Shown here in pieces: positions 1 through 64,000 of a DNA stretch of 64,000 nt. Each line of letters begins with the position of its first letter. Position 1 is the stretch's first letter. Source of the stretch: Methanofollis liminatans DSM 4140 (GTDB taxonomy: Archaea; Halobacteriota; Methanomicrobia; Methanomicrobiales; Methanofollaceae); the NCBI RefSeq assembly GCF_000275865.1, contig NZ_CM001555.1:248001-312000 (forward strand), in the 5' to 3' direction. The notes beneath the pieces were generated by a model. The model had not been told where the DNA came from. It made no database searches and saw only the letters and a program-made list of their open reading frames with translations. Both the position numbers and the translations under genes were made by a program.

Positions 1-160
1 CGTACCAGCGGGTATCGTCGGTATCGCCCTCCATCAGCACCTCGATCAGGGGGAGGACGGCGTCCTCTCCCATCGCCACCAGTCTGTCCTCTGCTCCATG
101 CCTTTTATCAACATCGGGGGATGAAAGCGCCCCGATCAGTCCGATGATCTCGTCTTCCAT
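1..160 (-). CDS. HEAT-repeat-like protein, 5' part only (runs off the window)
   Basis: The reading frame starts with ATG at 158-160 and is open to the window edge, giving 53 residues beginning MEDEIIGLIGALSS. The helical pattern with phrases such as RLVAMGEDAVLPLIEVL is typical of HEAT/PBS-lyase-type repeats, which form protein-protein interaction solenoids. It starts 9 bases after the stop of the mscS gene on the same strand, so it is probably the third gene of that operon. The partner and exact role cannot be told from this fragment. Confidence 0.6.
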   Translation of the reverse strand, partial: MEDEIIGLIGALSSPDVDKRHGAEDRLVAMGEDAVLPLIEVLMEGDTDDTRWY

Positions 161-169
161 GATTCTACC

Positions 170-1060
170 TCAGATCGTATCGTCGCGGTCTCCTGCCGGG
201 GTCAGGGACGACGGTCCCTCCTCCCTGACGCTGACCCTGCCCCCAAGTTCGTTCCTGAACCAGACATCCCGCTGCGGGAAGGGGATCTCGATGCCGTTCT
301 TCTCGAGTTCGGCCTTGATCGTCCAGAGCAGTTCGGTCCGCACGTCCCACCAGTCCGACGACGGCGCCCAGACCCGCACCTTGATGTTCACCGCATTGTC
401 CCCGAGTTCATCGACATAGACCGACGGACCGGGCTCACGCAGGGCGAGGGGGTGCTCCCTGATCACCTCTTTGATGATCCTGACGGCGACGGTGGCGTCG
501 GCGGCGTACGGGATCCCGACCGTGTACTCGAACCGCCGCGCCACGTGGGCGACATAGTTTGTGATCGGGGAGGTAAAGACCGTTTCATTCGGGATCCGAA
601 CATAGATCCCCTCGTAGGTTTTGATGATCGTCGAGAAGATGGTGATGTCGGTGACGGTCCCGGTGGTCGAGCCGATGTTGATCGTGTCCCCGATCGAGAC
701 CGGGCGCTCGATGATGAGGAAGAGCCCGGAGACCATGTTGCCGATGACCGACTGGCTCGCAAACCCGATGACGATCGAGGCGAACCCGCCGGCCACCAGG
801 AGCCCGCTCAGGTTCACCTCGAAGTAGGGCAGGATGACCAGGAAGGCGACGACCGCAATGCCGTATTTGACGGCCCTCATGAGAATGTCGAGCTGGCTGC
901 GCTTTATCTTGTCGGTCAGGCTCTTTTTCAGGTAGATCGTCAGCACCCTGGAGACCACCGCCGCCGCGATCACGACCAGACAGACATAGATCAGGTGCCC
1001 CCAGGTGATCGCCGAGATCGAGGTGACGGGCGCGTCCAGGCTGAAGTTCAGGCCGTTCAT
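170..1060 (-). CDS. MscS-family small-conductance mechanosensitive channel
   Basis: A 296-residue membrane protein of the MscS family, which opens under membrane tension to release solutes during hypo-osmotic shock. N-terminal membrane helices lie near residues 20-40 and 62-80. The Gly/Ala-rich pore helix with the family signature GFASQSVIGNMVSG lies near residues 85-115, followed by the beta-domain (ERPVSIGD) and the C-terminal cytoplasmic alpha/beta domain. Three bases separate it from the DUF432 gene upstream and 9 bases from the HEAT-repeat gene downstream, which indicates one operon. Length and motifs fit a normal, intact channel. Confidence 0.9.
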   Translation of the reverse strand: MNGLNFSLDAPVTSISAITWGHLIYVCLVVIAAAVVSRVLTIYLKKSLTDKIKRSQLDILMRAVKYGIAVVAFLVILPYFEVNLSGLLVAGGFASIVIGFASQSVIGNMVSGLFLIIERPVSIGDTINIGSTTGTVTDITIFSTIIKTYEGIYVRIPNETVFTSPITNYVAHVARRFEYTVGIPYAADATVAVRIIKEVIREHPLALREPGPSVYVDELGDNAVNIKVRVWAPSSDWWDVRTELLWTIKAELEKNGIEIPFPQRDVWFRNELGGRVSVREEGPSSLTPAGDRDDTI

Positions 1061-1063
1061 ATC

Positions 1064-1768
1064 CTAGATCCCCTGGTCCATCAGGTACCGGGAACGCTCG
1101 ATTCCGGGGATCGAGCGCGCCGTGTAGAGTTCGAGCGATTTGTGCTGCCCCCCGGTCATGGGGGTGTCATAACAGCCGGTTTCCGCAACCTGCGTGCTTA
1201 TTATTCGCATCCACGCCTTCATCGAGGCCGAGTCGCCGTAGTAGATCTTCATCCCGTAGCCTTCGAGCACCAGGCGGGAGACGTTCACCCACTCTCGTGT
1301 GGTGTTGGTGATGGAGAGCGAGAGGGTGCCTTCCAGGCGGGGATCGACGTCCGGGGGGGAGAACGAGACCCGGCTCTCCCACCAGCGGGCGAGGTCCCCG
1401 CGCTCGGGCGATCCGTAGAGGGTGTACTTCTGCCGGTTCCACGAGAAGATGTCGACGACCTCGTAGTTCCCTTTCGCCGCGATGAAGACGCCCACCTCGA
1501 TCGGGAAGGTGAGGTAGATCGTCTCCTGCGCCCCGGGCTCGATCGCGAGCTGGTCGAACTCCACGAGGAGGTGGTGGGCCACTTCTTTCGGGAGGTTCAG
1601 CGGCTCGACCGGGTTGATGATGATCCGGCCCCCTGTGGAGATGAGGGTCCGCTCCTGTGTGCGGCCGCGGAGCGTGCGCCGATAGACGTACCTCCCGTTT
1701 TCGTGCTCGATGCCGATGGAAAAGTCCTTTCTCTCATCGTGAAAGGAGAAGTCGTAGGTGCCGTACAC
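1064..1768 (-). CDS. DUF432-family protein
   Basis: A 234-residue soluble protein without a signal peptide or membrane helices. I recognise it as probably DUF432, a family of unknown function often encoded beside mscS in archaea. Here the stop is 3 bases from the mscS start, so the two genes are almost certainly co-transcribed. A role in regulating or assisting the channel is inference from linkage only. The sequence is beta-rich with conserved Trp, Tyr and Gly positions (for example RWWESRVSFSP), and no catalytic motif is obvious. Confidence 0.6.
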   Translation of the reverse strand: MYGTYDFSFHDERKDFSIGIEHENGRYVYRRTLRGRTQERTLISTGGRIIINPVEPLNLPKEVAHHLLVEFDQLAIEPGAQETIYLTFPIEVGVFIAAKGNYEVVDIFSWNRQKYTLYGSPERGDLARWWESRVSFSPPDVDPRLEGTLSLSITNTTREWVNVSRLVLEGYGMKIYYGDSASMKAWMRIISTQVAETGCYDTPMTGGQHKSLELYTARSIPGIERSRYLMDQGI

Positions 1769-1902
1769 GTCTTGAGTATCTCGGAGGAGCGGTATTAAGG
1801 TTTATCTCTCCGGGCGAATGAGCGGAACTCGTGCAATCAAAAAGGGGCGCACGGCCCGGTCTGTGGTGGCATCCCCGGGAAAAATAATTGTAATGGGGCT
1901 TT

Positions 1903-2331
1903 TTACTCGACGGTAACGACTTCCACCGCGAAGGTGAGGTCCTTTCCGGCGAGGGGATGGTTGGCGTCGAGGGTCACGGTCTCGCTGTCGAGGGCGGCGA
2001 CTGTCACCAGGACCACCTGCCCCTCGTTCACCTCCACCGGGTACTGCTGCCCGACGGCGAAGTCGATCTCAGGGGGGAACTGGTCCCGGGCGACCTGCAT
2101 GACGAGGTCGTCCCGCCGCGGCCCGTAGGCCTCGTCGGCAGGGATCGTGAACGTCTTCGTCTCGCCCGGGGCCATGCCGACGACGGCCTCTTCAAAGCCG
2201 GGGATCACCTCGCCGCCGCCCACGGTGAACTGCAGGGGATCGCCGCCCCGTGACGAATCGAACTCGGTGCCGTCTTCGAGGGTTCCGGTGTAATGGAGCA
2301 GAACGGTGCTGTCCTGAGTTGCCTTGGTCAT
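1903..2331 (-). CDS. FKBP-type peptidyl-prolyl cis-trans isomerase (SlyD-like)
   Basis: A 142-residue protein that catalyses proline cis-trans isomerisation and acts as a chaperone in the cytoplasm. The FKBP core is seen in VLLHYTGTLEDGTEFDSS near the N-terminus and in VIPGFEEAVVGMAPGE, with a SlyD-type insert-in-flap domain around residues 70-125. The frame stays open upstream to 2433, but homology to the family begins at MTKATQDSTV, so ATG 2331 is used (ATG 2337, MGMTKA, is the alternative). It is a single gene, preceded on the minus strand by an RRM gene with its own start region. Confidence 0.9.
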   Translation of the reverse strand: MTKATQDSTVLLHYTGTLEDGTEFDSSRGGDPLQFTVGGGEVIPGFEEAVVGMAPGETKTFTIPADEAYGPRRDDLVMQVARDQFPPEIDFAVGQQYPVEVNEGQVVLVTVAALDSETVTLDANHPLAGKDLTFAVEVVTVE

Positions 2332-2472
2332 ACCCATCTTTTGAGGGCGAACGGTGATAAGGTTATCACACCCGAGAAAAAAGCTGCCAGACGGCGGAGG
2401 GGAATTTCCCTCCCCTGCATCCGGCCAATACACGAGAATGTGGATATATCCAGATGGAGATATCGGGAACTC

Positions 2473-2733
2473 TCAGTACCTGTTGTACTCGGTCCGCGGC
2501 TTGGGGGCACGCGCCTCGTCAATCCGCAGGGTCCGGCCCATGCACTGGGTCTCGTTCAGGGCGTTCATCGCCTTCTCGGCCTCCTCGACGGAGGCGAACT
2601 CGACAAAGCCGAAGCCTTTGCGCGGAATGATTCTGGCGGACTTAACGTCGCCGTAGGCTGAGAAAAGTTCGGAGAGCTGCTCTTCGGTGGTCTCGTAGTT
2701 GAGATTCCCGACATACAAAGTGCTTGATTCCAT
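2473..2733 (-). CDS. RRM-domain RNA-binding protein
   Basis: A small protein of 86 residues made of one RNA recognition motif. RNP2 is visible as LYVGNL and RNP1 as KGFGFVEF. The chosen ATG at 2733 (MESSTLYVGN) has a good ribosome binding site, AAGGAG, about 6 bases upstream; the longer in-frame start at 2775 lacks one. Single-RRM proteins of this kind are common in cyanobacteria and eukaryotes but patchy in archaea, so lateral origin is possible. It presumably binds single-stranded RNA; the target is unknown. Confidence 0.88.
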   Translation of the reverse strand: MESSTLYVGNLNYETTEEQLSELFSAYGDVKSARIIPRKGFGFVEFASVEEAEKAMNALNETQCMGRTLRIDEARAPKPRTEYNRY

Positions 2734-2823
2734 GAAAAGCTCCTTCATAACATATGGGTTTGCCGCAGTTATCATCCTTCCGGGTGCGGCAAAGCCTAAG
2801 TCGGGTGGCGGCGATGTTCATCC

Positions 2824-3447
2824 ATGCAGCACGCCCGGGCCCTTGCCCTCGACCTCGCCCTCCTTCTTCCTGCCGGTCCTGCCGCGGAAGCACGCCGGAT
2901 TAGCCGTATTCTTGCCCGCAGATCAGGCGATGCGACGATCGCCCTGGGGACACGCGCGTGCCTGCCGCACGTGACCCTCGCGATGGCCCCGGTCCCTGAG
3001 GCGAGGATGGAGGAGGCGGCCGCGGCGCTGGCGTCTGTGGTCGGGCGCCGCCTCCCGCTCGCCCTCGCCCTGACCGGGATCTCCACGGTCGAGACCGCCC
3101 GGGGACGGCTGGTCTCGGGGTTTGACGTCGCTCTGGAGGCGGGGCTGCTGGCCCTCCACCGGGAGGCGGTCGACGCTCTCGCCGCCCTTGCCGCAGACGA
3201 GGACCCGGCCCTCTGCACCGGAGAAGGGGCGGCCCCTGATCCCTCGATGGTCGCATATGTCAGGAATTTCGTCCGCACGTCGGCCTATGCCCGTTACTCC
3301 CCTCACGTCACCCTCGGCGTGGGAGAGGCGGCCGACGCCGATGCCGCCGTCTCCTTCCCGCACCGTTTTGAGGTCCGGGCCGCGGCCCTCTGCCACGTGG
3401 GCAACGGTGGGACCTGCCGGCGGGTGCTGGCGGAAATACAGATATAG
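2824..3447 (+). CDS. 2H phosphoesterase-family protein (2'-5' RNA ligase/cyclic phosphodiesterase type)
   Basis: A 207-residue protein with the two HxT motifs that define the 2H superfamily: PHVTLAM near residue 48 and SPHVTLGVG near residue 160. The two histidines form the active site that hydrolyses or forms 2'-5' or cyclic phosphodiester bonds in RNA or nucleotides. The rest is Ala-rich with no extra domain. It lies 22 bases before a small Cys-containing gene on the same strand. The physiological substrate cannot be named. Confidence 0.75.
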   Translation: MQHARALALDLALLLPAGPAAEARRISRILARRSGDATIALGTRACLPHVTLAMAPVPEARMEEAAAALASVVGRRLPLALALTGISTVETARGRLVSGFDVALEAGLLALHREAVDALAALAADEDPALCTGEGAAPDPSMVAYVRNFVRTSAYARYSPHVTLGVGEAADADAAVSFPHRFEVRAAALCHVGNGGTCRRVLAEIQI

Positions 3448-3468
3448 CCCGGCGACGATGGAGGCGTG

Positions 3469-3711
3469 ATGGCGCAGTCCTGGAAAGAGGCAAAAGAGAT
3501 CGCGGAGGCGCGGGGGTTCGAGCACGTCTACCACGACTATGACGACGGCACCTACGGGGCCTGCCGGGCAACCGACCGGCAGGGGACGTTTTCCTGCGGG
3601 GCGTTTTCCGAGCACCGGTGCATCCACATGCTTTCATCACTTTCAGCAGAGGAGATGGAGGAGAAAGAGCGGACGTTCCTGGAAGAGCATCCCGAATGGT
3701 TGAGCGGCTGA
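3469..3711 (+). CDS. small hypothetical protein with conserved-looking cysteines
   Basis: An 80-residue protein starting MAQSWKEAKEIAEARGFEHV. The ATG at 3469 follows GGAGG with about 4 bases spacing; an adjacent GTG at 3466 is the alternative start. It has Cys residues in GACRAT, FSCGAF and HRCIH and a His-rich centre, which could bind metal, but the spacing matches no zinc finger I know. It probably forms a transcription unit with the 2H phosphoesterase gene upstream. I do not recognise a family. Confidence 0.5.
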   Translation: MAQSWKEAKEIAEARGFEHVYHDYDDGTYGACRATDRQGTFSCGAFSEHRCIHMLSSLSAEEMEEKERTFLEEHPEWLSG

Positions 3712-3712
3712 A

Positions 3713-5464
3713 TCACTCTTTTTTGTGCTTTCCTTCGGGGACAAAAATCTCGAAGCGTGCACCTTTCCCTGCCTCTCCGGTCTCCCGGATCAGGATGCCG
3801 GTGATGGCGAGGATCTCCCTGATCAAAAAGAGGCCGTAACCGTGATTTTTTCCGTAGCCTGACGAGAAGATGATCTCTTTCTCCCCGGGAGGGATCCCTA
3901 TGCCGTCGTCCTCGCAGGCGATGACCAGGCCCCCGTCTTTCTCCTCTGCCGCAAAGACGATCCTGCTCACACCTTCGCCGTGGTCAAGGGCGTTTGCGAT
4001 GAGGTTGCAGAAGACTTTCCTGAGCATCGGGTCGGCATAGATCAGGACCGGTGCGATCTCGACCTGTACGATCTCCCCGGCGCCCTGTTCGGCGGCGCAG
4101 GAACGGATGAGCGGAACGGGGTTCTGCCAGGCCGGAGGAGAACTGCCCATACGCTGGTACTCGGCGGAAAACCTGATGTCCGTCTCGATCGCTCTGGCCA
4201 TGGCCCCTGCCTTTTCCAGGAACGTCTCATCCCGGGGTTTGATCTTTGCCATCTCGAGGTAGCCCGAGAGGGCGGTGAGGTGGTTGAGGATGTCGTGGCG
4301 GGTGATCGATCCGAGGAGGGCGATTTTCTGGTTCGCCTGCCGCAACGCCTCTTTCGAGAGGTTCTCCTCGGTCACGTCGCTGCCCGAGGAGAGCAGGCCG
4401 ATCGGTCTCCCCTCTGCATCTTTCAAGATGGCGTTCGCCCACCTGATGTCCCGCACCGTCCCGTCCGCCGAGATGACGCCGTTTTCGTGCGTCTCGAATC
4501 CTGACTTCCCGTTCAGCGCATCATGGTATGCCGAAAGCACTTCTTTTTGATCCGCTTTCGGGACGAAGGTGTAAAACCACTCTTTTCGGAGGATTTCGCT
4601 CAGGGGGAGACCCAGGAGTTCCTCGCCTTTCCGGTTTATCAGGGTGACCCTTCCCTCCGGGTCGAGGGCGAGGATGATCACGCCGGCGATGTCGAGATAG
4701 TTCTGTGCGGTGTCGCGCTCCTTTCTGACCAGGGCCTCGGTACGGGCGAGGTCGCGGAAGATCAGGTCGTAGGGCCGCTGGAGCCCGGTCTCGATGATGG
4801 CCACGTAGATGAGGGCGAAGGCGACGATCTTCAGGAGGTGGCCGAGCATGTTGAAGCCGTCGAAGACGCCGACATAGAGGGTGAACGAGAGTTCCGAGAT
4901 GGTGGTGGCGGCGATTGCCGCGAGAAGAAATGAGAGGACGGTGGGGTCGAACGCATCCCTGTTCAGCCAGAAATGGACGCCGGCAAGGACGAGGGCGAAA
5001 CAGATGAGATACTCCATGGCGATCTTGAAGGGGGTCAGCCCCTCGCCCGCGATATAACAGGCCGGAAAGATCCCGGCGGCTATGCTCAGGAGCAGGACGG
5101 CGGTGACCCCGGCGAACCCGGCAAATATCGTCCACTCTCGCCCTTTTTTCCTGAGCATCAGGGGTGCTGCGAGCAGGGCGGCCGCCTCCAGGGAGCGGGC
5201 GGCGGTCCAGAGCTGGGTCGGGATGTCCGGGTCGTCCGGGAGGATGTTCATGCCATGGTAGGAGAGCGTGTGGACAAGGTCGACAAAACCGGTGAACAGG
5301 AAGGCGATCCCGATAAAAATAAGAAGATCGCTCTTCTGAAACCGGCGGGTGTTCCATGCCAGGGCAAAGATGCTCCCGGCGATGATGACGGAGAAGACCT
5401 CTGCAAAGACGTGGAAGAGCAGATAACTGTACAGGCGCGTGGCCGCAGCTCCTGCGATGATAAG
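3713..5464 (-). pseudogene. MASE3-PAS sensor histidine kinase, 5' end cut off by the IS element
   Basis: The open frame runs from 3713 up to the right end of the IS element near 5464. Above the first ATG at 5251 the same frame still encodes the start of a MASE3 membrane sensor (YLLFHVFAEVFSVIIAG, then FVDLVHTLSYHGM), so the true N-terminus lay beyond the insertion. From ATG 5251 the remaining 512 residues hold the rest of MASE3 (six or so helices to about residue 155), a PAS domain (about 180-295), an H-box with RHDILNHL (His about 319) and an intact HATPase domain (NLIANALDHGEG, DDGIGIP). The kinase half is complete, but the first sensor helix is lost, so normal membrane sensing is doubtful. 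Confidence 0.8.
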
Positions 5465-5468
5465 TGAA

Positions 5469-6656
5469 CTACCACGCCCTGTTGGGCGTGGCTTCCTGCT
5501 TCATGGACAACACTTGCATCACAGCAATGTGATGTAGAGGTATCATCTCCACAGGCTCGAAGGGCTGTTCCATCCCCACGCGGTGAATATTCACCGCAGC
5601 ATTGTAATCTCTATCGGCAACAAACCCGCAGTATGGACATTCGTGGACTCTCTCAGAGATGCTCTTTTTCACGATGCTTCCACAGTTCGAACAGATCTGT
5701 GATGTATTCCGAGGATCGACTTTGACGAGCTTCGTACCAGCACTTTCAGCCTTGTACGCAAGATAAGAATAGAATCGTCCCCATGAAGCATCATGGATAC
5801 TCGTGTGCAGTCCTGTAGAGTTGCCTTTCTCCTTCAGACCTTTGATATTCAGGTCTTCGACACAGATCGTTGCATAGGTATCAACATACTGGCGGGAGAG
5901 TTTGTGCAGGAAATCTTTTTTCTGATTCGTGACATGATCATAGACCTTCTCAAGCCTGCTTTTTGCCTTCTTCCAGTTCTGCGAGAACCGTTTTTTCCGG
6001 GCAATGCTCTGCTGAATTTTCTTGATCTTACCCTGAGAATGTTCATAGAAGCGAGGGTTCTCGACCGCCGCGCCGTCGCTATCGACTGTAAACGAGTTCA
6101 GACCAACATCGATCCCGACAGATCGTCCTTCACGCTTTGACTCAGAAGCCTCCTGCTCTGCCTGAATGATCACGTACCATCTATCACTGGAATGAGTAAT
6201 CAGGACGCCTTTCACCTTTCCCGTGTACGGTCGGTGCATGTTGAATGAGAGTGCTCCGATCTTCGAGAACGTGATCGTACTGTGTTCGCGGTCGATCTTG
6301 AACCCTGACTGGTTGTAGTTGATTGTCCGGTAGCGGAATGCGCTCTTGAACCTGAGTTTGCCGATCTTTCGCCCTCTCTTCTTCGTCTGCGAGAGTGCAG
6401 CGATATTGCTCCAGAGCGTATAGTTCACCATCTGAAGCACTTTGGAGTACACACTCTTCAGAAACGGATTCTCGTCTTTCAGCGTGACGATCCGCGCCTG
6501 CGTTCCTCGCATCGTCGGGGAGATCCCACCATCCCACGCCGTGTTGCATTCTTCGAGGAGTTTGTTGTAGAGCCACCTACAGGTATCGAGTGCGGCATTC
6601 AGCCGTATCTCAGTGGTTGCGTCTGGATACGCTCGATACTTGTAGGAAACGATCAT
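5469..6656 (-). CDS. tnpB: RNA-guided endonuclease TnpB (IS605 OrfB)
   Basis: A 395-residue TnpB, the transposon-encoded RNA-guided nuclease ancestral to Cas12. The RuvC triad is intact: GIDVG (Asp), CVEDLNIKG (Glu) and DRDYNAA (Asp). The zinc ribbon CSNCG...CPYCG sits between the last two. Its ATG follows directly on the tnpA stop (TGAATG), so the genes are translationally coupled. Its last codons lie inside the right-end hairpin, as usual, where the guide RNA (reRNA/omegaRNA) is normally made. Known family members cut the excision site and so promote retention of the element. Confidence 0.95.
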   Translation of the reverse strand: MIVSYKYRAYPDATTEIRLNAALDTCRWLYNKLLEECNTAWDGGISPTMRGTQARIVTLKDENPFLKSVYSKVLQMVNYTLWSNIAALSQTKKRGRKIGKLRFKSAFRYRTINYNQSGFKIDREHSTITFSKIGALSFNMHRPYTGKVKGVLITHSSDRWYVIIQAEQEASESKREGRSVGIDVGLNSFTVDSDGAAVENPRFYEHSQGKIKKIQQSIARKKRFSQNWKKAKSRLEKVYDHVTNQKKDFLHKLSRQYVDTYATICVEDLNIKGLKEKGNSTGLHTSIHDASWGRFYSYLAYKAESAGTKLVKVDPRNTSQICSNCGSIVKKSISERVHECPYCGFVADRDYNAAVNIHRVGMEQPFEPVEMIPLHHIAVMQVLSMKQEATPNRAW

Positions 6657-7088
6657 TCACTTCTCCAATTGAGAATCAACATATTCTTTCAGGGCGTCAA
6701 GGCTTACCTGCCCCGATGTTGCAAGGAAATACGACGGAGACCAGAAGGACTCTCCCCCCACCAAATTCTTTGTCGCAGGGAACTCCTGCCGCAGCCTCCG
6801 TGCCGATACCCCCTTGATCACATTGACAACATTGACGAGGTTGGTTTTCGGAGTCGCCTTGAAGAGAAGATGATAGTGATCTTCGGCAGGTTCGTGAGCA
6901 ACAACCTCTATACCCAATTCATCTGATAGGTTCCACACAATATCTTTCAGGCGTTCCCGAATATCGTCAGAATACAACGCTTTCCGGCGATACTTCACTA
7001 CTATCACCAGATGATAATAGAGAGCAAAGACCGAATGCGCTGACCTATCAAGTTTATACTTCATGTTGGGTGTATCACAATGTTCCAT
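6657..7088 (-). CDS. tnpA: IS200/IS605 transposase TnpA (Y1 HUH)
   Basis: A 143-residue single-strand transposase. The HUH motif is seen as DHYHLLF and the catalytic tyrosine as EYVDSQ near the C-terminus. It excises and inserts the element as a single-stranded circle, peel-and-paste, at a short 5' target sequence without duplication. ATG at 7088 gives MEHCDTPNMKYKL; the family usually begins close to KYKLDRSAHSV, so ATG 7064 is an alternative start. All key residues are present, so it is presumably functional. Confidence 0.95.
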   Translation of the reverse strand: MEHCDTPNMKYKLDRSAHSVFALYYHLVIVVKYRRKALYSDDIRERLKDIVWNLSDELGIEVVAHEPAEDHYHLLFKATPKTNLVNVVNVIKGVSARRLRQEFPATKNLVGGESFWSPSYFLATSGQVSLDALKEYVDSQLEK

Positions 7089-7317
7089 CCAACAAGATAT
7101 ATCTATCGCAGGAAAAAGGGCGGCTCCGCTTTCATCCCCGGCCTAAAGACCGGGGACTTCCCGCTCCGCCCCCTTTACCCCCGCAAGTTAAAAGCGCTAA
7201 ATAAAATCCTCCCGTTTCCCCTTTCAAGAATAAACCTGTCCTGATCGACTGATGGGGGTGAGGAAATAAAATCTTTTGGATCCGATCATTTATCTCCCCT
7301 CCTGACCATGAACTTCC

Positions 7318-8502
7318 ATGATCGGCGGAATTGAAACGACCATCGAGTTTCAGATGAGCCTCCTCCTCTTCATCGCCCTGGCCGGCTACCTGGTCGCATC
7401 CAGGATCAACCAGTCGGCGGTGATCGGGGAGATCCTGGTGGGCCTTCTGGTGGGACCAAGCCTTCTGGGCCTGATCACCTATACCGATTTCGTCAGAAGC
7501 CTGGCAGCACTCGGGGCCGTGATCCTGCTCTTCGTGATCGGGCTCGAGTTCGACCTTGGCGACATCCTGGACGTCAGGTACGTCGTCATCGGCCTCGCCG
7601 GGGTGATCGTCCCGTGGATAGGCGGCTACTGGCTGACCGACGCCCTCGGCTACGGCTTCGAGAGCGCCGTCTTTGTCGGGACGGCGATGACCGCAACAAG
7701 CATTGCGATCACGGCGAACGTCCTGCGGGAGATGGGGCTGCTGGATACCCGGGCCTCCAGGGCGATCATCGGGACGGCGGTGATCGACGACGTCCTCTCC
7801 CTGATGGCCCTCTCGGTCTCGATCGACGTGGTCTCCGGGACGTTCTCCCTTGTCTCGCTTGCCACGATCGTCGCCAAGGACGTGGTGTTCATCGTCGTTG
7901 CCGCCGCTGTCGGGATCAGGGTCATCGCCCCGTTCCTGGAGCGGATCGACCGGAGGCCGTTCGCCCGGAAATACCCGGAGTTCATCTTCATCACGGCGAT
8001 GATGTTCGCCTTTCTCTTTGCCCTGGGGGCCGAGGCGATCGGGATCTCGGCGATCATCGGGGCCTTCATCGCCGGGATGTCGTTTCGGAGCGTCAACCTC
8101 ATCCACTCGCGCGACCTCAAGGAAGGGGCCGAGTACCTCCATATCATCTTCGCATCGATCTTCTTCGTCTCCCTGGGCATCCTGGCGGACTTCTCGGCGC
8201 TCACCCCTGATATCCTCATCTTCCTCATCGCCCTGATGGTGATGGCGGTGGTGACGAAACTCGTCGGCTGCGGGATCCCGGCGCGTCTCCAGGGGATGGG
8301 CAACCGGGAATCCCTGGTCCTGGGGTTCGGGATGGTGCCGCGGGGCGAGGTGGCGATGATCGTCGCCCTCATCGGGCTGAACGCCGGGATCATCGACCAG
8401 GGGATCTACGTGGCGATCGTCCTGATGAGCCTTTTGACGACGCTTGTCACTCCGATCGTCTACCGGAACTGGCTGCTGAAAAAAGAGACCGGGACGGCCT
8501 GA
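7318..8502 (+). CDS. cation:proton antiporter (CPA2/KefB-type)
   Basis: A 394-residue polytopic membrane protein of the Na+/H+ exchanger family with about 12 helices. It shows the family features EILVGLLVGPSLLG near the N-terminus, the AVIDDVLSL motif with paired acidic residues in the ion path, and GMVPRGEVAMIVA near the C-terminus. There is no TrkA-N or C-terminal regulatory domain, so it is a transport core only. It exchanges Na+ or K+ for protons across the cell membrane. It is transcribed away from the IS element, with a short AT-rich leader between. Confidence 0.9.
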   Translation: MIGGIETTIEFQMSLLLFIALAGYLVASRINQSAVIGEILVGLLVGPSLLGLITYTDFVRSLAALGAVILLFVIGLEFDLGDILDVRYVVIGLAGVIVPWIGGYWLTDALGYGFESAVFVGTAMTATSIAITANVLREMGLLDTRASRAIIGTAVIDDVLSLMALSVSIDVVSGTFSLVSLATIVAKDVVFIVVAAAVGIRVIAPFLERIDRRPFARKYPEFIFITAMMFAFLFALGAEAIGISAIIGAFIAGMSFRSVNLIHSRDLKEGAEYLHIIFASIFFVSLGILADFSALTPDILIFLIALMVMAVVTKLVGCGIPARLQGMGNRESLVLGFGMVPRGEVAMIVALIGLNAGIIDQGIYVAIVLMSLLTTLVTPIVYRNWLLKKETGTA

Positions 8503-9681
8503 TCAGGCATACGTCCGGAGGACTCTTGCGAGTCTCCGGATCCCCTCTTCTATCCGTTCGTCGGTTGCATTCGAGAAATTGAGCCTGAGGGTATCGGTCC
8601 CCCCGCCGTCGGTGTAGAAGGGGATGCCCGGGAGCACGGCGACGTTCTCGGCAAGGCCGCGCTCGAAGAGGTCCAGCGACGATATCCCTGCAGGAAGGGT
8701 CGCCCAGATGAACATGCCGCCGTCAGGGCGCGTGTGCGTCACCTCTTCGGGGAAGAGGTCGTCGATCAGCCCGCCCATCAGGTCGCAGCGGCGCCGATAG
8801 GTCTCGCAGATCCGCCTGATCGGGGCGTCGATATCGTTGTCGGCCAGGTAGCGGGCGAGGATCCGCTGGGTGAGGATCGGGGTGTGGAGGTCGGTGGCCT
8901 GCTTTGCGACGGTCAGCAGATCGATCACCTCTTTTTCCGCATAGATCCAGCCGAGCCGCATACCCGGGGCGGCGATCTTCGAGAAGGACCCGGTCATGAT
9001 CGTTCCTTCTGGGAGATGTTTCTTCACCGGCGTCATCGGGTCGCCGGAAAAGCGGAGTTCGCCGTAGGCGTCGTCTTCGACGAAGACCGCTCCGGCCTCC
9101 CGGAGAAGGGCGGCCACCTCCCGCCGTTTTTTCTCCGACCAGGTGATCCCGGAGGGGTTCTGGGAGTTCGGGACACCGTAGAAGAGCCTGATCTTCTTTT
9201 CCTGGAGGAGGTCTGCAAGCGCCCCGGTGTCCGGGCCGTCCTCTCCGAGGGGGACCGGGCAGAACGTCGGCTCATAGAGGGAGAACGCCTGGATCGCCCC
9301 GAGGTAGCCGGGGCGTTCGATCGCCACCGCCTCCCCGGCGTCGATGAAGACCTTGCCGATCAGGTCGAGGGACTGCTGGGAGCCGCTCGTGATCAGGATC
9401 TCGTCCGGGCTCGCGTCGAGCCCGAGTCTCCGGCGGTAGCGCCCGGCGACGAACTCCCTGAGGGGGGCATACCCTTCGGTCGTCGCATACTGGAGGGCCG
9501 CCGCTCCCTCGCTCTCGAATACCAGGCGTGCCGCTTCGGCGATCTCTTTGACGGCGATCAGGGCCGGGTCGGGAAGCCCGCCGGCAAAGGAGATGATCTC
9601 CGGCCGTTCGGTGACCTTCAGGATCTCTCTGATGAACGAACGAGGTGTTTTCCTCGTTCTGGCGGCAAACTGGTACGGCAT
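8503..9681 (-). CDS. PLP-dependent aminotransferase, class I/II (LysN/2-aminoadipate transaminase type)
   Basis: A 392-residue fold-type I aminotransferase. ISFAGGLPDPALIAVKEIAE near the N-terminus, SGSQQSLDLIGKVF, PNSQNPSGITWSEKKR, the aspartate in VEDDAYGELRF and the PLP lysine in GSFSKIAAPGMRLGW are the expected landmarks. It transfers amino groups between amino and keto acids; the exact substrate is open (aromatic, branched-chain or aminoadipate). Family homology starts at MPYQFAARTRKTP, so ATG 9681 is used; ATG 9717 is in frame and possible. It ends next to the antiporter stop, tail to tail. Confidence 0.88.
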   Translation of the reverse strand: MPYQFAARTRKTPRSFIREILKVTERPEIISFAGGLPDPALIAVKEIAEAARLVFESEGAAALQYATTEGYAPLREFVAGRYRRRLGLDASPDEILITSGSQQSLDLIGKVFIDAGEAVAIERPGYLGAIQAFSLYEPTFCPVPLGEDGPDTGALADLLQEKKIRLFYGVPNSQNPSGITWSEKKRREVAALLREAGAVFVEDDAYGELRFSGDPMTPVKKHLPEGTIMTGSFSKIAAPGMRLGWIYAEKEVIDLLTVAKQATDLHTPILTQRILARYLADNDIDAPIRRICETYRRRCDLMGGLIDDLFPEEVTHTRPDGGMFIWATLPAGISSLDLFERGLAENVAVLPGIPFYTDGGGTDTLRLNFSNATDERIEEGIRRLARVLRTYA

Positions 9682-9731
9682 GGATACGTTATCGGAGGTT
9701 TTTCCGTAAATACCCATCTGCCGGGCGGGGC

Positions 9732-9974
9732 TCAGACTTTTGCCTCTTCGCTCACCGTGTACTCGGCGTCGATGATGTCCTCCTCCTCCTCGGGGATGAT
9801 CAGCCATGCCGCAAGGTACACGACGATGCCGGTGAACACGAACCCGATCATGCTTAAAATCACCCATATGAGCCTGACCACCACCGGGTCGATATCGAGG
9901 TAGCGGGCGATCCCGCTGCAGACCCCGGCGACGACGCGGTCGTCACGCGGGCGGACCAATCGTTTTTCTGCCAT
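9732..9974 (-). CDS. PspC-domain small membrane protein
   Basis: An 80-residue protein with an N-terminal PspC signature (RLVRPRDDRVVAGVCSGIARYLDIDPVVVR, read in two parts) and one to two membrane helices around VIWVILSMIGFVF and VVYLAAWLIIP, then an acidic tail. PspC proteins act in envelope-stress responses in bacteria; the archaeal role is not known. ATG 9974 is preceded by GGAGAT at good spacing, which decides the start over 10001. It is divergent from the DUF2124 gene. Confidence 0.85.
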   Translation of the reverse strand: MAEKRLVRPRDDRVVAGVCSGIARYLDIDPVVVRLIWVILSMIGFVFTGIVVYLAAWLIIPEEEEDIIDAEYTVSEEAKV

Positions 9975-10055
9975 CAGATCTCCATCACGCCACGAGCACA
10001 TAGGGTTGTCGGCGCCGGGGATCAGTTTTTATACCGCACTGACCCCTTGAAGCAT

Positions 10056-10538
10056 ATGGAAGAGAAAGAACGACTCAAAGGGGTTCCCGGGATGCTCAGA
10101 CCGTTCAAGCAGTACCTTGTCGGGGCCGGTCTCCCTGAGGGCGCCCAGATCGTCTATTACGGGTGCCCGGGCACCTGCACGCCTTTCATCGAGCTCCTCG
10201 CCTTTGCGGTCAGGGATCTCCCGGTCGAGCAGGTCTTCGTGCCCTACCTCGACGAGGGGAAGGCCCGGACGATCCGGCCCGTCGCCGACGTCGGGATGCA
10301 GATCGGCGAGGCGCCCGCCTCTCTGCGCCCGGCCGTCGCCGTGGTGATGGGGGGGCTTGCGATGCCGAACATCCCGGTGACCGCCGAGGCGGCGGCAGCG
10401 GTCCTCGAAAAATACCCGGATGCCAGACGGACCGGGATCTGTTTCATGAGCATGTTCGAGAAGGAGGGCTGGACCGGTGCGATCGGCTTCGATCTCGTCA
10501 TCGACGCCTCGATCGACCCGGTGACGGTCTACCGGTAG
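10056..10538 (+). CDS. DUF2124-family methanogen protein
   Basis: A 160-residue protein that I recognise as DUF2124, a family largely limited to methanogens and of unknown function. It shows a Rossmann-like pattern (IVYYGCPGTCTPFIELLAF, VAVVMGGLAMPNIPV) and cysteines in GCPGTC. The ATG at 10056 is used because a TATA-like GTTTTTATACC lies about 25 bases upstream; an in-frame TTG at 10047 is less likely. It sits divergent to pspC and tail to tail with a short ORF. Confidence 0.7.
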   Translation: MEEKERLKGVPGMLRPFKQYLVGAGLPEGAQIVYYGCPGTCTPFIELLAFAVRDLPVEQVFVPYLDEGKARTIRPVADVGMQIGEAPASLRPAVAVVMGGLAMPNIPVTAEAAAAVLEKYPDARRTGICFMSMFEKEGWTGAIGFDLVIDASIDPVTVYR

Positions 10539-10539
10539 G

Positions 10540-10737
10540 TCAGGTCATCGCCATGACGGCTTCTTTTCCCGTCATGATCCTGACGATATCCCCGACCATT
10601 TTTTCGATCTGCGATCTCCGTGCCGAGCGTCCTCCGACGATCAGGGTCAGGTCGCCCCGGCTGATCAGCGAGACCGCGGCGAGCCCTTCAAAAAACGGCA
10701 TATCCACGAGTTCCTCATAGGTGATGGTATCTCTCAT
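10540..10737 (-). CDS. small hypothetical protein
   Basis: A 65-residue protein (MRDTITYEELVDMPFFEG...) with a strong purine-rich ribosome binding region, GGAGGAACGGGGG, before its ATG. No membrane helix, no Cys pattern and no known domain. Its tail faces the DUF2124 gene 1 base away. The good start signal argues it is a real gene; its function is unknown. Confidence 0.5.
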   Translation of the reverse strand: MRDTITYEELVDMPFFEGLAAVSLISRGDLTLIVGGRSARRSQIEKMVGDIVRIMTGKEAVMAMT

Positions 10738-10884
10738 CTACGTCCCCCGTTCCTCCCTATAGAACTCAAATTATTTAATTTTATGTGGGGCCGGAAGATA
10801 TAATTCCAAGAATTTTATGGATTTTTTAACGGGTGGCCGTGGCAAAAAGGCGTCGCCAGACCCTGTAACAGACTGAAAACAGAA

Positions 10885-10933
10885 GAATGCCGGAGGCATT
10901 CCTCCGCCCATGATGGACGTGCAAAAAATAAAT
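10885..10933 (-). terminator. probable transcription stop after frhB
   Basis: Read on the minus strand, the frhB stop is followed by a T-rich tract (TTTATTTTTTG at about 10920-10930), then a perfect 7-bp hairpin GAATGCC/GGCATTC at 10885-10901. T-rich tracts end transcription in archaea; the hairpin may protect the message end. Confidence 0.5.
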
Positions 10934-11797
10934 TTAGAGGTACGGGTTGCGCAGGCCCTTGCCGACGCCGAAGGTGGCGCGGGCGTCGAGGGTCTTCTGG
11001 TTCTTCGTGATCTTCTCGGTGGCGAGCTTGGTCACGAGTTCCAGGCCGGGCTTGACGCTGGCGATGTCCTGCGTCTCGAAGCAGCCGGCGGCGTTCGCCT
11101 TTGCCCAGACGTCGTCGCCGATCTTTGTCCTGACAAAGACCGTGCTCCAGCCGTCCGGGGTGCCGACCGATCCGGTCGAGACATCGGCGAGGTTGGAGAC
11201 GTAGTCAAGGCAGACGTGGCAGCCGGGCTGCTCGTACTTGTGGGTCACCTTCAGCGGGATCTGGGCGACCGCGCCGCGCTCGGTGTAGGCCCAGAACTTG
11301 CCCTTGCCGATGTCCAGCTTCTTGACCGATTCCATCTTCAGGTTGCAGTGGTCCTCGACCAGTGCCTCGATCGACTGGTACGGGAAGTTCTCCATGCAGA
11401 AGATCCCGATGGCGAGGGCGATCTTGTCGGGAACGTCGCGCATGCCGACCGGGTAGAGCTGGGCCTTGCGGACCGCCTGCATCTGGCACGGGGTGCCGAC
11501 GATGCCGACTCTGTCGAGACCGTAGCTGCGGGTCGCCTCCTTGAGGAGGGAGATGTTCGGGGAGAGGGTGTATTTCGTGCCGCGGGCCGCGAGGAGCTCG
11601 GCCTTCGTCGTGGCGACGATCGGCTCGGGCTTCCAGGGCTCGTCTGACGGCCCCGCTACGATGGCGCCGTCGATGATCCCCTCTTCGAGCGCGTACGCGA
11701 AGAGCTGGGTGACGATGCCGCCGTCCTGGGCTCCCTTCAGGATTTCCTTGTCGGTGCTGCGTGCAGCAACACAGGTTTTGTAGTTACCGAGTACCAT
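10934..11797 (-). CDS. frhB: coenzyme F420-reducing hydrogenase, beta subunit
   Basis: A 287-residue FrhB, the iron-sulfur flavoprotein that carries electrons from the FrhG clusters via FAD to coenzyme F420. The start [19 protein letters not shown] with the [15 protein letters not shown] segment is typical, as are [20 protein letters not shown] and [15 protein letters not shown] for cluster and flavin binding. It is last in the frhADGB operon, 11 bases after frhG. Length is normal. Confidence 0.96.
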
Positions 11798-11808
11798 TTT
11801 TCTTCACC

Positions 11809-12903
11809 TCACTCCATGACCGATTTGATGAGTTCGGTAATGCCCTCGAACTCGTTCATCACATCGAAGTTGAAGAAGCTCCTCGGGCACTGGGCATAGC
11901 AGGCGCCGCACTTGATGCAGAGGTCGCGGTTGACCTGGGGCTTGCCGTACTCCATGGTGACTGCACGGACCGGGCAGGCGGCGGCGCAGGAGCCGCAGCC
12001 CATGCACAGGCCCTGGTTGATCACGTCGTACATCAGGTCGCAGCCGCAGGCCTCGTCGCCGCGCTTTGCAAGGTCCATGAGCGGCTTCAAGTATGCGGTC
12101 GCGAGCTCCTTCTGCTCGTCGGTGCCTTTCAGGAGCAGGTACGCCATGATGGCGACGTTCCTGATCTGCTGGGGGGTCGGTGCACAGCCGGGGATATACA
12201 GGTCCACGTCGATCAGTTCGCCGATCGGAACGTAGGACTCCATCTGCGGCTGGTTCCACTGGCCGCCGCGGCAGAACCGGGTGATGTTCCCGTATGCCGC
12301 ACAGCCGCCGAGGGCGACGACGACCTTTGCCTTCTCCCTGGTTTCTTTGATCTCTTCCACCGAGATCTTGTCCTGGAGACAGACAGAGCCCTCGACAAGG
12401 GCGACGTCCATCTCAGGGACATGCCTGACATCTACAAGGGTCAGTGCATAGACGAGGTCTGCATAGTTGTCCAGAATCTTGAAGAGTCCTTCGTAGTTGT
12501 CTGCAAAGGACACAAGGCATCCGGTACAGCCGCTCATGTGCACGTGCCCCACGGTAATCTTTTCTACCACAGGTCTTTCCTCCTTAGTGTTTTCAACTTG
12601 TATTTCCGCTTCAATCTCAGAAGGTTTCGCTACAGGTCTGGGTGCCGGTTCAACGGTCGTCTCGACCGTTTCGACCGCTCTGGCAGGCTTCTCGGCAGGT
12701 TTCTGCCGGGCCTCTTTGACGGGTGCAGGCGCCGGTGCTGGCACGGGCTTTTTCACCCATTTTACTGATCCCCGCTCCTCTGACGGCACAGGCTCAGGTT
12801 TCGCCGCAGCCTCAACCGGCTTCGGCTCTGCTCCTGCGGCCTTTTCGGGCGCGGGCGGCTCTTTCCTTCCAAAGATCCCTTTAAGAAACGATAGTAGCCC
12901 CAT
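11809..12903 (-). CDS. frhG: coenzyme F420-reducing hydrogenase, gamma subunit, with long N-terminal extension
   Basis: A 364-residue protein. Residues about 112-364 are a normal FrhG, the electron-transfer subunit: HMSGCTGCLVSF for the proximal cluster, the VALGGCAAYG and PGCAPTPQQI motifs, and two C-terminal 4Fe-4S sites (CMGCGSCAAACP, CIKCGACYAQCP). Residues 1-111 are extra: an amphipathic start MGLLSFLKGIFGRK followed by a low-complexity Pro/Ala/Lys/Glu-rich region. The start at 12903 follows GGAG by 6 bases and overlaps the end of frhD by about 20 bases; ATG 12906 is adjacent. The extension is in frame and uninterrupted, so not an assembly artefact by appearance. Confidence 0.95.
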   Translation of the reverse strand: MGLLSFLKGIFGRKEPPAPEKAAGAEPKPVEAAAKPEPVPSEERGSVKWVKKPVPAPAPAPVKEARQKPAEKPARAVETVETTVEPAPRPVAKPSEIEAEIQVENTKEERPVVEKITVGHVHMSGCTGCLVSFADNYEGLFKILDNYADLVYALTLVDVRHVPEMDVALVEGSVCLQDKISVEEIKETREKAKVVVALGGCAAYGNITRFCRGGQWNQPQMESYVPIGELIDVDLYIPGCAPTPQQIRNVAIMAYLLLKGTDEQKELATAYLKPLMDLAKRGDEACGCDLMYDVINQGLCMGCGSCAAACPVRAVTMEYGKPQVNRDLCIKCGACYAQCPRSFFNFDVMNEFEGITELIKSVME

Positions 12904-13363
12904 CATCCACTCCAATCTCGGCAAGTACGTGGTGTACTACCCTGGGAATGGCCTTCTGTACCTCTTCAGAGAGCCCGATCTCCATGTCGGGTGCCGTTAC
13001 CCGTTTCGGCTGGACGCCGAAGATCGTGATCTCGACGCTGTCCTTGAGTCGCTGGAGCGGTTCGGTGAGGTCCCACGAGTGGGCGTCCCGGTAGCTCCCG
13101 GGCGGCAGGTCTTCGACAGAGAGTTTTGTGAGCGAGCCCGGTTCGGCACCGAAGTCCACGATGTCGATGATGACGATCTTCTTCGTGACCGCCTTGTCGA
13201 CCAGTGTGAAAATAAAGTGCGGGGCGCCAAGCCCCCCGTCGATGGCCTTGACATTGTCGGGAAGTTGCAGGCGGTTAATCTCCTCGATCACCGCGGGGCC
13301 GAGGCCGTCGTCGGCGAAGAGGGGGTTGCCGCATCCTACAATCACGGTTTCTGGGTATAGCAT
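12881..13363 (-). CDS. frhD: F420 hydrogenase maturation protease
   Basis: A 160-residue endopeptidase of the HycI/HoxM family. It removes the C-terminal tail of FrhA after nickel insertion. VIVGCGNPLFADDGLGPAVIEE holds the Glu/Asp nickel-probing site, and IIDIVDFGAEPG and DAHSWDL follow as in the family. The ATG at 13363 is chosen; a GTG at 13375 overlapping the frhA stop (GTGA) would add four residues. It lies between frhA and frhG in the usual A-D-G-B order and overlaps frhG. Confidence 0.93.
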   Translation of the reverse strand: MLYPETVIVGCGNPLFADDGLGPAVIEEINRLQLPDNVKAIDGGLGAPHFIFTLVDKAVTKKIVIIDIVDFGAEPGSLTKLSVEDLPPGSYRDAHSWDLTEPLQRLKDSVEITIFGVQPKRVTAPDMEIGLSEEVQKAIPRVVHHVLAEIGVDDGATIVS

Positions 13364-13371
13364 GTATGCTC

Positions 13372-14739
13372 TCACTCGAGGAGTTTCTGGGCCACTATCC
13401 TCTTGCTTTCATCGACCACCAGCATATGGGTGGCGCACGATACACACGGGTCGTATGCCCGGACGATGACCTCGGCGAGCTCCCACGGGGCGCCCACGAG
13501 GGCGCGGCTGCAGGTCGGGAAGTTCCAGGTGGTCGGGACGAGCATCGAGAACCAGCGGACCTTGCCGTCCTTCACCTTGGTGAGGTGGACGTCGCAGCCA
13601 CGCGGGGCCTCGTTTGCCGCCCAGCCAAGGCTTCCGTCGCCCTGCGGGATCTCGTCGGCAAGCACGCTGGCCGAGGTGTCGAGGGCGTCGCAGGCTTCCA
13701 TGATGCCGTAGCAGGTCTCCTCGTACTCCATCTGCCGTGCGATCTGCAGGCCGATGGCGCCCTTCTCGTCGTAGTTCTTGAACTGGACGAGACGGGCACG
13801 CGGACCGACTTCGACCGGCTGGCCGTCGTACAGGGGCACGCCGGTGCACGCCTGCATCTGGGGCCAGGCCTTCTCGCCTGCCGGGGTGGTGCCGCCGACG
13901 GGGTAGTCCTTGTCCTCGAGGGTGATCTCTTCCTCGCCCATGTACCAGTCCCAGGGGCGGACCTCGGTCCAGCGCTCGGGGAACCAGGTCGGGTTCTCGT
14001 CAAGGCTGCTGCTGCCGTAGACCGGCGCCGCAGCCATGTAGCCCTGGTTGTGGTAGCCGAGATCCTTCGGGATCGGGATCTGGCGGCCGGCAACCTCGGC
14101 CCAGTCGCGCTTCTGGAAGTTCCGGAAGACGGCGATCATGAACTCGGACTGCTCGTGGGCAAGCTTGCGGCCTTCCTTTGCAAGGTCGTAGACCTTCTGC
14201 TTTGCGATCGGGCTGATGTTCTTATACATGCCGCCGACACGCGGGTTGGACGGGTGGACCGCTTCGCCGCCGACGATCTCGCCGATGGTCTGGCCGATCT
14301 CACGCAGCCGCTGGATCCTCAGGGCGACCGACCGCACCGGCTCCTCGGGGGAGAACGGGTTGATCTTCGTGTCCGTGCCCGGAAGGTACATGTCGGGCAG
14401 GGAGAGGATGTTGTGCAGGGCGTGCGAGTGCAGTCTGTTCGCGCACTGGAGCATGTAACGCAGAAGCATGGCGTCCTCGGGGACCTCGCATCCGATGGAT
14501 GCCTCCATGGCCTCTGTTGCTGCGAGCGTGTGGGCGATCGGGCAGATGCCGCAGACGCGGGAAGCGATCTTGGGCACCTGTTCCATCGTCTTGCCGATGG
14601 CCAGCTTCTCTACACCCCTCACCGGAGTGATGGAGAGCCAGTCACCACGTTCGACGATACCCTCGTCATTTACCTTCAGGACGAGTTTGGAATGTCCCTC
14701 GTGCCTCGTGGTTGGGGAAATCTCTACAACTTTCGACAA
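13372..14739 (-). CDS. frhA: coenzyme F420-reducing [NiFe]-hydrogenase, alpha (large) subunit
   Basis: A 455-residue large subunit carrying the NiFe active site. The N-terminal ligand motif RVCGICPIAH (Cys63, Cys66) and the C-terminal motif DPCVSCATH (Cys432, Cys435, His438) supply the four nickel ligands. The 17 residues after His438 are the tail expected to be cut by FrhD. With FrhG and FrhB it oxidises H2 and reduces F420 for CO2-reducing methanogenesis. No ATG fits: the start is TTG at 14739, preceded by GAGGCG at 7 bases. It is first in the operon, behind a long repeat-rich leader. Confidence 0.95.
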   Translation of the reverse strand: MSKVVEISPTTRHEGHSKLVLKVNDEGIVERGDWLSITPVRGVEKLAIGKTMEQVPKIASRVCGICPIAHTLAATEAMEASIGCEVPEDAMLLRYMLQCANRLHSHALHNILSLPDMYLPGTDTKINPFSPEEPVRSVALRIQRLREIGQTIGEIVGGEAVHPSNPRVGGMYKNISPIAKQKVYDLAKEGRKLAHEQSEFMIAVFRNFQKRDWAEVAGRQIPIPKDLGYHNQGYMAAAPVYGSSSLDENPTWFPERWTEVRPWDWYMGEEEITLEDKDYPVGGTTPAGEKAWPQMQACTGVPLYDGQPVEVGPRARLVQFKNYDEKGAIGLQIARQMEYEETCYGIMEACDALDTSASVLADEIPQGDGSLGWAANEAPRGCDVHLTKVKDGKVRWFSMLVPTTWNFPTCSRALVGAPWELAEVIVRAYDPCVSCATHMLVVDESKRIVAQKLLE

Positions 14740-15160
14740 ATATATCGCCTCATTTTAATTGGGTTGTTCAAACAGCGATACAACTCTTCGAACCTGTGCA
14801 ATAGGTGTGACACGTACCTCAGAAGTACGCTAAATCCAATTGTTATTGGGTTTTAGTTATATCTTTCGATCTATCGCAGGACAAATTTCAGGTATTTTCA
14901 TTAACAATCATTAACAATACCTCAGATGACAGGATCGTCGTTCTCTTTATTTTTATGATGATCATTCTCGTGTCTGCACGCCCGATTCAGGGTGTTCGTG
15001 GCGTGCACTCTCTGGTTCCGGCCGCCGCTCCCCGGTATATCAGATCTCACGGAAGGCAGGACCTGTCCATCGATCACCGTCCCTGGTCTCCGTCTTCGCC
15101 CTGCATCCGCGAGAATGCGGGGGATAATTTTATCGATTACCTATTATATTATGATTTTAT
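14740..15160. promoter_or_regulatory. 421-bp divergent intergenic region between frhA and the HTH-PAS gene
   Basis: No gene is seen here. It holds several repeat elements: CGTAC/GTACG (14813-14817 and 14825-14829, 7-base loop), CCAAT-TGTT-ATTGG (14836-14849), and two tandem copies of CATTAACAAT (14899-14918). An AT-rich stretch CTATTATATTATG just before 15161 is a likely TATA region for the HTH-PAS gene, and the sequence around 14758-14870 is AT-rich enough for the frh promoter. The unusual density of short repeats suggests regulator binding upstream of the hydrogenase operon. Confidence 0.6.
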
Positions 15161-18100
15161 ATGTGCGGGGGCGAGGCAGACCATCTCGCGAAGATCAGGG
15201 CGATCATCCGGTACAACCCCAGAGGACTGAGCATCTCTGAAATCGCGAGAAAAGCGCACCTGAATCGGAACTCTGTCGCAAAATACCTCCAGGTCCTCCT
15301 GGCCTCGGGCGAGGCCGAGCTCAGGACGATCGGGGCGGCCAGAGTGTACACCCCGTCCCGCCGCCTCCCGCTCTCCTCCCTGCTGGAGTACTCGAACGAC
15401 CTGATCGTCGTCCTCGACCGGGACGGGACGGTCATCCAGGTCAACACGCCGTTTCTTGCGTTTTCCGGACTCTCCAGGGATGAGATCCCTGGCGCCGGCC
15501 CCCCTGATCTCCCGCTCCTCTCGGCCCCGGCGCTCAGGGCGGCCCTGGCCGATCCCCCGGCCGAAGAGATCGTGATCCCCGAGGTCGCATGGGAGAACGG
15601 GGCGGTCTTCCGGGCGAAAATTCTCCCGACGCGTTTCGAGGACGGGGGGCACGGGACGACGGTGATCCTGGAGGAGATCACCGGGGAGAAGAGGGCGTGG
15701 AAGACCCGCACCATCCTCGCCTCGATCGTCGAGTCCACCGACGACGCCATCATAGGAAAAGACCTTGACGGCACGGTAATCTCCTGGAACCGGGCGGCAG
15801 AGGCCCTCTACGGCTATACGGCGGAGGAGATGGTCGGGCAGAGCCTCGACCGCATCGTCCCGCCCGACCTGGCCGCAGAGGTGGCGGCGATCACGGAGGA
15901 GGTCAGGCAGGGCCGCCCGGTCAGGCATATCGAGACGACCAGGGTCCGCAGGGACGGGAGACGGGTCGCGGTCGCCCTGACCGTCTCCCCGATCCGCGGC
16001 GAGGACGGGGCGGTGATCGGCGCCTCGACGATCGCCAGGGACGTCACCGCCCTGAAGAGGGTGGAGGCGGAGAAAGAGCGGCACCTCAAAAATATGGCGT
16101 TTCTCTCCAGGACGGCGACGGCTTTTGTCAGGATGGACGACGACGATCTCTACGGTTATATCGCGGAGAAGACCAGGGAACTCGTGCCCGGCGCCCTCGT
16201 TGCGATCACCTCGTACGACCCGGTGAACAATACCCTGACCGCAGAGGAGGTGGCCGCTTCGCCGCACGATCTCGAGGTGATGGCCGGGTATCTCCGCACG
16301 TCGCCGATCGGGATCACCGTCCCGTTCCTCGACGAGTACCGGGACACTTTTAAGGAGCCCGGCCTTGCGCCGGGCCCGCCGCTCTACACCATCCTGATGC
16401 ACACCGTGCCTGAAGAGACCTGCAGGCGGATCGAGGAGGACCTTGGCCTCAACGGGAGCTTCTATGCCCCGATCATCTCGAATCGCCGGTTTCTGGGCAG
16501 CGTGCTCATCATCCTGAAGAAGGGGACCGTGGTCGAGGACCCTGCCCTGATCGAGACGTTCATCGACGGGGCGGCGGTCGCGATCCACCGTCGGACCGCC
16601 TTCCAGATCCTCAAGAGGGGCGAGAAACAGGCAAAAGAACTGCTCAACGCCACCCACGACCTTGCGATCCTCACCGATGCCGGCGGCAGGGTGCTCGACC
16701 TGAACGAGGAGGCCGCCCGGTTTCTCGGGCGGTCTGAAGAGGACCTGATCGGGTGCTCGCTCGGGGAGGTCCTGCCCGGCGTGGAGGCACCGGCGGGCGA
16801 GGCGCATGCACGGTTCGAGGTCTCGCTATCAGGGCGGATTTTTGACGTCTCGGTTGCGGCGGTGATCGACGAGCGATCCTCCTCTCCGAGATCGGCGGTC
16901 TTTCTCAGGGATATCACGGCAGAACGGGAGGCAGAGGGCCAGCTCAGGCGGATGAACCGGCATCTTGCCGAGATCATCGAGTTCCTCCCCGACGCCACCT
17001 TCATCATCGACGCGGACGGGAGGGTGACTGCCTGGAACCGGGCGATGGAGGACCTCACCGGCGTCTCGAAGGAGGCGATGATCGGAAAAGGGGATTACCA
17101 GTACGCCGTTCCCTTCTACGGCGAGCGGCGTGAGATCCTCATCGATCTCATCGACAGAGAGGGCGACGACCTTCCCCCGTACCTCAGCATCGACCGCACC
17201 CGGCACGCCGTCATCGGGGGCGCGTACTGCCCTTCCATCGCCGGGGGAAAAGGGGCATATCTCTGGGGCAAGGCGACGGCGCTCTTCGACGAGGACGGAA
17301 ACCGTGTCGGTGCGATCGAGTCGGTCCGGGATGTCACCCGGATGGTCCGTGCGGAGGAAGCGCTCAAGCAGAGCCAGGCGAAGTACCGCGACCTCGTCGA
17401 GAACGCCAACTCGGTGATCCTCACCCTCGACACCGAAGGGCGGATCACCTTTTTCAACCGGTTTGCAGAGGCGTTTTTCGGCTATACGCGGGACGAGGTG
17501 CTCGGAAAGAGCGTTCTCGGCCTGATCGTCCCGGAGACGGATTCTGCCGGTCGGGACCTCAGGTTCATGATCGCCGCTCTCTGCGCCCGTCCCGACCTCT
17601 TCGGGAACGTGGAGAACGAGAACGTCACCCGGGACGGGACGCCGGTCTGGATCTCGTGGACGAACCGTGCGATATACGGGGAGAACGGCGAGATCGTCGG
17701 TGTCAACTGTGTCGGAAACGACATTTCGGCCCGCAAACAGATGGAAGAGGAGTTGAAAGCGGCACAGCAGAACCTCGAGGCGACGGTGTGCCGCCAGACC
17801 GCCGACTTGATCTTTGCGAACACCTCGCTCAGGGAGGAGATCGGCGAGCGGATCCGGGCGCAGGAAGCGCTGGAGAAAAGCAGGAACACCCTCTGGCTGA
17901 TGCTGGAGGTGATCGCCGACTGCATCTTTGTGGCCGGCGCCGGCGGCGAGGTCAGGGCGGTGAGGACGCAGGGCGAGGTCCTGCGGGGCGTGCCGGTCGA
18001 GGCGATCCTTGCGGGCGCCCTTTCCGGCGAACGGAGAGAGCAGGTGTTTGCAGAAGGGAGGCCGGTCAGGCAGGAGATCAGGCTCGCCTCGTTCGGGCGG

Positions 18101-18214
18101 GAGATCGCTCTCGACACCTGGCTGATACCGGTGCCTGACTGGGATGGAAAAGGGCCGGCGATCGTCGGCGTCGCCCGTGACGTTGTCCCGGACGGGAAAA
18201 AAGAAGGGGATTAA
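15161..18214 (+). CDS. HTH-multi-PAS/GAF signalling protein without kinase domain
   Basis: A 1017-residue soluble protein. Residues 8-65 form a winged-helix/HTH (NPRGLSISEIARKAHLNRNS). After it come PAS domains at about 70-180 and 190-305, a GAF-like domain at about 310-455, PAS domains at about 460-580, 585-710 and 715-850, a coiled coil near 850-890 and a last PAS-like segment. No H-box or HATPase is present, so it is not a histidine kinase; it is best read as a one-component sensor-regulator. The domain plan matches the gene at 52946-55081. It is divergent from frhADGB, which makes that operon an obvious candidate target, though this is inference. Confidence 0.85.
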   Translation: MCGGEADHLAKIRAIIRYNPRGLSISEIARKAHLNRNSVAKYLQVLLASGEAELRTIGAARVYTPSRRLPLSSLLEYSNDLIVVLDRDGTVIQVNTPFLAFSGLSRDEIPGAGPPDLPLLSAPALRAALADPPAEEIVIPEVAWENGAVFRAKILPTRFEDGGHGTTVILEEITGEKRAWKTRTILASIVESTDDAIIGKDLDGTVISWNRAAEALYGYTAEEMVGQSLDRIVPPDLAAEVAAITEEVRQGRPVRHIETTRVRRDGRRVAVALTVSPIRGEDGAVIGASTIARDVTALKRVEAEKERHLKNMAFLSRTATAFVRMDDDDLYGYIAEKTRELVPGALVAITSYDPVNNTLTAEEVAASPHDLEVMAGYLRTSPIGITVPFLDEYRDTFKEPGLAPGPPLYTILMHTVPEETCRRIEEDLGLNGSFYAPIISNRRFLGSVLIILKKGTVVEDPALIETFIDGAAVAIHRRTAFQILKRGEKQAKELLNATHDLAILTDAGGRVLDLNEEAARFLGRSEEDLIGCSLGEVLPGVEAPAGEAHARFEVSLSGRIFDVSVAAVIDERSSSPRSAVFLRDITAEREAEGQLRRMNRHLAEIIEFLPDATFIIDADGRVTAWNRAMEDLTGVSKEAMIGKGDYQYAVPFYGERREILIDLIDREGDDLPPYLSIDRTRHAVIGGAYCPSIAGGKGAYLWGKATALFDEDGNRVGAIESVRDVTRMVRAEEALKQSQAKYRDLVENANSVILTLDTEGRITFFNRFAEAFFGYTRDEVLGKSVLGLIVPETDSAGRDLRFMIAALCARPDLFGNVENENVTRDGTPVWISWTNRAIYGENGEIVGVNCVGNDISARKQMEEELKAAQQNLEATVCRQTADLIFANTSLREEIGERIRAQEALEKSRNTLWLMLEVIADCIFVAGAGGEVRAVRTQGEVLRGVPVEAILAGALSGERREQVFAEGRPVRQEIRLASFGREIALDTWLIPVPDWDGKGPAIVGVARDVVPDGKKEGD

Positions 18215-18227
18215 GAGAGAGGAAGCG

Positions 18228-19163
18228 TTAATCGCCGTTCAACTCGGCGATCAGTTCGGCCAGCGTCGCCTTGCGCTCGGCATAGGCGTCGTGCTGGTGG
18301 ATGCTCTCCTCGTTGGTCTGGCGGATCAGGACCAGGGAGTCGCCGGGGAGGGAACCGAACTCGCCGACGACCCTCCGGGCCATCTCGCGCACGCAGTCCT
18401 CGACGAATCTGGGGTTGCGGTGGGCCTGCAGCACGACGTAGTTCTCGTCGCCGCGCTTTAAGAGTTCGTAGATCTGGGCGCTCATCGAGTTCTTCAGGAC
18501 GTCGATGATCGCCTCTAAGGAGACGTGCTGGTCGTCGTCGGTCTCGATGCAGAGGAAGCCGCGGCCGCGCTGGTTGTGGGTGGCCATCGGCACCTCCTCG
18601 AAGAACGCCGTGATCTTATCCGCCTCGATACCGAGGTTTTCCATCACGCGGACGGCATGGTCCTTGACGATGTCCTGGGCGCAGGGGCAGGCGGTCATGC
18701 CGGTGACCTCGGCGCCGATGCTCTTCCTGATGATCGGCAGGTGCCCGGTCCTCATGGCGATGGCGCGGGCATGGACCTTCACCACCTCGTGGCACTTCGT
18801 CTTTGAGACCGGGGTGTCGCGGCGGACCATGAACTCGCTGCGCATCTGCACCTCGGTCCGGTCGGCGTACTCGTGGTGGTCGAGGAGTTTGCGTGCAACG
18901 ACGCTGCAGAGTTCCTCGATCTCGGTGACCTGACCGTTGATCGCCTCCTGCAGCACCTCGTCGATCACCTCGAAGTTCCGTGAAAGATTGGCACCCTTCA
19001 GGCTCCCCGGCAGATCGACGTAGACGTCAAAATTGGAGATGAAGATAACCGGGCGCTTTCCTGGACGGCTGACTTCTACAAGCTTCTTCACGTTTTTTAC
19101 GCCGACCCTTGTCAGGTTGATGCGAACATCAGGGATGGTCGACTGAACATCTGGAAGTTCCAT
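18228..19163 (-). CDS. mptA: GTP cyclohydrolase MptA (Fe(II)-dependent, type IB fold)
   Basis: A 311-residue enzyme that opens GTP to 7,8-dihydroneopterin 2',3'-cyclic phosphate, the first step of tetrahydromethanopterin biosynthesis. The family start MELPDVQSTIPDVRINLTRV, SKTKCHEVVKVHARA, GMTACPCAQ and the metal-site histidine in MATHNQRGRG are all visible. Length is as usual. It is divergent from ilvC across 143 bases that contain TATA-like elements for both genes (CACTATAATTTC for mptA on the minus strand). Confidence 0.95.
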   Translation of the reverse strand: MELPDVQSTIPDVRINLTRVGVKNVKKLVEVSRPGKRPVIFISNFDVYVDLPGSLKGANLSRNFEVIDEVLQEAINGQVTEIEELCSVVARKLLDHHEYADRTEVQMRSEFMVRRDTPVSKTKCHEVVKVHARAIAMRTGHLPIIRKSIGAEVTGMTACPCAQDIVKDHAVRVMENLGIEADKITAFFEEVPMATHNQRGRGFLCIETDDDQHVSLEAIIDVLKNSMSAQIYELLKRGDENYVVLQAHRNPRFVEDCVREMARRVVGEFGSLPGDSLVLIRQTNEESIHQHDAYAERKATLAELIAELNGD

Positions 19164-19306
19164 TCTTGTAAACCTCGAATTACTGGAGATAATTGCACGA
19201 AATCACGGCGTAGACCGGGACATTCAGGGGCGCCGAAATTATAGTGCTTTTTAGGTACCCCCTATAATTATTTATGAACTTCGTTCTCACCATATGGTGG
19301 TACAGT
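19164..19306. promoter_or_regulatory. divergent mptA/ilvC promoter region
   Basis: Two archaeal TATA-like boxes are visible: CTATAATTATTTATG around 19262-19274 for ilvC on the plus strand, and CACTATAATTTC around 19230-19241 read on the minus strand for mptA. No open reading frame or stable RNA structure is evident. Confidence 0.55.
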
Positions 19307-20299
<993 letters not shown>

Positions 20300-20302
20300 C
20301 GC

Positions 20303-20313
20303 TCTTTTTTTTC
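20303..20313 (+). terminator. T-run terminator after ilvC
   Basis: An uninterrupted tract of eight T lies at 20305-20312, six bases after the ilvC stop codon, followed by GC-rich sequence. Such tracts are the usual intrinsic stop for archaeal RNA polymerase. Confidence 0.55.
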
Positions 20314-20366
20314 GGGCGGGCCCTGCCGCCAGAACGCCCTTATGGGTGTGCGTATATCTCTCCTGT

Positions 20367-20849
20367 ATGCGAGCCTGTATTGTCTATTACTCGGCCACCG
20401 GAAACACGCGTGCGCTGGCCGAAGCGGCCGCCGGGCTTTCCGGGGCCGATATCGTCGAGGTGAGGGACGAAGAGGACTACTCGAAGGTGATGATGTACCT
20501 TAAGGGGGCGCCGCGGGCGCGCCGGGGCGAGGCGGCCAGGATCGAGCCCGCGGCGATCGATGTCGGGGGCTACGACCTGGTCGCCGTCGGCACCCCGGTC
20601 TGGGCGTTCAGGCCGACGCCGGCGGCGAATGCGATCGTCGCCGCCCTGCAGAACTGCGAGGGAAAACAGGCGGTCGCCTTTGCGACGAGCGGGGGTGCGC
20701 CGGGCGATACCGTGGGGGTGCTGAAGGCGCGGATGGAGGAGCGGGGCATGAAGGTCGTCGGCACCTTCCATGCGAGCGATAAAGAGGTAAAACGCGGTGA
20801 GGGCGCCGACGCCCTCGCCCGCCTGATCAGTAGCGCATCAGGCGCGTGA
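20367..20849 (+). CDS. flavodoxin-family protein
   Basis: A 160-residue flavodoxin-like FMN protein. The phosphate-binding loop [14 protein letters not shown] is at the N-terminus, [15 protein letters not shown] contacts the ring, and [10 protein letters not shown] completes the FMN site. It could be a low-potential electron carrier or an NADPH-quinone-type flavoprotein; nothing here distinguishes them. ATG 20367 is chosen from homology and a TATA-like GCGTATATC upstream. Its last 23 bases overlap the tail of purL on the other strand. Confidence 0.85.
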
Positions 20850-22899
20850 TCGAGGAGAGGGAGAACTCGATCTCCTCGGGGGAAAGGACGACCTTCTCAT
20901 CCCCGGCGGCGATCCTGAGCCCTTCCCCGCCGGCCGTGCCGATCACGGCGTGGGGGAGGCCGGCAAGGTCGGCCTCGTTTTTGACGGCGACCAGGAAGCG
21001 GCCGTAGGTCTCGGAGAAGAGGGCCGTGACCGGGTCGCCGGAAAGCCGCACCTCTGCGTTCGGTGCGAGTTTTGCAAGGGCGACGAGCAGCCCGCCCTTC
21101 GAGAGGTCGGTGACGCCGGAGAAGCGGTCGGCCGCCACCCGCTCGCGGATCAGGGGGAGCAGGGAGGGGTCGGCGATCGCCGGGGCCGCACCGCCGCACC
21201 CGGTCACGGCGTCCAGGACCGACCCGCCGAGGTGCTCGCCGGTCTCGCCGACGAGGGCCAGGATGTCGCCGGCCGCCGCTTTCGTCCAGCAGCGCACCGG
21301 GCCTTTTCCTGCCATGCCGATCGAGGGCGTCGGCTTGATCTCGGTCCCGTACTCGTCGGACTCGTTGTACAGGGAGACGTTCCCGCCGACGACCGGGGCG
21401 CCCAGGGTGCGCGCCATGTCGCCGAGGCCCAGGACGGCCTGCTCCATATCGTGGAAGACCTCGGGGTGGAGGGGGCTGGCGAAGTTCAGGCAGTTGACGA
21501 TGCAGAGGGGTTCGGCGCCGACGCAGGCGAGGTTGGCGGCGTTCTCGTAGACGGCGTTTGCGGCGTTCGCATAGGGGGCGAGGGCGATCTGGCGCGGGTT
21601 GCAGCCGCAGGAGAGGACCAGGGCGGCGTCTTCGAGGCGCAGCACGGCGGCGTCGTGGGAGAGGGAGACGGTGCGCACCTGGACGTCGTGGTCGTACTGC
21701 TCGGTGATCCAGACCTTCGAGGCGATGTCGGGGTGGGAGAGGACGGCCAGGGCGAGGGCCTTCGTGTCGCCGGGCGGTGGGGTGTAGGTGGTGTCGACGG
21801 TGCGCGGCGCTTTCGGGAGGGCGCACCGCGGCGTCCCGCCGACCAGGAGGTCGATGGGAAGGTCGCAGACGGTCTCGCCCGCAAACTCCACGATATAGCG
21901 CGGCTCTGCGATCACCTCGCCGATCTCGCTCCAGCCGAGGTCGTACTTCGCGGCGATCGCACCCATCAGGGCGACGTCTTCTGCTGCCACCTCGATGAGC
22001 ATCCGCTCCTGCGACTCGGCGAGCATGATCTCGACGGCGTTCATCCCGGTCTCCCTGAGGTGGACGCGGTCGGCGACGATCCTGGCCCCGAAGGTGCTCG
22101 CCATCTCGGACGAGGCTCCGGCAAGCCCGGCGGCCCCGAGGTCGCGGCAGGAGAGCACTTTTCCGGTCTCTGCCATCTCCATCGTCGCTTCGATCAGGAG
22201 TTTTTCGGTGAAGGGGTCGCCGACCTGGACGCTCGGGCGGTCTTCGGCCTCGGATTCCTCGGAAAGATCACGCGAGGCGAACGACGCCCCGCCGAGCCCG
22301 TCCCTGCCGGTGGACGACCCGAAGAGGACGAGCCTGGTGCCCGGCGCCTTCACCCGCGCCGTCAGGAAGCGCTCCGGATCGACGACGCCCACGCAGACGA
22401 CGTTCACCAGGGGGTTGCCCTGGTACGAGGGGTCGAAGACGGTCTCGCCGCGCACCACGGGGACGCCGATGCAGTTGCCGTAGTCGCCGATCCCGGCCAC
22501 CACGTGTTCGAGGAGGTAGCGGGTCTTCTCGGCGGCGAGCGAGCCGAAGTACAGCGGGTCCATCAGGGCGATCGGGCGGGAGCCCATCGATATGACGTCG
22601 CGCACGATACCGCCGACCCCGGTGGCCGCCCCGTCGTACGGGTCCACGTACGAGGGGTGGTTGTGGCTCTCCATCCCGATGGCGAGGGCGAGCGAGTCGG
22701 AATACCGCACGATGGCGGCGTCGTCGCCAGGGCCGAGGATGACGTTCTCTCCCTCGGTCGGGAGGGTCTTCAGGAGCGAGCGGGTGGAGCGGTACGAGCA
22801 GTGTTCGCTCCAGAGGTTCTCAAAGCAGGCGGCCTCCACGTCGGTGAGGTCGCGGCCCAGTGTTCCGGTGATGAAGGCGAGGTCCTCGGCAGACAGCAT
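20827..22899 (-). CDS. purL: phosphoribosylformylglycinamidine synthase subunit PurL
   Basis: A 690-residue small-type PurL. It uses ATP and ammonia from PurQ to convert FGAR to FGAM in purine synthesis. [17 protein letters not shown] near the start, [31 protein letters not shown], and [17 protein letters not shown] are family hallmarks. ATG 22899 ([12 protein letters not shown]) is used; a GTG at 22905 is also in frame. It stands alone, with purQ and purS not nearby. Confidence 0.96.
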
Positions 22900-22993
22900 G
22901 TACACACAGATGGGTTTCGCGCGCCTTTATATTCATCTCACTCCCCGGAGGGGCACATATTCCTTTTATCCGATCCCCACCATAGTATATATC

Positions 22994-23605
22994 ATGGCAG
23001 ATCCTTACGAAGAGTTGCTGAAAAAAGCATATTCCAATATCACCGAGATCAGCGACTCCGCCGAACGTTTCCATATCCCCGAGGGGAAGATCTATCAGGA
23101 GGGCAAGACGACGGTCCTCGAAAACTTCACCGAGATTGCGGAGTACATCAGGCGCGAGCCCGATCACCTGATGAAGTTCCTCCTCGGCGAACTGGGGACG
23201 GCCGGAAAAGTCGAGGGGAACCGCGCCGTCTTCAACGGCAAGTTCGAGCCGTCGGTGATCACGGCGGTGGTCAAGAAATACGTCGAGGATTATGTGATCT
23301 GCTCTGAGTGCGGACGGCCTGACACCCGCCTCGTGAAGGACGACCGGGTGCTGATCCTCCGCTGCGACGCATGCGGCGGGCACAGGCCGGTGAGAAAGCG
23401 CCGCGCCAAGGCAGACGACGGGGCCCCGAAGCTTGAAGAGGGATCGATCCTGGACGTCAAGATCGAGTCGATCTCCAAGCGCGGCGACGGTGTGGTGAAG
23501 ATGGGGAAATATATCATGTACGTCACCAACGCCCGTCCCGGACAGGTGGTGAAGGTGAAGATCGCCCGGATATCGGGCTCGATCATCTTCACCGAGCGGG
23601 CCTAG
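22994..23605 (+). CDS. translation initiation factor aIF2 beta subunit with C-terminal TRAM domain
   Basis: A 203-residue protein. Residues 1-135 are the archaeal IF2-beta: N-terminal helices, central domain and a zinc ribbon with CSECG and CDACGG. It binds aIF2-gamma and helps deliver initiator tRNA. Residues about 147-203 form a TRAM domain ([20 protein letters not shown]), an RNA-binding module not part of the basic factor. ATG 22994 lies just after a TATA-like stretch CATAGTATATATC, suggesting a very short leader. The stop overlaps the neighbouring methyltransferase stop in a shared CTAG. Confidence 0.93.
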
Positions 23606-24225
23606 AGATCGGGTTTTGTGATCTCGACCCAGAACCCCGTTTCCTCTTTTTTGATCCCGGCATGAGGGATCCCGGCGGCTTCGAGGTCGCAAAGCATGGT
23701 TTCTGGGGGTATCCGGGCGCTCCGTCGGGCGACGTCCCGGTCCCAGTGCGGGTTTTTTGTCCGCATCCGCTCGAAGATCTCCTGGCGCAGGGCGGCGGTG
23801 CCGAAGCTGCCTCCCAGGTAGGCGGCACCGCCCGGTGCAAGGGCCCGGTGGACTTCAGAGAAGACGCGGGCCCGGTCGTCCCAGTAAAAGATCGAACCGC
23901 GCGAGACGAAGAGGTCGACGGTGTTGTCGGAAAAAGGCAGGTGGTGGACGTCGGCGAGGGCCGGGGCGACCCTGCCGGAGAGCCCTGCATCCCTGATGTG
24001 TCCTGCCGCAAACGTGAGCATCTGCGGGTCGATGTCCAGCGCGGCGACCGTCATCGACGATGCGCCTGCGACGGCGATCGCGAGCAGGCCCGGGCCGGTG
24101 CCGAGGTCGACGCAGATCCCCTCACGTTTCTTCGACCATGAGAGAAGCCGCTCTGCGATCACCGGGTAGATGGGAGCGAAGATCCGGGTCGCGATCAGGT
24201 CGAACCCGGCGGCGTCCCGTCCCAT
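23602..24225 (-). CDS. class I SAM-dependent methyltransferase
   Basis: A 207-residue methyltransferase with motif [17 protein letters not shown], acidic motif [11 protein letters not shown], motif [17 protein letters not shown] and a motif IV-like [13 protein letters not shown]. It transfers a methyl group from SAM to an unknown, probably small-molecule substrate. It begins one base after the rpoL stop (TGATATG), so the two genes form an operon. It ends overlapping the aIF2-beta stop. Confidence 0.8.
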
Positions 24226-24226
24226 A

Positions 24227-24505
24227 TCAGACGGTCGTCTTCGCCCTGACCTGTTCGATGAGGTCGTCGCACTGGGCGGTGATGCGGCTGCAGGCCTCCC
24301 TGACTACAAGGAGCGGATCTTTTCCCTCTTTCGTCGTGACGAGCAGCTCGGGATCGGAAAACTGGTATTTGATGACATATTTTGCCACATCGACCGCGGG
24401 ATCACTGAGGATCTCCTCGGTGAGGGCGTTCATGAAGGTGTGTCCCTGACCCTTCAGGACCATCCGCACTTTGTCCCCTTCGCGCTCAAGGATCTTGATA
24501 TCCAT
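24227..24505 (-). CDS. rpoL: DNA-directed RNA polymerase subunit L
   Basis: A 92-residue Rpb11-like subunit that pairs with subunit D to form the assembly platform of RNA polymerase. MDIKILEREGDKVRMVLKG and GHTFMNALTEEILSDP are the family landmarks. A TATA-like TCTATATACTC lies 25-35 bases upstream of ATG 24505. The frame is open far upstream but only by lack of stops in GC-rich sequence. It is followed directly by the methyltransferase gene. Confidence 0.95.
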   Translation of the reverse strand: MDIKILEREGDKVRMVLKGQGHTFMNALTEEILSDPAVDVAKYVIKYQFSDPELLVTTKEGKDPLLVVREACSRITAQCDDLIEQVRAKTTV

Positions 24506-24653
24506 GTAGAGATAGGTGGTGGGCAGAAGAGTATATAGATATGGGTACCGGGATCGGTCGGGAAATCCCCGGCCGTGGTGGCCCGTTTGACCCCGGGACG
24601 CCCCGGTGCCGGGCGGGTCAACTCCTATATATCCGGGAGGCGTTTCTCTTCTC

Positions 24654-25922
24654 ATGACAGGGGAGGGAGGGCTCAGGCGGGAGCTCGGGCTTGCCGGGGT
24701 GACGGTCTCTGGTATCGGCATCATCCTCGGGGCCGGGATCTACGCCCTGCTCGGCGAGGCGACCGGCCTGGCCGGAAACGCCGTCTGGCTCTCCTTCGGG
24801 ATCGCCGCCGTCATGGCGGCCTGCACCGCCCTCTCGTACGCCGAACTTTCCTCGATGTTCCCGCGTGCGGCCGCGGAGTATGCCTACGTCTCGGAGGCGT
24901 TCGGCCGGAAAGCCGCCTTTGTCGTCGGCTGGCTGATCCTTGCGAGCGGCGTGCTTTCCACGGCGACGGTGGCGCTGGGTTTTGGCGGTTACGTCGCCGG
25001 GGCCACCGCCCTGCCGATCGTCCCGGCCGCCCTGCTCCTCATCGCCGGGCTCTCTGCCCTGGCCGTCCTGGGGATCAGGGAGACCGCCCTGTTTGCGATC
25101 GCCATGACCCTGATCGAGGCCGGGGGGATCGTCTTTGTGATCCTGATCGGTCTGCCCCACCTCGGTTCGGTCGACTATTTCGTGATGCCGAACGGATTTT
25201 CAGGCGTGTTCAAAGGCGCCGCCCTCGTTTTTTTCGCCTTCATGGGCTTCGAGGAGATGGTAAAACTCGCCGAAGAGACAAAAGACCCGGAACGGACGAT
25301 CCCGAGGGCCGTGCTTCTCGCCCTCGCGATCGCCGTCGCCCTGTACATGCTCGTCACGGTGAGCGCCGTCTCGGTGCTCGGGTGGGAGCGGCTTGCCGCA
25401 TCGAGCGCCCCCTTCGCCGAGATCGCCGGGGCGGTCCTCGGGGAGCAGGCCTTCGCCGTGATCACCCTGGTCGCCCTCTTTGCGACGGCGAACACCGCCC
25501 TCCTCCTCCTCGTCGCCGCCTCGCGCCTCGCATACGGGATGGCGGCGGCCGGATCGCTCCCGGCGGCGCTCGGGCGCGTCCACGGCCGGTTCGGGACGCC
25601 GTGGGTTGCGGTGGCGGCGGCCGGTGCGATCTCCGCCGGTTTCCTCTTTGCAGGAAACATCGCCTATGTCGCAAACGCCACCAACGTCGCCCTCTTCCTC
25701 ACCTTCCTGACGATCAACGCCGTGGTGATCGTGCTGCGGTTCAGGGAGCCCGATACGCCCAGGCCGTTTCTGGTGCCGGGTGCGGCCCTGGGCGTCCCGC
25801 TCGTCCCGGTGCTCGGGATCCTCTTCTCGGTTTTTCTCCTCTTCCAGCTCGAGGCGGCCGTTCTCGTCCTCGGGGGCGTGCTCCTCGTCTCCGGCGGCGT
25901 GATCGCCGTTTTCCGGGGATGA
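24654..25922 (+). CDS. APC-family amino acid permease
   Basis: A 422-residue transporter with about 12 membrane helices. The first helix has the substrate-binding GIGIILGAGIYALLGEA, the conserved FFAFMGFEEMVKLAEETK loop in the middle, and 'TPWVAV' after helix 8, as in the amino acid/polyamine/organocation family. ATG 24654 is preceded by a TATA box CCTATATATCC at about 25 bases, so the message is probably leaderless. Substrate not assignable; the family moves amino acids by proton or sodium symport. Confidence 0.88.
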   Translation: MTGEGGLRRELGLAGVTVSGIGIILGAGIYALLGEATGLAGNAVWLSFGIAAVMAACTALSYAELSSMFPRAAAEYAYVSEAFGRKAAFVVGWLILASGVLSTATVALGFGGYVAGATALPIVPAALLLIAGLSALAVLGIRETALFAIAMTLIEAGGIVFVILIGLPHLGSVDYFVMPNGFSGVFKGAALVFFAFMGFEEMVKLAEETKDPERTIPRAVLLALAIAVALYMLVTVSAVSVLGWERLAASSAPFAEIAGAVLGEQAFAVITLVALFATANTALLLLVAASRLAYGMAAAGSLPAALGRVHGRFGTPWVAVAAAGAISAGFLFAGNIAYVANATNVALFLTFLTINAVVIVLRFREPDTPRPFLVPGAALGVPLVPVLGILFSVFLLFQLEAAVLVLGGVLLVSGGVIAVFRG

Positions 25923-25923
25923 T

Positions 25924-26643
25924 TCAGAGGTCGAAGGTCTCCATGTCCATGGCGAGGTGGGGGGTGTCCCAGGGCATGAGGTGGCTTGTATGGGTGCAGC
26001 GGAAGGTCTTCGGCGTGAGTTCGGCCGCAAGGGCGACGGCGTCGGCGTAGTTCATGTGCTTCGTGATCGTATAGCCCCGCGGGGCGATGGCGTCGAGCAC
26101 CAGGAGGTCGGCGCCGGAAAGCGCTGTTTTGCTCCGCTCCGGGACGGAGGCGTTGGTGTCCGAGGTGAGGGCGAGGACGGCGCCCTCGTGCTCGATCCTG
26201 ACGCCGAAGGTCGGCATGTGCGGGTGGTTCACCGGGACCAGGGTGACCGAGGCGCCGAAGAGGTCGAAGGGGCAGTACGGGCTGACGGCGGTAGACTCGA
26301 AGCGGAGAAAAGAGAAGATCGAGCTGGCATAGTCGAGGGTCGGTGCGGCCGCATAGACCGGCGGGATCCGCTGCACCCGGTAAAACTCCCCGAATCCCAT
26401 GAAGTGGTCGTAATGGCCGTGGGTCCAGATGACGGCGTCGATCTGCGGCGCACCGGCGGCGATGAGCTGGGCCCGCAGGTCAGGGCCCGAATCGACCAGG
26501 ACGTTTTTGTCCCCGATCTCGACCAGGGTCGCCGACCTGAGACGCTGGCGCCCGGCGAGACGGGCCTCGGTGCAGACCGGGCAGGTGCACCCGATCTTCG
26601 GCGTCCCGATGGCGTCGCCGGTGCCGAGGAGGGTGACCTTCAT
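25924..26643 (-). CDS. metallo-beta-lactamase-fold hydrolase (PhnP-like)
   Basis: A 239-residue hydrolase. The metal site THGHYDHFMGF (HxHxDH), NHPHMPTFG, TSDT and the late histidine in CTHTSHL are visible, as is the Cys pair GCTCPVCTEA near the N-terminus that binds zinc in PhnP-type phosphodiesterases. It probably hydrolyses a cyclic phosphate or similar small diester. It begins one base after the stop of the AAA-ATPase gene, so the two are co-transcribed. Confidence 0.85.
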   Translation of the reverse strand: MKVTLLGTGDAIGTPKIGCTCPVCTEARLAGRQRLRSATLVEIGDKNVLVDSGPDLRAQLIAAGAPQIDAVIWTHGHYDHFMGFGEFYRVQRIPPVYAAAPTLDYASSIFSFLRFESTAVSPYCPFDLFGASVTLVPVNHPHMPTFGVRIEHEGAVLALTSDTNASVPERSKTALSGADLLVLDAIAPRGYTITKHMNYADAVALAAELTPKTFRCTHTSHLMPWDTPHLAMDMETFDL

Positions 26644-26644
26644 C

Positions 26645-27934
26645 TTATCCCCACGAGCAGGTGCGGATCAGGCTCCTGTTCGCGACCGAGGCGAGGGCCC
26701 CGTCGATGTCGGCCTGGGTGACGACCCTTCGGCCGTCCATTAAGGCCGAGATCACCGCCTCCTTGACGGCCATGCGGAGGTCGGCGCCTGAAAAACCCTC
26801 TGAACGGGCTGCCGCCTCTGCAAGGTCGGCCGTGCATTCGAGGGAGAGGACGAACTTTTTCAGGATCGTCTCGCGCATCGCCTCGTCAGGGAGGACGAAC
26901 TCGACGACCTCGTCGAAACGCCGCCAGGCCGCTTCGTCCAGGAGCTGGGGGTGGTTTGTCGCCCCGATCAGGAGGACGCCGTTTTTGATCAGGCTGATCT
27001 TGTCGATGTTCTTGAGGAGCATGTTCACGGCGCGCTTCATCGCCCCGTGGTCGTCTGAGACCCGGCTTTTTGCCACGAAATCGAACTCGTCGATGAAGAG
27101 GACGCACGGGGAGAGATTCTTTGCCAGGTCGAAGATCCGGTCGATGTTCTTGGAGGTCTCGCCGAGGTACTGCGAGGTGACCATCGAGAGGCGGACCTCG
27201 AGGAGGGGCATGCCGAGGTCATTGGCGAGGGCGAGGGCCAGCGAGGTCTTTCCTGTGCCGGGCGGGCCGACGAAGAGGAGTTTGCCGACCTCGGAGATGT
27301 TGTGCTCCCTGAGGAAGTCGCGGTTCTCGATCGCCGTCCTGATCCGTGCGATCATCCCGGTCTGGCCCTCGGTGCAGACGAGGCCGTCCATCTGCTGCTC
27401 GATCTCGGCCGGGGCCGAGATGATCACCAGGTCCATCGCCTCCTTGAGCGCCTCGTCCCGGGAGAGGATCTGCGCGACCCGCTGGTCGAGGGCGGTCCTC
27501 GAATCGGCGAACCTGGGGTTTCTCGCCCGCACGCTCGTATAGTCGATCCCGAGCGAGTCGTAGCCCCCGATAAAGTGGGCGAGGGCCGGGTTTTTCTCCA
27601 CCAGGTCCCGTCCGCCGTGGCCGACGAACCATTCGGCCGCCGCCTGGAGGTTGGTGACGTGGTACTGGAGGTTTAAGGTATCGAACTCAACGAACGGATT
27701 TTTCAGGAGGTTTTTTACGGCCTCGTCGGACTGCACGCCCACCCGTTTCAGAAACCCGTCGGTAACGAGGACCGGCCGTTTCACCTCGGATGCCTCGGGC
27801 CCTGCGAGGAAGAGGCTCCGGTGCCGGGGGGTAAGGTCGTCCAGGTCCAGACGGGGGGTGCGGTTGAACACCTCGGCCGTCAGGATGACCTCCATCAGCC
27901 GGATGACGTCGTCTCTGCTCTCTGCACTCGACAT
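26645..27934 (-). CDS. AAA-family ATPase
   Basis: A 429-residue protein with a single AAA module: Walker A GPPGTGKTS at 223-231, Walker B CVLFIDEFD near 277-285, sensor 1 GATNHPQLLD, arginine-finger region AWRRFDEVVEF and sensor 2 GFSGADLRMAVKEA. The first 190 residues form a domain found in methanogen ATPases of this type, with no known function. The ATPase part is closest to FtsH/proteasomal-type AAA proteins but lacks a protease domain. Linked to the PhnP-like gene. Confidence 0.85.
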   Translation of the reverse strand: MSSAESRDDVIRLMEVILTAEVFNRTPRLDLDDLTPRHRSLFLAGPEASEVKRPVLVTDGFLKRVGVQSDEAVKNLLKNPFVEFDTLNLQYHVTNLQAAAEWFVGHGGRDLVEKNPALAHFIGGYDSLGIDYTSVRARNPRFADSRTALDQRVAQILSRDEALKEAMDLVIISAPAEIEQQMDGLVCTEGQTGMIARIRTAIENRDFLREHNISEVGKLLFVGPPGTGKTSLALALANDLGMPLLEVRLSMVTSQYLGETSKNIDRIFDLAKNLSPCVLFIDEFDFVAKSRVSDDHGAMKRAVNMLLKNIDKISLIKNGVLLIGATNHPQLLDEAAWRRFDEVVEFVLPDEAMRETILKKFVLSLECTADLAEAAARSEGFSGADLRMAVKEAVISALMDGRRVVTQADIDGALASVANRSLIRTCSWG

Positions 27935-27973
27935 GGATGTAACATCTTCTATTGTCGGTCTGCTCCGATAATA

Positions 27974-28855
27974 CTATCCATGGTGCGTCGTCACGATGCA
28001 GCCGTCGGCGGTGACGATGAGGGTGTGCTCGGCCTGGGAGACGAAGGAGCCAGCCACGTCGTGGAGGACCGGGTAGCCGTGGAGGACCCCGCCTTTCAGG
28101 AGGGTCGAGAGGGCGAGGTCGACCTTCTCCTGCGGGAGCCAGCGGCGGGAGAAGGGCATGCCGCGCCGCTCCCTGATCTGATTGAGGATGCGCTTTGCCG
28201 AGGGGAGGCGCACCGGCTTGACGGCGATCTGCTGGTAGATCTCGGTCCGCATCCGGTCGCTCACCCGCCCGCTGCCGGTGGTGGCGAAGGGCTCGATGGC
28301 GATCGCCATCCCCTCTTCGAGGACGGCGCCGCCGGCGATCCCGACATTCGGGATCGTGGGGGCGGTGTGGATCTGGTACGGGGCGAGGCCGTGGCCGGTG
28401 AGGTTTGCGACCGGGAGAAAGCCCCGGCCCTCGATCTCGGCCTGGATGGCGCCCCCGAGTTCGCCGGCGGTGACGCCCGGGCGCACCAGGGCGATGGCGC
28501 GGTCGAGGGCGGCGGCCGAGGCGGCGACGAGGGCGTCGTGCCCGCCGAGGTCCACCGAGAGGGCGGTGTCGGCGATCCGGCCGTCGAGGGCGACGCCGAG
28601 GTCGAGTTTGATCAGGTCGCCGGCCGAGAAGGTCCGCTCGTCGCCGGCCGAGGCGGTGTCGTGGGCGGCGTCTTCGTTGAAGGAGAGGTTTAAGGGGAAG
28701 GCGATCTCGGCCCCGGTCTCCAGGATCATCGCCTCGATCCCGTCCACGACCTCGAGCACCGATCTGCCGGGCTTTACCATCGCCGCGCCGGCGTGCAGGG
28801 TTCTTGCGGCGATGCGCCCTGCTTCGAGGTACTGCTCTATTTCTTCGTCTTTCAT
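27974..28855 (-). CDS. map: methionine aminopeptidase, type II
   Basis: A 293-residue enzyme that removes N-terminal Met from new proteins. Metal ligands are seen in IKLDLGVALDGRIADTAL (two Asp), NLTGHGLAPY (His), AIEPFATTGSG (Glu) and QAEHTLIVT (Glu), with the type II insert between them. The start ATG overlaps the stop of the upstream M24 peptidase gene by four bases (ATGA), so the two peptidases are translationally coupled. Confidence 0.95.
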   Translation of the reverse strand: MKDEEIEQYLEAGRIAARTLHAGAAMVKPGRSVLEVVDGIEAMILETGAEIAFPLNLSFNEDAAHDTASAGDERTFSAGDLIKLDLGVALDGRIADTALSVDLGGHDALVAASAAALDRAIALVRPGVTAGELGGAIQAEIEGRGFLPVANLTGHGLAPYQIHTAPTIPNVGIAGGAVLEEGMAIAIEPFATTGSGRVSDRMRTEIYQQIAVKPVRLPSAKRILNQIRERRGMPFSRRWLPQEKVDLALSTLLKGGVLHGYPVLHDVAGSFVSQAEHTLIVTADGCIVTTHHG

Positions 28856-29982
28856 AGGATCAGGTCTCTGGTGTAATCGGTGTAACAGTCAAATCCGCCG
28901 GCGGTGACGGCGCCCATGTCCTCGATCCGCACCCCGCCGATCCCGGCGTAGTAGAGGCCGGGCTCGACGGTGACGACGTTGCCGGCGGCCAGGGGGCCGC
29001 CCGAGGGTGAGAGGGATGGGGCTTCGTGCACCTCGAGCCCGACGCCGTGGCCGAGGCTGTGGACGAACCCCTGCGCCCCGCTCTCGTAGCCCTGTTCGTC
29101 GAAGTGTTTGACGACGGCGGCGTGGAGGTCGGCGCCAGGGACGCCGGCGCGGATGAGGGATTTGCCGAGGGTCTGCGCCTCCAGGACCGAGCGGTGCATA
29201 TCCGCAATCTCGGGGGAGGGCTCGCCCTTCACGACGGTCCTGGACATGTCGGCGTAGTAGCCGGTCGCTTCGTCGCACGGGAAGAGGTCGATGACGATCG
29301 GTTCGTCCGGCCTGAGGGGGCCGGCGCCCTGCCGGTGGGGCATCGCCGACTCCTCCCCGCAGGCGACGATCGTCTCGCGGGCGATGCAGCCCTGCCCCAT
29401 CAGGTAGGTGTGCATCGCCGCCTTCACTCGCTCTGAGGTGAGGACCTCGCCGTCGAGGAGGAGGACCCCGCCCTGTGCGGAGGAGCGGCGGATCATGGCG
29501 ATACCGAGGTCCATCGCCGCCGCCGTCGCCTGTTGCGCCGCCCTGATGGCGGCGAGTTCGTGCGAGGTCTTCACGGCCCGCATCGCCCCGACTGCCCCGC
29601 CGGTATCGACGACGACCTCGCCGTAGCCTTCGAGGAGGCGGCCGAGGCGGTACGGGAGGGTGCCCGGGACGAGCACCGGCCCGCCGGCGAGGGCGGCGGC
29701 GGTGTGCGCCAGCGCCTTCCAGGGCTCTTTGTCCTCGTCCAGGTATGCGAGGTAGCCCGACTCTGCCCTGGTCACCGGGACCGCCGTCGCTTCGGCGGCG
29801 GCGCGGGCGTACTCCATCTGGGGGACGACGAGCCCGGGCTCTTCCCCGAGGCGCTTCACGTACAGGAGGGGGTCGGAGACCTGGAACTGCGTGAGGTACC
29901 TGAAGTCCGCGTCCTTTGATGAGGCGTAGGCCACGTAGGCGGCGCATCCGGCGGCAGAAATCGCATCGTCCAGTCTTTTCAT
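28852..29982 (-). CDS. M24-family Xaa-Pro aminopeptidase/dipeptidase
   Basis: A 376-residue two-domain peptidase: an N-terminal creatinase-like domain to about residue 135, then the pita-bread metallopeptidase domain with the two Asp in VIDLFPCDEATGYYADMSRT, His in HSLGHGVGLEVHE, and two Glu in VTVEPGLYY and GVRIEDMG. It cleaves peptides next to proline. ATG 29982 (MKRLDDAISAAG) has GGGAG at 7 bases; an earlier ATG at 30012 is in frame. First gene of the map operon. Confidence 0.88.
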   Translation of the reverse strand: MKRLDDAISAAGCAAYVAYASSKDADFRYLTQFQVSDPLLYVKRLGEEPGLVVPQMEYARAAAEATAVPVTRAESGYLAYLDEDKEPWKALAHTAAALAGGPVLVPGTLPYRLGRLLEGYGEVVVDTGGAVGAMRAVKTSHELAAIRAAQQATAAAMDLGIAMIRRSSAQGGVLLLDGEVLTSERVKAAMHTYLMGQGCIARETIVACGEESAMPHRQGAGPLRPDEPIVIDLFPCDEATGYYADMSRTVVKGEPSPEIADMHRSVLEAQTLGKSLIRAGVPGADLHAAVVKHFDEQGYESGAQGFVHSLGHGVGLEVHEAPSLSPSGGPLAAGNVVTVEPGLYYAGIGGVRIEDMGAVTAGGFDCYTDYTRDLIL

Positions 29983-30072
29983 AACCCGCTCCCGGCGGTC
30001 TGAGCCCGCCATTGTGTGTACCTATTGCGGGGATACCACAAGTACTTAATCACAAAAATGCAACTACGAGTG

Positions 30073-30330
30073 ATGGAGGACGCAGATAAACAGGTCTTCA
30101 AGTTGAAGTTCTGGAAATTGACGATCATCTTGAACATCATCATCATCTTCGTCGCCCTTGCGATAGGTCTTTACTTCAAGGCACCGCAGCCGTACGGCCC
30201 TGCGATCGCGGGGGCGCTCATCCTCGCCGATATCCCCCTGATCTGGTATTTCCGGAAGGACTATTACCGGACGAAGGCATGGCTGGACGTCCATGCCACC
30301 CCGTCGGAGAAGAAAGAGGACCATGCTTGA
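30073..30330 (+). CDS. small membrane protein, two helices
   Basis: An 85-residue protein with two membrane helices (LTIILNIIIIFVALAIGLYF and PAIAGALILADIPLIWYF) and charged ends. A TATA-like AAGTACTTAATC lies about 25-30 bases upstream of ATG 30073, pointing to a leaderless message; ATG 30058 is an alternative. It overlaps the next gene, an HTH regulator, by eight bases, so the pair is co-translated. No family recognised. Confidence 0.65.
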   Translation: MEDADKQVFKLKFWKLTIILNIIIIFVALAIGLYFKAPQPYGPAIAGALILADIPLIWYFRKDYYRTKAWLDVHATPSEKKEDHA

Positions 30331-30622
30331 AAAACTGAAGACCGAGATTGACCTGGTCGCCCGCCACCTGGAGGTGCTGCGGGTGGTGGCCGCCCACCAG
30401 CCGATCGGGATCATGAAACTCGCCGAGGTGATGGGGCTGCCGTACCACCGCGTCCGCTACTCCCTGCGGGTGCTCGAAGGGATGGGCTATATCAGGGCCT
30501 CGCCCGCGGGGGCGGTGGCGACCGAGCGCGCCCTCGCCTTCCTCGACCATCTCGACGACGATCTCGACGCCATGATCGCACTTCTCGAAGGAATGCGAAG
30601 GCCCATCTCCCATAACATTTAA
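30323..30622 (+). CDS. winged-helix transcriptional regulator
   Basis: A 99-residue DNA-binding protein. The HTH spans about residues 25-60 (IGIMKLAEVMGLPYHRVRYSLRVLEGMG, read as two helices and wing), followed by a helical tail that probably dimerises. ATG 30323 is inside the end of the upstream membrane-protein gene and has AAAGAGG as binding site. A regulator coupled to a small membrane protein suggests a sensing pair, but that is inference. Confidence 0.75.
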   Translation: MLEKLKTEIDLVARHLEVLRVVAAHQPIGIMKLAEVMGLPYHRVRYSLRVLEGMGYIRASPAGAVATERALAFLDHLDDDLDAMIALLEGMRRPISHNI

Positions 30623-30662
30623 TAGGAGCGACAAGATAGGTATTAAGGCACAACGCTTCCGT

Positions 30663-30735
30663 GCCGCCATAACTCAGTTGGTAGAGTGGCTGGCTGTTAA
30701 CCAGCATGCCACAGGTTCGAGTCCTGTTGGCGGCG
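30663..30735 (+). tRNA. tRNA-Asn(GTT)
   Basis: A complete cloverleaf: acceptor GCCGCCA/TGGCGGC, D-arm with CAGTTGGTAGAG, anticodon stem GCTGG/CCAGC around loop CTGTTAA (anticodon GTT), T-arm with GGTTCGAGTCC. Discriminator base is G and no CCA is encoded. A T-rich stretch follows. Confidence 0.95.
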
Positions 30736-30888
30736 TTCTTTCATTTTTGTTCCGTTCCTTTGTCACCGCGGTTTTTTGCTCCAGACATGGTTTTTGTCAC
30801 CCCCCCGGGGCGTAGGTGATATTCCCGGAGAGACAATCTTCATCACTTCCCCACCCCCAGGTACGCTCAGGAGGCGAGCAGAACCCGT

Positions 30889-31204
30889 ATGGTGGTACAG
30901 CGAGAGGAGAAATGCATCTTCGTCGCCAGGCTCGAAGAAGTGCTCCCCCTCCTCAGGGAGCGGTTCGGCGTGGCGCGGATCGGGATCTTCGGGTCATTTG
31001 CCCGCGGTGAAGATCGTCCGGAGAGCGACGTCGATATTCTGGCCGAGTTTGCGCCGGGAGAGACGACGTTTTTGGAACTTCATGGAACTCGCGCTCTATC
31101 TTGAGGGCTTCTTCGGGCATCGGGTGGATCTCGTCACCGAAGGGGGGCTCGACCGGTACCTCAGGCCGTATGTCGAGCGGGAGGTCGTCTGGTGTGAGGC
31201 GTGA
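30889..31204 (+). pseudogene. MNT-type nucleotidyltransferase (MntA antitoxin family), frameshifted
   Basis: The first 64 codons (30889 to about 31080) encode a minimal nucleotidyltransferase with the active-site motif GIFGSFARGEDRPESDVDI. The remaining C-terminal half (MELALYLEGFFGHRVDLV... to VEREVVWCEA) is in the +1 frame from about 31082 to 31204. A single extra T near 31079-31080 (CTTCATG where CTCATG restores FLELMELALYLE) explains the break. MNT proteins AMPylate and silence HEPN RNases in HEPN/MNT toxin-antitoxin modules, and a HEPN remnant follows directly. Confidence 0.8.
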
Positions 31205-31301
31205 TTCCGTAGATCTCTCCCGCATCCTGCAGGAGATGGAGTTTATCTCCCTATTTTTCAGCAACCTTTTTTTCCGGCGGCGTCCGACCCTCTGGAGATG
31301 A
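31194..31301 (+). pseudogene. remnant of HEPN-domain toxin (DUF86/HepT type)
   Basis: A GTG at 31194, overlapping the end of the MNT gene, begins RRDSVDLSRILQEMEFI, which looks like the N-terminus of DUF86/HepT toxins (RD..L.DILE.IE.I). After about 18 residues the similarity stops and the frame runs into unrelated residues to a stop at 31301. The RNase motif of HepT (R-x4-6-H) is absent, so the toxin is gone. Order and overlap match an ordinary mntA-hepT pair. Confidence 0.55.
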
Positions 31302-31314
31302 CAGGGGTCAGGCG

Positions 31315-32295
31315 ATGAGATGCGTCACGCTCAACGGCAACACCTTCTACAACGGCGACTGCATCGCCGGCGCAGCGGCGCATATCCCTGATGGCTCGGT
31401 GGACCTGATCGTCACCGACCCCCCGTACGGGATCGACGGCGACCTCCTCCACCGCCACTACAACCGGGACGAGGGTTATGTCGTGGACGGCTACGTCGAG
31501 GTCCCGGCCGCCGAATACGGCGAGTTCTGCCTGCGCTGGATCGCCCAGGCCGAGCGTATCCTCAGGCCCGGCGGCTCTGTCTACATCGTCTCCGGCTACA
31601 CGAACCTCTACCATATCCTCCACGCCCTCAGGGAGACCTCCCTGGAGGAGGTCAACCACATCGTCTGGAAATACACCTTCGGGGTGTACACGCGGAGAAA
31701 ATACGTCTCGTCCCACTACCACATCCTCTACTACGAGAAGCCCGGCGGAACGAGGACGTTCAACCTCGAGTCCCGCTATGGGCTGACCGAGAAGGACGCA
31801 GGCGGGCGTTCCCTCAACTACGGGGACCGGGAGGACGTCTGGACGGTCCACCGCGACTACAAGCCCGGCCAGGTGAAGAACAAGAACGAGCTCCCGCCCG
31901 ACCTCCTCGTCAAGATGATCCAGTACAGCAGCGGCGAGGGCGACCTGGTCTGCGACCTCTTCCTGGGCGGGTTCTCGACGGCGAAGACGGCGGTCGGCCT
32001 CAACCGCCGGGTCGTCGGGTTCGAGGTCTCGCCCGCGATCTTCGACCGGAGAATTATCGAGATGGGGGAGGCCGTCCCTGGCGGGCTGCTCCCCGATCTG
32101 CGGCGGCCCTGGATCGAGCCGCCGCAGAACCGGGGGAGGCGCTGGACCGGCGAGGAGATCGAGGCGCTCCGCGCCGGCTACCGCCGCCTGATCGACGGGG
32201 GGGCGACGAAGAAGGAGGCGGTGCGCCTGCTGGGGCTGGAGTTCGGGCGCGGGCGCTGGGCGATCGAGAAGATGCTCAAAAAGCAGGGTCTCTAA
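31315..32295 (+). CDS. site-specific DNA methyltransferase (N4-cytosine/N6-adenine, beta type)
   Basis: A 326-residue DNA methylase. The catalytic motif IV TDPPYG is at about residues 39-44 and the SAM-binding motif (FLGGFSTAKTAVGLNRRVVG) comes later, an order typical of the beta group. SSHYHILYYEKPG sits between them. The last 60 residues (RRWTGEEIEALRAGYRRLI) look like a small helical DNA-binding tail. No restriction gene is near, so it is an orphan methylase, either regulatory or a leftover of a lost system. It lies next to the decayed HEPN/MNT module. Confidence 0.85.
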   Translation: MRCVTLNGNTFYNGDCIAGAAAHIPDGSVDLIVTDPPYGIDGDLLHRHYNRDEGYVVDGYVEVPAAEYGEFCLRWIAQAERILRPGGSVYIVSGYTNLYHILHALRETSLEEVNHIVWKYTFGVYTRRKYVSSHYHILYYEKPGGTRTFNLESRYGLTEKDAGGRSLNYGDREDVWTVHRDYKPGQVKNKNELPPDLLVKMIQYSSGEGDLVCDLFLGGFSTAKTAVGLNRRVVGFEVSPAIFDRRIIEMGEAVPGGLLPDLRRPWIEPPQNRGRRWTGEEIEALRAGYRRLIDGGATKKEAVRLLGLEFGRGRWAIEKMLKKQGL

Positions 32296-32909
32296 AGGCC
32301 CGGTTCAACCGGTTTTTTCAGGAGCGCCGTCCTGCTGAGCAGGATTCGGGGCGTGCCGGCGACCGTCAGCCCGGCCGCCTCGGCGGCCCTGACCGTGCGC
32401 TCAAACTCCGCCGCCGCCACCTCATCCTTCGGTTCGACGAGCAGCATCAATCCGCCGGGACGCAGGGCGACCGCCACCTCGCGCAGGAGCCCCTCCCCGT
32501 CAGGCACCTCGTGGACGACGTAGAAGGCGAGGGCGAAGTCGACCGGCCCCAGACCAGTGAAACCCGGGGATCCGGGCTCTGTCCGGTGGAGACGTATCCG
32601 GTCGAGGAGCCCTTCCCGCCCGGCCCGTTCGGCGAGCATGGCGAGCATCTCTTCCTGGAGGTCGGCGGCGATCACGCACCCCTCCTCCCCCACCATGGCG
32701 GCCATCGGCCTGGCGAAGAACCCGGGCCCGCACCCGATATCGAGCACGGTATCGCCGGGGCTGATATAGCGTCCGACAATCCGTTTCGGCGATTGGAGAA
32801 GTCTGCGAAGGGGGTTGTCCAGCAGCCAAGCGCGCGATGCCGGGTGGACCCCGTGCCTCCCGGCTGCCGGTCCGTCAGGGGCGTTCATCGACACCTCAAT
32901 CGTCGGCAT
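32292..32909 (-). CDS. class I SAM-dependent methyltransferase
   Basis: A 205-residue methyltransferase with motif I VLDIGCGPGFFARPMAAMVG, motif II VIAADLQEEML and AFYVVHEVPDGEGLL near motif IV, as in small-molecule or arsenite-like methyltransferases. ATG 32909 (MPTIEVSMNAPD) or ATG 32888 could start it. It converges with the DNA methylase gene, the stops overlapping by four bases. Substrate unknown. Confidence 0.8.
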   Translation of the reverse strand: MPTIEVSMNAPDGPAAGRHGVHPASRAWLLDNPLRRLLQSPKRIVGRYISPGDTVLDIGCGPGFFARPMAAMVGEEGCVIAADLQEEMLAMLAERAGREGLLDRIRLHRTEPGSPGFTGLGPVDFALAFYVVHEVPDGEGLLREVAVALRPGGLMLLVEPKDEVAAAEFERTVRAAEAAGLTVAGTPRILLSRTALLKKPVEPGL

Positions 32910-32958
32910 CGGGGATGAACCCGATCCCTTCGCCGGGCCGGGACAAAAAAAGGGGTGA

Positions 32959-33513
32959 TCAGTGGTTCTTCCCCATAAAGAAGACGCCGACGCAGATCAC
33001 GCCGATCGAGACGGCCATCGCCAGCATGTCGATCGAGGTCGTGAACTCCATCGAGAGGATCCGCTGGAAGAAGCTGACGATGAGCACCATGATGATCACC
33101 TTGATGATCTTGTTCTTCAGGTCGTCGAGGCTGGAGACCTCCAGGATGCCCCCGAACTCCCCGCCCATGCGTGCGACATCGATCTCTGAGATGAAGAGTT
33201 CGTAGATGCCGAAACTGAAGATCAGGAGCACCAGGGCGATCAGGTAGAAGTCGATGGCGCCGATCACGCCGATCAGGATCTCCTCGTGCGTCAGGTGGCT
33301 GCTGGAAAATTTCGTGTATTCAACAAGGATCTCGAATATCTCCATCGAACCGGCGAGGAAGAGGACGATGGCGCTGAGGGCGCCGAAGACCACGCCCAGG
33401 AGGACGATGTACCTGGAGTTCCAGAGGAGCCATTCGAAGATCTTCTCAATGGCCGGCTGATCCGGCCTTGTGCCGTGAGGGGCCGGACGGTCTGATGCAT
33501 CGGGTTGTTCCAT
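32959..33513 (-). CDS. UPF0114/YqhA-family membrane protein
   Basis: A 184-residue protein with about four membrane helices. FEWLLWNSRYIVLLGVVFGA, SAIVLFLAGS and the region ISEIDVARM are characteristic of UPF0114 (YqhA). The function of the family is unknown. ATG 33513 (MEQPDASDRP) is chosen since homology begins shortly after; the frame remains open upstream to 33564. It stands alone on the minus strand. Confidence 0.8.
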   Translation of the reverse strand: MEQPDASDRPAPHGTRPDQPAIEKIFEWLLWNSRYIVLLGVVFGALSAIVLFLAGSMEIFEILVEYTKFSSSHLTHEEILIGVIGAIDFYLIALVLLIFSFGIYELFISEIDVARMGGEFGGILEVSSLDDLKNKIIKVIIMVLIVSFFQRILSMEFTTSIDMLAMAVSIGVICVGVFFMGKNH

Positions 33514-33624
33514 AGTGTTCCCCGGATTTATGTGTAAGAAATCTGTCCGCTGCCGGGATAACACCTCTTCCCCGCGGCGGCGGAGGGGGCATGGCTATAA
33601 ATATCCGGGGGATGAGCCTTCGGT

Positions 33625-33834
33625 ATGCTGCCGATCATCTCCGGCCTCATCGCCTCCGTCGTCCTGGGCCATATCCGCCGATACGTTATCGGCATGGTCG
33701 TCGGTGCGGTCGCCCTCCCCCTCGCCGCGGCCGCCGTCGTGCTGGGGTTCCTCGCCGTCCCGGTCGTGCTCGTCGCCCTGTTCGCCCGCCCGGTGGGGCA
33801 GCGTGGCGGACAATCCCGGGAGAGCGGTCGGTAG
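33625..33834 (+). CDS. small hydrophobic membrane protein
   Basis: A 69-residue protein with two membrane helices (about residues 3-17 and 22-53), ending in a short basic tail. A TATA box, GCTATAAATATCC, lies about 25 bases upstream of the ATG, so the message is probably leaderless. No family recognised. Confidence 0.55.
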   Translation: MLPIISGLIASVVLGHIRRYVIGMVVGAVALPLAAAAVVLGFLAVPVVLVALFARPVGQRGGQSRESGR

Positions 33835-33968
33835 TCTGGATGATTCTGCCGGGGTCGGCGATCGTCCCCTGACCTGGGGAAGGGCCTGGCGGCATGCCGG
33901 GGTCTGAATGGAGACCGGGGCCACCAAACGTATTTATGAGGAGATGCAATGAGTATATGCATCCTTCA

Positions 33969-34040
33969 GGGCCCGTAGCTTAGTGGTGGAGCGCCCGGCT
34001 CATAACCGGGTGGCCGTGGGTTCGAATCCCTCCGGGCCCA
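33969..34040 (+). tRNA. tRNA with CAT anticodon (Met, elongator type)
   Basis: A full cloverleaf: acceptor GGGCCCG/CGGGCCC, anticodon stem CCCGG/CCGGG around loop CTCATAA (anticodon CAT), T-arm GGGTTCGAATCCC, discriminator A. G1-C72 pairing argues against an initiator tRNA; elongator Met is most likely, and Ile2 (CAT, modified C34) cannot be excluded by sequence alone. CCA is not encoded. Two T6 runs follow at 34044-34049 and 34061-34066. Confidence 0.92.
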
Positions 34041-34219
34041 TGCTTTTTTGAAAAAATCGCTTTTTTATCGGGCATGGTGCATGTTTTAGCACTCACAATG
34101 AGCGATTCTATGCATCGAGAGGCGTTCGTGACCGATCCATGCAAAAATTCGGCCGCCTCGTCCGGGAGCGTGAACGTGTACGTCTTCCTCTTTCGCTCGT
34201 AGTGTTTTTCTTTCGCCAT
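33980..34219 (-). pseudogene. small ORF, ribbon-helix-helix-like N-terminus, running into the tRNA gene antisense
   Basis: A 79-codon ORF. Residues 1-50 (KRKTYTFTLPDEAAEFL, then SRCIESLIVSAK) have the strand-helix-helix look of an RHH regulator. The last 19 residues (GPGGIRTHGHPVMSRA) are translated antisense of the tRNA gene at 33969-34040 and cannot be native. It may be the remains of a small regulator from an element that integrated beside this tRNA. Low confidence that any of it is expressed. Confidence 0.3.
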
Positions 34220-34336
34220 TTTATCTCTTCATTGAGATTTTTTCTCCTGTCCATACCCTTCTGGATCGGTCCGGACGCCTGATGGAGGGAGATCCCACCG
34301 CACCCCGCATATAGGGTGAGAGCAAACGCTCCTCTC

Positions 34337-34933
34337 ATGCAGCACACATGGACCGGCGGCGACCTGATCTTCTCATACTGCACCGATGGCGACCTGCCCG
34401 AAATCTCGCGGATGCTCTCGAAAGAATCGGTCTGCAGGTGGCTGTTCTTCGGGCCGAACGCCGTGGAGGTCACCCGCTCCTATTTTCTGCCCCTGATCGA
34501 GGGGATGCAGGCGGCGCTCCTGGAGGGCAGGACGCCGGACCACCATGTGTTCACCCTGAGACTGCACCGGACCGGGGAGTTCGTCGGGCAGTGCGCCCTC
34601 TTCCCGGTGGATTTCAGTCCGGGGTCGTATCTCGTCGGCTACCAGATCGACGACACGCACTGGGGAAAGGGCTACGGCACCCTGGCCTGCAGGTTTCTGG
34701 TCTACGTCGCCTTCGCCGTCCTCGACGGCTACCGGCTGAACGGCGACGCCGTGGCCGGGAATACGGCATCGCTGCGGGTGATGGAGAAGTGCGGCTTCGT
34801 CCGCGAAGGGCTCCAGCGTGGCTACTGGCACGCCCGGGGCGGCTGCCACGACCGCGTCCTCCTCGGGCTTCTCAGGGACGACCTCCCTGCCGGGTGCATC
34901 GAGCCGCTGGCAGGGGCGTTCTCCGCACGCTGA
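34337..34933 (+). CDS. GNAT-family N-acetyltransferase (RimJ/RimL-like)
   Basis: A 198-residue acetyltransferase. Acetyl-CoA binding is seen in VGYQIDDTHWGKGYGTLACRFLVY (motif A, the loop GKGYGT), followed by LNGDAVAGNTASLRVMEKCGFVREG, typical for RimJ/RimL enzymes. ATG 34337 (MQHTWTGGD) is used; a GTG at 34316 is in frame. The substrate may be a protein N-terminus or a small amine. A TATA-like GCATATAGGG lies upstream. Confidence 0.85.
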   Translation: MQHTWTGGDLIFSYCTDGDLPEISRMLSKESVCRWLFFGPNAVEVTRSYFLPLIEGMQAALLEGRTPDHHVFTLRLHRTGEFVGQCALFPVDFSPGSYLVGYQIDDTHWGKGYGTLACRFLVYVAFAVLDGYRLNGDAVAGNTASLRVMEKCGFVREGLQRGYWHARGGCHDRVLLGLLRDDLPAGCIEPLAGAFSAR

Positions 34934-34945
34934 AAGGCACCCCCC

Positions 34946-35512
34946 TCAGAGCCCGGCCAGTTCAATCCCATACAGGACGACCGCGATCGCCAGCACCAGC
35001 GGCACCACCACCGCCCACGGATTGACCCGCAGGAGATCCGGGATCGTCGCCGTCGGCAGCGCCCCCACCCCGAGCACCGACGCCTCCAGCCGCGGGTAGA
35101 GCGCCGCGAAGATCCCGGCCCCGATGAGGATCCCGGTCACCCCGCCGACCAGGGCGTCGAGGGCGCCCGACCCCACGGCGCCGGCCACCGTTCCCGGGCA
35201 GTAGCCCAGCACCGCGAAGCCGGCGCCGAAGATGACCCCACCGATCACCGTCGCCCCGACCGAGCCCGGCTTGATATGGAGATCGGCAAGCCCGGCCCCT
35301 CGCATCAGGTAGACCCCGACCGTCCCGACGGCCACGGCGCTGAGCATCACCTTCACCACCGTGAAATCGGTGAGCAGGAGCTGCCCTAAGATCACGTCGT
35401 AGCGTGTGACCCCGGCGATCTGGAGGCAGGCGCCGAAGCCGACCCCGATCGCCAGCCCGAGGACGAGCTGCGCCGGCCCGTTCCCGCGCAGGCGTTGCAG
35501 GGCCTCGTTCAT
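34946..35512 (-). CDS. YeeE/YedE-family sulfur transporter, half protein
   Basis: A 188-residue membrane protein with about five helices. It carries the family features GFGACLQIAGVTRYD and GAGFAVLGYCPGTVAGAVGSG, with the cysteines that relay thiosulfate or sulfane sulfur in YeeE. ATG 35512 overlaps the stop of the second YeeE/YedE gene by four bases (ATGA), so the two halves are coupled and likely form one heteromeric permease. Confidence 0.88.
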   Translation of the reverse strand: MNEALQRLRGNGPAQLVLGLAIGVGFGACLQIAGVTRYDVILGQLLLTDFTVVKVMLSAVAVGTVGVYLMRGAGLADLHIKPGSVGATVIGGVIFGAGFAVLGYCPGTVAGAVGSGALDALVGGVTGILIGAGIFAALYPRLEASVLGVGALPTATIPDLLRVNPWAVVVPLVLAIAVVLYGIELAGL

Positions 35513-36009
35513 GGCGCCACCCCGTAGAGCAGGAAGGCAAAGAGGATCCCGCTTGCGAAGAAGACGAAGACCGCCACCCAGCTCGAGAGCGCCAGCTGGA
35601 GGGTGCCCGAGATCCCGTGCCCGCTCGTGCACCCGCCGGCCCACCGCGACCCGATCCCCATCAACACGCCGCCGGCGAGGGCGACGGCGAGCCTCAGGGG
35701 AACAGACGGCCCGAACGCCGCTTCAAATGTCGGGGGGACCCAGACGAGGGCGAACGCTCCCGTCAGGAGGGCCGTCGCACCGGCGCCGATCACCACCCCG
35801 AGCACGAGCATCCACTCCCAGTCGACTTTCGGGGCAAACTGTTTGTAATAGGCCCGGTCCAGCACCGCCTTCCCGCGGACGGCCCGCTCGATCATCCCGC
35901 TCGTCCTGGCATAGGCCGTCGAGCACCCGATCGGGCGGTCTGAGAGGAGGAATGCGAGCCAGGAGAGCACGCCGATCCCGGCGCCGGCGATATAAGGCGT
36001 CCAGTCCAT
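35509..36009 (-). CDS. YeeE/YedE-family sulfur transporter, second half protein
   Basis: A 166-residue membrane protein. DRPIGCSTAYARTSGM and MGIGSRWAGGCTSGHGISG are the conserved Cys-containing loops of the sulphur-transport domain. ATG 36009 (MDWTPYIAGAG) is used. It lies 10 bases after the CstB-like gene and overlaps the next YeeE/YedE gene, giving the order persulfide enzyme, permease half, permease half. It likely imports thiosulfate or another sulfane sulfur compound. Confidence 0.88.
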   Translation of the reverse strand: MDWTPYIAGAGIGVLSWLAFLLSDRPIGCSTAYARTSGMIERAVRGKAVLDRAYYKQFAPKVDWEWMLVLGVVIGAGATALLTGAFALVWVPPTFEAAFGPSVPLRLAVALAGGVLMGIGSRWAGGCTSGHGISGTLQLALSSWVAVFVFFASGILFAFLLYGVAP

Positions 36010-36019
36010 CCCCGCCCCC

Positions 36020-37384
36020 TCAGGTATATCCTGCCGCACGGTAGGCGGTGATCCCGCCCGCGGCGTTGTAGACGTTGAGAAATCCCTTCTGCTTCAGGAT
36101 GCTGCACCCCAGGCTCGACCGGTGCCCGGTCCTGCACATCACGACGACCGGCCGCAACGGGTCGAGCCCGGCAGCGCGCTCCCTCAGGTCCGTCACCATG
36201 ATGTTGACCGCACCGGCCACATGGTCCTCCTCGTACTCCTCGGGCGTGCGCACGTCCACCAGCGCCGCCCCTCCCTCTGCGATCATCCCGTGCACCTCGG
36301 CCGGCGAGACCTGGGGGACATGGCCGGTGGGATAGCCCGCCATCGCCCATGCGTGCGTCCCGCCCTCGAGGTAGCCGACGGTCAGGTCAAGCCCCACGCG
36401 GCGGAGCATCATCGCCGCCGCCTCCGCCTGTGCCGGGCCGTCGGCGACGAGCAGGATCTCGCTCTCAGGCGGGAGCACCCAGCCGGCAAAGGTGGAGAAG
36501 TTCCCGCCGAGGTCGATGTGGTAGCTCCCCGGGACGTGCTGCCCCCCGAAGCTGGCATAGTCATTGACCGAAAGGACGATCGTGTCCTCCCGTGCAGCCC
36601 GCTCCCTGAACTCGGCCGGCTTCATCGGCCTGATCGCCGGGAGGGTGCGGACGAGAGCCGGGCCGCGGCGGTTGATCTCGCTGCACCGGGCGAAATGGTC
36701 AGGGGCCGGCGGCATCTCCTCGGTGAGCGAGCGGATGAACTCCTCGCGATCGGCGATCTTCAGGGCTCCGTTGAACCGCCGCTCGTAGCCGATGGTGGAG
36801 GACCGCATCGAACCCATCGCCCGGCCGCAGAGCGACCCGGCGCCATGCGCGGGAAAGAGCATGCAGTGATCGGGCAGCGTGAGGATCTTCGTGTGCAGGC
36901 TTTCATGGAGGTGTGCTGCAAGGTCCCGGGCCTGTCCGGGAAAGAGGTCGGGCCGACCGACGTCGCCGACGAAGAGTGTGTCGCCGGGGAAGACGGCGAC
37001 GGGTTCATCGCCGCGGGAGAGGTCGGTGGCCACGTAGGTGACGCCGTCCGGGGTGTGCCCGGGCGTGTCCAGGACATCGAACCTGATCCCGCCGACCGAG
37101 AACTGCGTCCCGTCGCCCCCCGGCTCGTGCTCAAACGAGCATGACCCGGACTTCGGCGCATAGATCCGGGCGCCCGTCTTCTCCGCCAGGTCCATATGGC
37201 CGGAGACGAAATCGGCGTGGAGGTGCGTCTCAAGGATATGCGTGATCATAAGCCCGAGGTCTTTTGCGGCCTCGAGGTAGCGGTCGACGTCCCGTGCGGG
37301 ATCGATGATGGCGCATGTCCCTGAGGCGCCGATCAGGTACGAGCTGTGCGCGATCCCCGGTATGAAAAACTGCTGGATTACCAT
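36020..37384 (-). CDS. CstB-like MBL-fold/rhodanese fusion (persulfide dioxygenase-sulfurtransferase type)
   Basis: A 454-residue three-domain protein. Residues 1-245 are an ETHE1-type metallo-beta-lactamase domain: THLHADFVSGH, DTPGHTPDGVTY, FPGDTLFVGDVGRPDL. Residues about 253-352 are a rhodanese fold with Asp where the catalytic Cys should be (LLVADGPA), so inactive. Residues 358-454 are an active rhodanese with Cys417 in VMCRTGHRS. This plan matches CstB, which oxidises persulfides with O2 and forms thiosulfate. In a methanogen the O2-dependent step is surprising. Coupled with two YeeE/YedE genes. Confidence 0.88.
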   Translation of the reverse strand: MVIQQFFIPGIAHSSYLIGASGTCAIIDPARDVDRYLEAAKDLGLMITHILETHLHADFVSGHMDLAEKTGARIYAPKSGSCSFEHEPGGDGTQFSVGGIRFDVLDTPGHTPDGVTYVATDLSRGDEPVAVFPGDTLFVGDVGRPDLFPGQARDLAAHLHESLHTKILTLPDHCMLFPAHGAGSLCGRAMGSMRSSTIGYERRFNGALKIADREEFIRSLTEEMPPAPDHFARCSEINRRGPALVRTLPAIRPMKPAEFRERAAREDTIVLSVNDYASFGGQHVPGSYHIDLGGNFSTFAGWVLPPESEILLVADGPAQAEAAAMMLRRVGLDLTVGYLEGGTHAWAMAGYPTGHVPQVSPAEVHGMIAEGGAALVDVRTPEEYEEDHVAGAVNIMVTDLRERAAGLDPLRPVVVMCRTGHRSSLGCSILKQKGFLNVYNAAGGITAYRAAGYT

Positions 37385-37420
37385 TCTCTCATCCACTCCC
37401 CTCTTCTCTGGACGAGATGA

Positions 37421-39211
37421 TCATACGAAGACCATATAAATCCATCCCGAGACGACGATGAGAAAGAGAACGGTCAGGATGCTGCCGGCTTTCAGGTAGT
37501 CGGCGGTGTGGTAGCCGCCCGATGACATGAGGAATGCGTTCACCTGGTGCGTCGGCAGGAGGAATGAGTTGGAGGCGCAGAGCCCGACGAGCAGGGCGAG
37601 GCCGCGGGGGTCGATCCCGGTTTCGGCGCCGATGAGAAGGGCGATCGGGACCAGGATGACCACCGCGCCGAGGTTGGACATGAGCAGGGTGAACAGGGTC
37701 GTGAGTGCGCCGATGCCGATGAAGAGCAGAATGGGATGGGTGCCCTCGATGAGCGGGAGCACGGTGCCGGCGATCAGGGCCGCCGTCCCGGTGTTGATCA
37801 TCGCCGTCCCGAGCGGGATGAGGCCTGCGAGCAGGAAGATCGTCTTCCAGTCGATCGAGCGGTAGGCCTCGTCGATGCTGAGCACGCCCGCGAGGATCAT
37901 GACGAGCGCCCCGGTGAGAAGCCCCATGGATATCGGGATCCCGGTCAGGGTGAGGGCGATCCCCCCGACAAAACAGAGGAGGGCGACGGGCGCCTTCTCC
38001 CTGTGCACCGCGGGCTCCTCGACCCTGGTGGAGAGGACGAAGTTCGGGTCGGTGGCCAGGGCGTGGATGTTCTTCCACGGCCCGAAGACCACGATGACGT
38101 CGCCGGCCGAGAGCGGGGTGTCGACGAAGCCCATGCGCATCTCGGCGCCCCGCGAGGAGAACATGATGGGCTCGATGCCGTAGGTCTTCCTGAATGCGAT
38201 CTCCCGCAGGGTTCTGCCGGCGAACGGGGCGTGCGGTCTGACCACGATCTCTGCGAAACCGGCGTACACGCCACCGACCTCGGCGGAGAGGCGCTCCTGG
38301 TAGAGGCTGCGCTGGAGCGAGTAGTCGGATGCGAACCGTTCTGCGTCCTCCTCTCTGCCCAGGAGGGTGAGGTATTGCCCGGCATGCAGGGTGGCGTGCC
38401 GCCACGGCGCATAGGAGACGTCATTTTTCTCGGTGATGGCGAGGAGGTGGAGGGAGTAGTCGGCCTTCAGGCGCACATCTTCACGCTCCCTGCCGTCAAG
38501 AGGGCTGGTGGCCGGGATGTAGTAGTGGTGCATCCCGGTGGGGAGGTGCCAGGTGTCCACGAGGTCCTCCTGACTTCCGGGCCGGTGAGCCTCAGGGTGG
38601 CCGACGGGGAGGACGTATGGCCCCAGAAAGAGGAAATACAGGATTGCCGTGCAGAGGAGGAGAAAGCCAACCGGCGTCACCGCAAAGAACCCGAACGCCT
38701 CTTCCCCGCTGGCGACCAGGAGATCGTTCAAGATGATCAGGGCCCCGGAGCCGATCATGGTGAGGGTGCCGCCGGTGATCGCCGCAAACCCCATCGGCAT
38801 GACGAGACGGGAGGGCGGGATCCTGGTTGTTTTTGCGATCCTCATCAGCGAGGGATGGAAGAGGGCGACCGACCCGATGTTCTGGATAAAGGCGGAAAGG
38901 CCGCCGACGACGGCGGAGAATGTTACCAGAAGCCGCCTTTCGTTTTTCCCGGCAATCCCGACGATGAACCGGCTCAGGTGGCCGGTCACCCCGGTGCGTT
39001 CGATCCCGCCGCCCAGGATCATCACCGAGATGATGGCGATCACGGCGTTGCTGGCGAACCCGGAGATCGCCTCCTGCGGGGTCACCAGCCCGAACCAGAA
39101 GAGCATGAGGAGGACGATGAGGGCGACCAGGTCGACCCTGAGCCGTTCGGTGACGAAGAGGGCGACGGCTGTTGCGATGACGAGGAACATCAGGACGATC
39201 TCGGTCTCCAC
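37421..39211 (-). CDS. SLC13-type permease with two RCK-C/TrkA-C domains
   Basis: A 596-residue transporter. Residues 1-200 and 405-596 are two membrane halves with the DASS fold (GFASNAVIAIISVMILGG, MSNLGAVVILVPIALLIG). Between them, about 215-395, sit two TrkA-C regulatory domains (ISPTGLVQEVRL-like segments DYSLHLLAITEKND and GRTLREIAFRKTYG). This layout is found in permeases for sulfate, thiosulfate or other anions. It is 36 bases upstream of the CstB-like gene on the same strand, so it probably belongs to the sulfur cluster. Confidence 0.85.
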   Translation of the reverse strand: METEIVLMFLVIATAVALFVTERLRVDLVALIVLLMLFWFGLVTPQEAISGFASNAVIAIISVMILGGGIERTGVTGHLSRFIVGIAGKNERRLLVTFSAVVGGLSAFIQNIGSVALFHPSLMRIAKTTRIPPSRLVMPMGFAAITGGTLTMIGSGALIILNDLLVASGEEAFGFFAVTPVGFLLLCTAILYFLFLGPYVLPVGHPEAHRPGSQEDLVDTWHLPTGMHHYYIPATSPLDGREREDVRLKADYSLHLLAITEKNDVSYAPWRHATLHAGQYLTLLGREEDAERFASDYSLQRSLYQERLSAEVGGVYAGFAEIVVRPHAPFAGRTLREIAFRKTYGIEPIMFSSRGAEMRMGFVDTPLSAGDVIVVFGPWKNIHALATDPNFVLSTRVEEPAVHREKAPVALLCFVGGIALTLTGIPISMGLLTGALVMILAGVLSIDEAYRSIDWKTIFLLAGLIPLGTAMINTGTAALIAGTVLPLIEGTHPILLFIGIGALTTLFTLLMSNLGAVVILVPIALLIGAETGIDPRGLALLVGLCASNSFLLPTHQVNAFLMSSGGYHTADYLKAGSILTVLFLIVVSGWIYMVFV

Positions 39212-39601
39212 CTCCAGGCCCTCCCGGTTCTATGTGTTCTGGCCCTGACGTATAATTCTTCGGCACCAGGGCCGGGCCCTGCGATCGCATCCCCCTCTGG
39301 AAAAATTTGATTTTTTTAGCGCATGATGGTGGGATGAAAAACCTCTGGTGTCGGCATTTGTCATATGTGGCTCTTAATCTCAGCCAAACCTTCTCTAAAA
39401 TTTGACTGTGCAAATATTATTATATTTTATCGTCATCGTTCTGCCGGGGATCACCGGGATTGCCGTGAAAACAGGGGGGACAATCTTCAACGAACCGCCT
39501 GAACGCCCCGTTCGAGGGTCGTTCGTGCTGAGATGACAACACAATCGAGGCCTGCACCGGCCTTCCCGTGATTTCAGCCAGAAATGGGAAGGTGATAAAA
39601 A
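39212..39601. other. 390-bp intergenic region before the PKD/fasciclin gene
   Basis: No convincing gene. An AT-rich block TATTATATTTTATCG at about 39415-39430 is a plausible promoter for the plus-strand gene at 39602, leaving a leader of about 150 bases. The leader contains clustered GTTCG/CGAAC words around 39495-39525 that could fold. The gene start has AAGGTGATAAAAA before the ATG. Confidence 0.4.
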
Positions 39602-41878
39602 ATGTATCGAACAATCACAGCAGGAGCGGTTCTGCTCCTCCTGCTGCTCGTCGCCGCGCCTGCATGGGCGCAGCCCACCGATGAGATCGCGTATATGGGC
39701 GGTGCAGCGCCGCCGGACGACCCGGCCGCGGCAGCGATGGCGGCCGCAGCCGATGGGGTGACCGTCATATGGAGCGGCACCGTGGAGATCGATCCCGACG
39801 GGACGTTTGCCCTCGTCCCGCTCAACACCGGCATACCGCTCGAAGTCAGCCGCAACACCCCGATAGGGGCGCTCGACGCCGCTTCCGCCCTGGACACCTT
39901 CACCTATGGCGTCTGGGATGTGGGCTGGGGCGTCCTGGTCTCCCGCGTCAACGACATCCAGATAGGCCCGGCCGATGACGGCGAGATCCATATCTGGTGG
40001 TTCTACGATATCGGAGGACAGTCTATCACCAACAACGCCACCTTCAAATCCCTCTCCGACGGCGAGTGGATCCGGCTCATCTATGCGCCCATGGACGCGC
40101 CGGGCAACTGGACCGGGGATCCATTCGACTACATCGTCGGCAATAGCAAATATGTCATCGACATGACGGTCGAATTCGCCGGCGACGGGGTGGACTTCAC
40201 CGCCGAACCCACACAGGGGCCTGCGCCGCTTACCGTCCTGTTCACCGACACGAGCGGGATCGAGAACATCACCGCCTGGTGGTGGGACTTCGGCGTCGAC
40301 AACGCCACTTCTGAGGAGCAGAACCCGGTCTACACGTATGAGGAGCCCGGTACCTACACGGTCTCGCTCACGGTCACCGACGATGCCGGCGCGGACGAGA
40401 CCCTGGTGCGGGAGGACTATATCACCGTCGAGGACAGCATGAGCATCTACGAGACCGCCGCAGCGGACGGCAACTTCACGATGCTCGTCGCCGCCCTTGA
40501 CACCACCGGCCTCAACGCCACGCTCGACGCCCCCGGCACCTATACCGTCTTCGCACCGACGGACGAGGCGATCGCCACCCTTCCGCCTGAACTCCTCGAT
40601 CCCATGTTCAACGACACCGCCGCCCTCACCGTGATCCTCCTCTACCATGTCGCCGGGGAGACCTACCGGGCGGCGGACCTGATCCCGCTGGACGAGGTCG
40701 AGACGCTGCTCGGGCCGACCGTGGCGATCACCTGGGACGAGGCGAACCAGACCCTCATGGTGAACGATGCAACGGTGATCGTGGCCGATATCGAGTGCTC
40801 GAACGGCGTCATCCACGCCATCGATCTGCCCTTGTTCCCGCCGGATGAGCCCGGGGCGGACTTTGAGGCGGACGTCCTCGCCGGCACCGCCCCGCTCACC
40901 GTCCAGTTCACCGATCTGAGCGCCGTCGAGAACATCACCGCCTGGTGGTGGGACTTCGGCAACGGCTTCCTGTCCACCCTTGAAGCCCCGCTCTTCACCT
41001 ACCATACGCCCGGCGACTTCAACGTATCCCTCACCGTCACCGACGACGAGGGATACACCTGGACGGCCGTGAAAGAAGGATACATCACCGTGACGGCGCC
41101 GGTCGTGCCTGAGGCGAACTTCACCGCCGATTTCACCGAAGGCTATGTCCCGCTCACCGTCACGTTCACCGACACGAGCGCCGTCGAGAACATCACCGCG
41201 TGGGCGTGGGAGTTCGGCGATGGCGGCACCTCCGAGGAGCAGCACCCTGTCTACACCTACGGGACGCCCGGCCTCTACACGGTCAGCCTCACCGTCACCG
41301 ACGAGACCAATGCCACCTACGCCGTGACCAGACCCGACTATATCGCCGTTCTTGAGGAAGAGGAGGAAGAAAGCGCCGACTTCGAGGCGGACGTCACCGG
41401 CGGGACCGCACCTCTCGCCGTCCAGTTCACCGATCTGAGCACCGTCGAGAACATCACCGCATGGGCGTGGGAGTTCGGCGACGGCGGCACCTCCGAAGAT
41501 CAGCACCCCGCGTACGTCTATGAAACGCCAGGCCTCTACACGGTCGGCCTCACGGTCACCGACGGGACCAACACCACCTACGCCGTGACCAAACCCGATT
41601 ATATCGCCGTTCTTGAGGAAGAGGAGGAGGAAAGCGCCGACTTCGAGGCGAACGTCACCAGCGGGGCCGCCCCGCTCGCCGTCGCCTTCACCGACAAAAG
41701 TACGGTGAAGAACATCACCGCCTGGTTCTGGCAGTTCGGCGACAACAGCACCTCACAGGAGCAGCACCCCATTCACGTCTACACCGAAAACGGCACCTAT
41801 GACGTCGGGCTCACGGTCTATAAGGGGCTGAGCGCCTCGTACTGGGAGATCAGGTACGACTATATCCTGGTCGGGTGA
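39602..41878 (+). CDS. secreted PKD-repeat protein with fasciclin domain
   Basis: A 758-residue exported protein. Residues 1-23 are a signal peptide (LLLLLLVAAPAWAQ). Residues about 50-190 are a beta-rich DUF4430-like domain. PKD1 is at 196-277, a fasciclin domain at 280-411 (FAPTDEAIATLPPELL, VIHAIDLPL), and PKD2-5 at 418-498, 504-584, 591-672 and 678-757, each with the ENITAW.W.FGD core. Acidic linkers AVLEEEEEESADFEA separate the last repeats. No C-terminal anchor is visible. It is probably a cell-surface or extracellular adhesion protein. Confidence 0.9.
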   Translation: MYRTITAGAVLLLLLLVAAPAWAQPTDEIAYMGGAAPPDDPAAAAMAAAADGVTVIWSGTVEIDPDGTFALVPLNTGIPLEVSRNTPIGALDAASALDTFTYGVWDVGWGVLVSRVNDIQIGPADDGEIHIWWFYDIGGQSITNNATFKSLSDGEWIRLIYAPMDAPGNWTGDPFDYIVGNSKYVIDMTVEFAGDGVDFTAEPTQGPAPLTVLFTDTSGIENITAWWWDFGVDNATSEEQNPVYTYEEPGTYTVSLTVTDDAGADETLVREDYITVEDSMSIYETAAADGNFTMLVAALDTTGLNATLDAPGTYTVFAPTDEAIATLPPELLDPMFNDTAALTVILLYHVAGETYRAADLIPLDEVETLLGPTVAITWDEANQTLMVNDATVIVADIECSNGVIHAIDLPLFPPDEPGADFEADVLAGTAPLTVQFTDLSAVENITAWWWDFGNGFLSTLEAPLFTYHTPGDFNVSLTVTDDEGYTWTAVKEGYITVTAPVVPEANFTADFTEGYVPLTVTFTDTSAVENITAWAWEFGDGGTSEEQHPVYTYGTPGLYTVSLTVTDETNATYAVTRPDYIAVLEEEEEESADFEADVTGGTAPLAVQFTDLSTVENITAWAWEFGDGGTSEDQHPAYVYETPGLYTVGLTVTDGTNTTYAVTKPDYIAVLEEEEEESADFEANVTSGAAPLAVAFTDKSTVKNITAWFWQFGDNSTSQEQHPIHVYTENGTYDVGLTVYKGLSASYWEIRYDYILVG

Positions 41879-41945
41879 AAGGGAGAGACCCCCTCCCTCC
41901 CGGCAGGCCGCATCTTTTATCCCCCCTCTCTTCTGATCTCTCTTC

Positions 41946-42959
41946 ATGCACTGTCCGGTCTGCGGGAGAGACCATATCGGCGAGGCTGGCCCTCTCCTCG
42001 CCTCCCTCCCCGACGTCTTCGCCCCCTGCGACGCCTGTCGCGGGACAAACCTCGACAAGGCCGCCCCCCTGCCGCCGGGCTTTGAGCCCCGCGGGCCCTG
42101 CGCCTGCGGGCGGCAGTTCATCGACGACGTCTTCGCCGCCATATACCTGATCCTCCTGGACGAGGGCACCCTGGCCGGCACCGAACCCCTGCGGGCGGCC
42201 GGCGTCCCGGTCACGAACCCGGGCTTCGCGATGGCCGCCCCGCCGCATCTCCCCGAAGACTCCCTCGTCCTCCTCAGCCCCCACCCCGACAGGGCCGCCG
42301 CAGAGCGGATCGTCGAAGAAGTGCCGGCCGTGCAGGGCGTGGTGCGCACCGTGCCGGCCACCCCGGGCATCGGCCCGGACGGCGGCGCCGCCGCTCACGC
42401 CCTCCTTGCCGGATGCGACGTCCAGGCGAATGTCTTCTCAACGTCCTACGGCGATATCGTCGTCTACAAGGAACTCTCCCGGATGCACATCGAGTTCCCC
42501 AGGCCGTTCAACCCGAAGATCCGCTCGGTCGAGCGGGAGATCGATCGGCACGCGCCTCGCCTCTTCATCGACGCCTGCTGCGGCGCCGGCACCCTCGGGC
42601 TTGCGGCCGCCCTTGCCGGGACGCCGGTCGTCGTCTTCAACGACGCCTACGGCCCGGCGGCCTTCTGGACCGCCTTCAACATCGCCGTAAACCGCGACGC
42701 TCTCCTGGTCGCAAGCGTCTCCCTGCCGCCCCGCGACCTCCCGGTATCGCGATCCGACCCCGTCGTCGTCGCCGGGGCCGAAGGCGACCAGCGCCTCATC
42801 GTCTGCCAGGGCGACTTCACCCGCCTGCCCCCCCTGGTCCCCGGGATCGACCGGAGCCTTGCGGCACTCGACCTCTTCGGCAAAGAAGACCGGGCGGCCT
42901 GCGATGCGGCGCTTGCGCAGTGGCGGAAGAGCGGGGGAGGGAAGGCATTTATCCCGTGA
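41946..42959 (+). CDS. methyltransferase-like protein with N-terminal zinc-binding segment
   Basis: A 337-residue protein. The first 60 residues have CPVCG, CDACRG and CACG, a likely zinc site. Residues about 205-250 have the SAM-binding pattern FIDACCGAGTLGLAAALAG followed by VVVFNDAYGPAAFW, resembling class I methyltransferases acting on RNA or protein. The mid-region (STSYGDIVVYKELSRM) is conserved-looking but of unknown role. I do not recognise the exact family. The TATA box of the SRP RNA gene overlaps its 3' end. Confidence 0.6.
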   Translation: MHCPVCGRDHIGEAGPLLASLPDVFAPCDACRGTNLDKAAPLPPGFEPRGPCACGRQFIDDVFAAIYLILLDEGTLAGTEPLRAAGVPVTNPGFAMAAPPHLPEDSLVLLSPHPDRAAAERIVEEVPAVQGVVRTVPATPGIGPDGGAAAHALLAGCDVQANVFSTSYGDIVVYKELSRMHIEFPRPFNPKIRSVEREIDRHAPRLFIDACCGAGTLGLAAALAGTPVVVFNDAYGPAAFWTAFNIAVNRDALLVASVSLPPRDLPVSRSDPVVVAGAEGDQRLIVCQGDFTRLPPLVPGIDRSLAALDLFGKEDRAACDAALAQWRKSGGGKAFIP

Positions 42960-42973
42960 GCCTCATCATATAT

Positions 42974-43281
42974 GGGGACTAGCCCGGGTGGTTCGGCGTC
43001 ACCTGTAACCCGAAATCGCCGGTATGCGGAGGGCGAAGTCTGAGGAAGGCTCTGGCGATCTGCAGGCGTCTTGTGCGTCCTGACTGAGAAGCCTTGTCCC
43101 ATGAGGTCGACGTACAGGGATCGATGCCTCGTAGGGGGCGGAGACCTGGCACCGCGGAAACCGGTTCAGGCCCGGAAGGGAGCAGACTTACCGTGGACGT
43201 TTGGCGCCCATGGGGGTGCGGGGTGGAGAAGGGATGTCCTGGCAAATGCAGGCACGTGCTGTCGACCGAAGACCCGTCCCC
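42974..43281 (+). ncRNA. signal recognition particle 7S RNA
   Basis: About 308 nt of archaeal SRP RNA. Its 5' end GGGGAC pairs with the 3' end GTCCCC. The SRP54-binding helix 8 is seen as GGTTCAGGCCCGGAAGGGAG followed by CAGACTTACCG, and the Alu-domain start GCCCGGGTGG lies near the 5' end. A TATA-like GGCATTTATCC about 25 bases upstream sits inside the end of the preceding gene. It binds SRP19 and SRP54 to target proteins to the membrane. Several short ORFs inside it are spurious. Confidence 0.93.
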
Positions 43282-43295
43282 AATGACTGATTTCT

Positions 43296-44258
43296 ATGTC
43301 TAAAGTTACGATTATCGGAGCCACGGGAAGACTTGGCTCTTTTGCGTCCCATGCCATCTCCGGCATTCCGCATGTCGATGAAGTGATGCTTGCGGGGCGC
43401 CCTGGCCGGGAAAATTCTCTTATGGCTCTCTCCCACGACCTCACCGACTCCTGTGCGGCGCGGGGAACCGGCACGAAGATCACCTGGAGCACCTCGCCGG
43501 CCGATTATGCAGGTTCAGATGTGATCGTCGTCACCTCCGGCGTTCCGAGAAAGGAGGGGCAGGACAGAACCGACCTCGCCCTCGAAAATGCCCGGATCAT
43601 CGCCCCGATCGCAGAACAGATCGGAAAATACGCTCCAGACGCGATCATCCTGATGATCACGAACCCGGTGGACGTCATGACCGCCGTCGCCCTGCGGTAT
43701 TCCGGGATGGAGCCGCGGCAGGTCTTCGGCCTCGGCACGCACCTCGACTCGATGCGGCTGAAGGTGCTGATCGCCAGATATTTCCAGGTCCACGTGAGCG
43801 AAGTGCACACCCGCATCATCGGCGAGCACGGCGAGAGCATGGTCCCCCTCTGGTCTGCGACGACCATCGGCGGGATCAGGATCTCGAACCTCCCGGCGTT
43901 TTCAGACCTGCCGATGGACGAGATGGTGGACCGGGTCAAAAACAGCGGGAGCTTCATCATCAAAAACAGCGGGGCGACCGTTTACGGCCCGGGCGATGCG
44001 ATCGCAACGCTTGTCCAGACGATCATCGGCAACGAGAACCGGATCCTCACGGTCTCCAGCTACGTCAGGAGCGAGGTCCACGATATCGGCGACACCTGTA
44101 TCGGCGTCCCGGCCAGGATCAACAGGGAAGGCGTCGTTCCGGTGTCTATCAGGATAGAAGACGCAGAACTGGCGGCGTTCGGTGCGTCGGTCGAGAAGAT
44201 CCGGGCGCTCACCCGGAACATCTTCGAAAAAATGGATGAACTCAGATCATCCGGTTGA
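43296..44258 (+). CDS. mdh: malate dehydrogenase (lactate/malate family)
   Basis: A 320-residue NAD(P)-dependent enzyme. The nucleotide loop is GATGRLGSFASHAI. LAGRPGREN after the second strand suggests NADP preference. TSGVPRKEGQDRTDLA carries the substrate arginine that selects malate, and RIIGEHGESMVPLWS has the catalytic His. It interconverts malate and oxaloacetate, for the partial reductive TCA route. Its ATG is 14 bases after the SRP RNA, with no room for a separate promoter between. Confidence 0.92.
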   Translation: MSKVTIIGATGRLGSFASHAISGIPHVDEVMLAGRPGRENSLMALSHDLTDSCAARGTGTKITWSTSPADYAGSDVIVVTSGVPRKEGQDRTDLALENARIIAPIAEQIGKYAPDAIILMITNPVDVMTAVALRYSGMEPRQVFGLGTHLDSMRLKVLIARYFQVHVSEVHTRIIGEHGESMVPLWSATTIGGIRISNLPAFSDLPMDEMVDRVKNSGSFIIKNSGATVYGPGDAIATLVQTIIGNENRILTVSSYVRSEVHDIGDTCIGVPARINREGVVPVSIRIEDAELAAFGASVEKIRALTRNIFEKMDELRSSG

Positions 44259-44502
44259 CGTCGACGATCTGTGCGGTTGCAATGCCGTCGACTGCCTCGA
44301 GTCTGGATTCGAGCGCATCGGTGGCGCCTTCCTCGTCCTCGATGACGGCGGCGACCTTCAGTGCCGAGAGCCCGAAACCGATCGGCTCGGCCCTGATCTC
44401 ATCGATCCCGGAAACGGTTTCCTTTACCCTCTTTTCCAGTTCCTCGATCGGAACGTCTGCAGATTCGGGCATCAGTTTCAGGATGACTGCGACTTTACCC
44501 AT
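44242..44502 (-). CDS. elongation factor aEF1-beta
   Basis: An 86-residue guanine nucleotide exchange factor for aEF1A. MGKVAVILKLMPESADVPIE at the N-terminus and the single EF1-guanine-exchange fold (IGFGLSALKVAAVIEDEEG) are diagnostic. Its 3' end overlaps mdh on the other strand by 17 bases. A small zinc-ribbon gene lies three bases upstream, an arrangement common in archaea. Confidence 0.95.
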   Translation of the reverse strand: MGKVAVILKLMPESADVPIEELEKRVKETVSGIDEIRAEPIGFGLSALKVAAVIEDEEGATDALESRLEAVDGIATAQIVDVNRMI

Positions 44503-44505
44503 CTC

Positions 44506-44667
44506 TTACGGCCCCTGGAACCCGCATTTTCCGCAGATGTACACATTGCTCTGTTCCCGGCACTGGACGCAGCGCTTGATCTCGGCACCGCAGGCCGGGC
44601 AGGAGAATTTAGTCGCGCCGCTTTCCGCGAGTGGCGCATTACAGGAAGTGCATTTTTCTATAGCCAT
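44506..44667 (-). CDS. zinc-ribbon micro-protein (DUF1610-like)
   Basis: A 53-residue protein with eight cysteines in four CxxC pairs: CTSCNA, CPACGA, CVQCRE and CGKCGF. It therefore binds two zinc ions. This is a small archaeal zinc-ribbon of the HVO_2753 type, thought to bind RNA. ATG 44667 (MAIEKCTSCN) fits; a longer frame to 44691 adds nothing conserved. Three bases separate it from aEF1-beta. Confidence 0.88.
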   Translation of the reverse strand: MAIEKCTSCNAPLAESGATKFSCPACGAEIKRCVQCREQSNVYICGKCGFQGP

Positions 44668-44714
44668 GGATAAACCCCGGTTATGAGTCATTAATTATTG
44701 ATCGTTATCGGCAA

Positions 44715-45305
44715 TTAAGGTCGCGTACCGATACGGGTGCACGGCACATCCTCGCCGGCGAGGAGGGCTGACACCCTCCCGGGAATCCGGCCGTTCACCA
44801 CGCATGCCCGGATTTTGCGGTCGAAGAGATAGGGCAGAAGGCAGGGATCGACTTCCTCGCAGGAAAAAGGCTCCCTGACGTCGTGCATCCTCTGCCCGTC
44901 CCGCCTCAGGGTGTCCACCGACTTGACCAGGACGAGGCGGGCGTCCAGGCGGTCTGCCACCCATGCGGCGATCGTGTCTGAGGTGACGTCCCAGGAGTGC
45001 GGGAGGGGATCGGCCGCCCTGAGGGCGGTATAGGGGAGGAGGACCGTCGGGCCTGCCGGGACGGCGACGTCTGCGGTCGCCGGAAGCCCGAAGGAGGAGA
45101 GGTACCACCCGTAGGCCTCCATCGCGCAGACGGCCATCCAGTGGGCGGCGGTCGCCGGGGGGTCGAGGGCCCGCACGCCGTCGGCAAACCCGCCGCCGCC
45201 CGGGACGATGAGCGCCCGGCGGCCGGAAGCGCGGACCTCCTCCACGACCGACCGGGCGCGGTCGGTCAGGCTCCCCCCGATCTTGATGACCACCGGTCCG
45301 TCCAT
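44715..45305 (-). CDS. mfnE: amino-acid-kinase-family enzyme, probably MfnE (methanofuran biosynthesis)
   Basis: A 196-residue kinase. The ATP-binding start VVIKIGGSLTDRA and the glycine loop LIVPGGGGFADGVR are typical, as is SWDVTSDTIAAWVADRL and LVLVKSVD in the C-terminal half. The length and pattern fit MfnE, which phosphorylates aminomethylfuran phosphate on the way to methanofuran; a related archaeal kinase is possible. ATG 45305 is chosen since TTTTTATA lies about 22 bases upstream; ATG 45326 sits right at that TATA box. Confidence 0.75.
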   Translation of the reverse strand: MDGPVVIKIGGSLTDRARSVVEEVRASGRRALIVPGGGGFADGVRALDPPATAAHWMAVCAMEAYGWYLSSFGLPATADVAVPAGPTVLLPYTALRAADPLPHSWDVTSDTIAAWVADRLDARLVLVKSVDTLRRDGQRMHDVREPFSCEEVDPCLLPYLFDRKIRACVVNGRIPGRVSALLAGEDVPCTRIGTRP

Positions 45306-45357
45306 GGTGAGGGTGGACGGGCTCATTATAAAAATCTGGAGGGCGCACCCCTCAGAT
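45306..45357. promoter_or_regulatory. shared TATA region between mfnE and the phospholipase D gene
   Basis: A single AT block, CATTATAAAAATC at 45325-45337, lies between two divergent genes. It is about 21-25 bases from each predicted start and can be read as a TATA box in both directions, giving two near-leaderless messages. Confidence 0.55.
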
Positions 45358-47013
45358 ATGCCCCGCGCCCTCCTCCTCGTCCTCGTCCTCCTCCTCGCCC
45401 TCCCCGCGGGGGCGTTCGAGATCGTGGCGTTCTGCCCCGACCCCTACCTCTCCGGCGATCCTGACGAGTATTTCGTGCTGGCGGGTGCCGGCCCCCTCGA
45501 CGGCGTGACGGTCGCCGACGGCGAGGGAAGCGTGCGGTTCCCGGCCGGCGCCGTCTCGTCGGGCCGGGTGGTGGTGGCGCGGGACGCCGCCGCATATGCC
45601 CGTGTCCACGGCCTGCCGCCCGATTACGAGATCGCCGGCAGCGACCCGGCGGTCCCGGACATGACTGCCCTCGGCGACCTGCGGCTGGCAAACGACGGCG
45701 ACAGCCTGATGCTGATGGCGGGCCGCACTGTCGTCCAGGAGGTGCGCTGGCCTGAGGACGTCCAGACGCGCCAGGGGCAGGTGCATTTCCTGCGGGCCGG
45801 CATATGGGACCCGCACCCCAGGATGATCGGGCAGTCGGACTTTGCCCCGGTCACCTATGAGGACGTCGCCGTCACCCTCTTCGTCTCCCCTGACTGTTCG
45901 TACGAGGTCTTCGCCGGGGCGATCGGGTCGGCGCGGCAGAGCATCGACGCAAACGTCTACGAGTTCACCCACCCGGGGATCGCCCGGATGCTCGTCGAGG
46001 CCGCCGGCCGCGGCGTTGCGGTGGATCTGCTCCTGGAGGGCGGGCCGGTCGGGGGGATCTCCGCGGAAGAAAAGGCGGTCGTCTCCTATCTCACCGAAAA
46101 CGGGGTTCCTGTCAGGGTGATGACGACGCAGGGCGACGCCCACGCGAGGTACCGTTTCGACCACGCGAAGTACCTGGTGATCGACGGGGCGAGCGTCCTG
46201 GTCACCTCGGAGAACTTCAAGGAGAGCGGGGTCCCGGAGACCGGGCTGAAGGGCAACCGCGGCTGGGGCGCCTGGGTGCAGGACGCCGGCGTCGCCGGCT
46301 ACTTCTTAGAGGTCTATGAAACGGACAGCACCGGCGGCGACATCGGGCCGGCGCCGTCAGGGGGTGCGCCCGCCGAAACCGGGAGGAGCGCATACGATCC
46401 GGTCTTCGCACCCCTCACCGTGGAAGGGGCGGCGGTGACGCCGGTGCTCTCCCCCGAGACGAGCGATCTCGTCCTCGCCCTCATCGCCGGTGCAGAGGAG
46501 CGCCTCCTCATCGAGCAGGCCTATATCACGAACAGCACCGGCGGGGGGCCGAACCGTTTCCTCGCGGAGGCGATCAACGCATCGCGCCGGGGGGTGGCGG
46601 TGCAGGTGGTCCTGGACTCCTCCTGGTTCAATGTCGAGGGAGAGAACGACAACGACGAGCAGGCGGCATGGATCAACGCCCTCGCCCGTTCAGAGTCCCT
46701 GCCCCTCGAGGCGCGGTGCATCGACCTCGCCGCCGCCAACCTGGAGAAGGTCCACACGAAAGGGGTGGTCGTGGACAACAGCAGCGTGCTCATCTCGAGC
46801 ATCAACTGGAACGACAACTCCCCCGACTTCAACAGGGAGGCCGGCGTGATCGTCGTCCACCCGGATGCGGCTCGTTACTTTGCGGCGGCATTCGAAGCCG
46901 ACTGGAGCGCCGGCGGCGAGGGTGGTAATGGGGCCGATGTGCGTCTCGTCTGCGCCGCTCTGATCGTGCTGGCGTTCGCCCTGCTCTATGCGGTGCGAAA
47001 GATCCGGCGGTGA
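45358..47013 (+). CDS. membrane-anchored extracellular phospholipase D-like protein
   Basis: A 551-residue exported protein. A signal peptide (LLLVLVLLLALPAGA) is followed by a lamin-tail-like beta domain (about 20-165). Two phospholipase D modules follow, with HKD motifs HAKYLVIDGASVLVTSENF near 265-285 and HTKGVVVDNSSVLISSINW near 466-485. The end has one helix, CAALIVLAFALLYAVRKIRR, that anchors it with a basic tail inside. It may cleave phosphodiesters in lipids or extracellular DNA. Its promoter is shared with mfnE. Confidence 0.9.
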   Translation: MPRALLLVLVLLLALPAGAFEIVAFCPDPYLSGDPDEYFVLAGAGPLDGVTVADGEGSVRFPAGAVSSGRVVVARDAAAYARVHGLPPDYEIAGSDPAVPDMTALGDLRLANDGDSLMLMAGRTVVQEVRWPEDVQTRQGQVHFLRAGIWDPHPRMIGQSDFAPVTYEDVAVTLFVSPDCSYEVFAGAIGSARQSIDANVYEFTHPGIARMLVEAAGRGVAVDLLLEGGPVGGISAEEKAVVSYLTENGVPVRVMTTQGDAHARYRFDHAKYLVIDGASVLVTSENFKESGVPETGLKGNRGWGAWVQDAGVAGYFLEVYETDSTGGDIGPAPSGGAPAETGRSAYDPVFAPLTVEGAAVTPVLSPETSDLVLALIAGAEERLLIEQAYITNSTGGGPNRFLAEAINASRRGVAVQVVLDSSWFNVEGENDNDEQAAWINALARSESLPLEARCIDLAAANLEKVHTKGVVVDNSSVLISSINWNDNSPDFNREAGVIVVHPDAARYFAAAFEADWSAGGEGGNGADVRLVCAALIVLAFALLYAVRKIRR

Positions 47014-47054
47014 CGAAAGGGTTCTGGCCCCGAAAAAGAAAGGCTCCTTCTGGT

Positions 47055-47279
47055 TCAGGCTGCCTCGACGGCCTGCCCGGGCTTGCACAGATAGATGATC
47101 TGGCGTGCATCCTTGAAGTTGAACTTCTCGATGATGAGGTCGTTCTCCTTCAGTTTTTTCAGCGCATACCTGACCGTTCTGGGCGCAAGGCTGGAGGTCC
47201 GTACCAGATCCTTGTGCGTCATCGCACCCCCGTCCCCCAGGATCAGCAGGACCTTCCTGGAGGAAGGTGGGAGGGTCAT
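47055..47279 (-). CDS. winged-helix DNA-binding protein
   Basis: A 74-residue HTH protein with LPPSSRKVLLILGD, then MTHKDLVRTSSLAPRTVRYALKKLKEND, split over the recognition helix and wing. It resembles MarR/TrmB-type regulators reduced to the DNA-binding domain. ATG 47279 is used; ATG 47288 is in frame. It is divergent from the membrane OB-fold gene at 47358, a possible target. Confidence 0.8.
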   Translation of the reverse strand: MTLPPSSRKVLLILGDGGAMTHKDLVRTSSLAPRTVRYALKKLKENDLIIEKFNFKDARQIIYLCKPGQAVEAA

Positions 47280-47357
47280 GTGGTGCATGATATACACTTA
47301 ACGGCGTTAACATATGAATGTATCGCCCATATATAAATGCGGGCTGAATATTATGAT

Positions 47358-47717
47358 ATGCTCGATCGCCGGGAAAACATGGCTTTGATCATCCTTATCG
47401 GCATTTTCCTTCTTCTCCTCGCTGCACACGGGGCGCTTGCCGCCGCCGGGAGTGCGACCTTCGCCGCCCCATGGGCCCCGGAGGCCGAGGACGGCACCTT
47501 CGTGGCCGTGCGCGGGACGGTGGACGACCTCCGCCACCTCACCGGCGGGCACCTCTCGGTGACGGTCGGGGGAGCGACCGTCTTTATCCCTGCACGAGTC
47601 TCTGATCGGCTGGACCTCAAGGAAGGGTTGAACGTGAGCGTTGCCGGGACCGTCCAGACCTACCTTGGAGAAAAAGAGATTGTGGTGCAGTTCCCCGGCG
47701 ACGTCGCCGTCACTTGA
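47358..47717 (+). CDS. membrane-anchored OB-fold-like protein
   Basis: A 119-residue protein. An N-terminal helix (ALIILIGIFLLLLAAHGAL) anchors or exports it, then a beta-rich domain (FVAVRGTVDDLRHLTGGHLS to GTVQTYLGEKEIVV) resembles the OB fold of exported nucleic-acid-binding proteins. ATG 47358 or 47379 could start it. The end overlaps the DASS transporter gene by eight bases on the opposite strand. Ligand unknown. Confidence 0.55.
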   Translation: MLDRRENMALIILIGIFLLLLAAHGALAAAGSATFAAPWAPEAEDGTFVAVRGTVDDLRHLTGGHLSVTVGGATVFIPARVSDRLDLKEGLNVSVAGTVQTYLGEKEIVVQFPGDVAVT

Positions 47718-49230
47718 CCGGCATCGTCGCCCAGTCCGGGAGGGCCGGGGAGAACCCGAGCGCCCACATTACGATGGTGAAGAGGAAGAAGGTCCAGAGA
47801 CCGACGCCGATGAAGTTCAGCACCCAGCCCGAGCGCATCAGGTCCTTCATGTCGATATACCCGGAGGCATAGGCGACGGCGTTCGGCGGCGTCGCCACCG
47901 GGAGCATGAAGGCCAGCGAGGTGCAGACCGCCGCCGTGAGCATGAGCATGTACGGGTTCATGTTCATCGAGACGGCGGTCACCGCCATGATCGGCATCAT
48001 CAGGGATGCGATGGCGGTGTTCGAGGTCACCTCGGTCAGGAGGGAGATCCCGATCGCCACGAGCAGCACGAGAACGACGATCGGCAGGCCGCCGAACATG
48101 GCGATCTGGTCGACGATGAGTTTGGCAAGCCCGCTCTGGATGAAGGCGACCGAGAGGCAGAGACCGCCGCCGAAGAGGATCAGGATGCCCCAGGGTATCT
48201 TCACCGCCCATTCCCAGTCCATCGTATAGATCCCCTTTGCCCGGTCCACCGGGAGGAGGAAGAGGAGAAGGGCGCCGGCGATGGCGATCACCGAGTCGTC
48301 GATCCCCGGGAAGAACACGTCGAGGCCGGGGATGACGACCCCCTCGATGTTCTTCGTCTTCGCGAAGATCCAGGCGAAGGCGGTGAGCACGAAGATCATC
48401 AGGGTCCACCGCTCCCCCCGCGTCATCGGCCCGAGGTTCTCGATCTGGTGGGAGATGATATCCTTTGCATGGGCGATCTTCGCGGGGAGGTGACGGTACG
48501 ACCCGTAGGTAAGCCATATCCAGGCGAGCAGGAGCAGGATCGCCGCGAGCGGGACGCCGAACTTCATCCACGAGAAAAAGTCGATCGCCGGGGCGGCCGG
48601 GAAGAGGGTCTTCATCTGGGCGGCAAAGATCCCGTTCGGCGGCGTGCCGATGAGGGTTGCAATCCCGCCGATGTTCGCCGCATAGGCGATGGAGATGACC
48701 AGCGCCTCGGAGAAATCGCGCTGTTCCTGGGTCATATCCTTGAGGAGTGTGCTGGCGTTGGGGATGATGGTGGTGATGATCGCGATCGCAATCGGGATCA
48801 TCATCATCGCCGTCGCCGTATTGGAGATCCACATCGAGAGGAACGCCGTGGCGATCATGAAGCCCAGGATCAGCCGTTTCGGGCTTGTTCCCACGATATT
48901 GATGATATTCAGCGCGATACGCCGGTGAAGCCCCCACCGCTGCATCGACATGGCGATGATAAAACCGCCCATAAAGAGGAAGATGACCTTGTCGGCATAG
49001 GGCGCCGTCGCCTCCTTGGCGCTGAGAACGCCAAGGGCGGGAAAGAGCACTACCGGCAGAAGGGCCGTCGCTTCAAGGGGAATTGCCTCGGTGATCCACC
49101 ATATGATCATCAGGAGCGTGACCGCCGCCACATATCTGGCCGATGTCGGCATCACGCTCTCACTGATGGGGGCGAACACCAGGGCCAAAAATACAAGCGG
49201 CCCGAGGACTCTCCCGATATTCTTTTTCAT
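47710..49230 (-). CDS. DASS/SLC13-family sodium-dicarboxylate symporter
   Basis: A 506-residue transporter with about 11 helices. Two SNT motifs that bind Na+ and the carboxylate are present: MWISNTATAMMMIP and EVTSNTAIASLMMP. GGFIIAMSMQRWGLHRRIAL and ATPPNAVAYASGYI are also typical of this family (VcINDY-like). It takes up succinate, malate or similar dianions. ATG 49230 (MKKNIGRVLG) is chosen. A succinate or malate importer fits the mdh nearby. Confidence 0.9.
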   Translation of the reverse strand: MKKNIGRVLGPLVFLALVFAPISESVMPTSARYVAAVTLLMIIWWITEAIPLEATALLPVVLFPALGVLSAKEATAPYADKVIFLFMGGFIIAMSMQRWGLHRRIALNIINIVGTSPKRLILGFMIATAFLSMWISNTATAMMMIPIAIAIITTIIPNASTLLKDMTQEQRDFSEALVISIAYAANIGGIATLIGTPPNGIFAAQMKTLFPAAPAIDFFSWMKFGVPLAAILLLLAWIWLTYGSYRHLPAKIAHAKDIISHQIENLGPMTRGERWTLMIFVLTAFAWIFAKTKNIEGVVIPGLDVFFPGIDDSVIAIAGALLLFLLPVDRAKGIYTMDWEWAVKIPWGILILFGGGLCLSVAFIQSGLAKLIVDQIAMFGGLPIVVLVLLVAIGISLLTEVTSNTAIASLMMPIMAVTAVSMNMNPYMLMLTAAVCTSLAFMLPVATPPNAVAYASGYIDMKDLMRSGWVLNFIGVGLWTFFLFTIVMWALGFSPALPDWATMPVK

Positions 49231-49587
49231 CGAACACAAAGATTGGAATTCGTTATATTTCTACTATTCCCTTCATGCGTGAAATGCCGCCCCGTTCCGG
49301 CAATCGCTGACATTTGGAGTGTATTCTCATTTTTGATGGTTCTGCGGCCGCAGCGGCCGTTTCCCTTTCCCGGTGGTTTTCAGGATTCTTCTGGAAAAGG
49401 AGGCCTTGCGTGGCCTTAAGATCGGGTGCGAACGAAAACCGGCGCTTACGAGATGGACCTGGTAATGCTGGCGTATTTTCCAGAAATCCGACCGTTTCGA
49501 TGACTGGAGCGTGACATATCTATTTGGGTAGGTTTATCAGAATAAAGAATGAGATCTTAGCCCTATCCAGCAAGCAGGAGGATGGAG
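49231..49587. other. about 350-bp intergenic region before the sensor pair
   Basis: No convincing gene is seen. An AT-rich TAGGTTTATCAGAATAAAG near 49530-49548 may be the promoter of the gene at 49588. GCGGCCGCAGCGGCCG at 49344-49359 is a GC-rich inverted repeat, and TTTTCAG/CTGGAAAA-like words (49377-49398 and 49480-49490) form imperfect inverted repeats. Confidence 0.35.
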
Positions 49588-50208
49588 ATGAAGACGAAGA
49601 TGCATGATTTTGCCGGGCGCCACCCGTGGATCAAGCCCGCCGTGGTGATCGGTCTGGTTTCTTTCTGCGTCGCCCTTGAGGTGCTCATCCATGCCTACCT
49701 GAATATCGCGGTGGCCTTCACCCACATCTTCTATCTCCCGATCGTCATCGCCGGGATCTGGTACTATAAAAAAGCCGTCGTGATCGCCCTGCTCCTCGGG
49801 GCGATGCACATCGCCGTCGAATATTTCACGATGGGTTTTGTCTTCGAGCCGGCGGCCCTCGTTCGGGCGGCGATGTTCGTCGTGGTCGCCTTTGTGATCG
49901 GGTCCCTCTCAGAATCAAAAGACCTTTTCGCCGCCGAACGGGAGCGGAAACATAAGGCCCTCGTCGGGTTCATCGCCGAGGTCGGGCTGCGGATCAAGAC
50001 GCCGATGAGCGTGATCCGCGAGAACCTCGGTGAGATCGGCCGCGGCATCGAGACCGGCGAGATGGAAAAGGAAGAGGTTTTAGCCGCCCTGCAGGTCCAG
50101 ATCAGCCATGCCGAAAAGATTCTCGCCACGCTGAGGGAGTTGAACCAGGGCGTCGTCGATGAGCAGAAGGACATCCCGGAGTCGTACAGAGATCTCCTGA
50201 CCCGGTGA
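49588..50208 (+). CDS. membrane sensor with degenerate histidine-kinase dimerisation domain
   Basis: A 206-residue protein. About four helices in residues 10-105 form a small membrane sensor (FYLPIVIAGIWYYKKAVVIA is typical of membrane sensor modules). Residues about 130-190 resemble the DHp helices of kinases (VGLRIKTPMSVIRENLGEI), but Gly stands where His is expected in the HELRTP motif, and there is no ATPase domain. So it cannot autophosphorylate. GGAGG lies six bases before ATG 49588, and ATG 49582 is also possible. The next gene begins four bases on. Confidence 0.6.
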   Translation: MKTKMHDFAGRHPWIKPAVVIGLVSFCVALEVLIHAYLNIAVAFTHIFYLPIVIAGIWYYKKAVVIALLLGAMHIAVEYFTMGFVFEPAALVRAAMFVVVAFVIGSLSESKDLFAAERERKHKALVGFIAEVGLRIKTPMSVIRENLGEIGRGIETGEMEKEEVLAALQVQISHAEKILATLRELNQGVVDEQKDIPESYRDLLTR

Positions 50209-50212
50209 GGCC

Positions 50213-50773
50213 ATGACATTCTCCCTCCACGGAACCGATGATAAAAAACTCTATCTGCTGCTTTCCTCGGCGCAGACGATGAAACAGGCGAACCTCTCGA
50301 TTGTCAGGGAGATCACCGCCTCGGGCAATGCCGCCATCGTCATCACCACGAATCAGCCGTATCTGATCCTGAAAAAGCTCTACGGGCGCGAGGGGATCGA
50401 TCTCTCGAAGGTCCATTTCGTCGACGCCATCACGCGCTACGCCATCGGGAAGGTGCCCGACGACGCTGCAAACGCCATCTTCGTCAACAGCCCCGAAAAC
50501 CTCACCGACATGGGCATCGCCATCACCCAGACCCTCAAGGAGATGGAGGGGCAGAACATCTTTGTCGTCTTTGACTCGGTCTCGACGATGCTCATCTATC
50601 TCTCGTCGGTGAATATCTCGAAGTTCATCCACTTCGTTTCGAGCCGTTTAAAAATTCTCGACGTTTCAGGCATTTTTCTCGCCGTCGAGAAGGGGCTTGA
50701 CCCCCTTCTCCTGACCCAGCTCACCACCTTCGTCGACGAGGTGGTCGATCTCGACGAGTCCGCGGAAGGGTGA
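50213..50773 (+). CDS. RecA/KaiC-like fold protein without P-loop
   Basis: A 186-residue protein. Its second half (NIFVVFDSVSTMLIYLSSVNI, split by helices, then ISKFIHFVSSRLK) resembles the Walker B region and following helices of KaiC-type ATPases, but no GKT P-loop is present near the N-terminus. So it is a degenerate ATPase fold of a kind found near archaeal signalling genes (similar to halobacterial DUF7504-like proteins). Four bases separate it from the sensor gene; the two likely work together. Confidence 0.55.
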   Translation: MTFSLHGTDDKKLYLLLSSAQTMKQANLSIVREITASGNAAIVITTNQPYLILKKLYGREGIDLSKVHFVDAITRYAIGKVPDDAANAIFVNSPENLTDMGIAITQTLKEMEGQNIFVVFDSVSTMLIYLSSVNISKFIHFVSSRLKILDVSGIFLAVEKGLDPLLLTQLTTFVDEVVDLDESAEG

Positions 50774-50782
50774 CGGCCGGGC

Positions 50783-51595
50783 TCAGCCGGTCGTTCTCCC
50801 GCGTTCTGCGGCGTTTACCTCGCCCGAGCGGTCGCCCGAGAGGTCGGCCGCGGCAAAACCCCCGCTCTCGGGGAGCGAGAGCCTGAGGTTGGGCGTGATG
50901 TCGAGGGCCACCCTGACTCGGTCTGCCGTGCAGTCGAGGAGGTGCCCGCCGCCTGTGCGGTCGTCTGAGAGGTAGTGGAGGTGGAAACCGGCGACGTTGA
51001 TCCCGGCCATATACTGCGGGAGGTAAAAGCCGACAAGGGTGCCCTCGGTCCGGTCGAAGGTGAAGAGGTGCTGCGAGGCGGTCACCTCGACCAGGGGCGG
51101 GTAGGGTCTGGTCTGTGCGTCCACGCTCCGGGTGGTGAGGTTTGTGAACCGGCCTTTCACGATGACGGCGACCGGGTGGTTGGGGGAGGGCAGGGCGTCT
51201 TCGATCGCCGCCTCCAGGTCTGCGAGGGAGACGGGGCCGTCGAGGTCGAAGGCGATGTCTTCGTCGAAGACGGTGACCGCCGCAAAGGCCGTCCTGGTGG
51301 CGAGGTCGATCCGGCCGACGGCCCCGTCGCCGCGGATCTGCCAGACCTCTCCGTCCAGGATGACGATCTCGCCGTCGAGACCCTCGGGCGTCCCGATGCC
51401 GGTGTCGCCGCGCTCGGTGAGTGCGCCGAACTCCTCGACGCCGTCATAGACGCCTTCGAGAAGGGCGCCGATCGTCGAGACCTGGTAGATCGTCTCGGTC
51501 GTCTCCTCCCCGTCATCGGCCCACCGCACCGTCGAGGAGACCATGAAGCCGGCCGAGACGATCAGGAGGATCAGGAGGGCGGAAATCCGCCACAT
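50783..51595 (-). CDS. alpha-acetolactate decarboxylase, exported
   Basis: A 270-residue protein with an N-terminal signal or anchor helix (ISALLILLIVSAGFMVSS). The mature part is a full acetolactate decarboxylase: YQVSTIGALLEGVYDG, the LDGEIVILDG strand with the catalytic Glu, and GFHLHYLSDDRTGGGHLLDC holding the three zinc histidines. The enzyme turns acetolactate into acetoin plus CO2. ATG 51595 is chosen; ATG 51616 is also in frame. An exported form is unusual, as acetolactate is made inside the cell. Confidence 0.9.
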   Translation of the reverse strand: MWRISALLILLIVSAGFMVSSTVRWADDGEETTETIYQVSTIGALLEGVYDGVEEFGALTERGDTGIGTPEGLDGEIVILDGEVWQIRGDGAVGRIDLATRTAFAAVTVFDEDIAFDLDGPVSLADLEAAIEDALPSPNHPVAVIVKGRFTNLTTRSVDAQTRPYPPLVEVTASQHLFTFDRTEGTLVGFYLPQYMAGINVAGFHLHYLSDDRTGGGHLLDCTADRVRVALDITPNLRLSLPESGGFAAADLSGDRSGEVNAAERGRTTG

Positions 51596-51603
51596 ATGCG
51601 GGA

Positions 51604-52923
51604 TCACGCCCCGCACTCCCGGCCGGCCCTGGCGACGGTCGTCTTCCTGCCGATGATCACCGAGTAGGTGTCTGCCTCCCGGTTGTACCTGACCGTCGCG
51701 TTCCTGATGATCAGGATCTCACCGTATGGGCCGCTCAGAAGCGGTTCGTTCCCTTCGTTCCGGGAATATTCGGGCAGGACCGCATAGACCGGCTTTTTCG
51801 GGGTCCCGTCGCAGATCTTCACCACGTGCCGCCCGGGTTCGCCGATATCGGCCGACATCCTGGCGGCGCAGAGGTGGATCCGTTTTTCCACATGGTCGGC
51901 GAGGGCGCCGAGACGGGCGGCCTTCAGGTTCTTGCCGATGCGGTAGCCTTCCCGGGTGAACCCGTCCTTCCGCAGCACGAGATGGGAGAACTTGATGTCG
52001 GTGTTGCGGTAGCGGTAGCCCTCCTCGCCGGCGGCGACCAGGGCCTCCATCAGCCGCGGCGGCCTCACCTCCGGGCCCGTGGTGAAGGTCCAGCACCGGT
52101 CAGGACGGCAGGGCTCGCCCCAGAGGTGCGTGCAGGGGGCGTAGACCGAAAGGCCGGCATCGACGAGGGCGCGCTGCACCTCGCGCAGGGCGGTGGAGGC
52201 GTCCTTCTCCGCGGGCTCGACGATGAGGATGGTGCCGTCAGGCGCAAGCCTCTCCCCGAACCTGGCGACCATCGCCGCCTTTTCTTCCGGGCCGCGGCCC
52301 GGGATCTCGTTGAGGACGTTGGAGAAGACGATCAGGTCGTAGGGCCCCTGCAGGGTTCCTGCCGGCGGGTCGAGGAGGTCGCCTGCCACCGGGCGCCCGA
52401 CGGTGACGAGCCCCTTCTTCTCCGCGGCCGGAGGCACCAGCGCCATATACGCCTCGATGTTCTCCTCGGAAATATCGATGGCGTCGATCCGGGCCGTTGC
52501 GCCCTTCACCCTCCCCAGATAATCGGCGATCGCAAGCGAGACGACGCCGGGGCCGCACCCGGCGTCCAGCACCCGCATGGTTCTGGGGATGAGTCCGTCG
52601 GCGACGAGGCCGTGGAGGAGGAGTTCCGACTGGACGAGATAGACCGGGAACTGGTAGGCAAGGTAGGCGAGGACGTCGTAGCCCTTCGCATAGGAGATCT
52701 TTCTCCGGCGCCCTCTCGCCCAGTAGCCCCATTTCTGGGCGACGACCGCCGAGCGGATCCGCTCGAGAACGACCGGGTCGTTCCAGGTCTTCCCGGTCTT
52801 CTTTTCGATATACTCCTCGATCAGCCGTTCGAGCCGCCGCGGGACTCTGGGCGAGGCGAAAAACTCGTTCTGCTTCATCTCTTCGCCGGGCGACAGATGG
52901 AGGGGGGCGTCAGGTCGCGTCAT
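51604..52923 (-). CDS. Rsm22-type small-subunit ribosomal methyltransferase-like protein
   Basis: A 439-residue protein. The SAM motif is VLDAGCGPGVVSLAIADYLG, with DAIDISEENIEAYM and IVFSNVLNEIPGRGPE after it. A later CTHLWGEPCRPDRCW supplies the Cys residues that hold an iron-sulfur cluster in Rsm22 proteins, which in mitochondria associate with the small ribosomal subunit. ATG 52923 is used; ATG 52878 (MKQNEFFASPR) has a better ribosome site. It lies 22 bases after the HTH-PAS gene and eight bases before the decarboxylase gene on the same strand. Confidence 0.8.
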   Translation of the reverse strand: MTRPDAPLHLSPGEEMKQNEFFASPRVPRRLERLIEEYIEKKTGKTWNDPVVLERIRSAVVAQKWGYWARGRRRKISYAKGYDVLAYLAYQFPVYLVQSELLLHGLVADGLIPRTMRVLDAGCGPGVVSLAIADYLGRVKGATARIDAIDISEENIEAYMALVPPAAEKKGLVTVGRPVAGDLLDPPAGTLQGPYDLIVFSNVLNEIPGRGPEEKAAMVARFGERLAPDGTILIVEPAEKDASTALREVQRALVDAGLSVYAPCTHLWGEPCRPDRCWTFTTGPEVRPPRLMEALVAAGEEGYRYRNTDIKFSHLVLRKDGFTREGYRIGKNLKAARLGALADHVEKRIHLCAARMSADIGEPGRHVVKICDGTPKKPVYAVLPEYSRNEGNEPLLSGPYGEILIIRNATVRYNREADTYSVIIGRKTTVARAGRECGA

Positions 52924-52945
52924 GGTGAGAAGAGTCACCGGCCCC

Positions 52946-55081
52946 TTAATAAACATCTTCCGCCGGCGGCCCTGAGATGAGGCCCGAGGTGACGAGGCCG
53001 GTGATCCGGCCGTCATTGTCACGCACGATGGTGTTGCGCCAGAGCACGCCGATCTCGCCGCCGTCCCGTGCAAGGAGGGAGCCTTTCTCCTCCCCGGGCG
53101 GGGGGGACGCCCCCTCCATCAGCCGCCTGAAGTTCGCCTCAAGGCGCGGCCTGAGGCGGGTTGGGACGAGTGTTTTGAACCAGTTTTTCCCGACGAGATC
53201 GGTCTCGGCGTAGCCGAGGGCGAGGCACCCGGTCCGGTTCATCCGTTCGATGGTGCCGTCCGTCCTGATACCGGCGATCATCACCCCGGCGACGTCGAGG
53301 TAGCGTTCGGCCCGGTCCCGCTCGATCCTGACGGTCTCCTGGGCGAGGATGCGCCCGGCCACGTTTGCCGCCTGGGCGGCGATCGTCTCGAGGGCCTGGA
53401 CGCCGGCCGCGGGTATCAGGCCGGTGAGGCGGGACCCGGCGACGAGCACCGCGACCGGCATCCCCCCATGGACGATGGTGAACGTGACGGTGCCGCGCAG
53501 GTCCTCGTCGCCGGGGAAGGCGGCGGTTCTGCCCCCGATGAGCACCGCGGCTTCTTCTCCGTCGATCCGCTCTGCCCGGGCTGCGGCTTCTGCGGAGAGC
53601 CCGAATGCCGCCACGCGCTCGAGGCGCCCCTCCTCCCTGACGGCGTAGACGGCGGCGGCGTCCACGCCTGCGGCCTGCATCGCCGCATCAAGGCAGATGG
53701 AGAGGGCCTCCCTGAGGTCTGAGGCTGAACCGAGGGCCTCTGCAAGGTCGCGCTGGTCCGCGAGGAGGGCGTCGGCGCGGACATGGTCGGTGATGTCGCG
53801 CACGATGGTGAGGACGTATTTCATCTCGCCCCCCTCGCCGGCGATCGGGATCTTTTTCGTCTGCAGGTGGTGCGTCTCCCCGTTCTGGAAGACGACGGGC
53901 ATTGCAGGGCATTCCACCGGGCTTTGCCTCTGGAGCATCTCCGCCTCGCCGCAGGAGATGAGGGGGACGAGATCGGGCCCGAAGATCGCGCTCTCCTCTT
54001 TTCCGGCGAGACTCTCGGGTGCCCCCCCGACGAACGCCTCTGCCGCACGGTTGAAAAAGACGTACTTCCCGCCCGCGATCTCCCTGACGAAGACCATGTC
54101 CGGGATGTTCTGGACGATGCAGTGGAGAAACGATTTCCAGCCCCGCACCCGGCGCTCAGCCTGGTGCCGTTCGGTGACGTCCCTCGAGACCATGCGATAG
54201 CCCCCGAAATCCCCGATCTCGTCGAAGTCCGGGGTCCCGCTCGCTTCAAAAACGAGGCTCTTCCCGCTCCGGTGAAGCAGGGGGATGTGGAGGAGGGAGA
54301 ATGGCCGGTCAAGGAGTCCGGCGAGGCGTTCCGCGACCCGCTCCTGTTCGGGCGCCGGGACGAAATCGAGGAGAGAACGCCCGACCATCTCGTCAGGGGC
54401 GTAGCCCAGAAGATCGAAACTCTTCGGGCTCACATAGGAGAAGGTCCAGTCGTCGCCGACATTCCAGATGATGTCGTTGATGTCCTCGACGAGCGCCCTG
54501 AACTTTGCCTCCTCTGTGCGCAGCGCCTCCTCTGCGAGTTTCTGACTGGTGATGTCCTCGAGGATGATGGTGATCCCGGGGCTGCCGTCGTTGAAGGCGG
54601 TGGGCAGGATCTTCATTCTGAAGTAGAGTTCGCCCCCGGTCCTGAGGAACCTCACCTCCTCGACCACGTCGTCGCCCCCGAGGGCGTCCTCGATCCGCGC
54701 CCTGATCAGGGGGTGATCGAAAGCCGAGAGGCGCGATTCCCCGATCGGTTTTCCGATGACGTCGTCCCGTCCGGCGCGGACGATCTCGAGGATGCGGTCG
54801 TTTGCCTGGACGATGGTGAGGGTGCGGTCCAGGATCGCCACGCCGTCTGAGGAGAAGTTGATCATGGCCGAGAGGGGCACCCGCTGCGAGGGGTAGAAGA
54901 CCTTTGCCTTGCCGTAGGTCCGCATCTCCACCTCGCCGGAGATGAGGAGCATGTCGAGGTAGCGCGAGGCCGTATTCCTGTTGATCGCGAGGTCTCTGGA
55001 GAGATCGGTGACCGACATCCCGCGGGGATTCGCCTTTAATCGGGCGAGAATTTTAGTGATCTCCTCAGGATAGGGCCTCAT
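52946..55081 (-). CDS. HTH-multi-PAS/GAF signalling protein without kinase domain
   Basis: A 711-residue soluble protein. Residues 5-65 are the HTH (NPRGMSVTDLSRDLAINRNT), closely like that of the gene at 15161-18214. PAS domains lie at about 75-185, 195-305 and 310-435, a GAF domain at about 440-575, and a last PAS at about 580-700. No kinase motifs. It is thus a second one-component sensor of the same paralogous type. A palindrome TACTGGCCAGTA lies 15-26 bases before its ATG and could be its own binding site. Confidence 0.85.
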   Translation of the reverse strand: MRPYPEEITKILARLKANPRGMSVTDLSRDLAINRNTASRYLDMLLISGEVEMRTYGKAKVFYPSQRVPLSAMINFSSDGVAILDRTLTIVQANDRILEIVRAGRDDVIGKPIGESRLSAFDHPLIRARIEDALGGDDVVEEVRFLRTGGELYFRMKILPTAFNDGSPGITIILEDITSQKLAEEALRTEEAKFRALVEDINDIIWNVGDDWTFSYVSPKSFDLLGYAPDEMVGRSLLDFVPAPEQERVAERLAGLLDRPFSLLHIPLLHRSGKSLVFEASGTPDFDEIGDFGGYRMVSRDVTERHQAERRVRGWKSFLHCIVQNIPDMVFVREIAGGKYVFFNRAAEAFVGGAPESLAGKEESAIFGPDLVPLISCGEAEMLQRQSPVECPAMPVVFQNGETHHLQTKKIPIAGEGGEMKYVLTIVRDITDHVRADALLADQRDLAEALGSASDLREALSICLDAAMQAAGVDAAAVYAVREEGRLERVAAFGLSAEAAARAERIDGEEAAVLIGGRTAAFPGDEDLRGTVTFTIVHGGMPVAVLVAGSRLTGLIPAAGVQALETIAAQAANVAGRILAQETVRIERDRAERYLDVAGVMIAGIRTDGTIERMNRTGCLALGYAETDLVGKNWFKTLVPTRLRPRLEANFRRLMEGASPPPGEEKGSLLARDGGEIGVLWRNTIVRDNDGRITGLVTSGLISGPPAEDVY

Positions 55082-55723
55082 ATCAGATCAGAGTGATACT
55101 GGCCAGTACTTATCGGTTTCGGACATGGCAGGCATCATGCCCCGCATTGATGATAGCGTCAATGCCATGCAATACATGATATATTTATATATTTGAACAT
55201 TCAACATATGATCGCCGACGTCCCATCCGAAGTGGGGAAATCTCGGACGGGGCGCAATCGACAGGAACACCAGCAGGCACCCGCAGATCACCTAACTCAA
55301 GCGGCACACACCAGCACGCGTGGGTGCCTGGATATTTCACCTCTCAAAAGGCGTCAACATTCATTCTTCCGGCGGGAGGCCGGCATCCTCCCATCCTGTG
55401 CACATTCACGTACACCTCACTCAGAAGAGGTTCCGGGGGCGCGGGGCACATGCCCCCTGGAAAGGTTTCACCCTTTGTACATTTTTTTTGTTCTTTGCTC
55501 TTTCACGCGGGGAACGCCCTGCCCGATCCCATCCCGCAGGTCCGCCCCTGATGGCGACCGGTCGTCCGGGATAACCCTGATGAGCCCGGGGAGGCCGGGC
55601 GAAGGCGTCGCGGCCGCCCACGCACGGGAATGAAGAGCCCTTTTTCCTTCCTGTATGGCGACCGGATCAACAGGAGTATCACGCCGCAGGTATCATCTTC
55701 TTAGCCGGGAGAGGTACGACGAG
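55082..55723. other. 640-bp gene-poor region with a palindrome and hairpin words
   Basis: No reading frame here looks protein-like; the frames open between 55193 and 55633 lack any familiar pattern. It holds the perfect 12-bp palindrome TACTGGCCAGTA (55096-55107) upstream of the HTH-PAS gene, an AT-rich promoter-like block GATATATTTATATATTTG (about 55178-55195), and a possible hairpin GGGGCACATGCCCC near 55444. An RNA gene driven by the AT-rich block is conceivable but not shown. Confidence 0.4.
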
Positions 55724-58004
55724 ATGGATACAACCGTTGCACTGAATTTTTTCTGGGAATCATTCTGGATCGACCGGTGGATGCGCCGCGACGCCGCCCC
55801 CCGGGACGCCGCCCTCCTGCATCTCTTTCTGATACGAAGGGCGAGGGACCCCGGTTTTGCGGCCTATTCCGCAGCCGCAGGTTTTTCTGACGACCGGGCG
55901 AAGGATGCGGTCAGGACGGCGCTTGCCGGCGCCCTTGCCGAAGACTGTGCTGATCTTTTCGGCGCCGGGAGGGACGCATATCTCTGGCGGCGGTACCTCG
56001 GCCTCCTGGATGCGGGCGATCTCCGTGGAGCGCGGCTCGTTGAGACGATGCTGTGCACGCCGGCGGAAGACGGCTATCTTGCCCCGCCGATCGCCGCCGG
56101 CGAGGGGCCGTCACGCTCGTCCTGGGAGCGGATGGAGAAGAGGGTGGTGATGTCGGAGATCCGGTATCCCGACCTCTACTTTGAGGCGCCCTATCTCAGG
56201 GACCTTTCGGGTGCGCAGATCAGCCCGGCCGACCTCGAGATCACCTCCTTCGCCGTCGAGAGCCTCAAAAACCTCCTCGGCGGAGCGATCCCGCCCGGAG
56301 ACGCCGGAACCTTCGAGCGTTTCATCAACGATGCAGGAATGATCATCGCCTTCTCCTGGTTCGCCGAAAAAACGTACGACGAACAGACGGCGATCCTGAA
56401 TGCGGTCTATCCGTTCAGCCTCGACGAGGAGACGCTGGACCGGTTCGTGGCGATCTTCGACGACTACGAGACCCTCCTCGAGGAGGCGGCCGGGCTTGTA
56501 AAACGCGGGTTTATCGAGGAGGCAAAGACCGTCTATGCCTATACGATCCTGCACGCGGGCGAGGCGGCCCTCCACCACGCCTGCTATGAGAACCTCGCCG
56601 TCCTCTTCAGGGAGGAGGGTGACTACGCCCGTGCCGGCGACTGCGCCGAACGCGCCCTCGCGATCAGAAAGGCCATGCCGGGCGCCGATCCCTACCTCGT
56701 CGCCCTCGGGGAGAAGAGCCTCTCGGAAGCGCTTTATTTGCAGGGCAAATCCGGTCGTGCGGCCGACCTGGTCGCCTCGGCGGTGGCGGCGGCCGACCGC
56801 CTCTCCCCCGAGAAGGCCAGGTCGCTCTTCTGGGCGATCGCCTCTTCGTTTCGGAGGACCGGGAGGTTTGAGGAGGAATACGCCCTGCTCACCCGCATCC
56901 TCGAAGGAGAGGGTGAAGGGGAGGCGATGGACGCTGCAATGGCGCGCCTCTTCTCGATGGACCAGTACGCCAGGGCCGACGGCTCCTTCGATATGGCCGG
57001 GCTTGCCGCCGTCGAGGAGCGGCGGCGCTACCTGGACTTTTTCGGCAAGGGTGCGGCCCTGCTCCAGGCCTTCCAGTTCGACCGCGCCATCGCCTGCTTC
57101 GGGGACGCCCTCGCGATCAGCCGTGACCTCGATCTCCTCAGGAACATCGCCATCGCCCACCGGCTGTACGGCTCGGCCGATGCGGCCAGGGAGTACTTCG
57201 GCATGGTGCGTGCCGAACGGCCCGCGGATGTCTTCTCCCTCATCCACCTCGGCCTGCTCGCCGGCGGGGAGGAGGGCGCCCGGCTGATCGGGCGGGGCAT
57301 CGCCGCCGCCCTCGAGGGGCGGATGGACCTCGCCCTCGTCCTCTACCCGATTGTCCGCGACGCCGTTGCCGACGGCGCGGTCCTCGATGCGATCGACCGT
57401 TCAGGCGATCTCCCGGCGCAGGGCGGGGGCCGGGCGCTCTACTATCTCGGGGCCGGGACGATCCTCGCCGATCTCGGCTTTTCCGGGGAGGCCGAAACCT
57501 GTTACCGCCGGGCCCTCAAGGCGACCCCGCCGTCCCCGGTGCGGGCGCGGGTGCTCAGGAATATGGGTGTGCTCGCCGCCGACGCCGGCAGTCCAGAACG
57601 CGGCGCCTCCCTGCCTCGACGGGGTCGTCAGGTACGTCGCCTGCTACCCGGCGGTGTGGCACGGCGTGGACGGGGTGCAGGAGGTCCTCAGGGATCCCGT
57701 CGGTGCGGCGGCGGCGGCGCGGGAAGCGGTGCGCCTCGCCCCGGCAGAGCCTGAATACGGGCGCGAGCGCGACCTGCGGGCGGCAGAAGAGGAGACCGCG
57801 CCCCCCGGGGTCGACGACCCGGTCGCCGCCGAACTCATCGCCGCAGGCGAGCGCCTGATCGAGCGGGAGGCGTGTGCGAAGCGTGCGCTCTTTGCCTATA
57901 GCGAGGCATTGCAGAGGGTCAGAGGCCGGGAAGAGATCGCTCTTACCGGGGGCTCCTATGCGGTGGCGCTCTCAGAGCGTGCCAGGATCTTCTCCCTGTT
58001 TTGA
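55724..58004 (+). pseudogene. TPR-repeat protein with a frameshift near its C-terminus
   Basis: From ATG 55724 the frame encodes about 620 residues of helical repeats. TPR-like units lie around residues 280-365 (EEAKTVYAYTILHAGEAALHHA, shown in part) and 440-540 (AFQFDRAIACFGDALAISRD). After about 57590 this frame becomes Gly/Arg-rich and stops at 57754. The +1 frame then continues as protein-like sequence (AREAVRLAPAEPEYGRERDL) to 58004. A single-base shift near 57590-57620 explains this. It may be a real lesion or a sequence error. The function is scaffold-like and unassigned. Confidence 0.6.
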
Positions 58005-58826
58005 GGAGAGGGCGGCGGCGACCGCCCCCGGCAGGTCGGCAGGACGCGCAACCACGGTCGAGGAGGCTTCGAGCATCAGGTTGACCGCCTCCGCCTCCCC
58101 GACCCGGCGGAAATCGGTCCGCAGGGCGACGACCGGGATGCCGCGGGCGTACGCGTACCCCATCTCCCACGCCGTCCCCGAATCGGCGTCGGCCCCGTCG
58201 ATGACGGCGACGACGATATCGACCCCCTTCAGGTCTTCGAGATTGTGCTCGAAGATCGCCCGCCCGTCCCCGGCGCTGCGTGCGGCGTCGTTGTCCCCGA
58301 CCTCCTGCGGGAGATAGACCTCGTAGAGCGCCGCCTCCAGCAGATCGCGCACCTCCCGGTTGAAGGCGCGTTCGGCCCGGGAGAAGAGCGGGGCGGCGAG
58401 GTACACCCGGTACCGGGCGAACTCGCAGACGTCGACCGCCCTGATCTCCGGGAACCGGGCGAGAAAAGCCCCCCGCCCAGGCACCCGCTCGTCCAGCCAT
58501 GTGCGGTTCACCCCGCAGGCCGGCGAGGAATCGACGCCGATGATGCAGAGCGGCGGGCCGCGCTCGTGGATCATCGCCCTCACCTCTTTTTCCATCCGGT
58601 CGAGGAGGGCGCGGAAGGCCGGGGTGTCCAGGCGCTCGACAAAGGTCGCGGGCGGGCGCGGCCGGCCGAGATAGGCGGTCTCAGGGCAGGGGAGGGGGAC
58701 GACTTCGATCGAGAAGCGCCGGCACCGCTCCAGGGCCCGCTCGAACGCCGCACGGTCGGACGGTTTTGTGATCCCCTCGGCCCGCAGGGAGGGGTCGAGG
58801 ATGCAGGGGGAGACCAGGACATACAT
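57972..58826 (-). CDS. TudS-like desulfidase fused to nucleoside 2-deoxyribosyltransferase-like domain
   Basis: A 284-residue two-domain protein. Residues 1-130 match TudS-related desulfidases: VSPCIL (Cys8), PLPCPET (Cys47) and GVDSSPACGVNRTW (Cys104), the three cysteines that bind a 4Fe-4S cluster for removing sulfur from thiouracil. Residues 138-284 match the nucleoside deoxyribosyltransferase fold: RVYLAAPLFSRAE, LKGVDIVVAVIDG and DADSGTAWEMGYAYARG with the catalytic Glu221. A thio-nucleoside salvage enzyme is a sensible reading. It overlaps the TPR gene tail by 33 bases. Confidence 0.78.
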   Translation of the reverse strand: MYVLVSPCILDPSLRAEGITKPSDRAAFERALERCRRFSIEVVPLPCPETAYLGRPRPPATFVERLDTPAFRALLDRMEKEVRAMIHERGPPLCIIGVDSSPACGVNRTWLDERVPGRGAFLARFPEIRAVDVCEFARYRVYLAAPLFSRAERAFNREVRDLLEAALYEVYLPQEVGDNDAARSAGDGRAIFEHNLEDLKGVDIVVAVIDGADADSGTAWEMGYAYARGIPVVALRTDFRRVGEAEAVNLMLEASSTVVARPADLPGAVAAALSSKQGEDPGTL

Positions 58827-58856
58827 TCAATAGGTGTCTGTGTCAAACCGGCATAG

Positions 58857-59354
58857 ATGATACGCCTCTTCGCCTTCAGGGACAACTCCTGCGATCCCAG
58901 GAAGTGCACGGTGAAGCGGATGGAGAAATGGGGGCAGGTGAAAGTCGTCGACACCCTCACCCGGATCCCGCGCTCGTCGCTCATCCTGGACCCGACGGCC
59001 GAGCGCGCCCTCTCCCCGGCCGACCGGGGCGTGCCCTCGATCACCGCCCTGGACTGCTCCTGGGAGGTGCTCGACTCGGTGACGGTGCGGCGCTGGCCGA
59101 CCCGCCGCGCCCTCCCCTACCTCGTCGCCGCCAACCCGGTGAACTTCGGCCGCCCCCTCCGCCTCACCTCGGTGGAGGCCTTTGCGGCGGCGCTCGTGAT
59201 CCTGGGCGAGGACGAGCAGGCTCGGGAGGTCCTCTCGAAGTTCAACTGGGGGATGCACTTCCTGGAGTTGAACGCCGACCCCCTCGCCGAGTACGCGGCG
59301 GCGAAGGACTCCACCGAGGTCGTGGCGATCCAGGCGCTGTATATGGGGGAGTGA
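58857..59354 (+). CDS. 16S/18S rRNA aminocarboxypropyltransferase Tsr3
   Basis: A 165-residue DUF367 protein. It transfers the 3-amino-3-carboxypropyl group of SAM to a pseudouridine of small-subunit rRNA. DNSCDPRKCTVKRMEKWG, LILDPTAERALSPADR, ITALDCSWE and ANPVNFGRPLRLTSVEAFA are family signatures. It lies divergent from the TudS-NDT gene and tail to tail with alpha-glucan phosphorylase. Length is usual for archaea. Confidence 0.93.
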   Translation: MIRLFAFRDNSCDPRKCTVKRMEKWGQVKVVDTLTRIPRSSLILDPTAERALSPADRGVPSITALDCSWEVLDSVTVRRWPTRRALPYLVAANPVNFGRPLRLTSVEAFAAALVILGEDEQAREVLSKFNWGMHFLELNADPLAEYAAAKDSTEVVAIQALYMGE

Positions 59355-59361
59355 GGGCCGA

Positions 59362-61542
59362 TCACTCCCCCCCGCCGAGGCCGGGAAACGGCGTGCCGGC
59401 GGCGGCGAGCATCTTCGGGTAGTAATGGGTGACGTACTCCTTGACCATCCTCCGTGCGCAGAACCGCGGGGCATTGCTCTTGATCGACTCCTTCATCGCC
59501 CGCACCCACCCGTGCGGCACCCCGTGCATGTCGGTGTCGTAATAGAGCGGGACGACCTCTTTTTCGAGGAGTTCGTAGATCGCGTTCGCATCTGCCGCCG
59601 TCCGGTCGCCGACGGTGTACTCGCCGCCGAAGGCCCAGCCGTTTCTGCCGTTGTAGCCCTCGATCCACCAGCCGTCCAGGATGGAGAGGTTGAGCACGCC
59701 GTTGATCGCCGCCTTCATCCCCGAGGTGCCGCTCGCCTCCATCGGGGGCAGGGGGTTGTTGAGCCAGAGATCGACGCCGTGGACGAGGTACTGGGCGACC
59801 TGCTCGCCGTAGTCCTCAACGAAGGCGATCTTCCCGCCGAAATCCGGCGACCGGGCAAAGGCGTAGATCCGCTGGAGGACCTGCTGCCCCTCGACGTCTG
59901 CCGGGTGCGCCTTGCCTGCAAAGACGATCTGCACCGGTCGCCAGCGGTTGTTGACGATCCTCTTCAGCCGTTCGAGATCGTAAAAAATGAGGTCTGCCCG
60001 TTTGTAGGTCGAAAAGCGCCGTGCGAACCCGATGGTGAGCATGGTCGGGTTCAGGAGCACCCCCTCTGCGACGATGTTCTCGGGCATTTCCCTGTGTTCG
60101 GCCCACTTGCGCCGTTTTCTCTCCCTGATCCTGTTGATCAGTTTTGCCTTCAGCCAGATGTGGAGGTCCCAGAGTTCTTCGTCCGGGATCTCGTCGACGA
60201 GATCCCAGATCACCGGGCAGTCGTGCTCCATCTGCCAGCAGGGACAGACGGCCCCGATGTAGCGATCGAGGAGGAGTTCCATCCTGGAGTTGAGCCAGGT
60301 CGGGAGGTGGACGCCGTTGGTGATCGCATCGATCGGCACCCGCTCCGGGGGGAGTCCGGGCCAGATCCCCTGCCACATCGCCCTTGTCACCTCGCCGTGG
60401 CGCTGTGAGACGGCGTTGTGATGGGCCGACATCCGCATCGCAAAGACGGTCATGTTGAAATTGCCGCCCTGATCGCCGGGAGCGGCTCCGAGGGCGAGGA
60501 ACCGCTCCCTCTCGATGCCGAGACAGCGGTAGTAGGTGCTGAAGTAGCGGTCGATCATCTCTGCCGGAAAGATGTCGGTGCCGGCCGGGACCGGGGTGTG
60601 GGTGGTGAAGACCGTGGTCCCCCGCACCTGCGCGAGGGCGTCCTCAAAGGACTGCCCCTCTCCGACCCGTTCCCTGACCCGTTCGACCAGCGCGAAGGCT
60701 GGATGGCCCTCGTTGATGTGCACACCCGCATAGTGGACGCCGAGGTACGAGAGCACCTTTCTGCCCCCGATCCCGAGGACGATCTCCTGGAGGAGGCGCT
60801 GCTCCTTATTCCCTGAATAGAGGCGGTGGGAGATGGAACGGTGTTCGGGGGCGTTCTCCGGGATGTCGGTGTCGAGGAGGTAGAGGGGGATGCGGCCGAC
60901 CTGCACCTTCCAGACGGCGACGCTGATGGGCAGGTTGATGTGGGGGACGGCCAGGACGATCTGTTTGCCCGAGGGGTCGAGGACGCGGGTGATCGGGGCG
61001 GCGTCGCGGTTGAGGTGCTCCTCGATGTTCATCTGCGAACCGTCAGGGCCGATGTGCTGGTGGAGGTAGCCTGAGGAGTACATGAACCCGACGGCGACGA
61101 GGGGGACGCCCAGGTCGGAGCACTCCTTGAGATGGTCGCCGGCGAGAAACCCGAGCCCGCCGGCGTAGAACGGCAGAGAGTGGTGGAGGCCGTATTCTGC
61201 CGAAAAATATGCGACGGTGAACGGGCGGGAGGAGGCATATTCCTCGGTAAACCAGGAGTTTTTTCTGGCCATGTACTCCTGGTAGCGCTCCATGATGATG
61301 TCGTAGCGGCGGAGGTACTCCCTGTTCTGCGCCGCCCGTCTGAGGTAGTCCTCAGGGATCTCCTGGAGCATCTGCACCGGGTTGTGCCGGCTCTCCTTCC
61401 AGGCATGGGCGTTCACCTGCTTGAAGAGCATCCTGGCCGACGGGTGCCAGCTCCACCAGAGGTTGAAGGCAAGGTCGACGAGCCCCTCGATACGCTCCGG
61501 GACATGATCGAAACGGCTCCGGTCCATGGCGTCGGCGGTCAT
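59362..61542 (-). CDS. alpha-glucan (glycogen/maltodextrin) phosphorylase, GT35
   Basis: A 726-residue enzyme that releases glucose-1-phosphate from alpha-1,4-glucans. The N-terminal glucan-phosphorylase region shows NLWWSWHPSARMLF and FSAEYGLHHSLPFYAGGLG. Further on are INEGHPAFALVER, FTTHTPVPAGTDIF, ITNGVHLPTW and the PLP-lysine segment EASGTSGMKAAINGVLNLS near residues 605-625. It belongs to the archaeal/thermophile-type phosphorylases. It implies a storage polysaccharide. ATG 61542 or 61527 may be the start. Confidence 0.93.
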   Translation of the reverse strand: MTADAMDRSRFDHVPERIEGLVDLAFNLWWSWHPSARMLFKQVNAHAWKESRHNPVQMLQEIPEDYLRRAAQNREYLRRYDIIMERYQEYMARKNSWFTEEYASSRPFTVAYFSAEYGLHHSLPFYAGGLGFLAGDHLKECSDLGVPLVAVGFMYSSGYLHQHIGPDGSQMNIEEHLNRDAAPITRVLDPSGKQIVLAVPHINLPISVAVWKVQVGRIPLYLLDTDIPENAPEHRSISHRLYSGNKEQRLLQEIVLGIGGRKVLSYLGVHYAGVHINEGHPAFALVERVRERVGEGQSFEDALAQVRGTTVFTTHTPVPAGTDIFPAEMIDRYFSTYYRCLGIERERFLALGAAPGDQGGNFNMTVFAMRMSAHHNAVSQRHGEVTRAMWQGIWPGLPPERVPIDAITNGVHLPTWLNSRMELLLDRYIGAVCPCWQMEHDCPVIWDLVDEIPDEELWDLHIWLKAKLINRIRERKRRKWAEHREMPENIVAEGVLLNPTMLTIGFARRFSTYKRADLIFYDLERLKRIVNNRWRPVQIVFAGKAHPADVEGQQVLQRIYAFARSPDFGGKIAFVEDYGEQVAQYLVHGVDLWLNNPLPPMEASGTSGMKAAINGVLNLSILDGWWIEGYNGRNGWAFGGEYTVGDRTAADANAIYELLEKEVVPLYYDTDMHGVPHGWVRAMKESIKSNAPRFCARRMVKEYVTHYYPKMLAAAGTPFPGLGGGE

Positions 61543-61722
61543 CGTGATCGAGGAATAGGTAGAGATGGTTATTTAACTTACGGGGGAAAGGGGGCGGCTC
61601 TCTCGGGAAACGATAAATGGCGGCCTGATTGTGAATTAATCTATTATTTTTTTTGTAAATTGTGTTTTTCGATCCTGAAGCCTTGGATATGTATAAATAG
61701 TATTGTGTTCTGTATTGATCCG

Positions 61723-61875
61723 ATGGAGAAACCGGTACAGGACCGCCTGTTCCTTGACGTAATGAGGGTGGACGCGGAGCAGCGGATCCTGATCCTGATC
61801 GTCGCCCTGATCGCCCTGATGTCGCTCGGCATCGGGATGATGCTGCCGATGACCTTCCCCGGCCTGTTTTCCTGA
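61723..61875 (+). CDS. 50-residue membrane protein with strong promoter
   Basis: ATG 61723 gives MEKPVQDRLFLDVMRVDAEQ followed by one membrane helix (ILILIVALIALMSLGIGMMLP) and a short tail. A very good TATA box, GTATAAATAGTAT at about 61691-61702, lies 21-31 bases upstream, so the message is leaderless or nearly so. The ORF is too short for most gene finders. No family recognised. Confidence 0.55.
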   Translation: MEKPVQDRLFLDVMRVDAEQRILILIVALIALMSLGIGMMLPMTFPGLFS

Positions 61876-61936
61876 GTGCTTCCGGTCATGCGCCCGGAGC
61901 GGCCGCTCGCTCTTTTTTACCCCTGCCCCGTGCCTC

Positions 61937-62671
61937 TCAGGTGTGCGAGAGGATCCGGCGGTCTTCCGCCTCCCTTATCCCGGAGGCGAGGTCCACGGCG
62001 GCGTCCTCGCTGATCCGGTACCTGACCGCCCGCCCGTCGCGTTCCTGCCTGATGATCCGGTCCTCGGTCAGCTTCTTCATGTGCCAGGTGACGGCCGGCC
62101 CCGAGATCCCGACCGTGTCGGCAACCTCCTGCCGCGACGCCCCCGGGTGCTCCAGGATCCCGATGAGGATCTCCCGTGTGGTCGTGTTCCTCAGGTGCTT
62201 GAGCACTCGCTGCTGGGCAGCGGTGTAGGTCCCGCTGTTCTCGTAGAAGCGGAGGTAGCCGTCCTCGTCGAGCGAGGTGATCTTGTGATGCTCCTGCAGG
62301 ACGGCAAGATGATACCTGAGGGTGCTCATCGAGATCGCCGCGCGCTCAGAGAGCGCCCTGAGATGGATGCCGGGCGCCGCCCTGATCATCGTGTAGATCT
62401 CGGCTCTGGCCGCGCTCTCCAGGACGTTCTCGCGGCCCACCCTGCGGCACCCCAGAGAGAGGCAGGTCTTCGTCGCCCAGAGAAGTTCGAGCGGGACGAT
62501 GCAGACCTCCAGAAGGATCACCCAGAGCGGAAGTTCCCAGAAGGCGACCTCGGACGGGACGAAGGGATCCTCTGAAGGGGGGTACAGGCTCCCCGGGCTG
62601 ACGACGTAGGCTGCGGAGGCGATCTGTGCGAGGGCGACTGCAAGAAATACGGCGATCATCCATCCTCTCAT
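61937..62671 (-). CDS. membrane-anchored double winged-helix regulator
   Basis: A 244-residue protein. An N-terminal signal-like helix (1-22) and a second helix near 45-70 leave the C-terminal part inside. Two winged-helix domains follow: about 88-145 (IHLRALSERAAISMSTLRYHL) and 160-235 (GASRQEVADTVGISGPAVTWHMKK). Such tethered regulators are frequent in this order. It begins four bases after a gene for a secreted protein, so the pair may sense outside signals and control genes nearby. Confidence 0.82.
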   Translation of the reverse strand: MRGWMIAVFLAVALAQIASAAYVVSPGSLYPPSEDPFVPSEVAFWELPLWVILLEVCIVPLELLWATKTCLSLGCRRVGRENVLESAARAEIYTMIRAAPGIHLRALSERAAISMSTLRYHLAVLQEHHKITSLDEDGYLRFYENSGTYTAAQQRVLKHLRNTTTREILIGILEHPGASRQEVADTVGISGPAVTWHMKKLTEDRIIRQERDGRAVRYRISEDAAVDLASGIREAEDRRILSHT

Positions 62672-62675
62672 CCCC

Positions 62676-63443
62676 TCACCCCATGTATGTCAGGAACGTG
62701 TAGTTCCTCGACGTGAACGATTTCGACCCGCTGATCTTCAGGAACCAGTTCCCCTCTGCGATCCCCTCTTCGTTCGAGACCCTGAGATAGATCCTGCCGT
62801 CCTCGTTGCCGTCGCTCATGTCGTCATAGGTGCCGAGCACGCCGCCCGGATAATAGATGGTGAGATCGAGCGGCCGATCAGGGTCTTTCCAGACGAGATC
62901 GACCCAGAAACAGGTCATGTTCGGGGTGATCTCCAGCATATAGTAGCGGTTCCTCCCGCCGAATCCCGGCAGGACGGGGAGCGTGTTCGAGGATAGGAGC
63001 GGGGCCTCTGCCTCGCCTCCTCCGGAGAGAAGAGTGTCTTCTTTCGCCAGGGCGCCCCCGCCCTCTGCCTCTTTTTCAGGAGCACGGTAGATGACGGCAG
63101 ATGTGGCAGCCTCATCGCCGCTCTTCACCGTGTACACCGATACGCTGAGGGCGGAAGTCCGGGCATCCCTCTCCGCCGAAGCGGCGGGGAGGAGGGGGCC
63201 GTTCAGGATGGCGATATAGCCCGGGACCTCGACAAACCCGGACGATTCGATGGTGTTGACCGTGATCACGCCCCCGGTGCTGGAGGCCGCACCCCGGGCA
63301 TTGACGACCGTGACCGTGATCACCGACGGCAGGTCTGGATCGGCCTGGCTCATGCTGCCACCGCCCGAGACCGAAAAGACCGACGCGGAAGAGGCGACGA
63401 CCAGCAGCAGCACCAGCGCGCACCCCGCGACCCACCAACGCAT
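62676..63443 (-). CDS. exported protein of unknown function, partner of the tethered regulator
   Basis: A 255-residue protein with a signal helix (WWVAGCALVLLLVVASSASVF) and a beta-rich mature part. The end (MTCFWVDLVWKDPDRPLDLTIYY, then GNWFLKISGSKSF) looks like a pre-peptidase/P-type beta domain that binds surface ligands. ATG 63443 is used as signal peptides start there; the frame is open to 63485. Four bases separate it from the regulator gene. It may be the sensing ectodomain of that pair. Confidence 0.65.
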   Translation of the reverse strand: MRWWVAGCALVLLLVVASSASVFSVSGGGSMSQADPDLPSVITVTVVNARGAASSTGGVITVNTIESSGFVEVPGYIAILNGPLLPAASAERDARTSALSVSVYTVKSGDEAATSAVIYRAPEKEAEGGGALAKEDTLLSGGGEAEAPLLSSNTLPVLPGFGGRNRYYMLEITPNMTCFWVDLVWKDPDRPLDLTIYYPGGVLGTYDDMSDGNEDGRIYLRVSNEEGIAEGNWFLKISGSKSFTSRNYTFLTYMG

Positions 63444-63607
63444 GGGTATGATCTGGTACCTATCCCCTCTTAAATCATCTGGCACATCTGTTTACATGTT
63501 GCAGGTCTCAAACGGGCTATCAGAACGTGTAAACGATTGCGTCAGAAGTCTATTATAAAATGTGACCAATACCTGACTGTCTGTCCAATCAGAGGAATGT
63601 AAATCCC
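63444..63607. promoter_or_regulatory. divergent promoter region with inverted repeat
   Basis: Between the exported-protein gene and the ABC gene are two 7-bp inverted arms, GTTTACA (63490-63496) and TGTAAAC (63528-63534), 31 bases apart. A TATA-like TATTATAAAATG at about 63550-63561 serves the ABC gene. The arms could be operators for the tethered HTH regulator next door (inference). Confidence 0.45.
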
Positions 63608-64000
63608 ATGATACGATGTGAACACCTTACCAAGGTCTATAACGGGGTGGCGGCGGTCGACGACCTCAACCTGGCGATCCCGGCCGGCGAGATTTTCGGG
63701 CTCCTCGGCCCGAACGGCGCCGGCAAGAGTACCACGATCCTGATGCTGATCGGGCTCATCGAACCGACATCAGGGGCGTGCTTTATCGACGGCATCGAGG
63801 TGGCGAAAAACCCGATCGAGGTGAAACACCGGATCGGCTACATGCCCGAGGACGTCGGGTTCTACGCCACCCTCACGGCCGAAGAGAACCTCGACTACTC
63901 GGCGAAACTCTACGGCATGGACGCCGCCGTGCGGCGGAAGCGGATCCCCGACCTCCTCTCCCTCGTCGGCCTCGACGGGGTCGAGAAGGTCGTCGGCGGC
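63608..64000 (+). CDS. ABC transporter ATP-binding protein, 5' part (runs off the window)
   Basis: The first 131 residues are visible and open to the window edge. MIRCEHLTKVYNGVAAVDDL opens the domain, the Walker A motif is GLLGPNGAGKSTT near residue 36, and the Q-loop-equivalent region GYMPEDVGFYATLTAEENL follows. It belongs to the export/NatA-like class that powers ABC-2 permeases. Binding site GAGG precedes the ATG. The permease gene presumably follows outside the window. Confidence 0.92.
   Translation, partial: MIRCEHLTKVYNGVAAVDDLNLAIPAGEIFGLLGPNGAGKSTTILMLIGLIEPTSGACFIDGIEVAKNPIEVKHRIGYMPEDVGFYATLTAEENLDYSAKLYGMDAAVRRKRIPDLLSLVGLDGVEKVVGG

Follow-up and report, generated by a model that had tools for sequence, protein, structure and literature searches.

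A sensor with a His-less kinase-like hairpin and a P-loop-less KaiC-like protein are encoded as a recurrent gene pair in Methanomicrobiales

The window analyzed here, 64,000 nucleotides of the closed 2.48 Mb genome of Methanofollis liminatans DSM 4140 (NZ_CM001555.1, positions 248,001–312,000), contains a pair of genes which is one member of a Methanomicrobiales module with many pairs. The module is made of a sensor followed by a His-less hairpin and a C-terminal tail, and of a KaiC-like gene devoid of P-loop, located a few bases downstream; it is found in 98 of 232 genomes of the order. The two proteins probably constitute a dedicated sensor–partner pair, which would signal by changing conformation or by switching partners, without phosphotransfer. 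The missing catalytic and phosphoacceptor residues strongly suggest that no phosphate is transferred inside the pair; the contact between the two proteins, as well as their target or output, is what we infer. The features of the locus are the following.

47710–49239, minus strand: DASS/SLC13 Na/sulfate-dicarboxylate symporter, divergent neighbor of the sensor gene, a possible target from its context
49588–50208, plus strand: gene 1, membrane sensor, His-less DHp-like hairpin and C-terminal tail, 206 aa (ORF, translation, orthologues)
49621–49911, plus strand: membrane region of the sensor, about four hydrophobic helices, residues ~12–108 (hydropathy, which places the helices within residues 12–111)
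49912–50163, plus strand: DHp-like helical hairpin, residues ~109–192 (model, sub-threshold HisKA match, hhalign)
49978–50004, plus strand: E-x3-R-x3-P motif at the place of the H-box (E131, R135, P139), Leu134 being at the His position (alignments, position counts, hhalign register)
50170–50205, plus strand: C-terminal tail DIPESYRDLLTR, conserved in the family, with a proposed docking role (alignments)
50213–50773, plus strand: gene 2, P-loop-less KaiC/RadA-like protein, DUF7504, 186 aa (Pfam PF24336, model, fold matches)
50249–50284, plus strand: direct passage from strand 1 to helix 1 LYLLLSSAQTMK, at the place of the P-loop of ATP-binding relatives (model secondary structure)

A preliminary description of this DNA had proposed a two-gene unit, and both reading frames are indeed where it placed them: gene 1 ends at 50208 and gene 2 starts 4 bases further on the same strand. 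Gene 1 can be read from the ATG at 49588, 6 bases ahead of which an AGGAGG sequence stops, or from a second in-frame ATG at 49582.

A sensor joined to a HisKA-like hairpin, with no HATPase, is the architecture of gene 1, and its similarity to HisKA is sub-threshold. The Pfam HisKA model gives an E-value of 0.042 with the whole protein and 0.0084 with the domain alone, both of which miss the cut-off, and the BaeS kinase model of NCBIfam, which matches the same stretch with an E-value of 0.00015, is far under its own. The comparison by hhalign of the hairpin profile with a HisKA profile of the same genome (A6, made from 13 of its 17 HisKA matches, four proteins having Asp instead of His being left out) gives a probability of 14.5% and an E-value of 0.0019, with the H-box in the expected register; 4 of 17 hairpins match HisKA at E-values up to 1. 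The predicted structure of the hairpin consists of two long helices (block pLDDT 78–95). The membrane sensor and DHp-like coiled coil of the preliminary description are thereby retained as several hydrophobic helices and a hairpin, the likeness to HisKA being weak. As it also stated, no ATPase domain follows: the Pfam scan of gene 1 gives no HATPase_c/CA match after the hairpin.

The alignment of FIAEVGLRIKTPM from gene 1 with FLATMSHELRTPL from a true kinase of the same genome puts Gly at the position of Ser, Leu at that of His and Arg at that of the following Glu. This register rules out the replacement of the phospho-accepting His by Gly which had been put forward: Leu holds the His position and Gly is one residue earlier. 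In 149 paired sequences, the Glu, Arg and Pro of the E-x3-R-x3-P motif are conserved at 97, 100 and 100%, respectively. None of the 178 hairpins that can be read by this motif has a His at the key position, which is occupied by Leu (77), Met (68), Val (7), Ser (5), Ile, Ala, Asn or Arg (4 each), Gln (3) or Lys (2). Seven further hairpins lack the motif (two are partial), and the five complete ones have no His there either. As for another phosphoacceptor in the hairpin, no His, Asp, Ser, Thr or Tyr is conserved in at least 80% of the 149 paired sequences. The hairpin proteins usually end with a tail of the form E/D-IP-x-x-Y/F-R-x-F-L (typically IPxxYRxFL).

Related sensor modules occur in other proteins of the source genome. 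One of them (L041, 43% identity) is a sensor-like membrane module carried by a HEAT-repeat protein; another, more distant one (L310, 26% identity, E 4.6e-4) is carried by a true HisKA-HATPase kinase. The sensor part of gene 1 thus looks like a mobile module, judging from these sequence matches. L041 is a protein of 434 aa encoded just ahead of the start of the window, and a gene which resembles an MscS channel by eye is nearby.

Gene 2 matches Pfam DUF7504 (PF24336) with 40.5 bits, for a cut-off of 27, and all 82 family members scanned match this model at an E-value of 0.01. Its predicted structure (pLDDT 92.4, pTM 0.90) is based on 82 of the 149 paired KaiC-like sequences, chosen to differ (alignment A3). 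The best solved match of the model is the RecA-family ATPase PH0284 (2dr3, Foldseek E 1.3e-7, Z 16.7); other close folds are FlaH, PH0321 (3bs4), KaiC (7s65, Z 15.5) and yeast Elp456. In Elp456, RecA-like subunits devoid of the usual P-loops form a ring. Elp456 and PH0321 (4ejs, 4a8j, 3bs4) are near the model with Z of 15.2–15.6, but this is a match of fold only, at 10–17% identity, and these two are not signaling pairs; the title of 3bs4 mentions an unknown bound peptide. When both families were searched by sequence against solved structures, no relative was found, the best E-values (0.055 and 0.051) being taken as chance.

The Walker A motif [AG]x4GK[ST] is absent from all 168 strong family member ORFs, gene 2 included, which together with the RecA-type model agrees with the KaiC-like fold without Walker A first described for gene 2. 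In the model, strand 1 passes directly into helix 1, which by our reading leaves no room for a P-loop. Five residues (D71, P94, T98, H140 and P164) are invariant in the 82 sequences. The two proteins had been called degenerate signaling parts: the catalytic motifs are gone, but both are conserved, specialized families, each with a set of residues that are invariant or nearly so, rather than products of random decay. Inactivated KaiC (iKaiC) domains are said to act as signaling hubs in archaea. The resemblance to these hubs lies in an ATPase-dead KaiC-like domain used in signaling, in the Pfam neighborhood of DUF7504, DUF835 and DUF7090. A longer DUF7504-like protein (~233–237 aa) is encoded directly after a gene which looks like a feoB-type transporter by eye in several congeners (L002, L010, L011, L012, L018, L019, L028); no hairpin gene was noticed beside that of L002 and its relatives.

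Profiles of the KaiC-like protein (A1) and of the hairpin with its tail (A2) were searched in 232 Methanomicrobiales genomes. Hairpin matches are found in 105 genomes and strong KaiC-like matches (best E below 1e-30) in 100; 98 genomes have both, 7 the hairpin only, 2 the KaiC-like protein only and 125 neither. Among the best 150 hairpin matches, 109 have one of the best 150 KaiC-like matches directly downstream on the same strand, with 7–63 bases between the matched ends. This leaves 41 of the best 150 KaiC-like matches, 40 of which were re-examined with the DNA; a hairpin is directly upstream in 34 cases (L185, L189 and L211 being partial matches), and the one outside this re-examination (L009, G010:C101:1665) was counted as unpaired. 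A hairpin gene is in total directly upstream of 143 of the best 150 KaiC-like matches. Over all loci, 167 of the 193 distinct hairpin ORFs that can be judged are paired and 26 have no adjacent KaiC-like gene, a count which omits the hairpin ORFs that run off the locus or that are mateless with fewer than 700 bases after them. More than one full pair is present in 34 of 94 genomes. Co-occurrence across genomes, which the preliminary description had suggested as a check, is therefore borne out: the genes are linked throughout an order, which excludes that they are never linked in relatives. ATP binding by either protein would also have spoken against the unit, and neither sequence shows a motif for it. 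The two genes are not fused in any of 185 distinct hairpin domains, and the relative reading frames of 149 pairs are evenly distributed (50/47/52).

The evolutionary distances of the two partners are correlated over the 149 pairs (r 0.635), compared to 0.358 (SD 0.037, maximum 0.506) in 1000 shuffles of the partners within genomes. Paralogous pairs thus co-diverge beyond the kinship of their genomes and are inherited as units. The co-divergence would be consistent with contact within the pair, and the duplication of whole operons would suffice to produce it. A model of hairpin and KaiC-like domain joined in one chain of 287 residues has a pLDDT of 85.3 and a pTM of 0.79; its alignment (A4) consists of 49 of 50 in-frame pairs, read through the stop codon, and the pair of the window. 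Since a random placement of the two domains would, by our estimate, give a pTM of about 0.6, the model seems, as judged from pTM, to put the hairpin against the KaiC-like domain. The tail region of the joined model is of low confidence (pLDDT 47, block 91–100). In a mean-field coupling analysis of the 149 pairs (effective number 89), end columns rich in gaps dominate the result, and the real maximum is exceeded by two of eight shuffles.

The hairpin occurs without a pair-type KaiC-like gene in G001, G004, G121–G123 and two fragmented assemblies (G155, G164). Among these, the hairpins read are those of G001, G004 and G123 (genus g23, one of three genomes read), which stand for two lineages, and the tail is gone in all three. 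Among the 26 unpaired hairpin ORFs, 21 retain the tail, all in genomes with a strong KaiC-like gene elsewhere, as expected if the partner is shared in trans. By eye, the tail is deviant in six paired proteins (L162, L204, L208, L209, L211, L215). A strict pattern had called 28 paired proteins tail-less, 22 of which end by eye in variants such as SDASKKFLTE; because it misses these variants, the counts that it gives (139/28/21/5) are unfit as a test.

The inputs of the module are variable. In 92 of the 142 sensor ORFs of at least 150 aa (set A5), Pfam detects PAS_9 (73), GAF (10), receiver domains (8), two Cache models (6 and 4) and MASE1 (3); HATPase_c is absent among the 25 listed of the 49 families matched. 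A conserved RsbRST-like operon of six genes ends in the pair in four genomes, which belong to two families (G119, G120, G025, G030; loci L343, L348, L350, L349): two STAS proteins, an RsbT-like ATPase, a HATPase/SpoIIE-like (phosphatase-like) protein and a short coiled-coil hairpin protein with tail precede the KaiC-like gene. Pfam was run on the G119 copy only, and the Rsb names are our own reading. The operon of these four relatives looks similar to the RsbR–RsbS–RsbT stressosome, whereas the pair of the window has no such genes nearby (ORFs between 46.0 and 54.5 kb inspected by eye, three neighbors by Pfam). In Methanofollis, CheY and CheC/CheX genes stand ahead of a PAS-hairpin gene (L252 in the source genome; L334–L339 in G003, G005, G002, G010, G011 and G008, respectively). 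A KaiC-like gene follows this row in G002, G005, G008 and G010, and is absent in G000, G011 and G003; the tail of the PAS-hairpin protein is missing in G000 and G011 and present in G003.

The comparison with four congeners gives dN/dS ratios of 0.22–0.30 for gene 1 and 0.12–0.20 for gene 2. By this measure both genes are under purifying selection, so that they are the product of neither chance nor decay, and decay of the pair is ruled out by the same ratios. In each of the six Methanofollis genomes with a complete, readable pair, the symporter adjoins the sensor. G010 retains a fragment of the symporter and the KaiC-like gene, with no sensor detected at this site; the stretch examined in G001 and G004, which have neither partner nor tail, shows no symporter. 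This gene context makes a regulatory link between the pair and the divergent symporter plausible. On the other side, the pair adjoins a gene for alpha-acetolactate decarboxylase (50783–51616, minus strand; PF03306, E 9.5e-76), which is unexpected in a methanogen.

DUF7504 is widespread: in a sample of 294 genomes from the phylum, 174 have a match over its cut-off. The hairpin profile matched 45 genomes in a phylum sample of 392, all Methanomicrobiales, the share of this sample that lies outside the order not being stated. No hairpin was detected in the 771 ORFs of 30 DUF7504 loci outside the order, most of them presumably haloarchaeal, and none in 10 non-methanogen relatives (Micrarchaeota, Woesearchaeota, Thermoplasmata, Altiarchaeales and Aenigmatarchaeota). 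Since DUF7504 is widespread and the hairpin absent from these samples, the hairpin partnership looks like an invention of the Methanomicrobiales upon an older P-loop-less KaiC protein, as far as sequence searches can tell. Several of the 10 relatives have two P-loop-less copies in a row and/or an adjoining genuine KaiC ATPase. Among the P-loop-less KaiC-like genes at L418, L420, L423 and L425–L427 (DPANN, Altiarchaeales, Thermoplasmata), several have such tandem copies and/or KaiC ATPases, and hetero-rings are possible there.

In the mechanism that we favor, a variable sensor, here of about four transmembrane helices, is joined to a His-less hairpin, which would dimerize and carry the motion of the sensor. 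The KaiC-like protein would bind the hairpin and/or the tail, and the signal would alter this contact, or else the face which the KaiC-like protein presents to a putative third partner (transcription factor, transporter or KaiC-family ATPase). At the locus of the window, the divergent symporter gene is a plausible candidate target. A non-enzymatic signaling pair, close to the complex of the preliminary description, is well supported by the linkage over an order, by the absence of catalytic residues in the relatives and by the paralogous pairs that travel together, the contact itself being putative.

The hairpin could alternatively be a scaffold, as the preliminary description also proposed, which heterodimerizes with a true histidine kinase encoded elsewhere, or binds its regulator, and tunes the kinase, the KaiC-like protein being an adaptor. 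The source genome would offer partners, with 31 HATPase_c and 17 HisKA matches (6 over the cut-off) at an E-value of 0.01, and the L310 kinase carries a distantly related transmembrane sensor. Besides, 8 of the 92 relatives scanned have a receiver domain inside the hairpin protein, and some pairs may therefore take their input from kinases. The nearest studied precedent that we found for a His-less DHp, in the accessible part of PMC4211667, is DivL of Caulobacter, in which Tyr replaces the phospho-His and which signals without kinase activity. However, DivL as presented there keeps its catalytic (CA) domain and binds a response regulator, whereas gene 1 has no CA/HATPase match and its partner gene is KaiC-like. 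Ordinary heterodimers are made less likely by the hairpin, in which a conserved Glu, Arg and Pro of its own are found and the H-box residues of kinases are missing. Around the pair of the window (ORFs from 46.0 to 54.5 kb), inspection by eye revealed no kinase gene, and the constant partner is the KaiC-like gene. A scaffold of the DivL type is rather unlikely. 

In a heteromeric ring of the KaiC type, the KaiC-like protein would join an active ATPase of the KaiC family from elsewhere, and the sensor would recruit or gate the ring at the membrane. Such a ring would fit the fold match of gene 2 with Elp456, the five KaiC-family matches over the cut-off in the source genome, and the relatives outside the order (L418, L420, L423) that have a second P-loop-less copy in tandem and/or a genuine KaiC ATPase as neighbor. 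Inside the order, however, it is the hairpin gene that is constantly adjacent, and where the surroundings of pairs were read, a KaiC ATPase was not noticed; L416 and L417, outside the order, also lack such a neighbor. We consider this ring improbable. That the pair is a functionless leftover of a former kinase system would agree with the missing catalytic motifs of both proteins and with G010, whose locus has lost the sensor and has a decayed transporter gene as neighbor, but the dN/dS of 0.12–0.30 in four comparisons, the residues invariant over an order and the genomes with more than one full pair make it extremely improbable. The reading that we retain is the dedicated pair which signals by conformation or partner switching.

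More tentatively, and with a doubt that exceeds our confidence, such pairs could represent a third kind of relay in the Methanomicrobiales, beside kinase–regulator pairs and one-component regulators: many parallel pairs would receive inputs of any type (membrane, PAS, GAF, receiver, stressosome) and relay them through partner switching with a docked tail, possibly feeding rings of the KaiC type, with no phosphate inside the pair.

Galperin et al. (2018, PMC5847659), in the part of the article that was accessible, describe histidine kinase (HK)-like proteins without HATPase in Archaeoglobi and Methanomicrobia, with a conserved His, and propose roles as phosphoacceptor or phosphatase. The present proteins are like them in their sensor domains, lack of HATPase and archaeal class, with a hairpin whose similarity to HisKA is sub-threshold, but differ from the proteins described in that part in that none of the hairpins read has the His and that a KaiC-like partner gene follows. 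The same part of PMC5847659 describes inactivated KaiC output domains and cites Makarova et al. 2017 for KaiC-like proteins as signaling hubs; it contains no mention that we found of a KaiC-like partner of the HK-like proteins. According to the accessible part of PMC11784639, Methanosarcina kinases without H-box still bind ATP. No published description of the hairpin/KaiC-like pair was found in a search that included the accessible parts of PMC5847659, PMC11784639, PMC6393860, PMC13286277 and PMC4211667, Makarova et al. 2017 lying outside this search. The general ideas of inactive KaiC hubs and of non-enzymatic HK-like proteins are already in print.

Proteins such as that of gene 1 are easily annotated as histidine kinases or left unknown. 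If our reading is true, sensing in many methanogens of this order depends in part on a relay without kinases, to which two families known for catalysis contribute purely as binding modules, and the destination of the signal of many "orphan" sensors in these archaea is explained. If it holds, the C-terminal tail and the KaiC-like partner also provide a clear docking motif and partner that can be tested.

The four proteins of the source genome with Asp instead of His (L289, L294, L297, L300) are PAS-like by eye and have an end that matches HisKA, with sequences such as NDEIRNPL and LGDHIRNPL. They share a C-terminus close to DRGWxxSExVRxFLRK, with no ATPase after it, and look like a second kinase-less family.

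Follow-up and report, generated by a model that had tools for sequence, protein, structure and literature searches.

The desulfidase TudS (DUF523, PF04463; TudS_A structures 6z92/6z96) holds its [4Fe-4S] cluster by Cys10, Cys43 and Cys104, with assistance from Glu45, Ser101 and Ser103, and prefers 4-thio-UMP as substrate (PMC10611767). Another TudS fusion, RudS (TudS-DUF1722), acts on thiolated uridine. The TudS-related CD3072 family (NCBIfam NF045597, TudS_rel_CD3072) consists of stand-alone proteins of unproven function, with members across Methanosarcinales and relatives. In nucleoside deoxyribosyltransferases (NDTs, PF05014), such as DpNDT (7o62) and CtNDT (8rh3), Tyr7 contacts the Glu nucleophile (PMC11647913), and Phe at this position goes together with the use of ribonucleosides, as in the archaeal PF05014 enzyme AvNRT, the N-ribosyltransferase of Archaeoglobus veneficus (PMC7308715).

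Here we describe a protein of Methanofollis liminatans DSM 4140 in which a TudS-related domain is joined to an NDT, a partner unlike the DUF1722 of RudS. Its gene lies in a stretch of 64,000 nucleotides, referred to below as the window, to which all coordinates without a locus label apply. No paper dealing with DUF523 together with a deoxyribosyltransferase was found in the literature searched, and the papers on TudS and RudS make no mention of a deoxyribosyltransferase, in agreement with the sequence-only reading that preceded this analysis, which knew of no described pathway with this fusion. The protein is apparently a new architecture built from known kinds of domain, and the pair was apparently overlooked because its N-terminal half falls under the cut-offs of both public models.

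Domain architecture of the fusion protein

The fusion gene (57972-58826, minus strand) is a single open reading frame of 284 codons with an ATG start and a stop at 57972-57974. The product of 284 aa combines a TudS-related N-terminal domain (residues 1-137; 58416-58826, minus strand) with a C-terminal NDT domain (residues 138-284; 57975-58415, minus strand). The proposal that one protein joins both domains is thus upheld by the reading frame itself, and also by the full-length recurrence of the fusion in 132 of the 150 genomes of its order, Methanomicrobiales.

The two halves differ in how well they match the described families. The C-terminal half is, by its sequence, a clear member of the NDT family (Pfam Nuc_deoxyrib_tr PF05014, residues 141-243, E 2.4e-26, 92.6 bits against a cut-off of 28.8), and the NDT assignment made earlier is confirmed by this match and by an active-site signature that is invariant across the order. 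The N-terminal half remains below the cut-off both of PF04463 (2-thiour_desulf, residues 3-124, E 5.5e-6, 26.9 bits against 34.7) and of NF045597 (E 2.2e-16, 59.9 bits against a curated cut-off of 130), which no protein exceeded in the 21 genomes of the class, and no DUF1722 was matched in the fusion protein by the Pfam search. Alignment of the N-domain to canonical TudS by hhalign gave 89% probability (E about 2e-6; 2.2e-6), with the Cys, CPE and SPxC motifs in register, and TudS was not found among the PDB matches of the N-domain sequence profile. By the curated cut-offs this half is therefore only a remote relative of TudS and not a member, the sequence evidence being good but remote.

Conserved residues of the two predicted active sites

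Residue conservation was read from 33 diverse fusions. Invariant in the N-domain of all 33 are C8, R15, C35, C47, E49, S101, P102, C104 and G105. Cys8 (58803-58805, minus strand, as are all residues below), kept also in the stand-alone relatives, is a predicted [4Fe-4S] ligand corresponding to Cys10 of TudS_A, and Arg15 (58782-58784) is the counterpart of Arg17, which contacts the phosphate in docking (PMC10611767). Cys47-Pro-Glu49 (58680-58688) is predicted to supply a further cluster ligand and the catalytic Glu (TudS_A Cys43 and Glu45), and Ser101-Pro-Ala-Cys104 (58515-58526), aligned in the 33 fusions, the catalytic Ser and the third ligand (TudS_A Ser101 and Cys104). The order of the motifs and the spacing from the first Cys to the Arg are likewise those of TudS. 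Unlike TudS, the N-domain of the fusions, about 137 aa with another middle region, has mostly lost Ser103 (T in 13, A in 11, C in 5, S in 2 and V in 2 of the 33). The earlier description of a TudS-type domain is hence right as to the cluster-Cys motifs, which are in place, and overstated as to membership, given the missed cut-offs, the unconserved Ser103 and the structure search described below.

The nearest described family for this half is CD3072, with which it has every motif residue in common, although CD3072 members are stand-alone and the fusions score far under the family cut-off. Cys35 (58722-58724) is invariant in the fusions only: in other methanogens the stand-alone relatives share the motif residues but have no Cys here.

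In the NDT half, Y142, D215, E221, N249 and M251 are invariant in all 33 fusions. Asp215 to Glu221 (58164-58184) spans the predicted 5'-OH contact and glycosyl nucleophile (LlNDT Asp92 and Glu98), and Asn249-Leu-Met251 (58074-58082) corresponds to LlNDT Asn123 and Met125, which in NDTs are supplied across the subunit interface. Tyr142 (58401-58403) is the counterpart of LlNDT Tyr7 and, by the rule linking this residue to 2'-deoxyribose preference (PMC7308715), predicts 2'-deoxyribonucleosides as substrates of the NDT half; AvNRT, in contrast, has Phe here. The fusions resemble DpNDT, CtNDT and other NDTs in fold, Glu nucleophile, Asp, Asn/Met motif and deoxyribose-favouring Tyr, and differ from them, apart from the attached TudS-like domain, at the position of the base contact (LlNDT Asp72, CtNDT Asp62). 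Here M. liminatans has Asn195 (58242-58244), aligned with the D62N position of CtNDT 8pqp, and the Asp is mostly not kept across the fusions (H in 23, N in 7, C in 2 and D in 1 of 33). The residues singled out by the sequence-only reading, Cys8, Cys47, Cys104 and DADSGTAWEMGYA, are each found at the position given there. That reading had also named as a check whether homologues keep the three Cys and the NDT Glu, and C8, C47, C104 and E221 are present in every one of the 33.

As a separate observation on the Tyr7 position, a stand-alone NDT with Phe at this site in an Archaeoglobaceae-like archaeon (family f9, L102 4782-5847) overlaps a gene for DUF5591, a domain present in archaeosine synthase.

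Structure models

AlphaFold2 modelled the full-length fusion, as a single chain, with pLDDT 92.5 and pTM 0.88, and the N-domain alone with pLDDT 96.6. Foldseek placed the NDT half closest to DpNDT (7o62) among PDB structures (E 1.4e-10, TM by target 0.83-0.87). For the N-domain model no PDB match had E < 0.001 and TudS was absent from the best 50, the presence of TudS in that library being unconfirmed, and nothing was retrieved from a viral structure library. Fold prediction of both domains, which the sequence-only reading had proposed, thus confirmed the NDT fold against 7o62; for the N-domain it delivered a confident model with TudS outside the best 50 matches. In this model a strand precedes each of the three Cys motifs (strands 2-5, 41-44 and 95-98), an arrangement that would fit the motifs meeting at one sheet edge.

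Distribution and origin of the fusion

The order was sampled by 150 genomes from six families, and fusion counts were taken from the match rows. Matches occurred in 144 genomes, and in 107 of the 108 with completeness of 90% or more and contamination of 5% or less. The search in other methanogens, which the sequence-only reading had proposed, found the full-length fusion in one stretch in 132 genomes, in nearly all cases as a single open frame; its presence in so many genomes of the order indicates lasting selection. Five further genomes hold both parts interrupted by a frameshift, an insertion or a contig break, and five, all of family f3, hold the NDT part only.

Among 296 genomes of the phylum the fusion was found in this order only, NDT in the others standing alone with a length of about 150 aa, and elsewhere in archaea the TudS-related and NDT halves are separate genes. 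No fusion was found on plasmids; one plasmid hit (H13) that passed for a full fusion at 88% coverage consists of two genes, and part of its N-half falls on a mannonate dehydratase. Phages and viral contigs yielded NDT only, and a phage or defence origin was discarded on this ground and for want of a PADLOC match.

In a tree of NDT domains all fusions, together with the solo proteins of f3, fall on one side of a single marked branch (96/95), and the f3 solo proteins cluster with f3 fusions (99/96) on longer branches. Judged by this placement, the fusion arose once, and some f3 genomes subsequently lost the TudS part, after which the remaining NDT changed faster.

Stand-alone relatives and the thiolation background of the host

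A scan of the genome collection turned up the stand-alone TudS relative at 80 loci, most of them in Methanosarcinales, Methanotrichaceae, Methanocellales and ANME-2 and a few in bacteria. At one of them, in a Methanoperedenaceae genome (L191 4509-7355), the genes for a stand-alone NDT and for the TudS relative diverge, and after the latter come, with ends that overlap, the genes for an M10-like peptidase and for the tRNA s4U synthase ThiI. Here the two halves are linked a second time, independently of the fusion, and with a tie to tRNA 4-thiouridine, although one such locus in 80 may reflect chance adjacency. In five more loci of ANME-2 or Methanosarcinales this peptidase is likewise next to the TudS relative. 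Some 1-4 kb separate the TudS relative from an NcsA-like tRNA thiolase in 24 Methanosarcinaceae loci, and this linkage spans at least three named genera (Methanosarcina, Methanococcoides and Methanohalophilus). That the two halves form an operon in Methanosarcinaceae was considered and rejected, since the genes are unlinked there. Many genomes with NDT lack the TudS relative.

Other neighbours occur in some genomes. In Enterococcus gilvus (L214 4977-6019) a selenium operon has selB and selA, then the CD3072 gene and after it that of the ECF transporter subunit CD3073, an arrangement that suggests a deselenidase or a pair importing a thio-compound. In Peptostreptococcus the CD3072 gene is divergent from CD3073, and in a Methanocaldococcaceae genome (L211 1880-4360) the TudS relative is flanked by genes for an acyl-CoA dehydratase activase and a double-cubane-cluster reductase.

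Methanogens live in sulfide and thiolate their own tRNA. The host genome contains two copies of mcrA, so the term methanogen is correct, and encodes both ThiI and an NcsA-like protein, so that thiolated tRNA bases are to be expected. SelD above the cut-off was not found in this genome. A separate canonical TudS-DUF1722 protein of RudS type is encoded elsewhere in it (L091 964-2043, minus strand); plain s4U de-modification thus already has a candidate. This RudS-like copy keeps the third cluster Cys; in Methanosarcinaceae RudS-like proteins (L086, L087, L088 and L090) this residue is lost, as SPTIG replaces SPSCG.

Possible function of the fusion protein

The best explanation, to which we assign a probability of roughly 45%, is that the fusion may be a bifunctional enzyme for the salvage of thio-nucleobases and deoxynucleosides or for sanitation of their pool. 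In the TudS-like pocket C8, C47 and C104 would bind a [4Fe-4S] cluster whose one open iron would take up the sulfur of a thiolated pyrimidine; E49 and S101 would activate water for attack on the C=S carbon, and sulfide would depart through a [4Fe-5S] state. In the NDT pocket E221 would attack C1' of a 2'-deoxyribonucleoside, freeing the base, with water or another base receiving the sugar. Within one protein, the halves could free a thiolated base from deoxyribose, or put the repaired base back, and strip its sulfur to give uracil and sulfide. Such a role is supported by the invariance of six TudS-site residues (C8, C47, C104, E49, S101 and R15) and all five NDT-site residues, the register of the motifs with canonical TudS, the strand ahead of each motif in the model, the nearness of the NDT half to the characterised DpNDT, retention through the order, the NDT-TudS-ThiI cluster of Methanoperedenaceae, the NcsA-like neighbours and the thiolation genes of the host. 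Against it stand the N-domain scores under both curated cut-offs, the structure search without TudS in the best 50, the lost Ser103 and the His or Asn at the NDT base-contact position. Furthermore, the halves are separable, since some f3 genomes keep NDT beside the neighbouring gene tsr3 without the TudS half, in Methanosarcinaceae they are unlinked, and many genomes with NDT have no TudS relative. Finally, Tyr142 suggests deoxyribose, whereas the substrates of TudS are ribo-compounds. This tension would be resolved either by thio-deoxynucleosides as substrates, as in pool sanitation, or by two loosely coupled salvage steps. For the same reason recovery from tRNA turnover, put forward in the sequence-only reading, is plausible for the TudS half, but for a joint enzyme the deoxyribose predicted from Tyr142 fits poorly with plain tRNA turnover.

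Rather less probable, though to be taken seriously, is that both halves are active on different or sequential substrates other than thio-deoxynucleosides and that the fusion merely couples their expression: tRNA turnover would supply the TudS half with free thiouracil or 4-thio-UMP, and the NDT half would serve ordinary deoxynucleoside salvage. The preference of TudS for 4-thio-UMP (PMC10611767), the retained phosphate-contact residue R15, the deoxynucleosides predicted from Y142 and the f3 genomes with NDT alone would all agree with such loose coupling; the retention of one fusion event throughout the order, and the divergent Methanoperedenaceae pair as a second linkage, point instead to joint use. 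The bacterial contexts of CD3072 next to selenium genes or CD3073, and the Methanocaldococcaceae relative between activase and double-cubane reductase, raise the thought that a cluster-bearing N-domain acts on some other sulfur or selenium compound, for instance a thio-compound taken up from outside, or works as a deselenidase, roles that the bacterial relatives may have; we hold this unlikely, because the host lacks SelD above the cut-off, the NF045597 score sets the fused domain far apart from the bacterial members, and the gene contexts in archaea speak for tRNA thiolation. Were the N-domain a sensor or structural module that carries the cluster and controls NDT according to redox state or oxygen, this would account for the additional Cys35 specific to the fusions and for the persistence, on longer branches, of NDT without the N-domain in f3. 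Such a role would leave E49, S101 and R15, as invariant as the Cys, superfluous, and appears quite improbable. The NDT half might also be a (deoxy)nucleotide N-hydrolase like DNPH1 that sanitises thio-dNMPs, given that DNPH1 structures turn up further down the Foldseek list and TudS takes nucleotides (PMC10611767); the NLM motif and Asp215 are those of NDTs that act on nucleosides, and by sequence DpNDT and an E. faecalis NDT-like protein come closest rather than DNPH1, so that we give this very little credence.

The strongest form of the preferred bifunctional reading is a new enzyme class, in which one protein would recognise thiolated, or selenated, 2'-deoxynucleosides, free the base via a glycosyl-enzyme and remove its sulfur at an open [4Fe-4S] cluster, and in this way protect the pool of DNA precursors in methanogens; this extension we regard as doubtful. 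To our knowledge no salvage enzyme has been assigned to thiolated deoxynucleosides, and if the halves cooperate the fusion would be an enzyme that handles them. Nearly fixed in a methanogen order, it ties a putative Fe-S desulfidase to deoxynucleoside chemistry and offers a handle on the CD3072 family and its substrate.

Gene neighbourhood

The TPR-type gene upstream (55655-58004, plus strand) shows an apparent frameshift near 57500-57650, which seems to be either real or a sequencing error. Its own frame ends at 57754 in low-quality Arg/Gly-rich sequence, and another frame, in which the protein plausibly continues up to 58004, reaches into the 3' end of the fusion gene. On the other side lies the divergent tsr3, of the rRNA aminocarboxypropyltransferase family (58857-59354, plus strand; PF04034, E 1.3e-43), with a gap of 30 bp between the two start codons (58827-58856). 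The head-to-head order is conserved in 47 of the 48 fusion genomes examined, the exception being L120, and in f3 genomes without the TudS part (L104, L105, L129 and L130) NDT is still found near tsr3.
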